Source of the DNA: Verrucomicrobiota bacterium
GTDB taxonomy: Bacteria > Verrucomicrobiota > Verrucomicrobiia > Opitutales > UBA953
Direction of reading: 5' to 3'
Length of the DNA stretch: 41,858 bases
NCBI GenBank assembly: GCA_026397965.1
Contig: JAPLTU010000066.1
Span: 1 to 41,858 of the forward strand
Part shown: piece after piece, positions 1 to 41,858 of the stretch
How positions within the stretch are numbered: the stretch's first letter is position 1
Layout: every line of letters starts with the position of its first letter
Position numbers and translations under genes: made by a program
Notes under the pieces: generated by a model
What the model was told of the DNA's origin: nothing
The model's input: the letters and a program-made list of their open reading frames with translations, nothing else
Database searches by the model: none

Positions 1-1
1 A

Positions 2-94
2 TTACAACTCCCTTACGATCAGGGGCTTCCAAAATACGCTCAACTTTCGGCTAATTTGGTGCAGCGCCGATTAGACAAGTACGTTACGGCCTGA
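2..94 (+). CDS. C-terminal end of an unidentified protein (partial)
   Basis: The frame starting at base 2 is open for 30 codons and stops with TGA at 92-94. It reads as ordinary protein sequence (for example LPYDQGLPKYAQLS near the start and a basic VQRRLDKY segment near the end). A rho-independent terminator follows within 20 bases, which supports this being the true 3' end of a gene that begins before the window. I do not recognise the family from 30 residues. Confidence 0.55.
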   Translation, partial: LQLPYDQGLPKYAQLSANLVQRRLDKYVTA

Positions 95-110
95 AGGCGG
101 TTTTAAGTCT

Positions 111-141
111 AAAAGGCCTACTCTTTTGGGTAGGTTTTTTT
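111..141 (+). terminator. Rho-independent terminator of the upstream gene
   Basis: CCTAC at 117-121 pairs with GTAGG at 130-134 around an 8-base loop. The stem extends through G-U and A-U pairs (111-116 with 135-140) and runs into a T-tract at 135-141. It lies just after the stop of the partial gene and before the first FecR gene. It also argues against a TTG start at 140 for that gene. Confidence 0.75.
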
Positions 142-205
142 GTTTACGGATTGCAAGCCGGGGGCTGCTCACCGATTTTTGGTATCCCTTCCTAATAACG
201 TATCC

Positions 206-1369
206 ATGCGAAATCTTTTTAAGCCAGCCGTTTTAATCCTCATCGCTCTTTTTCCTGCGCTGGTTTCGGCGGCTTTGCAGAACGGTAAGGTCGAAGTTGG
301 CTTGGTTAAGGGCACCGCTACGCTCATCGATCCGAAGGCGGCTAAGAAGGCTCTCGCCTCTGGTCTGGTTTTTCAAGAAGGGTACACCGTTGAGACAAAT
401 TTAGAATCAACAACTGAACTCATCCTTTCGAATGGTTCTACTTTGATCGTCAGCCCGAACACGTTGCTGGAGATCCGGACGTTTAAGCAAGTCGCCTCTA
501 GTTTGATCATCGAAGGTTCTTACCAAAAGCTCGACAAGGAGCCCAGCCCTTCGGTCACGGAAATTGAGGTCAAGCGCGGTAAGGTTCTCGGCGAAGTCCG
601 AAAGCTGAATCCGATGTCATCTTACACGATCAAGACTCCCGTCGGCGTCGCTCGTATTCGTGGTACGATTTACGAAGTTGGATACGAAGAGGATAAAAAA
701 GGTATGGCAACCATGAGCGTTGGTTGCGTCCGCGGCTCAGTGGAGGCCACGGTCTTTGCTTCGAGCTCGGGTCCGGTTTCGGTGGCGCCAGGTCAGCAGG
801 TGACTGTCGTCGCTCCCGCCCCACCTAAGCCTGCCGCTGAAGAGAAACCAGCTGCCGCCCCCGCACCGGCCGCTGGTACCGCTGCGCCTGCCGCTGGTGC
901 CCCAGCCGCTGCTCCTGCTGCTGGTGCCCCGGCTCCTACTGCCTCTGAGCCAGCCCCGCCTGCTCCCCCTGCGACGCCTGTTTCTATTACGACTTCGGCA
1001 ATGGATTCCAGAACGTTGAGTTCAATTGCGCAAACATTGGCCACTTCAACGTCTCTCCCTCCGACGTTCGCACAAGAAGTTAGTGCCCAAGCGACGCTCG
1101 CGCCGCCGCCGGTTGAGGCTAAACCTGCTACCGATGGAGCCGCAAAGCCTGCTGCCGACGGAACGGCAAAGCCTGCTGCTGAATCAACTGAAAAACCTGC
1201 GGAGTCCAGCCAGGCTACAAGTTCCACCGCACCTACGGCCCCCATGTCGACTTCAACCGGTGGCGGTGGCGGAAGCGCAATCGATCAGCTTGTGCAAAAA
1301 ATTACCGATACGGTGCAGCAGAATGTAGAAAAAGCCGTCCAGACTAATCCGTCCGGCACCGGAGGTTAA
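206..1369 (+). CDS. Secreted FecR-domain protein, copy 1
   Basis: Predicted exported protein of 387 residues with a FecR-type domain; its role is unknown. From the ATG at 206 the N-terminus is a textbook signal peptide: a basic MRNLFK start, a hydrophobic core and cleavage after VSA, about residue 22. A longer frame reaches a TTG at 140, but that lies inside the terminator, so 206 is preferred. The FecR-like region covers roughly residues 45-190, with the SNGSTLIVSPNTLLEIRTF strand pattern. An Ala/Pro-rich low-complexity linker follows (about 205-265), then a second Lys/Pro/Ala stretch and a Gly run before a short amphipathic tail (IDQLVQKITDTVQQNVEKAV). Classical FecR proteins are inner-membrane regulators of TonB-linked sigma factors. 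This one has no sigma factor or receptor beside it, so a structural or binding role is as likely. The next gene is a paralogue. Confidence 0.85.
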   Translation: MRNLFKPAVLILIALFPALVSAALQNGKVEVGLVKGTATLIDPKAAKKALASGLVFQEGYTVETNLESTTELILSNGSTLIVSPNTLLEIRTFKQVASSLIIEGSYQKLDKEPSPSVTEIEVKRGKVLGEVRKLNPMSSYTIKTPVGVARIRGTIYEVGYEEDKKGMATMSVGCVRGSVEATVFASSSGPVSVAPGQQVTVVAPAPPKPAAEEKPAAAPAPAAGTAAPAAGAPAAAPAAGAPAPTASEPAPPAPPATPVSITTSAMDSRTLSSIAQTLATSTSLPPTFAQEVSAQATLAPPPVEAKPATDGAAKPAADGTAKPAAESTEKPAESSQATSSTAPTAPMSTSTGGGGGSAIDQLVQKITDTVQQNVEKAVQTNPSGTGG

Positions 1370-1387
1370 TTTCCCGAACTTAGTTTT

Positions 1388-2392
1388 ATGGGATTATTTC
1401 TTAGACTATTTCTAATTGCTGCCCTCGCTGCTTTACCTGGATTGGCCAGCGCTGCTTTGCAGAATGGAAAAGTCGAGGTCAGTCAGGTTTCCGGTCAAGT
1501 CACCATGATTGATGCGACTTCGCATCGTAAGGCCCTGACGGTTGGTACTGTCTTTCAGCAAGGCACCCAAGTCATCACGGACGCTAATTCTTCGGCAGAA
1601 CTTCAGTTATCGAACGGTTCGACAATCTTGATCAGTCCAGACTCACATTTGGAACTCCGTACTTTTAGGCAGGTACCTTCACGTGATATTGTGGGAAGCG
1701 ATTATCAGAAGGTCAGCAAGGAGCCTAGCCCCTCGGTGACTGAAGTTCTGCTTTTAAAGGGTAAAATCGTCGGTGAAGTCAGAAAGTTGAATCCATCATC
1801 CACCTACACCGTTAAGACTCCGGTGGGTCTGGTGGCAATTCGCGGTACGGTTTATACGGTCGAATGTGGTAAATCTAACACCGGACTTGATAAGGTTGAG
1901 GTGGAATGCGTGCGCGGAGCCGTTGAGGCGACGATTTATGAATATGGTATGGGTCCGGTGGCGATTGCTCCTAGCCGTCGCTTAACGGCCTTCGTGACCG
2001 CCGTTAAAGATCCGATTTTAAATCCTCCCAATCTCGTTGCGACTAAGTTGCCTGAATTAGGACGCAATATTGCCGCGGTCGAAGTCTACATGGCCGAGAT
2101 GAGCTCGGTGCAGCTCCGTGATCTCTCAGCAAATTTGGTAAAGTCATCTTCATTGCCTCCGGAAGTTACGGCGGGCATCGAGGATATAGCTAAAAAGGCC
2201 CCTGCTAGTCCGGACGCTCCTGCTGAAATCAAGAAAGACGTTCCGCCCGTGCCGCCTTCGATCAGCCACATTCCGCAGTCAAATACACCTAGTTCTGGCT
2301 CTACCGGGCCAGTCTTGCAGCAGATTCTCGATAACGTGCAGAAGCTCGTGGAAAAGAACGAGCAGCCTAATCCATCGCCGACGGCGGGTTAA
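1388..2392 (+). CDS. Secreted FecR-domain protein, copy 2
   Basis: Paralogue of the preceding gene, 334 residues, 18 bases downstream, probably in the same transcript. The signal peptide MGLFLRLFLIAALAALPG runs to a cleavage after ASA; the mature N-terminus AALQNGKVEV is the same as in copy 1. The FecR region (about residues 40-195) keeps the same block order, including SNGSTILISPDSHLELRTF and KTPVGLVAIRGTVYTVE. The Ala/Pro linker of copy 1 is almost absent and is replaced by a region with short helices (KLPELGRNIAAVEVYMAEM). The C-terminal tail (VLQQILDNVQKLVEKNEQ then NPSPTAG) matches copy 1's ending in spacing and composition, so the tail is probably functional. Exact function unknown. Confidence 0.85.
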   Translation: MGLFLRLFLIAALAALPGLASAALQNGKVEVSQVSGQVTMIDATSHRKALTVGTVFQQGTQVITDANSSAELQLSNGSTILISPDSHLELRTFRQVPSRDIVGSDYQKVSKEPSPSVTEVLLLKGKIVGEVRKLNPSSTYTVKTPVGLVAIRGTVYTVECGKSNTGLDKVEVECVRGAVEATIYEYGMGPVAIAPSRRLTAFVTAVKDPILNPPNLVATKLPELGRNIAAVEVYMAEMSSVQLRDLSANLVKSSSLPPEVTAGIEDIAKKAPASPDAPAEIKKDVPPVPPSISHIPQSNTPSSGSTGPVLQQILDNVQKLVEKNEQPNPSPTAG

Positions 2393-2484
2393 GTAGCGCT
2401 GCCTTCATCAGTCTTGGACGGTGTAGGGTTGTCTAGATGTTTTCTCCGCTCGCTTTAGCGTCGGCGGGTTACCATCATCTTTTC

Positions 2485-3114
2485 ATGCCGATTGCCGGAA
2501 AGTTTATCACCCTTGAGGGGGGCGAGGGAGCAGGTAAATCTACCCAAGTGGCTCGTTTGGCTGAGCGGCTTGAAGCCAAGGGTGCGACGGTTTTGCGCCT
2601 CCGCGAGCCGGGGGGGACCGCCTTAGGAGAGCAAATGCGGGCGGTCTTAAAGCAGCCCGGATCGATGATCGTCCCGCAAGCCGAAGCGCTACTCTTTGCC
2701 GCCTGTCGGGCTCAGCTCGTCAGCGAGGTCATTATGCCGAGCTTGTCCGCTGGCTCCGTAGTTTTGTGCGATCGGTTCATTGATTCGACGGTGGCCTATC
2801 AGGCTGCTGGTCGCGGCTTGGAACGAAACCTCATTGATGCCGCCAATCGCTTGGCGTGTGGCACGGTCTATCCCGATTTGACCATCCTGCTCGACCTCGA
2901 TCCGGCGCATGGCCTTGGCCGGGCTTCTTTGCGGGATCATGGAAAGCATGATCGGTTCGAGGGTTTAGAGGTTGGCTTTCATCAACGGGTCCGGGCGATG
3001 TATCATGCGCTGGCCCAAGCAGAACCCCACCGATTTTTCGTGGTCGATGCTGCGCAAACTTCCGAAAAAATCTCCGAGATAATCTGGCATGAAGTCCAAC
3101 GCCGTTTCCTCTGA
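2485..3114 (+). CDS. tmk: Thymidylate kinase
   Basis: Phosphorylates dTMP to dTDP with ATP in the cytoplasm, for dTTP synthesis. From the ATG at 2485 the protein is 209 residues, the usual length. It starts close to the family consensus with the P-loop GGEGAGKST at residues 12-20. REPGGT follows in the substrate-binding region, then the CDRFIDSTVAYQ block (DR motif) and a LID segment with LRDHGKHDRFE. A longer frame starts at 2437, where an AGGG sits nine bases upstream. The extra 16 residues are not family-like, so 2485 is preferred, but the start is not certain. The gene overlaps holB by 26 bases; the tmk-holB pairing is common in bacteria. Confidence 0.93.
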   Translation: MPIAGKFITLEGGEGAGKSTQVARLAERLEAKGATVLRLREPGGTALGEQMRAVLKQPGSMIVPQAEALLFAACRAQLVSEVIMPSLSAGSVVLCDRFIDSTVAYQAAGRGLERNLIDAANRLACGTVYPDLTILLDLDPAHGLGRASLRDHGKHDRFEGLEVGFHQRVRAMYHALAQAEPHRFFVVDAAQTSEKISEIIWHEVQRRFL

Positions 3115-4039
3115 CCTCGCGGATTTGCCCGCCATGAAGGTTCTTTTGCGTGCTCGCGCCGAAGGCCGGATGCCGCATGCCGTCTTATTGACGGGGGCGG
3201 ACGATGCGTTACTCGAAAAAGCGGCGGAGAAATTGGCGGCTATTCACTTGGACGATACGAACCCCATTGAGTGTCCGGACTGCCGTGTTCTCCGACCTGC
3301 GAAAAAATCGCGACGCATTAATATCGAGAGCACGCAACAGGTAATCGCTGGGCTTCGTCTGACGTCTATTGGCGCCCGGAGGGTTGTGATCGTGCATGAG
3401 CCTGACCGGTTCGAATCTTCGGCGGCCAATGCTTTTCTTAAGTCATTGGAAGAACCTCCGCCGGGCACCTTAATCATCTTGCAGACGACAAATTACTACC
3501 GCGTCATGGCCACGATCCTGAGCCGTTGCTTACGTTTCCATCTTGGCGGGCAGGCTTCGGCGGTTACCGATCCGGCTTGGTTGGACTGGCTACGGGAATT
3601 CGATCGACTGCTGACCAGGATGGTGAACGGCCCAAGCAGCCCGACTTCTCGCGTATCGGAGGTATTTATCCCGCTGTATGCCTTATGCGCCCGCTTTGAG
3701 GTTTTACAGGAACTCTTTGTCGAAGAAGCCCTGAAAGATGCGCCACCGCCTCCGCCTACCGATGACGACGAAGATGAAATCGAAGAAGCCCATGAGTCGT
3801 CGGTTCGCCGGGGGGTTCGGCATCGAATGTTGGTTTCGATCGAAGAACGGCTCCGGCTTATGGGTCGAGCGCATCCGGAGTGCGGGGCTCAAGTCGCCTC
3901 GGCCGTAGAATACCTGGAAGAGGCCCGCGCCCGACTCGAACTTAGTTATCAGTCGGTGGCAGCCATGGAGCAGTTTTTCCTGCAAACATTGAGAACCTTT
4001 GCGGTCCGTGTCCGCCCGGAGCCGGTCGGCTTACGATAG
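3089..4039 (+). CDS. holB: DNA polymerase III clamp-loader delta-prime subunit
   Basis: Clamp-loader subunit of the replicative polymerase, 316 residues. The region RMPHAVLLTGADDALLEK occupies the P-loop position but lacks GKT, as in delta-prime proteins that do not hydrolyse ATP. It keeps the AAA+ core that follows: a Walker B-like VVIVHEPDRF, the conserved NAFLKSLEEPP, and the SRC motif (ILSRCLRF). One CPDC pair is left where the family often carries a four-Cys zinc module. An acidic stretch (DDDEDEIEE) near residue 230 is unusual. The start at 3089 overlaps tmk; 3134 is an alternative. Moderately divergent, but motifs plus the tmk context make the call firm. Confidence 0.85.
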   Translation: MKSNAVSSDLADLPAMKVLLRARAEGRMPHAVLLTGADDALLEKAAEKLAAIHLDDTNPIECPDCRVLRPAKKSRRINIESTQQVIAGLRLTSIGARRVVIVHEPDRFESSAANAFLKSLEEPPPGTLIILQTTNYYRVMATILSRCLRFHLGGQASAVTDPAWLDWLREFDRLLTRMVNGPSSPTSRVSEVFIPLYALCARFEVLQELFVEEALKDAPPPPPTDDDEDEIEEAHESSVRRGVRHRMLVSIEERLRLMGRAHPECGAQVASAVEYLEEARARLELSYQSVAAMEQFFLQTLRTFAVRVRPEPVGLR

Positions 4040-4089
4040 TTCCGCTGCCGCTTGAAACTTCACCCCCCTAAAGGAGTTATACTTTAAAG

Positions 4090-4662
4090 ATGTCCCAAGA
4101 TGAGCCGCTCCTCCCCGATGATGTGGAGGATAAGAGGCTGATGCTTTTGGTGGCAGGCGGAGACGACGACGCGCTCCGACTTTTGGTAAATCGTCATCAC
4201 CCCCGCTTGGTTGGTTATTTGCGCGGCGAAGTAGGCTCGCTGGCCACGGCCGAAGAGTTGGCCATGGAGGTCTTTATCCGCTTGCATCGGGCGGCGAATC
4301 GCTGGCGGCCCGAGGCCAAGCTCAGTACTTACCTGATTCATATCGCGCGGAATCTGGTTCTAAACGAATGGCGGCGGCGCGGGCGTAAGCCAACCACGGC
4401 TCTGGATTCGACCCCGGAGCCCGGCGATCATAGCCAAACTTCCGCTCGTCGGTTGAACGAGCTTGATGAAGCCTTTCAGCGGGCGATTGCGCAGCTTCCC
4501 CCCGAGCAGCGGACGGCTATCCTCTTGCTCGTGCAGCAGGAGCTGGCCTACGAAGATATCGCCGAAATCATGGATGCACCTGTTTCTTCGGTCAAAACTT
4601 GGATACATCGTGCCCGTGCGCGCCTGCGCGAGCTACTCAAAGACTTTTATGGACCTGCTTAA
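4090..4662 (+). CDS. ECF-type sigma-70 family RNA polymerase sigma factor
   Basis: Alternative sigma factor, 190 residues. Region 2 spans about residues 20-90 (LVNRHHPRLVGYLRGEVG, then AEELAMEVFIRLHRA and the STYLIHIARNLVLNEWRRR helix for the -10 element). Region 4 spans about 125-185 (LPPEQRTAILLLVQQELAYEDIA, then the helix-turn-helix PVSSVKTWIHRARARLRELL for the -35 element). Regions 1.1 and 3 are absent, as in ECF sigmas. AAAGGAG at 4070-4076 is a fairly good ribosome site for the ATG at 4090. The next two genes encode a membrane protein and a secreted protein, and are likely to belong to its regulatory circuit. Confidence 0.93.
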   Translation: MSQDEPLLPDDVEDKRLMLLVAGGDDDALRLLVNRHHPRLVGYLRGEVGSLATAEELAMEVFIRLHRAANRWRPEAKLSTYLIHIARNLVLNEWRRRGRKPTTALDSTPEPGDHSQTSARRLNELDEAFQRAIAQLPPEQRTAILLLVQQELAYEDIAEIMDAPVSSVKTWIHRARARLRELLKDFYGPA

Positions 4663-4711
4663 TCTCTGCAACTTCGCCGTTTCTACGGTGTTTAACCTAA
4701 CGAACTGAACC

Positions 4712-5074
4712 ATGGATAACTCTGATCAATCCACCTTCGAACGAGACCTCTCGGCCGCGCTAGGCCGCAAGGCCGCCGTGGTGGTTCCTGGGTTTGCGGA
4801 ACGAGTGGTCGAGGTAGTCCAAGTTAAGCGCCGTCGCGCCAACGTAATCCGTTGGAGCTCGTGGATTACCACCGCCGCCGCCTGTTTGGTCACTATTTTC
4901 CTCACCAAAGAACCTTCGGAAGAGTCTTTAATCAGGCAGACTCGTGCCTTACTCGCCAGCGATGAGTCCGCTCAATTCAACGAAATCTTAGGCTTGGCCA
5001 ATGATCTTTCGGTCTTAGCTCCTGTCATCGAGAAATCCACTTTGGTGGATGTCCTCACGTCTCCGGGCTCTTGA
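4712..5074 (+). CDS. Small single-pass membrane protein, possible anti-sigma factor
   Basis: Protein of 120 residues directly downstream of the ECF sigma gene. The N-terminal ~45 residues are cytoplasm-like and end in a basic cluster (VKRRRANVIRW). One membrane helix follows (about 50-67, SSWITTAAACLVTIFL), then a ~50-residue external tail with no recognised domain. Topology and gene order fit an anti-sigma factor, but the HxxxCxxC zinc motif of ZAS-type anti-sigmas is missing, so this role is inference. The stop overlaps a TTG that could start the next gene, so the two are tightly coupled. Confidence 0.6.
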   Translation: MDNSDQSTFERDLSAALGRKAAVVVPGFAERVVEVVQVKRRRANVIRWSSWITTAAACLVTIFLTKEPSEESLIRQTRALLASDESAQFNEILGLANDLSVLAPVIEKSTLVDVLTSPGS

Positions 5075-5079
5075 TTACC

Positions 5080-5634
5080 ATGAAATTCGCACCTCTTTTT
5101 ATTGCGCTTGGGTTAGCCATGAATGCTTGGGCAGCAGATGCCCCCGCCGGCAAAGGTTCGGCAGATACGGCGCCGTCAGCCGAAGAAATTCAGACCATCC
5201 GTAAGATACTGGAGCTTCCTCCCGAGCGCCTTTCACGCATCCGCGGGGCGATCGAACACATCGAGAAGCTGCCGCCGGGAGCCCGGAAGGAATTTGCCGA
5301 TAAGTTAGCTAAATTTGAAACCGCTACGCCAGAAGAACGACGCAAGCTGACCAAGGAGCTACGCGAACACGGTGGCTTCAACGGCCGGGTACTGGATCAC
5401 TATTTTAAATCTCTCCCGCCCGAAAAGGCAAAGGCTGAGCGGGTACGTATCAACGGACTCACCCCCGAGCAACGTGAGGAATTCATCCGCCAGCAGGCCG
5501 AACGTTTTTCTGTTGAGTTGGCCAAGGAGGGTGAAAAGAAATCCGGTGGCGAGAAGAAGGCGGTCAAGCGTCCAAAGGCCGAAGAGCCTCGACCCGAAGG
5601 GGCGGCGGTGACGCCTCCGCCGGTCATTCAATAA
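5080..5634 (+). CDS. Secreted DUF3106-like protein
   Basis: Exported protein of 184 residues from the ATG at 5080; a TTG at 5071 would add three residues and overlap the previous stop. The signal peptide MKFAPLFIALGLAMNAWA is followed by a mature region beginning ADAPAG. The mature protein is helical and highly charged, with repeated short motifs of the form L.PE.R...R...L (LPPERLSRIRG, TPEERRKLTKELRE, LPPEKAKAERVR, LTPEQREEFIRQQ). This resembles DUF3106 and the LTXXQ-type envelope-stress sensors. The C-terminus is a Lys/Glu/Pro tail. Its place third behind a sigma factor and a membrane protein suggests a periplasmic sensor or target of that circuit; this is inference. Confidence 0.65.
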   Translation: MKFAPLFIALGLAMNAWAADAPAGKGSADTAPSAEEIQTIRKILELPPERLSRIRGAIEHIEKLPPGARKEFADKLAKFETATPEERRKLTKELREHGGFNGRVLDHYFKSLPPEKAKAERVRINGLTPEQREEFIRQQAERFSVELAKEGEKKSGGEKKAVKRPKAEEPRPEGAAVTPPPVIQ

Positions 5635-5637
5635 CGA

Positions 5638-6498
5638 TCAACCGGTGCCCTGCGGGCCGTGCTTCCAGCGGTCGTGTGCCCAGAGCCATTCCACGCAGGC
5701 TTCATCGCTGGAGCGTAATCGGTCAGCCAGCCAGTTGTTTGATTCAATGGTCAGGCCGGTCGAGTCTTTGGCGTTAAGTACCACGGAGTGGAGTCGGCAC
5801 TGCCAGAAGCTTTTACGCTCCGCCCAGAAAATCCGGCTCTCCGCGCCGAAGCGCTGGGCGATGATTCCTGGAAGGTCCGTGGCGAGGCAAGGACTGCCCA
5901 TAAAATCAATGGAAATCCCTTGGGGGGTATTTTGGTCAAACAGAATGCACGTGATTTGTTTTTCGCGGACCGCCTTCATGGCTCGGCCAAAGCCCTCGCG
6001 GCGCGAAACCAATTGCATCCCGAAGCGCTCGCGCGCGTTTTTGACCCAAGTGTTGGCGCCCGGTTGGTTGAGTGGACGAAAAAGCACGACCCACTGTTTC
6101 TCCGCAAGTTGAGGGTGAAGCAGCGGGGCGACCGTCATCATTTCCATGGGCGTGAAATGCGGAACGAAGAGGACGATGCCTTCCGCCGTTTCGGTCAGGC
6201 TGGAGGGGCCACGCAGCATGCTCTCATCAAGCGTGACGCGGCGGCGGATTTCTTCGGGTGAAAAGAGCGGGGAGGCGATGGAGAAAAGGCCCATCTCCGC
6301 TGCTCGCCGACAGGAAGTTTGGCCGATACGTTTCACCCAAGCGGCATCACGATCAGGAAAAGCAACCCGAAGATTACGGGTGAGGATTTTTCGGCGTAAG
6401 ATCCATAGCACGCCACCCCAGCCCGCGGCATTGATCCGGGCAAAGCCTTCGGGCAGGCGAGTCAAGAGCCAAGCATAGATCGCGATGAAGGGTCGCAT
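5638..6498 (-). CDS. LpxL/HtrB-type lipid A or lysophospholipid acyltransferase
   Basis: Predicted inner-membrane acyltransferase of 286 residues, of the family that adds secondary acyl chains to lipid A. It has a hydrophobic N-terminus (AIYAWLLTRLPEGF) and the Arg-rich RRKILTRNLRVAFPD block. The catalytic HX4(D/E) motif is HFTPME in FVPHFTPMEMM, with Glu as the acidic residue. The later blocks include LFRPLNQPG and LFDQNTPQG with a bulky segment preceding FMG, as in the family. It is last in the minus-strand aroC operon, nine bases after the P-loop gene, and ends three bases from the convergent DUF3106-like gene. Which acyl position or lipid it modifies cannot be told. Confidence 0.82.
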   Translation of the reverse strand: MRPFIAIYAWLLTRLPEGFARINAAGWGGVLWILRRKILTRNLRVAFPDRDAAWVKRIGQTSCRRAAEMGLFSIASPLFSPEEIRRRVTLDESMLRGPSSLTETAEGIVLFVPHFTPMEMMTVAPLLHPQLAEKQWVVLFRPLNQPGANTWVKNARERFGMQLVSRREGFGRAMKAVREKQITCILFDQNTPQGISIDFMGSPCLATDLPGIIAQRFGAESRIFWAERKSFWQCRLHSVVLNAKDSTGLTIESNNWLADRLRSSDEACVEWLWAHDRWKHGPQGTG

Positions 6499-6507
6499 GC
6501 GGGATTT

Positions 6508-7239
6508 TTAGCTCCGACCTTCTTGGCGGAGGATATCGCCGATTTCCGTCACTAAAATATTTCGGCGACCTAATTCATCCCGGGCGAAATATTTGTCCGG
6601 CTGACGGACCAGGTCAAACGGTTCGTCGGGCAGGTTATCTTCATCAAACTCCATCTCGTCGACGGCATCGATATCATCGAAGATATGCGAAAGACGGAGG
6701 GGTTCACCGTGGATGGCCTGGGCCGGATTCGCGATGCTGCCGTCTTTGAGCAGATTAAAAAACAGGCAGGGATAGAATGCTTTTTCATACGGAGCCAAGA
6801 AACGCGTGACCCATTGGCCAGGCACTTCCCACCGCCGATTAATGACGACAGTGTCCGAAAAGTGAATGCACGGCTCGTACCATTTCTCCACCGCTTCATG
6901 CCGCTGAGACAGCGGGCAATCGACGACCGTGACAATACGTTGCACGCGCCACACCGCATCGGGTAGCGTGGGCTTGAGCGCCCGATGCAGGGCCTCCATC
7001 TGGTCGATGACGGACAGGCCGCCATGCAGGACCAGGATGGCCGCCTCCTCTGTGCCTGGCGCCGGCACGGTGGCTTGCCCGTTAGTAAAACTCCATTGGT
7101 CAGGAAGTTCGGCCCCTTCGCGAGTTTCGCGTAAAATTCGGATGACCTGGCCCTCGGGCCAGGCATTTTCGGAGAGTTCACGGACGGCGTCCGCCCGGCC
7201 AGAGCCTTTGGGGCCGATGACAAGGATGAGAGGTGTCAT
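6508..7239 (-). CDS. P-loop NTPase-like protein, possibly G3E/CobW-related
   Basis: Cytoplasmic protein of 243 residues starting at [14 protein letters not shown]. The start at 7239 forms an ATGA overlap with the aroC stop; an in-frame ATG 15 bases upstream is less likely. The N-terminal GPKGSGRA lies where a Walker A motif would be but has Arg instead of Lys-Ser/Thr, so nucleotide hydrolysis is doubtful. The middle block [16 protein letters not shown] followed by [10 protein letters not shown] resembles the VD...AD.ivlNK pattern of G3E GTPases, with the guanine-specifying NKxD degraded. The C-terminus is acidic ([20 protein letters not shown]). I do not recognise an exact family; the G3E relation is a hypothesis. 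Confidence 0.6.
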
Positions 7240-8345
7240 GCCTTGCGCCCACAACGACCGAAGGGAGCATTTTGACCGCGATCGCGGATCCAGTGGTCGA
7301 CGGCGACGAGTGCCGCCATCGCCTCGACAATGGGAACGGCGCGCGGGAGGACGCAGGGGTCATGCCGGCCCTTAGCGCTCAGCTCAGTGGCTTTCCCGTC
7401 TGGCCCCACGGTGCGTTGCGGTTTCAGGACGGTGGCCGTAGGTTTGAAAGCGATGCGGAAGACGACGTCTTCGCCGTTCGTGATACCGCCTTGGGTGCCG
7501 CCGGAACGATTAGTCGCCGTCCGAATTTTTCCGCCCTTGCGGATGAATTCATCGTTATGCGCACTGCCGCGTAAAAGCGTGCCGTTGAAGCCGCTCCCGA
7601 TTTCAAAGCCTTTCGTCGCCGGAAGGGAGAGCATGGCCTTACCGAGGTCGGCTTCAAAGCGGTCAAAGACAGGCGAACCCAGCCCGGGGGGAAGGTTTTC
7701 AATCACGCAACAGATGACGCCACCAACGGAATCGCCTTCGGCACGAGCGGCCCGAATCAGCGCATCGATCTTGGCGGCCGTGGCCGGGTGCGGGCAGCGC
7801 GTCGGACTGGCTTCGACTTGTTTAAGCGAAGGGGTCTGGGTAGGTGTCGGCATCTTGATTTCGGCGACGCTCTCAACCCAGGCCGTGATTTTAGCGCCGC
7901 AGGCGTGCTTTAGGACGGTCTTTGCCACGGCCCCGGCAGCAACCCGCGCCGCCGTTTCGCGGGCAGACGAACGGCCACCGCCTTCGATCGCGCGGATACC
8001 ATATTTAGCATCGTAAGTGTAGTCAGCATGCGACGGCCGGTAAGCGGTTTTCATTTCAGCATAGGCCTGAGGGCGTTGGTCGCCATTGCGAATGACGATT
8101 GCGATGGGCGAGCCGAGCGTGAAGCCATCGTGCGAGATGCCGGAAAGGATTTCGGGAAGATCTTCTTCTTTGCGCTGGGTGGTCAGGGCACTTTGGCCTG
8201 GGCGACGGCGCGCCAGTTCGCTTTTCAAAAAATTAATATCAAAGGGCACTCGCGGCGGGCAGCCGTCGATGACGACGCCCATGGCGGGTCCATGACTTTC
8301 ACCGAAAGTCGCGATGCGGAAGTTTTGGCCGTGAATGTTGCCCAT
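7236..8345 (-). CDS. aroC: Chorismate synthase
   Basis: Last shikimate-pathway enzyme: converts EPSP to chorismate using reduced FMN, in the cytoplasm. It has 369 residues, a normal length. The start reads [19 protein letters not shown], with the GESHG signature. [17 protein letters not shown], the [16 protein letters not shown] block and the [17 protein letters not shown] signature follow in order; the [16 protein letters not shown] block is near the C-terminus. First gene of a minus-strand operon with the P-loop and acyltransferase genes. Confidence 0.97.
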
Positions 8346-8365
8346 AGAAAGTTTGGTAAAAAGAA

Positions 8366-8395
8366 ACGCCGCCGAGCCTGAGGGCCGGGCGGCGT
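8366..8395 (-). terminator. Rho-independent terminator between the lipoprotein gene and aroC
   Basis: On the minus strand, ACGCCGCC (8395-8388) pairs perfectly with GGCGGCGT (8373-8366) around a 14-base loop and is followed by a T-rich run ending about 8360. It separates the lipoprotein gene from the aroC operon, so the two are probably transcribed independently. Confidence 0.8.
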
Positions 8396-8420
8396 CCGTT
8401 TGGCGGTTCCGCCCCGACGC

Positions 8421-8849
8421 TTAGCGGCGAAGGTTAGAAGTAATCTTGGAGACCAGCTGTTGGCTCTGGGGCAGATTGCCGAAGAAGCCGTATTTTACAG
8501 TACACTGGGTGAAGGCTACCTTGGTGATAGGGTCTTCAACCTTGGCTACGTCAATTTTGATTTCAAGGTCACCCACGGTGCGGGCAAAGACCGTGACGGC
8601 CAGCAGCTCGTTGTTCGGGCCCCGTTCGTCGCTTTCGCCGGTGCGAAGGGTACCGCTAGATTGATCGAGGGAGCGCTTAACCGCATTAAAAACCGCTTCG
8701 GTGTCGGTATTGTAACGAGTCACCAGTGCCCCGGTGATATTGGAGAACGAGGCCTCGCGGGTGTCAGCGTTATCGACGCCAACAAGGGTGTTACATCCCG
8801 TGGTAAGCAGGGTGGCGGCGAGGAGGGCGAGGGCGAGGGCGTTCTTCAT
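8421..8849 (-). CDS. Small lipoprotein, DUF3568-like
   Basis: Predicted lipoprotein of 142 residues starting MKNALALALLAATLLTTGC. The lipobox is LTTGC, so the mature protein would begin at Cys19 and be membrane-anchored, probably in the periplasm. A longer frame begins at 8882 but has no role for its extra 11 residues. The mature part has alternating strand/helix segments (YNTDTEAVFNAVKRSLDQS, then LLAVTVFARTVGDLEIKIDV), broadly like DUF3568 lipoproteins. That assignment is tentative. Its promoter must lie in the region up to mraZ, where a perfect palindrome sits about 95-120 bases upstream of the start codon. Confidence 0.72.
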   Translation of the reverse strand: MKNALALALLAATLLTTGCNTLVGVDNADTREASFSNITGALVTRYNTDTEAVFNAVKRSLDQSSGTLRTGESDERGPNNELLAVTVFARTVGDLEIKIDVAKVEDPITKVAFTQCTVKYGFFGNLPQSQQLVSKITSNLRR

Positions 8850-8944
8850 GGTCAAGAGTCGTGGTTGAGTGATAACAGACAAAGCATAGCCGGAGCTTTA
8901 TGGCAAACGATTTCGCCCTGCCCAGAAAGCCGTAAACCAGGCAT

Positions 8945-8969
8945 TTTGTAATGAGATTATCATTACAAA
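8945..8969. promoter_or_regulatory. Perfect 25-bp palindrome, candidate Fur-family operator
   Basis: The arms TTTGTAATGA (8945-8954) and TCATTACAAA (8960-8969) are exact reverse complements around the 5-base spacer GATTA. Size, A/T content and the GTAATGA...TCATTAC core resemble operators of Fur-family metal regulators (Zur or Fur). It lies about 95-120 bases upstream of the lipoprotein start and about 260 bases upstream of mraZ. The identity of the bound regulator is inference. Confidence 0.55.
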
Positions 8970-9144
8970 GTCGAGGTTAAGGCCGGTAAAAATTTCGAAC
9001 AACTGGGCTGGATCTGGCCGCCCCGCGCGGTAGTTTTTGGTTTAAAAACAGCATTTATTCATAAGATACTAATGTACAGTTAGTTACAAATTATAAGACC
9101 GAAACTAATCATAAAGCCGATCGGGCGCGGCTGTGAATAATAAA

Positions 9145-9210
9145 TTGGGGCTAATTGGGGCTAAAATCTTGACCAGTGGAGGTGAGTGGGGAAAAGTGGG
9201 TGAACAGGGG
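9145..9210 (+). promoter_or_regulatory. MraZ-type operator array: six G-rich boxes in 10-bp phase
   Basis: Boxes of the form (G/T/A)TGGG or GGGG end at 9150, 9160, 9180, 9190, 9200 and 9210, one per 10-bp helical turn, with one turn (9166-9170) skipped. Sequences are TGGGG, TGGGG, GTGGA, GTGGG, GTGGG and AGGGG. E. coli MraZ binds TGGGN repeats separated by five bases, the same period, just upstream of its own gene. The array ends 16 bases before the mraZ start codon, so autoregulation of the dcw operon is the natural reading. Confidence 0.7.
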
Positions 9211-9225
9211 GCTAAAACCCACGAA

Positions 9226-9684
9226 ATGTCTATTGGCGCAAACATCGGACTCTTTACCGGCATCCATAATGGAAAATTGGATGAGAAGAATCGCGTCACC
9301 ATTCCAGCGGCCTGGCGCTTCGAGGGAGCGGGTGAAACCAGTTTTTTGGCGATGTTTCACCCCGCCCTCGGAACGATTGTCGTTTTTCCCCCATCGATGG
9401 TGCAGCGGATTCGCGATGCCTCCTCGCAGGTGACCGTGAGCGATCCGGATAAGATGAACGCGCTTCGTTTGCTCGGCGAAAACAGTATCCAGGTTTCGTG
9501 CGACAAAGCTGGCCGGATCACGCTGAACGATCACGTCGTGAACCAAGCGGCGCTCGATCGCGATATCGTGTTCAGCGGCAGCTTTACCACCTTTCAGATT
9601 TCCGCGCCGACGCCGCCGAAAACCGATCGAGATTCCGAAAGCACACGTACCATCCTGCGCGCCTTACGTGAACTGGGTATCTAA
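9226..9684 (+). CDS. mraZ: Transcriptional regulator MraZ
   Basis: DNA-binding regulator at the head of the dcw cluster, 152 residues from the ATG at 9226. The first half contains the AbrB-like MraZ repeat (GKLDEKNRVTIPAAWRF), close to the family consensus LD.KGRV.IPA.FR. The second repeat is CDKAGRITLNDHVVNQA. The frame could be extended to 9133, but those residues are encoded by the operator repeats, so 9226 is chosen. MraZ assembles as an octameric or dodecameric ring and represses its own operon. The short tail carries charged residues (TDRDSESTRTILRALREL). Confidence 0.92.
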   Translation: MSIGANIGLFTGIHNGKLDEKNRVTIPAAWRFEGAGETSFLAMFHPALGTIVVFPPSMVQRIRDASSQVTVSDPDKMNALRLLGENSIQVSCDKAGRITLNDHVVNQAALDRDIVFSGSFTTFQISAPTPPKTDRDSESTRTILRALRELGI

Positions 9685-9736
9685 CTGTATCCAGAAGTTA
9701 CTTACACTACTCACACCTTATTCACAACCGCCGCCC

Positions 9737-10654
9737 ATGACCAGCCACGTTCCAGTCCTGCTCGAGGAGTGCTTGGTACTTCTTGCGCCCCAGGACGGAA
9801 GTACGCTCTTGGATTGTACGTTCGGCGGCGGCGGGCACACGGAAGCAATCTTGGCGCGGACGTTCGGCACCATTGTCGACGCCAGGGATCGCGATCCGGC
9901 GGCCGCAGAACGCGCGGCGGAAACCGCGGCGCGTTATCCGGGACGACTCCGTTTTCATTCCGAAGATTTTCGCTACCTTGACCGCGTTCCGGGACGATTC
10001 GATGGTGTCTTGATGGACATTGGGGTGTCTTCATACCAGTTGGATATTCCGGAACGCGGTTTCTCATTTCGTAACGACGGCCCCAATGACATGCGCATGG
10101 ATCCGCGCCGGGGCCGCAGTGCGGAAGAATTCCTTGAGCAGGGCGAACGCGGCGAAGTCGAACGTGCCGTGCGCGATTACGGCGAAGAGCCCCGTTGGTT
10201 TCGGGTCGTGAATGCGATCTTTGCCGCCCGGGGTACCGGACGTCTGGCCCGCACGGCGGCTTTCGCGGCGCTTGTCGCCGAGGCCGCCCCGCCTAAGCCT
10301 GGCCCGCGTGGCCCGCACCCGGCGACGAAAACTTTTCAAGGCATCCGCATCGCGGTGAACGATGAATTAGGCGCGCTCACCGACGCCTTGCCTTTGGCCT
10401 TCGAAAAATTAAATGCCGGCGGAGTTCTCGCGATCATTTCATTCCATTCGTTGGAAGATCGCATCGTCAAACGTTACCTCAACGGCGTGGCGGGTCGTCC
10501 CGTTGACCGGAACGACTCCCGGATGCAGGATGATCGCGTCAAGCTGGCCGATCTGCTGACGCGTAAGGCGACCCAACCGTCCGAGGCCGAACAAGTACGT
10601 AACCCCCGCAGCCGCTCCGCGCGGCTCCGCGCCGTCCGGCGCCTCGCCCTATGA
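9737..10654 (+). CDS. rsmH: 16S rRNA (cytosine(1402)-N4)-methyltransferase
   Basis: Methylates N4 of C1402 in 16S rRNA with SAM; 305 residues. It begins MTSHVPVLLEECL and carries the SAM-binding DCTFGGGGHTEAIL at residues 26-39. DIGVSSYQLDIPERGFSF, then RMDPRRG, and the C-terminal IISFHSLEDRIVKRYL are all family blocks. A longer frame begins at 9668 inside mraZ, but the start at 9737 matches the family. Its stop overlaps the ftsL start (ATGA). Confidence 0.96.
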   Translation: MTSHVPVLLEECLVLLAPQDGSTLLDCTFGGGGHTEAILARTFGTIVDARDRDPAAAERAAETAARYPGRLRFHSEDFRYLDRVPGRFDGVLMDIGVSSYQLDIPERGFSFRNDGPNDMRMDPRRGRSAEEFLEQGERGEVERAVRDYGEEPRWFRVVNAIFAARGTGRLARTAAFAALVAEAAPPKPGPRGPHPATKTFQGIRIAVNDELGALTDALPLAFEKLNAGGVLAIISFHSLEDRIVKRYLNGVAGRPVDRNDSRMQDDRVKLADLLTRKATQPSEAEQVRNPRSRSARLRAVRRLAL

Positions 10655-11040
10655 ATCTCCGTAGCCTGCTGACCTGGGTTTTCCTTTGCGGCGCACTGGG
10701 TGCGGCTGCGCTTGGGACGATTTCCATCATGAAGTTACGGATGGAAGCCGACGTCATCGGTTCGCGCATCGTGCGGCTGGAGCGTTCGATTGCTGATACC
10801 AAGAAAGACCTTGATACTTTGAAGCGGCAACGTGATCAATCGCTCGACACTTTACAATTACAGTCGCGGATTGGTGATGCCCTCAAGCCTCCCACTCCCG
10901 AGCAGGTGGTTTGGATTTCCCGGACCACCTTGGTTCCCGTCTCAGTGGCGCCGCTTTCTTCGATCATTAGTCCTCGTCTGACCCCCCGCGAAATTGCCTT
11001 CCGCCCATTGACCGGCCAGGGGGGCGGCACTGCGCGATGA
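10651..11040 (+). CDS. ftsL: FtsL-like cell division protein
   Basis: Small bitopic membrane protein of 129 residues between rsmH and ftsI, the standard ftsL position. One membrane helix (about residues 6-27, LLTWVFLCGALGAAALGTIS) precedes a coiled-coil-like stretch with leucine spacing (about 30-75: VIGSRIVRLERSIADTKKDL and LDTLKRQRDQSL). A Pro/Ser-rich tail follows. FtsL is poorly conserved, so the call rests on topology and position. It would bridge FtsQ and the FtsW-FtsI synthase. ATGA overlaps on both sides. Confidence 0.75.
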   Translation: MNLRSLLTWVFLCGALGAAALGTISIMKLRMEADVIGSRIVRLERSIADTKKDLDTLKRQRDQSLDTLQLQSRIGDALKPPTPEQVVWISRTTLVPVSVAPLSSIISPRLTPREIAFRPLTGQGGGTAR

Positions 11041-12833
11041 GCCTACCCCATGCCAGACGAATGCGCTACCGTTCGCTGGCTTGGGGGGTGTCCGTCTGTT
11101 TTGTCGCCGTTCTTTGCCGGCTGGTCTGGCTGCATTGGATTGATGCTCCCCGTTTACGCGCCGAGGCGCTTCAAGCTCGTCGGGTCTTGCAGTCCAAATC
11201 TTGTCGCCGCGGCGAGATCCGTGACGCCCAAGATAATCTTTTAGCTATTTCGGAAAACGTCTGGGATATCGGGGTCGATCCTGACGTCTTGCAAAAAGGC
11301 GACCGGGGACGGATTTCAGAAATTGCGCTCATCTTAGGTATCCCTGCGACAAAGGTCATTGAAGCTTTCAATAACTCGGTCCGCCTTGATGCCGAAGGTG
11401 ACGAGCATAAGATTCGGTGGACAATTTTAGCGCACGAGTGTGGCGAAGATGTCGTCAAGCGGATCAAGGCGCTGGGTGTCAAGGCGCTGCGGGCGGAATT
11501 AAAATACCGCCGGAGTTATCCCAAAGGCCAGCTGGCTTCGCATGTCATCGGCTATGTCAATAAAGAGGGTGAACCCGCGGCTGGGATCGAACGCGTCATG
11601 AACAGTTTGTTAGTCGGTCAAAATGGCTGGATCGAATCCGAACGCGATGGCCGCCACCGCGAAATTGCCAGTATCCGTTTGCGCGAAGTCGCCCCGGTCG
11701 ACGGAAGTACGGTGGTGCTGACGCTCAATAGCCTTGTCCAGAAAACCTGCGAAGACGCATTGGCCGCCGCCGCTGCCCGTTATAATCCTAAAAGCGGCAT
11801 CATCATCGTGAGCGAACCGCGGACAGGCCGGATCTTAGGTTTGGCCAATTGGCCGACCTATGACCTTAACCGTTTTTGGGATCCCAAGTCCGCCCCGATG
11901 GACAGTCAGCGTAACCGCGCCGTCTCCGATGTCTACGAGCCAGGTTCGGTGTTTAAGATTGTTTCGATTTCGGGAGCCCTGGAGGAACATCTGATCACGC
12001 CGAATTCAGTTTATGACTGCGGCGCGACCTCCGTGCCTTACCGCGGCCGCATGGTTTCCTTGCCGGCAGATTCGCACCCTCTCGGGGTCGTCGATATTCG
12101 CCATATCGTACGCGAATCTTCCAATCGCGGGACCGTCCAGGTCGGGATGCAGTATGCCGAGCGCTTAGGAGAAGAAAAATTCTTCGCCTTAGTAAAATCT
12201 TTTGGGTTTGGTTCAAACTCGGGTCTAATCACGGGTGCCGAAGTCCCGGGCCTGTTAATCTCGCCGAAGAATTGGGATGGCATGACCATTTCCCGGATGC
12301 CGATGGGGCACTCGATTAGCGTGACGGCCATGCAGATGCATTGTGCCATGTCGGTCATTGCCGCGGACGGTCTGCTCATGCAGCCGCAACTCGTCTTACG
12401 CGTCGAAGACCCGAAGACCAAATCACCCATCTTAAGTTACATGCCCAGAAGCCGGGGCCGGGCGATTTCGGAATCGACCGCGCACGAAGTTGCCACGTTG
12501 TTGCGAGCCGTTTGTGGTAAGGGCGGAACGGCGCCGATTGCGGATATCCCCGGTTATGAAGTCGCTGGCAAAACCGGCACCACGCAGAAAATTATCAACG
12601 GTAAGTATTCGACGACCCATCACGTTGCTTCTTTTTCCGGTTTCTTTCCGGTGGGCGACCCTCGCTTGGCGATCACGGTGATCATCGACGAACCCCAAGG
12701 AGAGGGCGTGGCTTATGGCGGTAAAGTCTCCGCCCCGATTTTTCGCGAAGTCGCCGAGAAATGTATTCGCTGGCTCGATCTCCCTCCCATGACAGCGGTG
12801 CCCCGCGGCCCCTTGGCCCGCACTGAGCAATGA
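11037..12833 (+). CDS. ftsI: Septal peptidoglycan transpeptidase, class B penicillin-binding protein
   Basis: Cross-links septal peptidoglycan with its SEDS partner FtsW; 598 residues. It has a short cytoplasmic N-terminus, one membrane helix (about residues 13-35), a PBP dimerisation domain (about 50-210; contains CRRGEIRDAQDN) and a transpeptidase domain. All three catalytic motifs are present: SVFK at 304-307 (nucleophile Ser304), SSN at 361-363, and KTGT at 512-515. It has no PASTA repeats. The gene lies between ftsL and murE with ATGA overlaps at both ends. Confidence 0.94.
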   Translation: MSLPHARRMRYRSLAWGVSVCFVAVLCRLVWLHWIDAPRLRAEALQARRVLQSKSCRRGEIRDAQDNLLAISENVWDIGVDPDVLQKGDRGRISEIALILGIPATKVIEAFNNSVRLDAEGDEHKIRWTILAHECGEDVVKRIKALGVKALRAELKYRRSYPKGQLASHVIGYVNKEGEPAAGIERVMNSLLVGQNGWIESERDGRHREIASIRLREVAPVDGSTVVLTLNSLVQKTCEDALAAAAARYNPKSGIIIVSEPRTGRILGLANWPTYDLNRFWDPKSAPMDSQRNRAVSDVYEPGSVFKIVSISGALEEHLITPNSVYDCGATSVPYRGRMVSLPADSHPLGVVDIRHIVRESSNRGTVQVGMQYAERLGEEKFFALVKSFGFGSNSGLITGAEVPGLLISPKNWDGMTISRMPMGHSISVTAMQMHCAMSVIAADGLLMQPQLVLRVEDPKTKSPILSYMPRSRGRAISESTAHEVATLLRAVCGKGGTAPIADIPGYEVAGKTGTTQKIINGKYSTTHHVASFSGFFPVGDPRLAITVIIDEPQGEGVAYGGKVSAPIFREVAEKCIRWLDLPPMTAVPRGPLARTEQ

Positions 12834-14353
12834 CACCCGCGCCCCTCCTCATGTCTACTGCGATGGAGCACCCTACGTTCAATTCCTTGTTGCAAGGATT
12901 GCCGGTTCTTTCGCGCACGGGAGACGGCTCGGTCCGGATTACCTGCATCGTCACTGACAGCCGCCGGATTATCCCGGGGGCTTTGTTTTTCGCGCTGCCT
13001 GGACTGCGCACCGACGGCCATGCTTTTATGGACGATGCGATTGCCCGGGGCGCCGCCGCCATCATTTCCGTTCAGAGTGTGAATGGGCTTCCGGCGGTGG
13101 CGGCGGCGCAAGTCGCCGAACCTCGGAAAGTTTTGGCCGAAGTCGCCCGCCGATTTTTCGGACACCCCGAACAGGCGTTGGCATTAGCGGGGGTGACCGG
13201 GACGAACGGCAAGACGACCGTCGCTTTTTTACTTCGGCATTTCCTGCAGGCAGAGGCTTCGGTTTGGGGTTTGATCGGTACGGTCCGTTATCACCTCGGT
13301 CGACGCTCCATCCCTTCTTATAAGACGACCCCGGAGTCGGCAGACCTTGCCGCGTTTTTCCGCCAGATGGTCGATGCTGGTTGCGTCGGAGCTTGTCTGG
13401 AAGTGAGCTCGCACGCCTTACACCAAGATCGCGTTCACGGTTTCCAATTCAAAGTCGCCGCCTTTACCAATCTGACACGCGATCACGTGGATTACCATGG
13501 TGACCTGGGTTCATACCTTGATGCCAAGACGGCGTTGTTCGATGGCCGTAACGGCACGGTGCCGGCGGTCAGCGTCATTAATATCGACGACCCCAGTGGT
13601 CGCGTACTTGCTGAAGCCGGTCGCCGTCGCGGTGCGGTCATTACTTTCGGCTTGGCCGATGATGCCGATCTGCGGGCGACGGAATTAACCTTGTCGCCCA
13701 GCGGGGCCATTTTTTCGGTGGCTTGGCGGCAACAGACGGCCCGGTTTACTTCCACCCTGCCGGGCGGTTATAATGTCTCGAACGTGCTGTGTGCCTTGGC
13801 CATGGCGGCCGCGCTCGGTCGCGATCCCTTAAGCCTGAGCGCAAGCCTAGCTTCTTTTCCCGGAGTTTCCGGTCGGATGGAACGGGTTGATGCCGGCCAG
13901 GTCTTCCCCGTCTTTGTGGATTACGCCCATACGGATGATGCCTTGGGTAATGCCTTGCGTATGTTGCGCGCGATCACGTCGGGCCGTGTCCTTTGCGTCT
14001 ATGGTTGCGGTGGTAATCGTGATCGCGGCAAACGCCCAACGATGACGAAGGCCGTCCGCGACCACGCCCATCTGGCTTGGGCGACGGCGGACAATCCCCG
14101 CAGGGAGAAAATCGAAGCCATCTTTGCGGACATGCGCGAAGGTTTGGGCGCATTGCCTACGATCGAATTTGTGGCTGATCGCCGCGAGGCGATTGGGCGG
14201 GCCTTAGCGGCCGCCCGGGCTGGAGATTGCGTCGTGATTGCCGGTAAAGGTCATGAGACGACCCAAGAATTTACGGATACCGTGGTGCCCTTTGATGATC
14301 GCCAGGTCGTCCGCGAAATTCTCGAACTACGAAAAGGAGGCGCCAGCGCATGA
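12830..14353 (+). CDS. murE: UDP-MurNAc-L-Ala-D-Glu : meso-diaminopimelate ligase
   Basis: Adds the third residue of the stem peptide using ATP; 507 residues, normal length. The ATP site is GVTGTNGKTT at 121-130. EVSSHALHQDRVHGF and the DHVDYHG block (about 218-224) are conserved. DNPRRE at 421-426 is the DNPR motif typical of meso-DAP-adding enzymes, so this organism should have DAP-type peptidoglycan. GKGHET lies near the C-terminus. ATGA overlap with ftsI upstream and murF downstream. Confidence 0.96.
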   Translation: MTPAPLLMSTAMEHPTFNSLLQGLPVLSRTGDGSVRITCIVTDSRRIIPGALFFALPGLRTDGHAFMDDAIARGAAAIISVQSVNGLPAVAAAQVAEPRKVLAEVARRFFGHPEQALALAGVTGTNGKTTVAFLLRHFLQAEASVWGLIGTVRYHLGRRSIPSYKTTPESADLAAFFRQMVDAGCVGACLEVSSHALHQDRVHGFQFKVAAFTNLTRDHVDYHGDLGSYLDAKTALFDGRNGTVPAVSVINIDDPSGRVLAEAGRRRGAVITFGLADDADLRATELTLSPSGAIFSVAWRQQTARFTSTLPGGYNVSNVLCALAMAAALGRDPLSLSASLASFPGVSGRMERVDAGQVFPVFVDYAHTDDALGNALRMLRAITSGRVLCVYGCGGNRDRGKRPTMTKAVRDHAHLAWATADNPRREKIEAIFADMREGLGALPTIEFVADRREAIGRALAAARAGDCVVIAGKGHETTQEFTDTVVPFDDRQVVREILELRKGGASA

Positions 14354-15723
14354 CGACTTTCTCCGCCATCAATCTGGCGACTTGGGCGCAAGGGCGCTGG
14401 ACGGCTTTGCCTCCGGCGAGCCTCTCGGGCTTTGGGACCGATACCCGGACGTTACGTCGCGGCGACGTGTTTGTCGCCGTGCGGACCGACCGTCGGGACG
14501 GTCACGACTTCTTATCCGATGCCCGAGACAAAGGAGCTTCCTGTGCTTTGGTTTCTCGGCCGGTCGCGGATGCTTTGCCGCAGCTCGTGGTCGATGACGT
14601 GCTGGCGGGCCTGCGCCGCATCGCCCAGGCTTGGCGGCAGTGTTTCCAAGGCCAAGTCATCGGCGTGACCGGTAGCGTGGGCAAGACTTCCACGAAGGAG
14701 CTCCTGGCGGCCTTACTGGGCGCCGAAGCCTTCGTGACGGAGGCCAATCTTAATAATCTTATCGGCGTTCCGCTGATGTTGCTCCGAGTGGAGCCTGATC
14801 GGCATCGCTTCGCGGTCATCGAGGCGGGCATGAGCGTACCAGGCGAATTGGCGATCTCCGCTCAGGTCATTCGTCCGGATCTCGTCATCGTCACCGCCGT
14901 GACGCCGGTGCACCTTGAAGGACTCGGCACGATGGCTGTGGTGGCACGCGAAAAAGCAACCCTGGTTGCGGCCTTACCTCCCGCCGGTCGGGCAATCTTG
15001 CCAGTCGCGCTGTTGGGTTGGGCAGAATTTGCTGCGCAGGCTCATAGATGCACCGCCGTTCAGTTTAAAGATGAGCCGGCGCCCGCGGTGACTCCGGCTC
15101 GTTTAATTCAGGCCACCCTCGGAGAAGATGAAAGAGGGTATCGGACTCTGGCTCTCGACGGGAAGACCTTCCGCTTGGGCGCGCTTTCGGACGGGTTAGT
15201 TCGGAACGCCGCGTTGGCGGTGGTCGCCGCCCGTGGTTTAGGGCTATCGGATGACCAGATTGCTCCAGCCCTGGCCGCATGGACCCCGCCAGCTGGCCGT
15301 GGAAGCGTGCATGGGCTCGGAAGACAGACCTTCTATTTAGATTGTTATAATTCCAGTCCGGCTTCCCTTAGCGATGCTGCCGCTTGCTTCGATCGATTGA
15401 GTTCCAAACAAAACGAATCGCGGCTTTTCATTTTAGGGGGGATGGCTGAATTAGGAAATAACGCTGTTCAATTCCATCGCGAAAACGGCGCAAAGCTACC
15501 TTTGCGGGCCGGAGATAAAGTCGTAGCCTTCGGCGGTGAGGCGCCGGCTTACCTGCAAGGCGTCAGTCGGTCCGACGTCACTCTTCTCGCCGTCGAAACC
15601 ATCGATGAGGTCGCGCAGGCTGTGAATTCTCATGTGGGTTATATTTTCGTGAAGGGTAGCCGATCTCATGCCTTGGAGCGCTGCCTCCCCCTTTCCCTGC
15701 GCTCGGCGCTTACTTTCCACTAA
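14350..15723 (+). CDS. murF: UDP-MurNAc-tripeptide : D-Ala-D-Ala ligase
   Basis: Adds D-Ala-D-Ala to complete the pentapeptide; 457 residues. The ATP site is GVTGSVGKTSTKE with Lys112. NLNNLIGVPLMLLR and EAGMSVPGEL are family blocks, and the C-terminal domain includes DCYNSSPASL and FILGGMAELG. The stop is one base before the mraY start, with no overlap. Its start overlaps murE by ATGA. Confidence 0.95.
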   Translation: MTTFSAINLATWAQGRWTALPPASLSGFGTDTRTLRRGDVFVAVRTDRRDGHDFLSDARDKGASCALVSRPVADALPQLVVDDVLAGLRRIAQAWRQCFQGQVIGVTGSVGKTSTKELLAALLGAEAFVTEANLNNLIGVPLMLLRVEPDRHRFAVIEAGMSVPGELAISAQVIRPDLVIVTAVTPVHLEGLGTMAVVAREKATLVAALPPAGRAILPVALLGWAEFAAQAHRCTAVQFKDEPAPAVTPARLIQATLGEDERGYRTLALDGKTFRLGALSDGLVRNAALAVVAARGLGLSDDQIAPALAAWTPPAGRGSVHGLGRQTFYLDCYNSSPASLSDAAACFDRLSSKQNESRLFILGGMAELGNNAVQFHRENGAKLPLRAGDKVVAFGGEAPAYLQGVSRSDVTLLAVETIDEVAQAVNSHVGYIFVKGSRSHALERCLPLSLRSALTFH

Positions 15724-15724
15724 G

Positions 15725-16837
15725 ATGCTTTATCGTCTCAGCGAACTCGAAAAATTCTGGGGGCCTTTCCGTCTTTTTGAGTATATTTCCGTGCGGGCGA
15801 TTATGGCGGGCCTGACGGCCTTGGCTTTGGGTATGTTATTCTCGGGGATGATGATTCGACTCCTGAGTCGACTGCGTCAGCCCGAACGCTCCGCGAAACT
15901 GATGGGTGAACTCGCTAAAGAAAGCGGCAAAGTTCCGACCATGGGTGGGTTACTGATCGGCGTGGCGATGATTCCATCCGTCTTGCTTTGGGCCAAACTG
16001 AACGTCCTCGTGCTGGCTGCGTTGTGGTGTTTGATCGGGATGGGCACTGTAGGCTTCGTTGATGATTGGCTTAAAGTAAGACGCGGTAGTGCTGATGGTA
16101 TTTCTGCCCGGACCAAGCTGGGCGGGCAGGGGGTCGTAGCTTTGCTCGCTTTGGGCATTGTCCTGCTCGATCCCGCCTACCGTTCGAGTCTTTGTGAAAT
16201 CTGGTTACCGATTCTTAACGGCCCAATCTGGACGGAGCATTCCTGGGGTCTACCTTTCTTTCTTTCTTTCGGGGTGGCGGCACTGTTTTTCATCCTGGTC
16301 TGCGTCGGCTCTTCCAATGCGGTGAACCTGACGGATGGTCTCGACGGCCTCGCGATTGGCTGCGTCTTAATTACGACGCTTATTTTAGGGAGCGTAGCCT
16401 ACTTGGTCGGACACCACGAATTTTCGAATTACCTTCGAATCAGTTATGTTTCTGGGGCAGGTGAACTGGCGATATTCTGCGCGGCCTTGATCGGCGGTAG
16501 TTTGGTCTTCCTGTGGCATAATGCCGCGCCGGCGGAAATTTATATGGGTGATGTCGGTGCCTTGGGTATCGGTGGGGCTTTGGGCGCGGTGGCTTGCTTG
16601 ATGCACCAGCCATTCTTACTCGCGATTGTCGGCGGTATTTTTGTCGTCGAGGCGCTTTCGGTCATATTGCAGGTCGCCTATTTCAAACGGACCGGCGGCC
16701 AGCGGTTGTTCCTCATGACGCCGATTCACCACCATTTCCAGAAGAAGGGCTGGCCGGCCACCAAGGTCGTCGTGCGCTTTTGGATTATCTCTTTCCTCTT
16801 CGGGCTCCTGGGCCTGCTCTCCCTGAAACTACGATGA
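15725..16837 (+). CDS. mraY: Phospho-MurNAc-pentapeptide transferase (lipid I synthase)
   Basis: Integral membrane enzyme that moves phospho-MurNAc-pentapeptide onto undecaprenyl phosphate. It has 370 residues from the ATG at 15725, which follows the murF stop by one base; a longer frame into murF is not needed. About ten membrane helices. Catalytic aspartates are visible: FVDDWLKV (Asp113-Asp114), NLTDGLDG (Asn201, Asp204, Asp207) and MGDVGALGIGG. The cytoplasmic TPIHHHFQKKGW block is the HHH motif of the family. Confidence 0.97.
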   Translation: MLYRLSELEKFWGPFRLFEYISVRAIMAGLTALALGMLFSGMMIRLLSRLRQPERSAKLMGELAKESGKVPTMGGLLIGVAMIPSVLLWAKLNVLVLAALWCLIGMGTVGFVDDWLKVRRGSADGISARTKLGGQGVVALLALGIVLLDPAYRSSLCEIWLPILNGPIWTEHSWGLPFFLSFGVAALFFILVCVGSSNAVNLTDGLDGLAIGCVLITTLILGSVAYLVGHHEFSNYLRISYVSGAGELAIFCAALIGGSLVFLWHNAAPAEIYMGDVGALGIGGALGAVACLMHQPFLLAIVGGIFVVEALSVILQVAYFKRTGGQRLFLMTPIHHHFQKKGWPATKVVVRFWIISFLFGLLGLLSLKLR

Positions 16838-18108
16838 GCGAATTCCCCGAAAGTCTTAAGCGTCGGCTCGCCCGTCCGGCAGCCATCTTTGGCGAAGGCG
16901 TGAGCGGCCGCGCTGTTGCTGAGTCCTTAGCCTCCGGCGGTTTTGCTTCCGTCATTTATGACGAGAAGGGCATTAACTCCGTGTTTGGTCCTGAGCAGGC
17001 TGCGCGACACGATCTGCTCATCTATAGTCCAGGTTTTGCCCAAGCTCACCCTTGGATCTTGGCGGCCCGGCGCGTCGGTATGCAATGCATGTCGGAATTG
17101 GATTTCGGCGCCTTGCTTTGGACGGGTCCGGCGATTGCAATCACGGGCACGAACGGGAAAACAACCCTCACCGAATTCCTCTCCTTTGCCTTTAAGCGCT
17201 CGGGCGTCGATGCTATCGCCTGCGGCAATATCGGTCACGCGCTGACATCGCTTTCGCGTACCGAGTCCAACGTCTCCTTCTTGGCGGTGGTCGAAGTGAG
17301 TTCTTTCCAAGCGGAAGATTTGCGTAACTTCACACCCGAAGCCGTCCTTTGGACGAATTTCGATGAAGATCACCTAGATCGCCATGGCAATCTCGAGAAT
17401 TACTTCCGAGCAAAATTTAAATTAATCGAACGGATGATGCCGGGCGGAATCTTGGTCGTGGGGGAATCAGTGGTTGCGGCGGCCCGTAAATTTGGAATCG
17501 AACTTCCCGTCGAGGCTTTGGTGGCAACGCGGGCGGAAGTGGCGGATAGCGTTCCGGCGGGCTCCCTCTTCGGCACCTGGCCTCAGCTCGAAAATTGGGC
17601 CGTGGCGGTCAAATATTGGCGGGCACGGGGTATCGCCCTCCGCCTCTTAGAAGAATCAGCCAAACTTTTCCGGCTGGCTCCGCATCGCTTACGGAAGGTC
17701 GCCGAATCTCAAGGCGTCGAATATTGGAACGACTCCAAGGGGACGAATTTCCATGCCGTTGAGGCCGCCCTTCGACAATTCACCATCCCGGTCCGCTGGA
17801 TTGGCGGTGGTAAATGGAAAGGCGGCGACCTGCAGGCTTTTGCCGCCCGGATTACGCCCCAGATTGAAGCTGCTTATCTCATCGGCGAAACCGGCGAGGA
17901 GCTCCACCGGCAATTCGAAGCTTTAGGCAAGGCCAGCCGGGTCTTCCCCTCGTTGCAGGATGCCGTGGTGGCAGCGACGAACGATGCGCACGGTCCCACC
18001 GCGATCCTACTCAGCCCCGGGTTCTCGAGCTTCGATCAATTTCGCAGTTACGTCGAACGCGGCATGGTCTTCGAACGCGCCGCCCTGGCCCTCGCCAACC
18101 GCGCCTGA
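16834..18108 (+). CDS. murD: UDP-MurNAc-L-alanine : D-glutamate ligase
   Basis: Second stem-peptide ligase, 424 residues from the ATG at 16834, which overlaps the mraY stop as ATGA. A much longer open frame begins at 16594 inside mraY and is not the start. Domains: an N-terminal nucleotide-sugar fold (GEGVSGRAVAESLASGG), the ATP-binding core TGTNGKTT at 104-111, EVSSFQAEDL, the N-DEDHLDRHGNLENYF block, and the C-terminal domain with NDSKGTNFHAVEAAL and GGKWKGGDL. Overall normal. Confidence 0.95.
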   Translation: MSEFPESLKRRLARPAAIFGEGVSGRAVAESLASGGFASVIYDEKGINSVFGPEQAARHDLLIYSPGFAQAHPWILAARRVGMQCMSELDFGALLWTGPAIAITGTNGKTTLTEFLSFAFKRSGVDAIACGNIGHALTSLSRTESNVSFLAVVEVSSFQAEDLRNFTPEAVLWTNFDEDHLDRHGNLENYFRAKFKLIERMMPGGILVVGESVVAAARKFGIELPVEALVATRAEVADSVPAGSLFGTWPQLENWAVAVKYWRARGIALRLLEESAKLFRLAPHRLRKVAESQGVEYWNDSKGTNFHAVEAALRQFTIPVRWIGGGKWKGGDLQAFAARITPQIEAAYLIGETGEELHRQFEALGKASRVFPSLQDAVVAATNDAHGPTAILLSPGFSSFDQFRSYVERGMVFERAALALANRA

Positions 18109-18147
18109 TTTTTTCATCAAAACACCCACCCAAACCACCCAATACCC

Positions 18148-18726
18148 ATGCGTCCCATCATCACCGTCACTGCCGTCGTGCTTCTGCACCTCTGCGTCAT
18201 CGCCGTCCTCGTCGGAGTTAACGGCTGCCGAAGTACGAGCGGCTTCGAACAGGAGGGCGATCCTGCAGCGTTCTCCGGCGGCGCTCGCCCAGCGAGTTCA
18301 TCCGCTGCCATGGTAGCGGTGCCGACAACGGCTAAAATGGTGGTCCCCGCACCGACGAAAGTGACCCCCATTGCGGCTTCGGGCCCTGGCGGCGTTCACG
18401 TGGTTGTTAAAGGGGAATCTTTGCCTCTCATTGCTTCACGGGAAAAAACCAGCATCGCTGCCCTTTGCGCCGCCAATGGGCTCGATCGTAATGCAATTTT
18501 GCACCCTGGGCAGAAACTTAAGATTCCCGCCGCCGGTTCGGCGCCAGCCCCCAAGACAACCAAAGCTTCTTCAGGCAAGACAACCCCCAAAGTTACTCCC
18601 GCCGCAACTTCGTCGGCTCCAGCGGCGCCGCAGTTTTCGCCCTTGAAGATTGTTTCGCTCAGCAATCCAGCGGCAGCTGAACCTAATGCGGCCGACGCTT
18701 CGGCCGCTCCGGCCGCGACCAAATAA
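18148..18726 (+). CDS. LysM-domain lipoprotein inside the dcw cluster
   Basis: Predicted lipoprotein of 192 residues between murD and ftsW. The hydrophobic N-terminus ends at VNGC (about residue 27), a plausible though weak lipobox. One LysM domain lies at about 88-132 (HVVVKGESLPLIASREKTSI, then LCAANGLDRNAILHPGQKL), a peptidoglycan-binding fold. The rest is Ala/Pro/Thr/Lys-rich low complexity. No enzymatic domain is present, so it probably anchors or recruits. It is preceded by a 39-base gap and followed by 18 bases, unlike the overlapping genes around it. A LysM gene here is not part of the usual dcw order. Confidence 0.82.
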   Translation: MRPIITVTAVVLLHLCVIAVLVGVNGCRSTSGFEQEGDPAAFSGGARPASSSAAMVAVPTTAKMVVPAPTKVTPIAASGPGGVHVVVKGESLPLIASREKTSIAALCAANGLDRNAILHPGQKLKIPAAGSAPAPKTTKASSGKTTPKVTPAATSSAPAAPQFSPLKIVSLSNPAAAEPNAADASAAPAATK

Positions 18727-18744
18727 CTCTGACTCACGTCCGTT

Positions 18745-19959
18745 ATGGTGATTAAGGTCAAGCAAGACGGTCCGGGGTCCCTGGGTGGGTATTCCCTGGG
18801 GATTGCCTTGCTGGCCTTATCCTTGGCGGTGTTCGGGTTGGTGGTTCAGTACAGCGCTGGCATTTCGTTTTCTTCGAGTAATCGGACGGCAGCCTTTGAC
18901 CGGCAATTATTCTACGTACCGTTCGCAATCTTTGCCGGATGGTTGGCTTACCGGCTAAACCTCGAGCGCGTGCGCGAGTATCGCTGGCATATATTCTGGG
19001 TCGCCCTGTTTGCAATGTGCGCTGCCCGCGTTCCGGGCATCGGAGTATCTGTCAATGGTTCTTGGCGGTGGATTGATCTGGGACTCATTCGCTTGCAGGC
19101 TTCGGATCTCGGGAAGATTGCCTTGGTCGTACTACTCTCAGATTTTTTGGCGTCGATGCAGCGTCATACGCTGAAGGTGAAATCACGGATGTTTAAGTTG
19201 AGCGATCGACCTCCTTATTTTTTTACGCCGGCGGGCTGGTTAGATTTAAGAGAAGGTTTTATCAAGCCGACGGTGGTGATTGTCGTGATCTGTGGCGGCA
19301 TCGGCCTTGGCCCAGACCTCGGCACCATTATCCTTTGCTGTGCGGTGGGCGGAACGATGATGTATATTTCAGGAGCTAGGTGGCGGTACATGCTCCCGAC
19401 TTTTATTTTGGGGGCGATTGCTTTCACGGCACTCGTTTTGCATTGGGAAAATCGGTTCCGGCGTTTTCTTTCTTTTATCGACCCGTGGGGTCGTCGCGGT
19501 GACGAAGCTTATCAGCTCTTTGAAGGGATGGTCGCTTTCGGGGTAGGAGGGATCACCGGTAAGGGTGCCGCGTTCGGGCTTCAAGGTCGTGCCTATCTGC
19601 CCGAGGCGCATACGGATTTCGTCTTTTCGGTCATCGGGGAAGAGTATGGCCTGATCGCGACGAGCCTCGTCGCCGCGGCGTATCTCTCGATCTTCATCTT
19701 GGCTTATCGCGCCATGCGTCATTGTCCGGATCTCTTCCGGTTTAACGTCTGTTTAGGCGCCACGCTCTTTCTCGTCCTGCAGGCCTTGGTCAATATGGGT
19801 GTAGTCACCGGTTTACTTCCGACCAAGGGTATCTCGCTGCCGTTTATCAGCTACGGGGGTACGAACTTAGTGATTATGGCCTGCATGGTGGGGCTCGTGC
19901 TTAACTGCATCCGCGACTCGTCCGTGCCGGCCTTCGTGCCGAAGGAGGCTCGCGTATGA
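18745..19959 (+). CDS. ftsW: SEDS-family septal peptidoglycan glycosyltransferase FtsW
   Basis: Polytopic membrane protein of 404 residues that polymerises lipid II at the septum, partnered with FtsI. Family blocks are in order: NGSWRWIDLGLIRLQASDLG (the usual QPSE is QASD here), GPDLGTIIL, the extracytoplasmic EAHTDFVFSVIGEEYGL and the C-terminal LLPTKGISLPFISYGGTNL. It lies next to murG, as FtsW does in many bacteria, so it is FtsW rather than RodA. Its stop overlaps murG (ATGA). Confidence 0.95.
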   Translation: MVIKVKQDGPGSLGGYSLGIALLALSLAVFGLVVQYSAGISFSSSNRTAAFDRQLFYVPFAIFAGWLAYRLNLERVREYRWHIFWVALFAMCAARVPGIGVSVNGSWRWIDLGLIRLQASDLGKIALVVLLSDFLASMQRHTLKVKSRMFKLSDRPPYFFTPAGWLDLREGFIKPTVVIVVICGGIGLGPDLGTIILCCAVGGTMMYISGARWRYMLPTFILGAIAFTALVLHWENRFRRFLSFIDPWGRRGDEAYQLFEGMVAFGVGGITGKGAAFGLQGRAYLPEAHTDFVFSVIGEEYGLIATSLVAAAYLSIFILAYRAMRHCPDLFRFNVCLGATLFLVLQALVNMGVVTGLLPTKGISLPFISYGGTNLVIMACMVGLVLNCIRDSSVPAFVPKEARV

Positions 19960-21044
19960 GCCGGATGTTGCTGGCCTGTGGTGGCACCGGGGGACATTTG
20001 GCTCCGGGTATCGCCTTAGCTCAGCGACTCTCCGATGCAGGGCACGAGTGCTTGTTGATGGTGAGTAGTAAGGCCGTGGACGCCAAGATGACGGCCCCCT
20101 ATTCACGCCTGCGATTCGTGGCCGGACGGGGTCGAGGATTTGGTCCAGGCTTGATTAATAAAATTAGATTTTTCCCCGCACTCGTGGTTTCGGTTTGGTC
20201 GGCCTGGCGTTTATTACGAAAGTTTAAGCCCCAAGCGCTGGTGTGCTTTGGTGGTTTCATGAGCGTGGCCCCCGCTCTGGCCTGCCTGCTTTCGGGCGTC
20301 CCAGTCTTAGTCCACGAAGCAAATCGCCGGCCGGGCAAGGCGGTACGGTTAATCGCTCGCTTCGCCGCCGCTATTCATCTGCCCCAAGGCGTCCGCCTCG
20401 AAGGCATCGCTGAATCTCGTCAGCATGATTCGGGCTATCCGGTAAGGGCCGAGATTCGCCCCTTGGCTCGAGAGGTCGCCCGCCGCTCCTTAGGCATGCC
20501 CGCGCTCGGGCGGATGCTTCTGGTCGTCGGGGGGAGTCAAGGCGCCACGGTCTTGAACCGTTGGGTGGAAACCCATCAGGAAGAATTTTCGCAGCATGAT
20601 ATCCATGTGCTTTGTCTGACCGGGCCAGGTGGGCGCGAGGGAGAAATTCGTTCCGGAAACTCACTCATCAAATACCTGCCATTTTGCGATCAGATGGCCG
20701 CGGCGTATTCGGCGACCGATCTCGCCGTCACGCGCGCTGGGGCGGGTACCTTGGCGGAATTGGCGACCTGCCGAACGCCGGCGATTCTGGTGCCCTATCC
20801 CCAAGCCACGGACGATCATCAGACTGCCAATGCCCGTCAAGCGGCCGAGGCGGGGAGTGCGTTCCTGCTCCCCGAGCTGGAAATCTCCCGCTTAAGCGAA
20901 GCGGTATTCAGTCGTATCAATGATAAAACAATTTTGGCCAGCATGCGGGATGCGCTGGCTTTGGCGGATGCTTCGAATCGATGGGAAGAGCTCGCGCAGG
21001 AAACCATCAAACTGGCACTCGCGCAGGAGCGCGCTGCTCGATGA
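19956..21044 (+). CDS. murG: UDP-GlcNAc : lipid I N-acetylglucosaminyltransferase
   Basis: Converts lipid I to lipid II at the inner face of the membrane; 362 residues, GT28 family. The N-terminal signature GGTGGHLAPGIALA begins at residue 9. PALACLLSGVPVLVHEANRRPGK is the acceptor-side block, and the donor-binding C-terminal half has VVGGSQGATVLN, TRAGAGTLAELATCRTPAIL and PYPQATDDHQTANA. All match MurG. Overlaps the murC-murB gene by ATGA. Confidence 0.96.
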   Translation: MSRMLLACGGTGGHLAPGIALAQRLSDAGHECLLMVSSKAVDAKMTAPYSRLRFVAGRGRGFGPGLINKIRFFPALVVSVWSAWRLLRKFKPQALVCFGGFMSVAPALACLLSGVPVLVHEANRRPGKAVRLIARFAAAIHLPQGVRLEGIAESRQHDSGYPVRAEIRPLAREVARRSLGMPALGRMLLVVGGSQGATVLNRWVETHQEEFSQHDIHVLCLTGPGGREGEIRSGNSLIKYLPFCDQMAAAYSATDLAVTRAGAGTLAELATCRTPAILVPYPQATDDHQTANARQAAEAGSAFLLPELEISRLSEAVFSRINDKTILASMRDALALADASNRWEELAQETIKLALAQERAAR

Positions 21045-23323
21045 AGCCCACCGCTTCGGCCTGGTTGTTGGGCGCTTGCGGCATGGGGGTGGGACCTTTG
21101 GCAATTTATCTGAAGGGGGAAGGTTGGGATGTTTCCGGTTGGGATGACGCGACCGGGAGTCCCATGGAATTACAGTTAGCGAATGCGGAGATACCTTTGT
21201 TACGTGATCCCTGGGCCGCCGGCCGGCATCCAGAAGTGGTCGGTCGTTCGAGCGCGGTCAAAGCGGGCCATGAGGCCATGGTCTTGGCGGAAAACAAGGA
21301 AGTGCGGATTTTGCGGCGTGGTGAATTGCTGGCGGAGAGGGTCGCCGAACGGCGCTTTGTTGCCGTCTGTGGCAGTCACGGCAAGACGACCACGTGCGGG
21401 ATGATCGTCGCAGCACTCTCGACGGCCGGAGCTGACTTTGGTTATATCTTGGGCGGGCTTTTCCGCGATCCGTCCTTTCCGCCCGCCCGTTCGGCCGTTT
21501 CGTCGCCTTGGGTGGTGGCTGAAGTCGACGAAAGCGATGGCACCATCGGAGCCTTTTCGCCCGATATCACCGTCGCCGTGAATTTAGATTGGGATCATCC
21601 GGATTACTATCGAGATGAAGCGGCCTTGGAGGCCGTCTTTCGGGCATTATTCGAACGGACTCGTTCGGCGGTGATCATACCCGTCGGCAATGAGCGGCTC
21701 GAACGTCTGACCGTTGGTTTGAAAGTCCCGGTTTGGCGTGTAGGTTTAGGCGGCGACTACCAGGCGCGCCCGATCGCCGGCGATCATGCGACGTCGGTCT
21801 TGGAAGTCGGTGGACTTTTTACACCGCAACAAGTGACGCTGCCGGTCGCGGGGACTTTTAATCGTTCCAATGCGGCGATGGCCTTGGCGGTGACGCATTT
21901 TATCACCGGATCTTTATTGCCCGAGCCCATGGCGCGTTGGCGGGGAATCCGCCGGCGCCAAGATGTCCTTTTTGAACGTGCCGGGCTTCGCGTTTTGGCT
22001 GATTACGCGCATCACCCGACGGAAATTTCAGCGCTTTTACAGTGGATTAAAGAAACCCATGTGGGCCGTTTGATCGTGGTTTTCCAGCCTCATCGGCATA
22101 CACGGACGCGGCAGTATGCCGCAGAATTCAGGCAAGCCTTGGCCATGGCCGACCACGCTCTCGTGCTTCCCGTTTATGCCGCAGGTGAAACTGCCATGGA
22201 GGGGGGGCGCTCCGAGTCGGTCGTCGCCGGGACGGCACATCAATTGGTCGAAGACCGACGTCAGTTACCTTCGTTGTTAAACGATTTAAGTTCTGGCGCC
22301 GATACTGTCGTGGCCTTCGTGGGCGCGGGTGATATCGAGCGCGATGCCGAAGTTTACGCCAAAGTATTACGACGCTCAGGCGCGACGATGCTCTCCCTTG
22401 ATTTACCTGACAGGGTCGCCGGCCGACTTTCGGCCGGGTGCGTCTTGCGGGCCAATGAATCTCTCGCTCGTCGGACCACCTTAGGCGTGGGCGGAACGGC
22501 TCGCTGGTACGCCGAACCCGCGATCGTCGACGATATCGTCACGCTACTGCAAGCGGCCGCCGAACTCGACTTACGTTATTTCGTCTTAGGTCGTGGCTCC
22601 AACCTGTGGGTGCCGGATGAAGGTTATGATGGGTTAATCTTGCATCTGACTTCTCAGCATTGGGGTAACATGACTTCGCTGGGTGAAAATCACATCCGGG
22701 TCGACGGCGGCGTCCGACTCAAGGAACTTTGCGGTTTCGCAACTAAAGAAGGCTTAGCCGGCTTTGAATTTCTGGAAGGCATTCCCGGGACGCTCGGCGG
22801 CTCCTTGCGGATGAACGCCGGGGCGATGGGTGGGTGGATTTTCGATGTGGTTGAATCGATCGAATGGCTCGCCCCGCATGGTCAGGTCCGGGCCGCCCGC
22901 CGCGATTGTTTTGATGCGCTCTATCGGGATTGCCCTCAATTGCACGGGGCCGTGGTGCTCTCGGCGGTACTCCGCGCTTCGGGCAAGGATGACGGCACGC
23001 TCATCCGCCAGCGCATGGAGGCGATGTCCGTTAAGCGTCGCGCCTCGCAGCCGCGCGAAGCGAGCGCCGGCTGTGTTTTCCGCAACCCGGTCGCGGATAA
23101 GGCCGGCCGGCTGATCGAAGTTAGCGGACTGAAGGGTCACCAAGTTGGGGCCGTGACGGTTTCGCCCGTGCACGGAAATTTCCTCGTCAATTTGGGAGAA
23201 GCTAAGTCGGCTGACTTTATCTCGGTGATGCGCGAGGTGCGAGCATCGGTAAAACTTAGCCAGGGGGTCGAACTTCAACCTGAAATCATCGCGCTTGGGC
23301 GCGAGTGGAAGGATCTCTTATGA
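21041..23323 (+). CDS. murC-murB: MurC-MurB fusion: UDP-MurNAc L-alanine ligase and UDP-enolpyruvyl-GlcNAc reductase
   Basis: One frame of 760 residues joins two enzymes that act in consecutive cytoplasmic steps: MurB makes UDP-MurNAc with NADPH and FAD, MurC adds L-Ala. The MurC half (about 1-455) has LGACGMGVGPLA, the ATP site GSHGKTTT at 111-118, EVDESDGT, and NLDWDHPDYY and LADYAHHPTEI. The MurB half (about 470-760) has RRTTLGVGGTARWY, LGRGSNLWVPDEG, GIPGTLGGSLRMNAGAMGG and SAGCVFRNPVADKAG. The proton-donor position, Ser229 in E. coli MurB, is Cys678 here, a variant seen in other MurBs. The real start is at 21041 (ATGA overlap with murG); a longer frame from 20981 is not needed. There is no separate linker domain. 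Confidence 0.94.
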   Translation: MKPTASAWLLGACGMGVGPLAIYLKGEGWDVSGWDDATGSPMELQLANAEIPLLRDPWAAGRHPEVVGRSSAVKAGHEAMVLAENKEVRILRRGELLAERVAERRFVAVCGSHGKTTTCGMIVAALSTAGADFGYILGGLFRDPSFPPARSAVSSPWVVAEVDESDGTIGAFSPDITVAVNLDWDHPDYYRDEAALEAVFRALFERTRSAVIIPVGNERLERLTVGLKVPVWRVGLGGDYQARPIAGDHATSVLEVGGLFTPQQVTLPVAGTFNRSNAAMALAVTHFITGSLLPEPMARWRGIRRRQDVLFERAGLRVLADYAHHPTEISALLQWIKETHVGRLIVVFQPHRHTRTRQYAAEFRQALAMADHALVLPVYAAGETAMEGGRSESVVAGTAHQLVEDRRQLPSLLNDLSSGADTVVAFVGAGDIERDAEVYAKVLRRSGATMLSLDLPDRVAGRLSAGCVLRANESLARRTTLGVGGTARWYAEPAIVDDIVTLLQAAAELDLRYFVLGRGSNLWVPDEGYDGLILHLTSQHWGNMTSLGENHIRVDGGVRLKELCGFATKEGLAGFEFLEGIPGTLGGSLRMNAGAMGGWIFDVVESIEWLAPHGQVRAARRDCFDALYRDCPQLHGAVVLSAVLRASGKDDGTLIRQRMEAMSVKRRASQPREASAGCVFRNPVADKAGRLIEVSGLKGHQVGAVTVSPVHGNFLVNLGEAKSADFISVMREVRASVKLSQGVELQPEIIALGREWKDLL

Positions 23324-24243
23324 ACTCCCATTTAGAAATCATCATCCTTTGTGGGGCGATCTCGCCCGAACGTGAAGTCTCGCTTCGTTCGGGTCGGGCC
23401 GTGGCTTCGGTGATGGCCGGCGCTCGGTTAGTCGAGTTGGCCTCCAATGAACTGCCGGAGTGGATAGACGGCAGTCGTCACGTGGTTTTCCCGGTGATTC
23501 ACGGAGACTACGGTGAAGACGGACAAATTCAGGCGGAATTAGAGGCGCGCGGCGTTTCGTTCGCCGGGTGCGATGCCGCCGCCAGTCGTGTTTGTATCGA
23601 TAAAGTCGCCACCAAGCAGTTGATGAGAAGGGCAGGGGTTCCGGCGATTCCGGAGTTCGTGTTCGCCGGGAAGGCCAAGCCTTCGGCCGATAAGCTTATC
23701 GCTGAATTAGGGCAGCAAATCGTCCTTAAGCCCGCCGACAAGGGCAGTAGCGTGGGGCTTTACGTCACCCAGGGGTTGGATGAACTTATCGCGGCGCTGG
23801 CAGATATCCCTGCCGAAGGGCAGTGGATGGCCGAACGGCGGCTCAGCGGCCGCGAGATGTCCATTGGCTTACTGGACGGCCAGGCCCTGGGGCTCGTGGA
23901 AATCGTACCCCTGCAAGGCGTTTATGACTATAAGACCAAATATACCAAGGGGTCGTCAGATTACCGTTATCCCGCCCCAGTGACCTCCGCGCAGGCGGCC
24001 GGTATCGCGCTGGCGGCGGAAACCCTCTATGCGGCCTGCGGATGTCGTGACTTTGCCCGGGCTGATGTCTTTCTTGAGCCTGACGGAAACTTCTATTTTC
24101 TCGAAATCAATACGATGCCTGGCATGACCGAAACTAGTTTGATGCCGAAGAGCGCTTCTTGTCTCGGGCTTGATTTCACCTCCCTCGCCCGGCGAATGAT
24201 TGCTCCCGCTTTGGCGCGCGCGCGCGCGCCGCAAACCCGATAA
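23320..24243 (+). CDS. ddl: D-alanine--D-alanine ligase
   Basis: Makes D-Ala-D-Ala for MurF; 307 residues, ATP-grasp fold. The start at 23320 overlaps the murCB stop as ATGA. GAISPEREVSLRSG is the N-terminal motif, followed by FPVIHGDYGEDGQIQ, LKPADKGSSVGLY for ATP binding, and the C-terminal FLEINTMPGMTETSLMPKSA that binds metal and D-Ala. The last residues (ALARARAPQTR) are encoded partly by a (GC)8 run at 24214-24229. Confidence 0.94.
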   Translation: MNSHLEIIILCGAISPEREVSLRSGRAVASVMAGARLVELASNELPEWIDGSRHVVFPVIHGDYGEDGQIQAELEARGVSFAGCDAAASRVCIDKVATKQLMRRAGVPAIPEFVFAGKAKPSADKLIAELGQQIVLKPADKGSSVGLYVTQGLDELIAALADIPAEGQWMAERRLSGREMSIGLLDGQALGLVEIVPLQGVYDYKTKYTKGSSDYRYPAPVTSAQAAGIALAAETLYAACGCRDFARADVFLEPDGNFYFLEINTMPGMTETSLMPKSASCLGLDFTSLARRMIAPALARARAPQTR

Positions 24244-24246
24244 CGT

Positions 24247-25212
24247 ATGGGCTTCTTCGATCGATTCTTAGGTAAACGTCGGGACGCTTTCATGGGCCCC
24301 TCCGATCGGGACTGGCGTTCCCTTGTACCGCAAGAAGTTAATCGGGTGCCCGAGGATGATATCGGCCGCAAGCGCGCCGTCCGGAGTCGTCTGCCGTTGG
24401 TCCTTAGTATTTTATTTTTTGTGGCCTTGGGCGTCGTCATCTATCTCTCGGTCGATGAATCCGTACCGGTCGCCGCCGGACGGAGTTTCCGTTATAAGAC
24501 CGATGGTTTCTTGCCCGCAGCCTTTGTGCAGAAAGTAATTTCGGCCGGGTTTGAAGGGCCCGCCAAGAACGTCCGGGCGATCAAGGCCGACTTAGAAACC
24601 GATAATCAGGTCCTGGCGGCCGATGTGCGCCGGCGAGCCGATGGCACTTTGGAAATCGTCCTCCGCGAACGTGTCGCGGTTGCCAAAATCGCCTCAGCGC
24701 CACCGACCGGGCCGATGGTGGTGCGTCTGGTTAGCCCCGACGGGCAGACCTTCGCGGGCACGGGTTATTCTGAGCAGACCATTCGGAGCTTACCAGAAAT
24801 CCAAGATTTCCGTTCGACCGGCACGGGCGATCAATTGGCGATTGAAGGCATCGAAGTGGTCGGTCCCTTCCTGCTGGCGGCCCGGACGAGTTACGAGCGA
24901 TTCTATCTACAATGGGCATCGGTTTCTTTGCGCGATTGTTTCGGTGCTCAAGAAGACGCTCCGGGATCGAATCTTAACGTGACGGTGCGGACAGCGGCGC
25001 AACCGACGGATCGTCCGCCATTGGTCGGCATCATTTTCTCCACCGCTAACTGGCGGAAAGAGTTGGCGCTGTTACCCCGGATTAGGATCGATGAATACCT
25101 GCGGATGCCGAACGCGACGGCTCAGGCTTACGTCCTGAAACTTTCCATTCAAAACCGTACCATCTCTCCGCCCGTCCCCGAACCCCGCCTCGTGCCCGCC
25201 CCCCTCCGATGA
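24247..25212 (+). CDS. ftsQ: FtsQ-like cell division protein
   Basis: Bitopic protein of 321 residues between ddl and ftsA, the normal ftsQ position. It has a cytoplasmic, basic N-terminus (about 1-55), one membrane helix (about 56-76, LPLVLSILFFVALGVVIYLS), then a periplasmic domain. A POTRA-like stretch is plausible at about 80-160 (RSFRYKTDGFLPAAFVQKVI, then RRADGTLEIVLRERVAVAKI). Sequence identity to known FtsQ is low by eye, so the call rests on topology and position. Its stop overlaps ftsA as ATGA. Confidence 0.72.
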   Translation: MGFFDRFLGKRRDAFMGPSDRDWRSLVPQEVNRVPEDDIGRKRAVRSRLPLVLSILFFVALGVVIYLSVDESVPVAAGRSFRYKTDGFLPAAFVQKVISAGFEGPAKNVRAIKADLETDNQVLAADVRRRADGTLEIVLRERVAVAKIASAPPTGPMVVRLVSPDGQTFAGTGYSEQTIRSLPEIQDFRSTGTGDQLAIEGIEVVGPFLLAARTSYERFYLQWASVSLRDCFGAQEDAPGSNLNVTVRTAAQPTDRPPLVGIIFSTANWRKELALLPRIRIDEYLRMPNATAQAYVLKLSIQNRTISPPVPEPRLVPAPLR

Positions 25213-26431
25213 CCCCCAAACTGCTTCCTTCTCTTATCGCGGTCATTGATATCGGTACGCACAAGACCGTCAGCCTCGTCGGCCAGATGATTAATGGTAA
25301 GGCCCGGATGTTGGGCTTCAGCGAACGTCGGACCGATGGCGTGGTCAAAGGCACTGTGATCGACCTCGAGCGGCTCCACCATTGCGTACATGAAGTCGTC
25401 AATGACGTTGAACGTAGTTCGGGTCGCTCGATTGAGCACGTCTACCTTTCACTTTCCGGACCAGCAGCGGAAGGGGAACGAATCAAGGGCATTCACGCGA
25501 TTCCAGCGCACGACGGCAAAGTTACCGCCAAGGATGTCACGGACGCCATCGCATCTGCGAAGCGTCTGGAGCCGCCGGCAGGGCGGGCCACGTTACTCTA
25601 CATGCGCCAGCCGACGACGATCGACGGCCGCGCGGTGGCCAATCCGGTGGGCATGGCCGGCAAGCGTTTGGAAGTCCATTTCTGGCGCGTAACGATGGAA
25701 GAGGGCAACATGCGGATGCGCGTCGGCATGGTGAACGGCATGAGCATCAAAGTCCGTGATTTTATCTTGGCTTCGCCTGCGCGACGGCGAGCGATTCTGA
25801 CAAGCAAGGCGTGCTGGTTGTCGACATGGGCGCCGGCACGACTGATTGGATTCTCTATTACAAGGAGCACATCCTTTGTGCGGGATCGATTCCGGTCGGC
25901 GGCGAGCATATGACCAATGACCTGAGCGTAGCTTTGCGGATCAGTCGCGAGACGGCCGAAGACCTTAAGCTTCGTTTCGGTTCGGCCCTACATCGTGAGG
26001 CGGACGCCAATCAGACCATCTGGAAAGACGGCGACCGTGGGCTCGGCGATCAGCAATTCAACCGCGGGACGATCACGCAGGTGCTTTCCTTGCGTTATCA
26101 GGAGACGTTCGAATATGTTAAGAAAGATATCATGCAGCATCTCGAACAGCTTTTCCCGGGACACGCGGTGAAGTTGGACCAATACTTCCTGCCGGCGGGC
26201 ATCATCCTGACGGGCGGCTCGGCGAATTTGGCCGACGCTGCCGACGCCGTCCATGCCATCATGCAATTACCGACGCGAATCGGCGTCCCGACTTTCGAAA
26301 ATGATTCGCTGCGCAAGCCGGAGTATGCGGGAGTCGTCGGCCTGATGACCGCCGCGATTACGGATTCGCCACCGCCGGTGCGTCGACAGCGAGGTTTTTG
26401 GGCGTCGCTCAAAGACCTCTTCCGCTTCTAA
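25209..26431 (+). pseudogene. ftsA: ftsA, interrupted by a single-base frameshift
   Basis: Two overlapping frames together give one FtsA-like actin-fold ATPase that would tether FtsZ to the membrane. The first (25209-25913) has IAVIDIGTHKTVSLVG, then the 1C domain through SIKVRDFILAS, and then loses similarity. The second resumes with VLVVDMGAGTTDW (GTG at 25811) and carries GSIPVGGEHMTNDL, IILTGGSANLAD and a C-terminal amphipathic RGFWASLKDLFRF like FtsA's membrane-targeting helix. The downstream frame is -1 relative to the first, as expected after loss of one base near 25780-25785, where ILASPA should join TASDSDKQGV. No slippery heptamer is visible. Either a true pseudogene or a sequence error; translated alone, the first part would be a 234-residue fragment lacking half the fold. 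Confidence 0.82.
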
Positions 26432-26434
26432 ACC

Positions 26435-27565
26435 ATGGAACGCCCGCCTTCCATTCTCTTGGTTGGTTTAGGGGGTGCGGGCTGCTCGATTGTCGCTCGG
26501 CTGGCCGCCCGGTTGCCGCCGGAAATCGGGGTGGCCCTGATCGATACGGACACACGCTCCTTTCAGCAACTTCCCGGTGCTACGGTCGTGCAAATCGGTC
26601 GGGCCCAGACCCGGGGCATGGGGACGGGCGGCGAAGCGGCCTTGGGTAGCGCTTCGGCCGAATCCGATGAAGCCGCTTTACGCCGGATTTTTACCGGCGT
26701 GCCCATCGTAGTAATGGTCACGGGTCTTGGGGGTGGGACGGGAAGCGGGGCCGCGGCCGTCGTCGCCGGTTATGCCGCCGAGGTCGGGGCGACTGTGTTG
26801 ACGTTCGCGACCATGCCCTTTTCGCATGAGGGAGAACGACGCCAACGCCAAGCCAACGAAGCCACGGGAGTGTTGGGCTTAAAATGTCACGGGCTGGTGG
26901 TCGTCCATAACGATTTACTTTTGCAACAAGTCGCCACCGACGCTCCGCTTTCAGAATCTTTTGCGGCGGCGGATGCTTGGGTGGGCGGTGCTTTGCGTGC
27001 GCTGGCGGGAGCCTTTACCCCTGGGGCGTTGGTGGCGGCTGACCCGGCGGCCTTGCGTTCGATTCTCGCTAACCCTGGCTCACCCACCCTCTTTGCTTTT
27101 GGAGTGGGCACCGGAGAAGGCGCCGCGATGAAGGCCGCCCGTGCCGCCAGTGAATGTCCTTTGGCGCACGGCCCCAGTTCCGTCACGAAAGTTGCATCGC
27201 TCTTCGTCCATGTGACGGGTGGTCCGACTTTGACGACGACTGCGGCCTTTGAGGCAGTCGCTGCGGTCCGGACGCGTTTTGGTGGCGAGACCTCCACGAT
27301 TGTCTGCGCCCGGGTTAATCCTGACCTTGGCGATCGAATCGAAGTTTCGGTTTTGGGAGCTTCGCTGCCAGCGCCCAAGAGTCCGGCGAAGGCCAAGAAG
27401 GGCGCCAAAGCTGGCGACCCTTCGCAGCCGATGTTTGAGTTCGCAACCGAGGAAGCCATGCGCCGAGGACTGTTTGGTGGGACTCCGATGACTTTTATCG
27501 ACGGTCAGGATATTGATGTACCGACTTACATTCGGAAGGCCGTACGCTTGCCGGCGTCGCCCTAA
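26435..27565 (+). CDS. ftsZ: Divergent FtsZ with altered T7 loop
   Basis: Tubulin-like protein of 376 residues, last gene of the dcw cluster. The nucleotide side is intact: GLGGAGCSIV at the N-terminus, TRGMGTGGEAALG, the tubulin signature GLGGGTGSG at 97-105, PFSHEGERRQ, and HNDLLL. An ungapped alignment to E. coli FtsZ from AANDVLKG to the T7 loop puts Ala201, Asp203 and Ala206 at the places of Asn207, Asp209 and Asp212, so two of three key catalytic-loop residues are replaced. A short charged linker (PKSPAKAKKGAKAGDP) precedes a C-terminal peptide with DVPTYIRKAVRL, like the conserved DIPAFLR motif. It follows the frameshifted ftsA by three bases. A canonical second ftsZ elsewhere is possible. 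Confidence 0.88.
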   Translation: MERPPSILLVGLGGAGCSIVARLAARLPPEIGVALIDTDTRSFQQLPGATVVQIGRAQTRGMGTGGEAALGSASAESDEAALRRIFTGVPIVVMVTGLGGGTGSGAAAVVAGYAAEVGATVLTFATMPFSHEGERRQRQANEATGVLGLKCHGLVVVHNDLLLQQVATDAPLSESFAAADAWVGGALRALAGAFTPGALVAADPAALRSILANPGSPTLFAFGVGTGEGAAMKAARAASECPLAHGPSSVTKVASLFVHVTGGPTLTTTAAFEAVAAVRTRFGGETSTIVCARVNPDLGDRIEVSVLGASLPAPKSPAKAKKGAKAGDPSQPMFEFATEEAMRRGLFGGTPMTFIDGQDIDVPTYIRKAVRLPASP

Positions 27566-27613
27566 GTTCGCTTCCCGGTTGCGCCCCCCGCGTCTCCTCA
27601 TACGTTCAGCCGT

Positions 27614-28834
27614 ATGTCCGCGTTCGACGTCGCCACCATCCGGCAAGACTTCCCCATCCTGGCCCGACGGGTGCATGGGCGGCCGCTGACTTATTTGGAT
27701 AATGCGGCGACATCACAGAAGCCGACCGCCGTCATCCAAGCTCTGGAGCGTTATTACTCCGAAAGTAACGCCAACGTCCATCGCGGGGTACATTTGCTCA
27801 GCGAGCAAGCTACCACGGCTTATGAAAGCGCCCGCCAGACGGTCGCTAAATTCTTAGGCTTAAAGGATGCTCGTGGCTGCGTCTTCGTGCGTGGAGCGAC
27901 GGAGGGTATCAATCTGGTCGCCGACTGTTGGGGCCGAGCGCATTTGCGGTCCGGAGACGAAATTCTGATCACCCATCTCGAACACCATGCTAATATCGTG
28001 CCTTGGCAGGTGGTGGCCGAGCGGACGGGCGCCAAGTTAGTCGTCGCCCCCGTCACGTCGCGGGGCGAAGTCGATCTCGAGGCTTTTAAGAAATTACTTT
28101 CGCCGCGGACGAAGTTAGTGGCCTTTGCGCATGTTTCTAATGCTTTGGGTACGGTGAATCCTGCTGTCGAGATGACGCGACTGGCGAAGGCCGTAGGTGC
28201 CACGGTACTCATCGACGCCTGCCAGGCTGCCGCGCACTTCAAGGTCGATGTCCCTGCGCTCGGTTGCGATTTCTACGTCTTCTCCGGACATAAGACTTTT
28301 GGTCCCACCGGTATCGGCGTGCTCTGGGGGCGCCCGGAAATTTTGGACGCGATGCCGCCTTATCAATATGGGGGTGACATGATCCGTAAGGTGGATTTCG
28401 ACGGTACGACTTATCGCGAGGCGCCGGAGCGCTTTGAGGCTGGCACCCCGCACATCGCCGGGGCGTTAGGTTTGGCGGCGGCCTTGGATTACTTTATGCC
28501 GCGGCAGGTTGGTGCGCATGCGCATGAACAAAAACTTCTCGCCGCCGCGACCGAGCGTCTCAAGGCCATCAAAGGCCTGACCATCGTGGGTGAAGCGCCC
28601 GAGAAGGTCGCCGTCATTTCGTTCCTGCTCGAAGGCGGACACCCGCACGATGTCGGGACGCTTTTGGATGCGGATGGGATCGCGATTCGGACGGGACATC
28701 ATTGTTGCATGCCTCTGATGAAACACCTTGGCATCAGCGGGACCGCCCGCGCCTCGTTTGCTTTCTATAACACCTTTGAGGAAGTCGATCGCCTGGCGAT
28801 TTCGCTCGAGAAGGTACGCAAGATGATGGCCTAG
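27614..28834 (+). CDS. sufS: Cysteine desulfurase, SufS type
   Basis: PLP enzyme that takes sulfur from cysteine for Fe-S cluster assembly; 406 residues, normal length. YLDNAATSQKP, NVHRGVHLLSEQAT and THLEHHANIVPWQ are family blocks. The PLP lysine is Lys227 in SGHKTFGPTGIG, and the active-site cysteine is Cys364 in RTGHHCC. No SufU/E or SufBCD gene is next to it in this window. Its stop shares the CTAG at 28831-28834 with the stop of the convergent DUF2851 gene. Confidence 0.95.
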   Translation: MSAFDVATIRQDFPILARRVHGRPLTYLDNAATSQKPTAVIQALERYYSESNANVHRGVHLLSEQATTAYESARQTVAKFLGLKDARGCVFVRGATEGINLVADCWGRAHLRSGDEILITHLEHHANIVPWQVVAERTGAKLVVAPVTSRGEVDLEAFKKLLSPRTKLVAFAHVSNALGTVNPAVEMTRLAKAVGATVLIDACQAAAHFKVDVPALGCDFYVFSGHKTFGPTGIGVLWGRPEILDAMPPYQYGGDMIRKVDFDGTTYREAPERFEAGTPHIAGALGLAAALDYFMPRQVGAHAHEQKLLAAATERLKAIKGLTIVGEAPEKVAVISFLLEGGHPHDVGTLLDADGIAIRTGHHCCMPLMKHLGISGTARASFAFYNTFEEVDRLAISLEKVRKMMA

Positions 28835-29967
28835 GCCGGCTTGGCGAGAGCCGCCGCACCGGCTCGGCGAAGCACGTCGAGGATACCTTGGATCTCCCAG
28901 TTGCGCGAGGGGCCCGTGAGGCCGATCAGTCCGCGGGCATCTTGGATATCTTCCGGATGATTACCTGGCGGCCAATCCAGCCACTGCTGCTCGTAGATCG
29001 GCGACTTCGTTTGCAGGAGCGGAAAGAGGGCATTGATGCAAAGCGTATCCGCCCGGCCATCGGGCAAAACGCAGGAGAGGACATCATCAATCAGACGCCG
29101 TCGCAGGGAGGGAAGGGGGGTGCTGTCGGTTGTTTCCGCCCAGGTGCGGAGACGTTTGCGCCATTCTGGTTGGCGACGATTCAATTCCAAGTATTGCGCC
29201 AGTCGGCGATAAGGATGTCCCGCCGGACGCAGCCCGCGCAGCCGCCACCGCCCGCATTTCTCCATGTAAAGGGCATCCAGGCCCAAGATAAGCATCTGCT
29301 CTGAGGAATGTGATCGGGCGAGTTCGCACATGGGCGCGCGATTGCCTCCGAGCCCGAGTGATTCGACGAACATTTCATGACAGGCTCCCTCCCAACCAAC
29401 TTCTTTGATACGTTGGCGAGCGTAATGGGTTTTGGCTTTGAAGCGTTGGGAGGCGCGTTGGCGCAGGCCGAAAGAAATATTAGTCTCTGTCGCCAGCACG
29501 CGTCGGGCTACTTCGCCCGAACGGCCCCGAAGCTCTAAGAGAGCGTCTTCTTCCGCGAGGTCTTCGAGGTCGCGGGGCAAGTGCGGCAATAGTACCAAAG
29601 TCTCAGGCCGATGTCCGCTGAGGGTAGTGACGGTCTTGCAACCGGGGAGTAAGACCGCATGCAAGATAACCCCCGAGAAATTGGGATCCGCATCATGGCC
29701 GTGCGCGTGCCAGTCTGACCAGCGCAGGTGGATTTCGACATCTCCGCGTGCCGGTTTGCCATTCAGCGAGATGACTGCGCCCAGAAAATCCGGCCCGGCG
29801 CCGCGATTCCAATCTCCGGGGTGGATGATTTCAATGGCGGTGCCCGTGGTCGATGACATCGGGCCGCGCACTTCTCCGGCGGCCCAGAGCCGTTGGATGG
29901 CCCGCTCGCCAATGGCAAAAGGACCATAAGGGCCTTCGATTTCTTCGACGCGTTCGCAGGTGCTCAT
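28831..29967 (-). CDS. DUF2851 family protein
   Basis: Cytoplasmic protein of 378 residues with the DUF2851 signature HPGDWNRGAGPDFLGAVI, then GDVEIHLRWSDWHAHGHD and VILHAVLL. The D-E-H pattern in this block resembles metal-dependent nuclease-like sites, but the family has no assigned function that I know of. The C-terminal half is basic and helical. It ends in a 4-base CTAG overlap with sufS, and its upstream region faces the tRNA gene. Confidence 0.85.
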   Translation of the reverse strand: MSTCERVEEIEGPYGPFAIGERAIQRLWAAGEVRGPMSSTTGTAIEIIHPGDWNRGAGPDFLGAVISLNGKPARGDVEIHLRWSDWHAHGHDADPNFSGVILHAVLLPGCKTVTTLSGHRPETLVLLPHLPRDLEDLAEEDALLELRGRSGEVARRVLATETNISFGLRQRASQRFKAKTHYARQRIKEVGWEGACHEMFVESLGLGGNRAPMCELARSHSSEQMLILGLDALYMEKCGRWRLRGLRPAGHPYRRLAQYLELNRRQPEWRKRLRTWAETTDSTPLPSLRRRLIDDVLSCVLPDGRADTLCINALFPLLQTKSPIYEQQWLDWPPGNHPEDIQDARGLIGLTGPSRNWEIQGILDVLRRAGAAALAKPA

Positions 29968-30038
29968 CGCGCATTAGAGCAGGGAAGAAGCCGTGAAGTG
30001 AATTGGGGAGATAGCCCAGGGGAAGCCACCGAATGGGC

Positions 30039-30069
30039 TTGAGGGAAGACCTCATGAGGATTTGACTAT
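30039..30069 (+). promoter_or_regulatory. Candidate promoter of tRNA-Ser
   Basis: TTGAGG at 30039-30044 resembles a -35 box and GACTAT at 30064-30069 a -10 box, with a 19-base spacer, and the mature tRNA begins eight bases later. Both matches are partial, so this is tentative. Confidence 0.3.
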
Positions 30070-30076
30070 CCCGCAC

Positions 30077-30164
30077 GGAGAGGTGGCAGAGTGGTCGATT
30101 GCACCTGACTTGAAATCAGGCGTACCGCAAGGTACCGGGGGTTCGAATCCCTTCCTCTCCGCCA
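30077..30164 (+). tRNA. tRNA-Ser (anticodon UGA)
   Basis: An 88-base cloverleaf. The acceptor stem GGAGAGG (30077-30083) pairs with CCTCTCC (30154-30160), followed by G and an encoded CCA. The anticodon stem CCTGA/TCAGG holds the loop CTTGAAA with anticodon TGA at 30111-30113. A long variable arm (TACC GCAA GGTA) and a GGTTCGAATCC T-arm fit a class II serine tRNA reading UCA and related codons. Confidence 0.97.
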
Positions 30165-30216
30165 ATTTTGCTTTGTAGTAGTTGAATTGATTAATGCTTT
30201 TTAAATCAATAGGCTA

Positions 30217-30255
30217 AAAGCAGAAGGCTGGCGTTTCCGCCGATCTGCTTGTTTT
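30217..30255. terminator. Probable bidirectional terminator after tRNA-Ser and the first Sel1 gene
   Basis: AAGCAGA (30218-30224) pairs with TCTGCTT (30244-30250), with an inner GGCG/CGCC (30230-30233 with 30238-30241). T-rich sequence follows on the plus strand (GTTTT) and AAAA precedes the stem, giving TTTT on the minus strand. It sits between the tRNA and the 3' end of the convergent Sel1 gene. Confidence 0.55.
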
Positions 30256-30268
30256 CGGAGCTGCCAGC

Positions 30269-30871
30269 TTACTTCCTACCCTCGTCGTGCTTCTTCGGCG
30301 GCGTGTTGGCGGCGAGGCGCTTCTCGAGTTCGGCTAGGCGCTTCTGGGCGTCGGCGAGCATCAACTTGTCAACGAGTTGGTTGTCGATCGACTTCAGGAA
30401 GGCCTCATGCCGGGCGAACTTCGCTTCCTTGGGTTGGTTCTTAGCGAAGAGGTGGGCCCAGGCGTAGGCCTCGATGTATTTCGTGGTCACGAAGCGCAGT
30501 TCGCCACCGTAGTATTCGGCTAGGGCGAACTGGGCCGAGCCACGGCCTTGGAGCGCAGCCTTCTCGAGCCATTGCACGGCTTGCCTTTGATCGACCGCGA
30601 CTCCGTCTCCGTGGAGGTAAGCCTGGCCGAGCCCCTCTTGGGAGGCGGCATGGCCGCCTTCGGCGGCCTTGCGATACCAGCGCAGGGCCTCTGCGTTGTT
30701 GCGGTTGGTGCCGGCGCCATGTTCGTAGGCCCAGGCCAGCTTATGCATCGCGTCGAGGTCGCCTTTTTCGGCTTCCTCCTTGTATTGTTGGAACGTACGT
30801 TCGGTCGCCGGGGTCTGCTGTGCGCAGGCCGCAGCGGCGAAAAGCAGGAGCGAGAGCAGGGCGGATCGCAT
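30269..30871 (-). CDS. Secreted Sel1-repeat protein 1
   Basis: Exported protein of 200 residues. The signal peptide MRSALLSLLLFAAAACA is followed by QQTPATERTFQQYKEEAEKG. Sel1-like TPR repeats run from about residue 35 to 150: AMHKLAWAYEHGAG, EALRWYRKAAEGGH, AVQWLEKAALQGRG and EAYAWAHLF. The signal peptide contains a Cys near its end, but no clean lipobox. The C-terminal helix (LADAQKRLAELEKRL) is basic. Sel1 proteins usually act as binding adaptors; partner unknown. Probably one operon with the next minus-strand gene, whose stop is three bases upstream of this start. Confidence 0.8.
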   Translation of the reverse strand: MRSALLSLLLFAAAACAQQTPATERTFQQYKEEAEKGDLDAMHKLAWAYEHGAGTNRNNAEALRWYRKAAEGGHAASQEGLGQAYLHGDGVAVDQRQAVQWLEKAALQGRGSAQFALAEYYGGELRFVTTKYIEAYAWAHLFAKNQPKEAKFARHEAFLKSIDNQLVDKLMLADAQKRLAELEKRLAANTPPKKHDEGRK

Positions 30872-30874
30872 GGT

Positions 30875-31297
30875 TTAGGGCTTGGTGGATTCAGTAATTT
30901 CCTTGATCAGGAGTTCGAGGGCGGCCTTGCCCTTGGGCGCGTTGTATTTGCTACTGCGCAAGGCCGAGATAGCTTTGTCGAGAGTCTTGTCGATCGTCGT
31001 CCAGCGTTTCTCGTCGCGAGGTTTCAGGGCGTTCTCCTTCTCGTCCCAAGCTGTCTCGAGGTCGGTGAGCTTAGCGACCATCGCCTCTTTCTTCCCGGCG
31101 GCCAGTGCCTCGAGCGTGGCCTTGGTCAGAGTGATGAACTCGGACGTCTCCATCTGAGTGTAGATTGGAGTGATGGCCGATGCCGGGGCGGCAGGCGCGG
31201 GCTTGGCGTCCTCGGCGCGGACGGCGGGGGCTAGGAGGCCAAGTGAGAGCAGGCCGAGGAGGGTAGCGGAGCGGAACAAGCGGGGGTAGGTGTGCAT
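30875..31297 (-). CDS. Small secreted helical protein of unknown function
   Basis: Protein of 140 residues starting at MHTYPRLFRSATLLG (ATG at 31297); the open frame extends much further upstream but there reads through the tRNA-like and hairpin sequence. Signal peptide cleavage is likely after VRA, before EDAKPAPAAPAS. The mature part is a predicted helical bundle with Lys/Glu-rich segments (LEALAAGKKEAMVAKLTDLE and a C-terminal KAALELLIKEITE). No motif is recognised. It sits between two Sel1 genes on the same strand. Confidence 0.7.
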   Translation of the reverse strand: MHTYPRLFRSATLLGLLSLGLLAPAVRAEDAKPAPAAPASAITPIYTQMETSEFITLTKATLEALAAGKKEAMVAKLTDLETAWDEKENALKPRDEKRWTTIDKTLDKAISALRSSKYNAPKGKAALELLIKEITESTKP

Positions 31298-31619
31298 GGA
31301 AATGGAGGTATGTAGATGGAACCCCGTTCGTGCTCCCGAGTTACAGGGTAATTCGCCGGGTTGCTTCGCTGGGCGGATTCGACAACCTTTGGGGATGAGT
31401 GAGCCGCCCTGTTGTGTTCCCCGTCCGGCGACCTCGCTGGTGAAGATGTTGGTGGGTTCGGCGAGGGCCACGGGGCCGAGCAGGCGATGCCGCCGGCATC
31501 GGGCCGGAGGCCCGAAGTTCAGCGGAATCAAGCCCGTCCTCTCCGCCCATCTGATTTAAAGTCGCCGCTTTTAGGGAAACGGTTCGGGCTGTTTAGCCGC
31601 CAAGAAGAAATAAGAACTA
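31298..31619. other. Gene-free stretch with tandem hairpins and a tRNA 3'-end-like segment
   Basis: No convincing gene. Two adjacent perfect hairpins lie at 31486-31500 (GATGCC/GGCATC, 3-base loop) and 31500-31514 (CGGGCC/GGCCCG, 3-base loop). At 31533-31547 a 15-base segment matches 30149-30163 of tRNA-Ser at 14 positions (CCC, one mismatch, TCCTCTCCGCC). Frames on both strands across it are tRNA-antisense-type artefacts. Confidence 0.5.
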
Positions 31620-32282
31620 TTACTTGATGAGTTTAGTCAGCTCAGCGGCGCGTTTCTTCCCGGCACTGATTTGATTTCGATCCAAAAGCCGTTCGAGGAG
31701 GTCTCGTGCCATGGTCGGATCGGTCATCTTCAAGGACGCGATGGAATACCAAGCGTAGGCTTCAACCAGATCGCTGTCGACACCTTCCCCATTGTAGTAG
31801 CTAGCGCCGAGATGGAATTGGGCCAGGGCATACCCTTGATCGGCGGATTTCCGCAACCAGGTGATCGACGCCGCGAGATCCGTTCGCACCCCGTCACCGT
31901 ATTTATAAGCTAACCCGATGCTTAATTGCGCATCAGCCAAGCCTTGATGGGCGGCCAAGAGATACCACCGAGCCGCGAGATCAGAGCTCCGGATGACGCC
32001 TTCGCCGGCGGCGTAGGCGTTACCGAGATTGTACTGGGCCAGAGCGGAGTTTTGTTCTGCCGATTTCTTCCACCACTTCACCGCTTCTTCGAAATCGCGC
32101 GGGACGCCGTAGCCCTTGTAGTAGCAGGTCGCGACCAGGTTTTGCGCGACCTTATCGCCGTCTTCAGCTTCGATTTTGAGCGAACTAAACTGCGCTGAAT
32201 TGATCTGAGTGAAGACAAGCTGGCGTCCAGATAGGGCGGAACAGGCCAATGTCAGCAGCAGGAAGAATCGTCCACAATTCAT
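31620..32282 (-). CDS. Secreted Sel1-repeat protein 2
   Basis: Protein of 220 residues starting at MNCGRFFLLLTLACSALSG (ATG at 32282); an ATG at 32363 would add 27 residues that overlap the next gene and are not signal-like. The signal peptide is followed by about four Sel1 repeats between residues 40 and 190: NLVATCYYKGYGVPRDFEEA, AQYNLGNAYAAGEGV, AQLSIGLAYKYGDGV and AQFHLGASYYNGEGV. The conserved EAYAWYSIAS then leads to a C-terminal helix (RNQISAGKKRAAELTKLI). This tail recurs in the next gene, indicating tandem duplication. Confidence 0.82.
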   Translation of the reverse strand: MNCGRFFLLLTLACSALSGRQLVFTQINSAQFSSLKIEAEDGDKVAQNLVATCYYKGYGVPRDFEEAVKWWKKSAEQNSALAQYNLGNAYAAGEGVIRSSDLAARWYLLAAHQGLADAQLSIGLAYKYGDGVRTDLAASITWLRKSADQGYALAQFHLGASYYNGEGVDSDLVEAYAWYSIASLKMTDPTMARDLLERLLDRNQISAGKKRAAELTKLIK

Positions 32283-32301
32283 GGGAGGGCTGAGCGAGGC
32301 C

Positions 32302-33456
32302 TTAGCGACCAAGGTGGGATTGCTTTTCGCGCTCAACGAGTTCGGCGTTTTTCGTTTTTTCAATCTCGGCCAGGATTTCTTTCGTCCGCTTCTGGCCTTC
32401 GTTAATCTGATCGCTGGATAAGGTTTTTTCTAAGGTGATGCGCGAAGCGATGGCTTCGTTGTTTCGGGCGGCGGCGATGTTATACCAAGCGTAAGCTTCG
32501 ATGAAATCTTTCGGCGCGCCAAAGCCGGAGTCATAGGCGATACCAAGGCTTAACTGGGCGACGGCTAAGCCGTGTTTGGCGGCCATCTTGTACCACTTGA
32601 AACTTTCATCGATGTCTTTGTGAACGCCGTTGCCGGAGAAATATGATTTGCCCAGGAGAAATTGGATTTCGACGTCCCCAGCTAAGGCTTTGTCCGTCAG
32701 GATTTTCAGCCTTCTTTCGGCTTCAAGCGTGGGTGCTGGGCGGAGGCCTGCGGTGCCGCTGGGTATCGCAAGTTCGCTCTGGGCCGAGGCGGCTGGAGTC
32801 GGGGCTGAAATAGTTGGCGCTTTGTTGTTGGCCTGAGCCATGGGCTTGCTGACTGCTTTAGGTTTTGGGGGAGGTAGTTGGCGCTCAGGTAAGGTTCCGG
32901 TATACGATAAGAAATAGGTGCGATTCACTTTAATAGATCCGGAGGCCCAACATTCGCCACAGGGAACATCGCCTACCATGGTCGTACCCCTTAGCTTGGG
33001 ATCAGGATTCTCAACCAAGGTTCTTTTGCTACCTTGGCCGGCGCATCGCTTGCATTGTTCAACCGTAGAAACGATGACTAAAGGGTGACTTTGGTTTACA
33101 AAGTAAAGGAATGCATTCTGGGAAAACTTATTATCTGCAGCGTTACCATCCTTGAGATCAACAAACTCACCACCATCGTTAAAATCATGCGATTTACGGA
33201 ACGCCTCCCAGATGCGGGTGAAGTCGTTTGCGGTTTCGCTGCGGCCTGCGGCTCCAATCTTCCCGATGTCAAACTGGGCGCTGATTTCGATTTCTTTACC
33301 TCCATAGACCCGTCCGTAAAAGGAATGACGATAGTAACGCGTACCATTGTACTCGTAGAAGCCGTAGGCATTATCTGATTCGAAGAGGGTGGATTGTGCC
33401 CAGGCGTCGGTTACGCCGACGGTGAGGCCGACAAAGCAGAAGATTATTTTTCTCAT
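32302..33456 (-). CDS. Secreted Sel1-repeat protein 3 with a DnaJ-like Cys motif
   Basis: Protein of 384 residues with signal peptide MRKIIFCFVGLTVGVTDAWA. The first half (about 25-125) is unrecognised and rich in Tyr and Asp. Then come two CxxC pairs: CKRCAGQGSK (Cys135, Cys138) and CGECWASGSIK (Cys166, Cys169), the spacing and Gly pattern of a DnaJ-type zinc-binding module. A Pro/Ala linker (about 195-245) leads to two Sel1 repeats (IQFLLGKSYFSGNGV and AQLSLGIAYDSGFGAPKDF) and the EAYAWYNIAA tail shared with the neighbouring paralogue. Upstream, TATATT at 33465-33470 (minus strand) could be its -10 box. Confidence 0.8.
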   Translation of the reverse strand: MRKIIFCFVGLTVGVTDAWAQSTLFESDNAYGFYEYNGTRYYRHSFYGRVYGGKEIEISAQFDIGKIGAAGRSETANDFTRIWEAFRKSHDFNDGGEFVDLKDGNAADNKFSQNAFLYFVNQSHPLVIVSTVEQCKRCAGQGSKRTLVENPDPKLRGTTMVGDVPCGECWASGSIKVNRTYFLSYTGTLPERQLPPPKPKAVSKPMAQANNKAPTISAPTPAASAQSELAIPSGTAGLRPAPTLEAERRLKILTDKALAGDVEIQFLLGKSYFSGNGVHKDIDESFKWYKMAAKHGLAVAQLSLGIAYDSGFGAPKDFIEAYAWYNIAAARNNEAIASRITLEKTLSSDQINEGQKRTKEILAEIEKTKNAELVEREKQSHLGR

Positions 33457-33722
33457 AAGTATTTAATATAAAGTTTAGGATATGGTGTCTAATACATAAA
33501 TGTCTGCCCGGGCCATCAGATGACTTAATCTTTCGATGGGCGCATCGTTATTTTCGATACTTACAGAGTATCTATCCCAGCCGTTGTCCGGCGAGAGGGC
33601 CCAAGGTTTGCCCCGGATTTTGAATAAACGGGCGCCCCAGCCTGACCTTAGGGGAGGTTTCGCGATGTTCTATCCAGGCGAGGTTGGGTTGCATTCGTCA
33701 GCGGGCTTTGGCAGACTGAAGC

Positions 33723-34319
33723 ATGCCGGCCGCGCTACCCCTCATCCCCCGTCCGGCCCGCTTAGTAGTACGTTTGCTCGTCGGCGAGGTTAAGGTCGCT
33801 GGCACTTTGCCGGAAGGGCCGGTACTGCTTTGCTCTAATCATGTCAGCTATCGCGACGTCTTTCTGTTTGGGATGGTACGTTCGTCGGCGCGCCTGCTCG
33901 TGCACCCGCTGGTATTCTCGTTCCCGTTCCTGAAGAAGTTCGCCGTCCGCTGGGGCTTCGTGCAGGTCTCGATCGACGACGCCGTGGCACTGCTCAAGCA
34001 GGGAGAGACTGTGGCGATCTGCCCGACGGGTCTCGTCGAGGCACTCGGCGAGGCGGAGTTACCATTTAAGACCGGCGCGGTCCGTATCGCCCAGCAGGCC
34101 GGCGTGCCGATGGTCCCGGTTTACTTCCATTACGGTAATTATCCAGGTCATTGGGTGACGCCATTCTCGATCACCGTGCAGAATATCTTCCTCTTCTGCC
34201 TCTGGCCGTTGTATCGCCGCGGTGTCACGATTTTTGTCGGTGCACCGATGGATACGTCCGGCGACGTCAAGGAACGGACGAAAGTATTGAAGGCGGCGGT
34301 CGAGGCCTTGAAGCCCTGA
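33723..34319 (+). CDS. PlsC-family 1-acyl-sn-glycerol-3-phosphate acyltransferase-like protein
   Basis: Small membrane-associated acyltransferase, 198 residues. The catalytic NHVSYRD motif gives HX4D with His40 and Asp45. The second conserved block is CPTGLVEALG rather than FPEGTRS, so substrate binding differs from standard PlsC. Further blocks are GAVRIAQQAGVPMVPVYFHY. It starts at the ATG at 33723 with no convincing membrane helix before the motif. Likely to acylate a lysophospholipid or another lipid intermediate. It leads the plus-strand block with two phosphatases and LptF/G. Confidence 0.8.
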   Translation: MPAALPLIPRPARLVVRLLVGEVKVAGTLPEGPVLLCSNHVSYRDVFLFGMVRSSARLLVHPLVFSFPFLKKFAVRWGFVQVSIDDAVALLKQGETVAICPTGLVEALGEAELPFKTGAVRIAQQAGVPMVPVYFHYGNYPGHWVTPFSITVQNIFLFCLWPLYRRGVTIFVGAPMDTSGDVKERTKVLKAAVEALKP

Positions 34320-34323
34320 GACC

Positions 34324-34351
34324 GAGTAAAGAGTATCGAGTATGGAGTATA
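34324..34351. repeat. Four tandem 7-bp units (GAGTATN)
   Basis: GAGTAAA, GAGTATC, GAGTATG and GAGTATA follow each other without spacing just after the PlsC-like stop. Only the first unit deviates in the core. Too short to assign a function; it may be a dispersed-repeat tail or a binding-site array. Confidence 0.6.
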
Positions 34352-34453
34352 GGGCGGGAGAGTGGCGCCTTGGAGATGACTACGCCTCCGTTTGTCGCTT
34401 GCTTGTCACCTGATACAGCCCTGATCGCATTGATGTGGCCTTATGATTGTTGA

Positions 34454-35065
34454 GTGACGATTCCTAAGCCATTCGCCCTCTACTGGCGACTAGCCCGCAT
34501 CTGCGGGTGGACGTTGCTGGCCGTCATCGGGCTGCCCCTTTCATTTTATGGGTTGCTGCAGGTTGGATATAACCAGGACGTTGTTGCACCTGGTCTGCTG
34601 TACCGATCCGCCCAACTTCCGGTCAGGGATTTCGTCAGCCTCGCCCAGCAAGCAGGCTTGCGGACCGTCATTAATCTGCGGGGCGAAAACGTCGGTCAAG
34701 ATTGGTATGACGCCGAATACCATGCTGCGCAGAAGCTCGGAGTGGGCTTCATCAACTATCGCATGAGTGCGTCCCGTGAACTGACCATCGAGGAGATGAA
34801 CGAGTTGGCGCAGATACTGCGAGACGCCCCGAAGCCGGTGCTAATCCATTGCAGCTCGGGTTCCGATCGGACTGGGCTGGCCTGCGCTTTGTTCCTGTTG
34901 GAATCCGGTTACCCGCCGTCGGCCGTGGCCGATCAGCTTTCGCTCCGGTTCGGCCATTTCCCTTATTTATGGAGCGGGTCGTGGGCGATGGATAATAGCC
35001 TGAAGGCTTATAGGGAGAGCCAACTTCGTCCTATGCGGAAGCTGGCGACCCTCGGGGATAAATAA
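34454..35065 (+). CDS. Membrane-anchored tyrosine/dual-specificity-type phosphatase 1
   Basis: Protein of 203 residues from a GTG at 34454. One N-terminal membrane helix (about 13-35, LARICGWTLLAVIGLPLSFY) is followed by a phosphatase domain on the far side. The P-loop is IHCSSGSDRTG with Cys133 and Arg139, the HCX5R signature. YRSAQL, TVINLRGEN and WYDAEYHAAQ precede it, and ADQLSLRFGHFPYLWSG follows. The substrate may be a phosphoprotein, a phospholipid or a sugar phosphate; the fold does not tell. Neighbours PlsC and LptF/G favour an envelope lipid. A clear paralogue lies at 37541. Confidence 0.82.
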   Translation: MTIPKPFALYWRLARICGWTLLAVIGLPLSFYGLLQVGYNQDVVAPGLLYRSAQLPVRDFVSLAQQAGLRTVINLRGENVGQDWYDAEYHAAQKLGVGFINYRMSASRELTIEEMNELAQILRDAPKPVLIHCSSGSDRTGLACALFLLESGYPPSAVADQLSLRFGHFPYLWSGSWAMDNSLKAYRESQLRPMRKLATLGDK

Positions 35066-35071
35066 GGCCGC

Positions 35072-36121
35072 GTGCGTCTCCTCGACCGATACGTCCTACG
35101 AGAGTGCATCATCGCCAGCGCCCTTGCTACTGGCGCTTTCGTCTTCGTACTTTTGGCGGGCAACGTCGTCCAGATGGTGCTCGGGGCGGTCTCATCCGGA
35201 CGAGTCTCCTCGTGGGAAGCCTGCGAACTGATTGCCCTGCTATTTCCGACCGTGCTCCCTTACGCTTTACCGATGGGTATCCTGACGGGCGTGCTCCTGA
35301 CGTTTGGGCGGATGGGTGCCGATGGGGAGATCACGGCCATGAAGGCCTCAGGCATAGGCCTTTGGCGGATCGCCGCACCCGTGTGGGCCGTAGCGGCCCT
35401 GGTGGCGCTCGCGTCGCTTTGGTTGAACCTCGAGGCTGGACCGGCCTCGGAGGATGGTTTTCAAAAGGTGTTGCTTGGTTCTGCCCAGCAGACGCCGGCG
35501 GGCCTCATTCAGGCGGGTAAACTGAACCGACAGTTCAAGGGCCTGCTGATTCGTGCCGAGGAAAAAGAAGGGGAGACCCTTAAGCGTTTTCATCTCTGGC
35601 AGGTGGACGGCCGCGGGCAACTGTTTCAGTCGGTGCGGGCGAAATCAGCCAAGTTGAGTAAGTCGACCGATGTGCAGGGGCATTCCATTCTCCGGATTGA
35701 GATGCTGGATGCGAATATGACTACTCGTCCCGAAGGTGAGGATACGCTCGCTCATCCCGAAAGCTTCGTGTCAGCCAAACAAGCCGTTTTAGAAATGCCG
35801 CTGAGCCAGCGTCCGGATGAGAAGGGGACTTACGTAAAGAAGCTCCGCATGATGACGGGCGGAGAGATGCTCGCCGCCATGGAGACTGGCTGGAAGCTGC
35901 CGGAGCACCCGACGGCCGAACAGCGGGCAGTCGACCGGATGATGCTGACCGTGCAATTTATGTTCCGCGTCTCGACCGCGTTATCTATCCTGAGCCTGGC
36001 GATGTTGGCCGTGCCGCTGGCGATCTCGGTCGGTCGATCTGAGACCAGCGTGAGTGCGGGCTTGGCCTTGGGCCTGGCGTTGACCTATTATCTGCTGATG
36101 CAGAAAGCCGCGCGTCACTAG
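35072..36121 (+). CDS. LptF/LptG family permease (YjgP/YjgQ)
   Basis: Inner-membrane permease of 349 residues, of the family that with LptB2 extracts LPS from the inner membrane. It begins RLLDRYVLRECIIASALATG, the usual start. Membrane helices occupy about 12-36, 60-85, 95-120, then a large periplasmic beta-rich domain (about 125-275), and the C-terminal helices FMFRVSTALSILSLAMLAVP and beyond. The start is a GTG at 35072, six bases after the phosphatase stop. Which of LptF or LptG it is cannot be decided. Confidence 0.88.
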   Translation: MRLLDRYVLRECIIASALATGAFVFVLLAGNVVQMVLGAVSSGRVSSWEACELIALLFPTVLPYALPMGILTGVLLTFGRMGADGEITAMKASGIGLWRIAAPVWAVAALVALASLWLNLEAGPASEDGFQKVLLGSAQQTPAGLIQAGKLNRQFKGLLIRAEEKEGETLKRFHLWQVDGRGQLFQSVRAKSAKLSKSTDVQGHSILRIEMLDANMTTRPEGEDTLAHPESFVSAKQAVLEMPLSQRPDEKGTYVKKLRMMTGGEMLAAMETGWKLPEHPTAEQRAVDRMMLTVQFMFRVSTALSILSLAMLAVPLAISVGRSETSVSAGLALGLALTYYLLMQKAARH

Positions 36122-36151
36122 TCGTTATCGCCCTAAGCTGCGACGTTCTGA

Positions 36152-36178
36152 GGACAGCCCAGAGGGCTTAAGTTTGCC
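36152..36178 (+). terminator. Weak stem-loop after the LptF/G gene
   Basis: AGCCC (36156-36160) pairs with GGGCT (36164-36168) around AGA, then TAAGTTT. The T-tract is short and interrupted, so it may be only a partial terminator. Confidence 0.3.
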
Positions 36179-36207
36179 AAGCAGGGTAGAGGGGGCAGAC
36201 TCGGCAC

Positions 36208-37389
36208 ATGCGCCCCCTCGTCCTCTGTCTCAGCTTGTGGCTGTCGGTCTGCGGTGTCGCCGCCGACTCGGTCATCGCTCCGTTCGTGCAACGCGAAGAA
36301 CTCGCTGGGGCGGTGATGCTCGTCGCGAATAAGGATAAGGTCCTGAGCGTGACGACGGTTGGCTTCGCGGATATCGCGGCAAGGAAGCCGATGCAGGCGG
36401 ATTCGCTTTTCTGGATTGCTTCGCAGTCTAAATGTATGACTGCCGTTGCCGTTCTGATGTTGGTCGACGAGGGTAAAATCGCGCTCGACGATCCGGTCGA
36501 GAAATACCTGCCCGAGTTCAAGGGCCAGCGCGTCGCCCCGCCGAAACCTGACCCGAAGGCCGAAGCCAAGGGCAAGCAGAAGGAGCAAGCGTCCAAGGCC
36601 GTCTCGACGCCTGAAGGTGAGCCCCAGCCCGCGGTGCATCCGATCACCATCCGCGAGGTGCTTTCTCACGTGAGCGGATTGCCTTTTAAATCCGAGGAAG
36701 AAAAACCCACGCTCGACGGCCTGCCGCTGGCTGATGCGGTTAAAACTTACGCCAAGGCTCCGCTCGCGACGCAACCTGGCACGCATTACCAGTATTCCAA
36801 CGCCGGCATCAACACCGCCGCGCGCGTCCTCGAAGTTGTCAGCGGCCTACCGTATGAAACCTTTATGCAGAAGCGCCTCTTGGATCCGTTGAGCATGAAG
36901 GACACCACCTTCTGGCCAAACGCCGAACAGGTTTCCCGGCTTGCCCTGACCTATAAGCCTGATGCCACCAAGAAGAAGCTTGAGCGCGGTTCACTGGGGC
37001 AGCTGCAGGATGATCTCACGGATCGCCAGCATCGTTTCCCGATGCCGGCGGGCGGACTGTTTTCCACCGCGGCTGATACCGCCCGCTTCTGTCGCATGCT
37101 TTTGAATCGAGGTGAATTGGAGGGTAAAAGTTATCTCAGCGAGAAATCTTTTGAGGCGTTGACTTCGCGTCAGACGCCGGCCGCTTTGCCGCAGAGTTAC
37201 GGCTTCGGCCTGCAGGTTACCCCCGAGGGTTTCGGTCACGGCGGTGCCCAGGCGACCAATATGGAAGTGCGCACCAAGGAAGGCCTCGTGCTCGTCTGGA
37301 TGATCCAGCACCAGGGCTTCCCGGGTAAGGGCGGGCAGGCCCAAGGTGAATTCAAGAAGTGGGCGGCGAAGGAGTACGGGCCGAAATAG
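36208..37389 (+). CDS. Secreted serine hydrolase, class C beta-lactamase fold
   Basis: Exported protein of 393 residues; signal peptide MRPLVLCLSLWLSVCGVAA. The active site is SQSK at 72-75 (Ser72 nucleophile, Lys75), with YSN at 196-198 and a late HGG (GFGHGGAQATN) in the KTG place. An inserted Lys/Glu/Ala/Pro-rich segment lies at about 107-142. GLPYETFMQKRLLDPLSMKDT is the usual block after YSN. Such proteins include esterases, D-aminopeptidases and true class C beta-lactamases; resistance cannot be inferred. Good C-ending codon bias. Confidence 0.88.
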   Translation: MRPLVLCLSLWLSVCGVAADSVIAPFVQREELAGAVMLVANKDKVLSVTTVGFADIAARKPMQADSLFWIASQSKCMTAVAVLMLVDEGKIALDDPVEKYLPEFKGQRVAPPKPDPKAEAKGKQKEQASKAVSTPEGEPQPAVHPITIREVLSHVSGLPFKSEEEKPTLDGLPLADAVKTYAKAPLATQPGTHYQYSNAGINTAARVLEVVSGLPYETFMQKRLLDPLSMKDTTFWPNAEQVSRLALTYKPDATKKKLERGSLGQLQDDLTDRQHRFPMPAGGLFSTAADTARFCRMLLNRGELEGKSYLSEKSFEALTSRQTPAALPQSYGFGLQVTPEGFGHGGAQATNMEVRTKEGLVLVWMIQHQGFPGKGGQAQGEFKKWAAKEYGPK

Positions 37390-37540
37390 TTGATTGGTTG
37401 ACCAGTTGGCCGGAGGGCCAGAAAAAGTGCAGACGGGTTTCTTTGTCCCGATGGGCCGGGGCGGATGTCAGCGGTGAGGCGTACCAACGTTGTGACTTAG
37501 GTGACGCCAAGTTGGCTTAATTCCATGGCAAGATTGGGAA

Positions 37541-38146
37541 ATGACGCCCCCCATGCGCCTCCTCATTGTCCGAGCCTTGCGCGGCTTCGGTTTGCTCGTG
37601 CTCGCCGTCCTGCTGTTCCTCGGCGGCGCCTATGCATACGTCCATGGCGGCGGTAACTTCCATGAAGTGGAGAAGGGTGTGGTCTATCGTTCCTCTTGGC
37701 TCGGTGCCGAAGGCCTGGAGAAAGCAATCGTCCGCCATGGGGTGAAGTCGGTGCTGAATCTCTGCGGGGAGCAGCCAGGCGATGTTTGGTATGACGGCGA
37801 GACGAAGGTCGCGCGTCAGAGTAGGGTCGTATTTCGTAGCCTGGGTTTATCCGCGAATAAAGAACTGGACGCCCAGCAGATGGCGGAGCTCGTCGAGTTC
37901 CTGCGCGACGCTCCGAAACCACTGCTGATTCATTGTCGCGCTGGCTCCGATCGCACCGGCCTCGCCTGTGCTATTTATGTCGCTGCGCATGGAGGTTCTT
38001 ATCACGATGCCCAAGAGCAGCTTTCGCTCTACTACGGTCACTTCCCCTATTTCGGCAGCAAGAGCGTGGCGATGGATGTGACCCTCGCACGTTTCTACGA
38101 AAGCGTGGCGGGTCGGCGGATTGCAGGGCAGGGCGAGGTGAGGTAG
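37541..38146 (+). CDS. Membrane-anchored tyrosine/dual-specificity-type phosphatase 2
   Basis: Paralogue of the gene at 34454; 201 residues. It has one N-terminal membrane helix (about 10-33, GFGLLVLAVLLFLGGAYAYV). The domain carries VYRSSWLG, SVLNLCGEQ, WYDGET, then the P-loop IHCRAGSDRTG (Cys132, Arg138), and ends with QEQLSLYYGHFPYFGSK and AMDVTL. The stretch LRDAPKPLLIHC is nearly identical to copy 1. A second ATG at 37553 is a possible start. No substrate can be read from the sequence. Confidence 0.82.
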   Translation: MTPPMRLLIVRALRGFGLLVLAVLLFLGGAYAYVHGGGNFHEVEKGVVYRSSWLGAEGLEKAIVRHGVKSVLNLCGEQPGDVWYDGETKVARQSRVVFRSLGLSANKELDAQQMAELVEFLRDAPKPLLIHCRAGSDRTGLACAIYVAAHGGSYHDAQEQLSLYYGHFPYFGSKSVAMDVTLARFYESVAGRRIAGQGEVR

Positions 38147-38158
38147 GGACGGACGGCG

Positions 38159-38216
38159 GGTAGGCGCTCGAAGGGAGACCCGCTGCGAACGGACGCCACG
38201 CAGTGGCGCCCCTACC
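38159..38216. repeat. REP-like imperfect palindrome with nested hairpin
   Basis: GGTAGGCGC (38159-38167) and GCGCCCCTACC (38206-38216) form imperfect terminal inverted repeats with a two-base gap. Nested inside, GGACGCCAC (38191-38199) pairs with GTGGCGCCC (38203-38211) except for one position, around GCA. Such GC-rich palindromes between genes are often dispersed repeats. Copy number cannot be checked here. Confidence 0.45.
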
Positions 38217-38380
38217 ACGACGCTGAAAGGTCCCTGTGTCGTGCCGCAGTCCCCTACGTTAACTCAGGTTTGCCTTTTCCGCTCCGATAATGACCTATTC
38301 CGCTCATTAGATGCGAATGTGTTGAATTGGGTTCAGAGGTTGGGAACATAACCCCTCCGTTACTGCCCTTACCTTTCCCC

Positions 38381-41300
38381 ATGAAAAACCACCCCATCGC
38401 CGCCTTCGTGTTCGCGTTGCTGTCCGTCGCCGGACTGTCCGCGCAGAACAAGGAGCTGGTCGCCAAGATCGTCCTGCCACCGGAGCCGGTTGCGCAGGCC
38501 GTCACCAAGAAGATCAACGTCCTCGACCTTTTCCGCGAAGGAAAGGCCGAGATGCACATCAACCCTAAGGCCGATATTCATGACGATGCCAAGAACGTCT
38601 TCAAGTTCGACGACGATGGTCTCTTCCACATCAGCGGTAACGGCTACGGCGGCATCACCACCAACGATAGCTTCAAGGACTACCACCTCGTCATCGAGTT
38701 CAAGTGGGGCGAAAAGACCTGGGGTAAGCGCGCTAAGGCCACGCGCGACAACGGCATCCTCGTCCACTGCTACGGCCCGCAGGGCGCCGTGGGAGGCAGC
38801 TGGATGGCCAGTATCGAAGCCCAGATCATCGAAGGCGGCGTGGGCGATATCCTCGTCCTCGCACCCAAGTTGGCGGACGGCACCGTGCTCGAGACCTCGC
38901 TCAGCGCCGAAGTCGGCCTTGATCGCGACAAGGAGAAGATCTGGACCCCGGGTGCTCCTCGTCAGACCATGAAGGGCGGCCGACTCAACTGGCAGAAACG
39001 CGACGTCGATTGGAAAGATACGATCGGCTTCCGCGGCAAGGACGACATCGAATCGCCCTTCGGTCAATGGACCCGTTTTGAGGTGATCGCGAAAGGCGAT
39101 ACGCTGCAATATTTCGTCAACGGCGTAAAGGTGAACGAAGCTTTCGAGTGCAAGCCCAGTCAGGGTCGTATCCTGCTGCAGGTCGAAGCGGCGGAGATGT
39201 TCGTGCGTCGTTATGAACTTTATCCGCTCGGAGGCTTTACGGAGAAATGGTCGGTGGCTAAGCCGGCGACCCCGGCGCACGGAGATGCCGAGGTGATTCC
39301 CGCCTATGCCGCCCGTCCACCTGTCATGGATCTTAGCAAGGAGCCGTTCGCCCAGACCTCTCCTAAATACAAACTCCCACGGGGTTTTGAAATGGTCGTC
39401 GCCGCCACCTCTCCAATGGTAGCCAATCCCACGATGGGATGCGTCGATGACCAAGGTCGCCTCTTTGTAGGCGACTCTGCTGGCGTAAATTGGAGCCCAA
39501 AGAAATTCGAAACCGTCCTACCCAATCGCATCCTCCTTTTGGAGGACCGGGATGGCGACGGCATCTATGAGCATAGCACGGTCTTCGCGGACAAACTCGC
39601 CTACCCTAAGGGGGCCTATTTTTTGAACGGCAGTCTTTATGTCACGGATACCCCCGGTGTCTGGAAGTTCACCGATACCGATGGAGATGGCATCGCGGAT
39701 AAGCGCGAACTGATTGTCGGCGGTTTTCAGTGGACGGCGAATAGCGCCGATTGCCACGGCCCGCGTCTCCACCCTGATGGCCGGCTTTATTGGACGCACG
39801 GCCGCAAGGGTCATGATATCAAACAGCAGGACGGCACGCCGGTCCACGAAGGCCTTAACAGCGGTATCTGGTCGATGAAGCCCGACGGCTCCGACATCCG
39901 TTGGCATGCGCTCGGTTGCGCCGACAATCCTACTGGGCTCGACTTCACGCCCACCGGCGAGCTCATCGGCACCACCAATCTTTATTTCGGGAGCCCGCGC
40001 GTCGACACCCTGATGCAGTGGCAGCTCGGAGGCGTCTACGAGCGCCCGGATTTCTTGCGCATCATCGAAGACCTTCCGCGTACGCACGAGCGCATGCCCA
40101 TCCTCCGCGAGCTCGGCCACATGGTGCCCAGCGGTTGCACCTTCTGGAAGAATGCCAACAAGTTCGCGTTGGAGGGTCAACCTTGGGCCGCCGACCCAGC
40201 CAACCTGCAATTGATGGTGACCATGTATAACTCGCAGAAGGTTCTGCGCTACGAGATGCAGAAGGAAGGGGCGACTTATCGTACCATCGAGCACGAATTC
40301 TTCACCGTCGACCGAAAGGGCGCGCACCTCACCGACGTCATGGAAGATATCGACGGCTCGCTCATCGTCTTCGACACCGGTACCTGGTATTCCCATTGCC
40401 CCTCGAGTCTGCAGGGTTCGGCCAACGTCCCTGGCATGATCTACCGCATCCGCCGCACCGCGGAAGGGAAGGCCGCGCACGCTGCCGTGCTCGCCGCCCA
40501 CAAGCCCCTCGAACTCGCCAAGCCCAAGACCGACGCCGAACTCCTCGCCCAGCTTTCTTCCGCCGACCAGTCAGAAGTCCGTCGCGGACTCGAAGGCCTG
40601 ACCTTCCGCGAGGCTAAGTCGCCCGCCGTCACCGCTGCTATCCGCGGCCTCCTTGCTCGTGAGGCTGACCTTGTGCTCGAGCATGCAATCCTCACCGCGG
40701 GCATGCGCCTCGCTGGCTTCACCGCCGCCGATCTCGCCACGGCCAAGGGTCTGGTCGCTCAGGCACGTCTCCTGCGCATCGTCTCCCAGACTCGGACCAA
40801 GGAGTCCGATTACGGCGATGTCCTGAAGTTTGCGCTCAGCCAGGCGGATTCCGCTGACGCCGCGCTCGCGAAGAATGCTTACCTCGCCCTGATCAAGGCG
40901 CCTGACGCTGATACGGTCCTCGCCCCTGTCTTCGGCCAGTGGCTCGCACAGCCCGCTCCCTCGGCCACGCAGGTCGCCGCCATGGGCAAGTTCGCCAGCG
41001 CGCTCGCCGCCCAGCCTGGTGTCGCGAAAGGTATCGCCCGTATGCTCGGACACGAGAAGGCCGCCGTCCGTCAGGCCGCGCTGCGCGCCATCGCCGCCCA
41101 GCCCGGCAAGGTCGACGCCCAGTTCTGGTTTGCGCCGCTCCAGGCGCAGCTCGCCCAGGGTGCCTCGCCCCTCTTGCTCGACGCTCTTGCTCGCGTGAAG
41201 GACAAGCGCTTCGACGAAGCGCTAAACGCCGTCTCCGTCGACACGACCAAGCCTGCTTCGCTCCGCCTTAAGGCCTTACTCGCGTTGTCCGGTAGCGGCG

Positions 41301-41858
41301 AAGGCCTCAGCGAGCCGGCCTTCAAACTGCTCACCGACCTCTTCGTCGATCCGGCGAATCCTGGTCTGCGGATGGACGCCGCTGCGCGTCTCGCCAACAC
41401 CAAGCTAACGTCTGCACAGTGGGATGCTTATCTTGCACTGCTGCCGACCGCCGGTCCACTCGAGCAGAACGAGCTCCTCGTCGCGCTCGCCGTGCCGCAG
41501 AATTATAAGAACGTGTCAAAGGACACCGGCCGGAAGATCGCCGTTGCCCTGAGCAAGTCGCCGATGCTCGGCACCTTCAGTCCGGATCTCGTGCGTAAGG
41601 CCTTCAGTTTCCTGCCCCGCGAGATCTATGAGGTCCTTGAGCCGTCGTTCGATGCCGCCCTTGCGGTCAATGACGCCAAAAAGGAGCGCCTCGCCCCCCT
41701 GGCCATGGCGGCTGCGAAGAAGGGCGACCCTGTTGCCGGTCGTGCCGTCTATGAATCCGGACGGGGCGCCTGCATCGCGTGCCACAAGATCGGGGACAAA
41801 GGTCAAGAACTTGGCCCGAACCTGAGTAAACTCGGCGGCATCCGCGCCGAACGCGAAC
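38381..41858 (+). CDS. DUF1080 domain protein fused to a PVC-type dehydrogenase and cytochrome c (partial, 3' end outside window)
   Basis: One frame is open for 1159 codons from ATG 38381 to the window end without a stop. A signal peptide (MKNHPIAAFVFALLSVAGLSA) is followed by a DUF1080 (3-keto-disaccharide hydrolase-like) domain at about 45-285, with the LLQVEAAEMFVRRYELYPL strand. Next comes the PVC membrane-bound dehydrogenase domain (about 330-700), a propeller with two calcium-like loops, DRDGDGIYE (Asp389-Asp393) and DTDGDGIADK (Asp432-Asp436). A helical, HEAT-like region (about 715-1100) follows. The last part holds CIACHKIG, a haem c site (Cys1131, Cys1134, His1135). The frame is unbroken at that point. 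Such genes are abundant in Planctomycetes and Verrucomicrobia and are thought to oxidise sugars in the periplasm; the substrate is unknown. Strong C-ending codon use. Confidence 0.88.
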   Translation, partial: MKNHPIAAFVFALLSVAGLSAQNKELVAKIVLPPEPVAQAVTKKINVLDLFREGKAEMHINPKADIHDDAKNVFKFDDDGLFHISGNGYGGITTNDSFKDYHLVIEFKWGEKTWGKRAKATRDNGILVHCYGPQGAVGGSWMASIEAQIIEGGVGDILVLAPKLADGTVLETSLSAEVGLDRDKEKIWTPGAPRQTMKGGRLNWQKRDVDWKDTIGFRGKDDIESPFGQWTRFEVIAKGDTLQYFVNGVKVNEAFECKPSQGRILLQVEAAEMFVRRYELYPLGGFTEKWSVAKPATPAHGDAEVIPAYAARPPVMDLSKEPFAQTSPKYKLPRGFEMVVAATSPMVANPTMGCVDDQGRLFVGDSAGVNWSPKKFETVLPNRILLLEDRDGDGIYEHSTVFADKLAYPKGAYFLNGSLYVTDTPGVWKFTDTDGDGIADKRELIVGGFQWTANSADCHGPRLHPDGRLYWTHGRKGHDIKQQDGTPVHEGLNSGIWSMKPDGSDIRWHALGCADNPTGLDFTPTGELIGTTNLYFGSPRVDTLMQWQLGGVYERPDFLRIIEDLPRTHERMPILRELGHMVPSGCTFWKNANKFALEGQPWAADPANLQLMVTMYNSQKVLRYEMQKEGATYRTIEHEFFTVDRKGAHLTDVMEDIDGSLIVFDTGTWYSHCPSSLQGSANVPGMIYRIRRTAEGKAAHAAVLAAHKPLELAKPKTDAELLAQLSSADQSEVRRGLEGLTFREAKSPAVTAAIRGLLAREADLVLEHAILTAGMRLAGFTAADLATAKGLVAQARLLRIVSQTRTKESDYGDVLKFALSQADSADAALAKNAYLALIKAPDADTVLAPVFGQWLAQPAPSATQVAAMGKFASALAAQPGVAKGIARMLGHEKAAVRQAALRAIAAQPGKVDAQFWFAPLQAQLAQGASPLLLDALARVKDKRFDEALNAVSVDTTKPASLRLKALLALSGSGEGLSEPAFKLLTDLFVDPANPGLRMDAAARLANTKLTSAQWDAYLALLPTAGPLEQNELLVALAVPQNYKNVSKDTGRKIAVALSKSPMLGTFSPDLVRKAFSFLPREIYEVLEPSFDAALAVNDAKKERLAPLAMAAAKKGDPVAGRAVYESGRGACIACHKIGDKGQELGPNLSKLGGIRAERE

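Follow-up and report, generated by a model that had tools for sequence, protein, structure and literature searches.

The FtsZ of an Opitutales genus has lost two of the three conserved T7-loop residues

Structures of Staphylococcus aureus FtsZ identify six interface residues as key to subunit association and GTP hydrolysis (D46, Q48, R143, N208, D210, and D213) and describe them as conserved across species (PMC8936486). In these structures, a swing of D210 positions the attacking water, which the T3 residue G72 helps to hold. D213 and R143 supply the environment, Q48 locks K+ in the T7 loop, and N208 helps to hold the loop (PMC8936486). The substitutions N208L, D210N, and D213N each abolish assembly of S. 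aureus FtsZ; the Q48A protein assembles, with reduced GTPase activity (PMC8936486). In Escherichia coli, FtsZ D212A hydrolyzes GTP slowly and forms filaments, and in wild-type cells given additional FtsA it gives rise to extra septa (PMC4383033). In E. coli strains that carry suppressors, division can proceed with FtsZ D212G or Q47K (PMC5405962). The FtsZ proteins of Verrucomicrobiota are known to be divergent (PMC1845146; PMC9871819), and accelerated evolution of ftsZ has been stated for Methylacidiphilum and Prosthecobacter (PMC2474590). What is apparently new here is the T7 pattern, of which we found no description in the literature searched; an earlier mention may still exist.

The window analyzed here is a stretch of 41,858 nucleotides from an Opitutales MAG of 2.18 Mb, 96.5% complete, whose nearest named relatives are UBA953 and UBA7397. 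Most of the close relatives are MAGs from lakes, recorded as Opitutae (e.g., UBA953, UBA7397, BS6, and BS10), and other MAGs carry copies of the same ftsZ at 97 to 99% identity. The gene closes a dcw cluster, directly after ftsA, in the order rsmH, an FtsI-type penicillin-binding protein gene, murE, murF, mraY, ftsW, murG, a murC-murB fusion, a gene in the ftsQ position, ftsA, and ftsZ. The features concerned are the following.

24247 to 25212, forward strand: probable ftsQ, named by position only
25209 to 26431, forward strand: ftsA, directly upstream of ftsZ; frameshifted in the window assembly by a 10-bp deletion and intact in relatives
26435 to 27565, forward strand: ftsZ, 376 amino acids, the sole FtsZ/tubulin-family gene found in the genome
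26555 to 26557, forward strand: codon of Arg41, aligned with E. coli Q47 and S. aureus Q48, the residue that locks K+ in T7 (PMC8936486)
26633 to 26635, forward strand: codon of Glu67 in loop T3, aligned with E. coli N73
27035 to 27052, forward strand: T7 loop core AADPAA, aligned without gaps and found genus-wide, comprising A201 (E. coli N207), D203 (D209; codon 27041 to 27043), P204 (F210), and A206 (D212; codon 27050 to 27052)
27515 to 27535, forward strand: C-terminal peptide DVPTYIR, of the FtsA-binding type by sequence, with its DVP-YIR positions invariant in the genus

The ftsZ ORF matches PF00091, the tubulin/FtsZ GTPase domain, at 97.1 bits (cut-off 33) and FtsZ_C, PF12327, at 34.6 bits (cut-off 27). 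Its score against the NCBIfam equivalog TIGR00065 is 181.1 bits, below the curated cut-off of 295.2, and we therefore regard the protein as a divergent orthologue. An earlier, sequence-only reading of this DNA had noted the GGGTGSG tubulin signature, an EGERR block, and the DVPTYIR tail, and all three were seen. Judged by homology and context, the ORF is an FtsZ orthologue, with domain, signature, dcw position, and tail all in place. The probable ftsQ has no Pfam or NCBIfam match. Further upstream, murC and murB are seemingly fused in one 780-aa frame (20981 to 23323). The ftsA frame is split by a 10-bp deletion between 25776 and 25777; all compared relatives have these bases. In nearly all other genomes of the family in which no contig end interrupts it, ftsA is one open frame. 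Because the deletion is seen in the window assembly only, it more likely reflects a misassembly or a mutation at the strain level than any biological connection with the changes in FtsZ.

The canonical T7 pattern NxDxxD, formed in E. coli by N207, D209, and D212, is replaced in the window FtsZ by A201, D203, and A206, just as the sequence-only reading had proposed. A phmmer alignment with the S. aureus FtsZ structure chains has no gap across T7 (vaaDpaAlrsilanpgs versus vNlDfaDvktimsnqgs), and MAFFT alignment with E. coli FtsZ pairs N207 with A201, D209 with D203, and D212 with A206. These ungapped alignments, anchored by the NPGS/NQGS that follows T7, rule out a shift that would restore Asn and Asp. 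An assembly error in the loop is likewise ruled out, as the members of the genus are all concordant. Altogether the protein lacks three of the six key interface residues, through Q47R, N207A, and D212A, and retains D45, R142, and D209. Of the canonical Q47-R142 pair, R142 is thus present, as R136, with Arg41 in the place of Q47. The protein also differs from E. coli FtsZ in having Ser18 for N24, Pro204 for F210, and Glu67 for N73 in T3. On the nucleotide side, T4, E138, R142, N165, and an acid at position 186 are retained, which, along with the FtsA-type tail, bears out the suggestion that the protein probably still binds nucleotide and, among its partners, FtsA. An AlphaFold model built with 26 genus sequences had a mean pLDDT of 57 and was unusable from T7 onward.

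The altered loop is a property of the whole genus. Each of the 37 distinct genus sequences spanning it has Ala, Pro, or Ser at position 207 (E. coli numbering), Asp at 209, and Ala, Val, or Ser at 212. Position 47 is Arg in 27 of 36, with Ala, Ser, or Asn in the remainder. Neither D203 nor the DVP-YIR positions of the C terminus vary among 26 aligned genus proteins; D209 is invariant and the FtsA-type tail retained across the entire family, and R142 is kept in nearly all of the genus. By the Nei-Gojobori method, dN/dS had a median of 0.14 over 72 pairs and was 0.026 against the nearest relative. Fixation of these residues, the invariant tail, and the low dN/dS together mark ftsZ as a working gene, and the low dN/dS with open frames across the genus rules out a pseudogene. 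Loss of the T7 residues is real and genus-wide, and the gene is under purifying selection.

We searched for FtsZ in the family (79 genomes), the class (189 genomes), and the phylum (194 genomes) and compared 222 distinct sequences, E. coli included. The sampled sequences are those of Verrucomicrobiota and E. coli, and for T7 conservation in other phyla we rely on the literature. Among the other Opitutales, N207 is retained in 40 of 45 sequences and position 209 is acidic in 45 of 45, and 212 is acidic in just 1 of 45. Other orders of the class (L053-L082 and L133-L172) present the mirror image: 212 is acidic in 65 of 73 and 209 in 19 of 73, the acid at 209 being gone, often to Gly, in the other 54. 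In other classes, 209 is acidic in 33 of 42 and 212 in 25 of 42. These counts per order make loss of D212 a feature of Opitutales. The idea of a division variant specific to this lineage thus holds in part: the variant is lineage-wide, and loss of N207 with F210P marks the window genus and its sister genus g127, but loss of D212 occurs in 44 of the 45 other Opitutales. Likewise, the comparison with other Opitutia that had been called for finds, among the other Opitutales, the N207 loss distinctive and the D212 loss widespread. In g127, positions 207 and 210 are both Pro and 212 is Ala; Q47R, present in most of its members, is a further addition of the window genus.

A second sister genus, g22 (L095-L097, L099-L101, L107, and L108), has lost R142 in 8 of 8 sequences and D45 in 7 of 8, with Arg or Lys for N207. 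Though far more decayed, its FtsZ still has open frames, a tail of the form D-PT-xR, and D209; no FtsZ_C match was found in the two g22 genomes tested. In the family f29, two single-contig genomes of about 2.3 Mb carry a very divergent FtsZ (L203 and L204) in which T7 is barely alignable, and neither has an FtsZ_C match. In genus g90, bacterial tubulin gene pairs occur alongside a normal ftsZ (L173 and L174; genomes G164 and G160), and G164 has two of these pairs, separated by about 220 kb on a single contig. Across the sequences compared, T7 is loosened widely in Verrucomicrobiota, and the loop of the window genus stands at one end of that range.

Outside the family, at least one of the two T7 acids is present in 156 of 160 sequences and neither in 4. 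Fisher's test on the acids at 209 and 212 gave an extreme value, but the test is unfair, since the sequences share kinship. On a maximum-likelihood tree built without the T7 columns, the minimum number of changes was 11 at position 209, 16 at 212, and 23 at 207. A dependent two-trait model was preferred over an independent one (likelihood ratio 24.2, p = 7e-5), and a ratio that high did not occur in any of 100 null simulations. The preference held, with ratios of 21 to 30, without the window family, without long branches, and on a FastTree topology. The fitted loss rate of the 209 acid was 0.43 to 0.50 when 212 is acidic and 0.01 to 0.04 when it is not. A sign test on independent pairs, with 7 supported pairs only, was not significant, and taken alone the small number of tips lacking both acids is unremarkable (4 or fewer in 20 of 100 simulations). 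A rule that at least one T7 acid is kept across the phylum is therefore likely, not proven.

We favor, at a probability of roughly 0.6, the explanation that this is the sole and genuine division FtsZ of its host, one that binds GTP, polymerizes, and is tethered by FtsA, with slow or re-wired GTP hydrolysis. The protein would bind GTP and then polymerize head to tail, and its C-terminal peptide would tether it through FtsA. The composite inter-subunit site would be reduced to D209 of T7 and R142 of the neighboring subunit. Because Q47, N207, and D212 are gone and these two remain, hydrolysis would be slow and rest on D209, the counterpart of the water-positioning S. aureus D210. As a hypothesis, Glu67, the acid in T3 of the other subunit, perhaps aids catalysis. 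Filaments would then turn over slowly, or other factors would drive their turnover. Slow hydrolysis is the most likely outcome by analogy with D212A and Q48A, of which D212A is a limited guide, the extra septa in E. coli having arisen in a wild-type background. We count in favor of this explanation the genus-wide loop pattern with its invariant D209, the low dN/dS, the single FtsZ in the genome, the retained tail, an intact ftsA in relatives, the water-placing role of S. aureus D210, the retention of at least one acid in 156 of 160 sequences, the preference for dependent loss, and the D212A, D212G, Q47K, and Q48A mutants. Two points temper it. Since N208L, D210N, and D213N each block assembly in S. 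aureus, a protein without two of the three side chains might not assemble uncompensated. Moreover, retention of D209 may be structural rather than catalytic, given that g22 keeps it despite the loss of R142.

Two other readings keep FtsZ as the division polymer and differ in the fate of catalysis. The active site may have been rebuilt, with the T3 residue Glu67 of the nucleotide-binding subunit replacing D212 and an enzyme of ordinary speed as the result. Position 73 is indeed Glu in every genus member covering it and Asp or Glu in most of the phylum, against Asn in E. coli, and the water-holding G72 of S. aureus T3 lies two positions off (PMC8936486). However, the T3 acid also occurs in lineages that have both T7 acids and so is not tied to loss of D212, and N207 and Q47 are gone as well; we consider a rebuilt site rather unlikely. 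We are as doubtful of a GTP-bound scaffold that does not hydrolyze at all, its rings dismantled by other factors or by dilution, akin to the non-hydrolyzing site of the alpha/beta-tubulin dimer. The loss of three of six key residues would suit such a scaffold, as would the tolerance of R142 loss in g22 with frame and tail intact. Yet invariance of D209 in the family and near-invariance of R142 in the genus would be unexpected if catalysis were gone, and we identified no disassembly factor. A bolder synthesis is that a free-living lineage divides with an FtsZ polymer that either lacks GTP hydrolysis or uses a relocated catalytic acid, and that Verrucomicrobiota FtsZ needs one T7 acid, which one differing by lineage; we hold it only tentatively, as an outside chance.

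The remaining readings take the canonical task away from this protein. FtsZ might be dispensable or decaying, with division left to another system such as MreB, a scheme put forward for those members of the superphylum that have no FtsZ: MreB is present, Chlamydiae and Planctomycetes lack FtsZ (PMC5147048), and ftsA is frameshifted in the window MAG. Purifying selection and open frames across the genus, an intact ftsA in relatives, and the retained tail argue against this, and we think it very improbable. A second, canonical FtsZ doing the normal job, as the sequence-only reading had also suggested, seems scarcely credible. At 96.5% completeness, the assembly falls short of the full genome, and two genomes of the comparison, G029 and G272, have two FtsZ matches each. 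But the window genome yielded one PF00091 match and no second FtsZ, and no canonical copy was found among the sequences read from the 79 family genomes searched, with the second match of G272 left out. That match is on another contig, in a bin that is fragmented. In G029, two different ftsZ genes (L008 and L050) lie on separate contigs of one MAG; both have the genus-type loop, and the pair is probably a mixture of strains.

How far division depends on GTP hydrolysis and treadmilling by FtsZ is a central question, usually probed with sick mutants. Here, natural lineages live with the altered positions: Opitutales without D212, many other orders of the class without the acid at 209, and the window genus without N207, Q47, and D212. 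Comparing these FtsZs would reveal which parts of the composite site are dispensable and the route of turnover without them.

With canonical FtsZ from E. coli and S. aureus, the window protein shares PF00091 and FtsZ_C, GGGTGSG, D45, R142, D209, the dcw place after ftsA, and an FtsA-binding tail; it differs in lacking Q47, N207, and D212 and in falling below the TIGR00065 cut-off. The FtsZs of other Opitutales and Verrucomicrobiota belong to the same divergent family, with D212 already gone in Opitutales, but most other Opitutales retain N207 and F210, both of which the window genus and g127 have lost. Methylacidiphilum and Prosthecobacter are likewise Verrucomicrobiota with fast-evolving ftsZ, although the paper that says so (PMC2474590) does not describe the T7 pattern and states the acceleration as data not shown. 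The laboratory mutants D212A, D212G, Q47K, and S. aureus Q48A affect the same positions and show slow GTPase activity, filaments, or division only with suppressors. In contrast, the changes in the window FtsZ are natural, combined in one protein, and fixed in a lineage that has it as its sole FtsZ.
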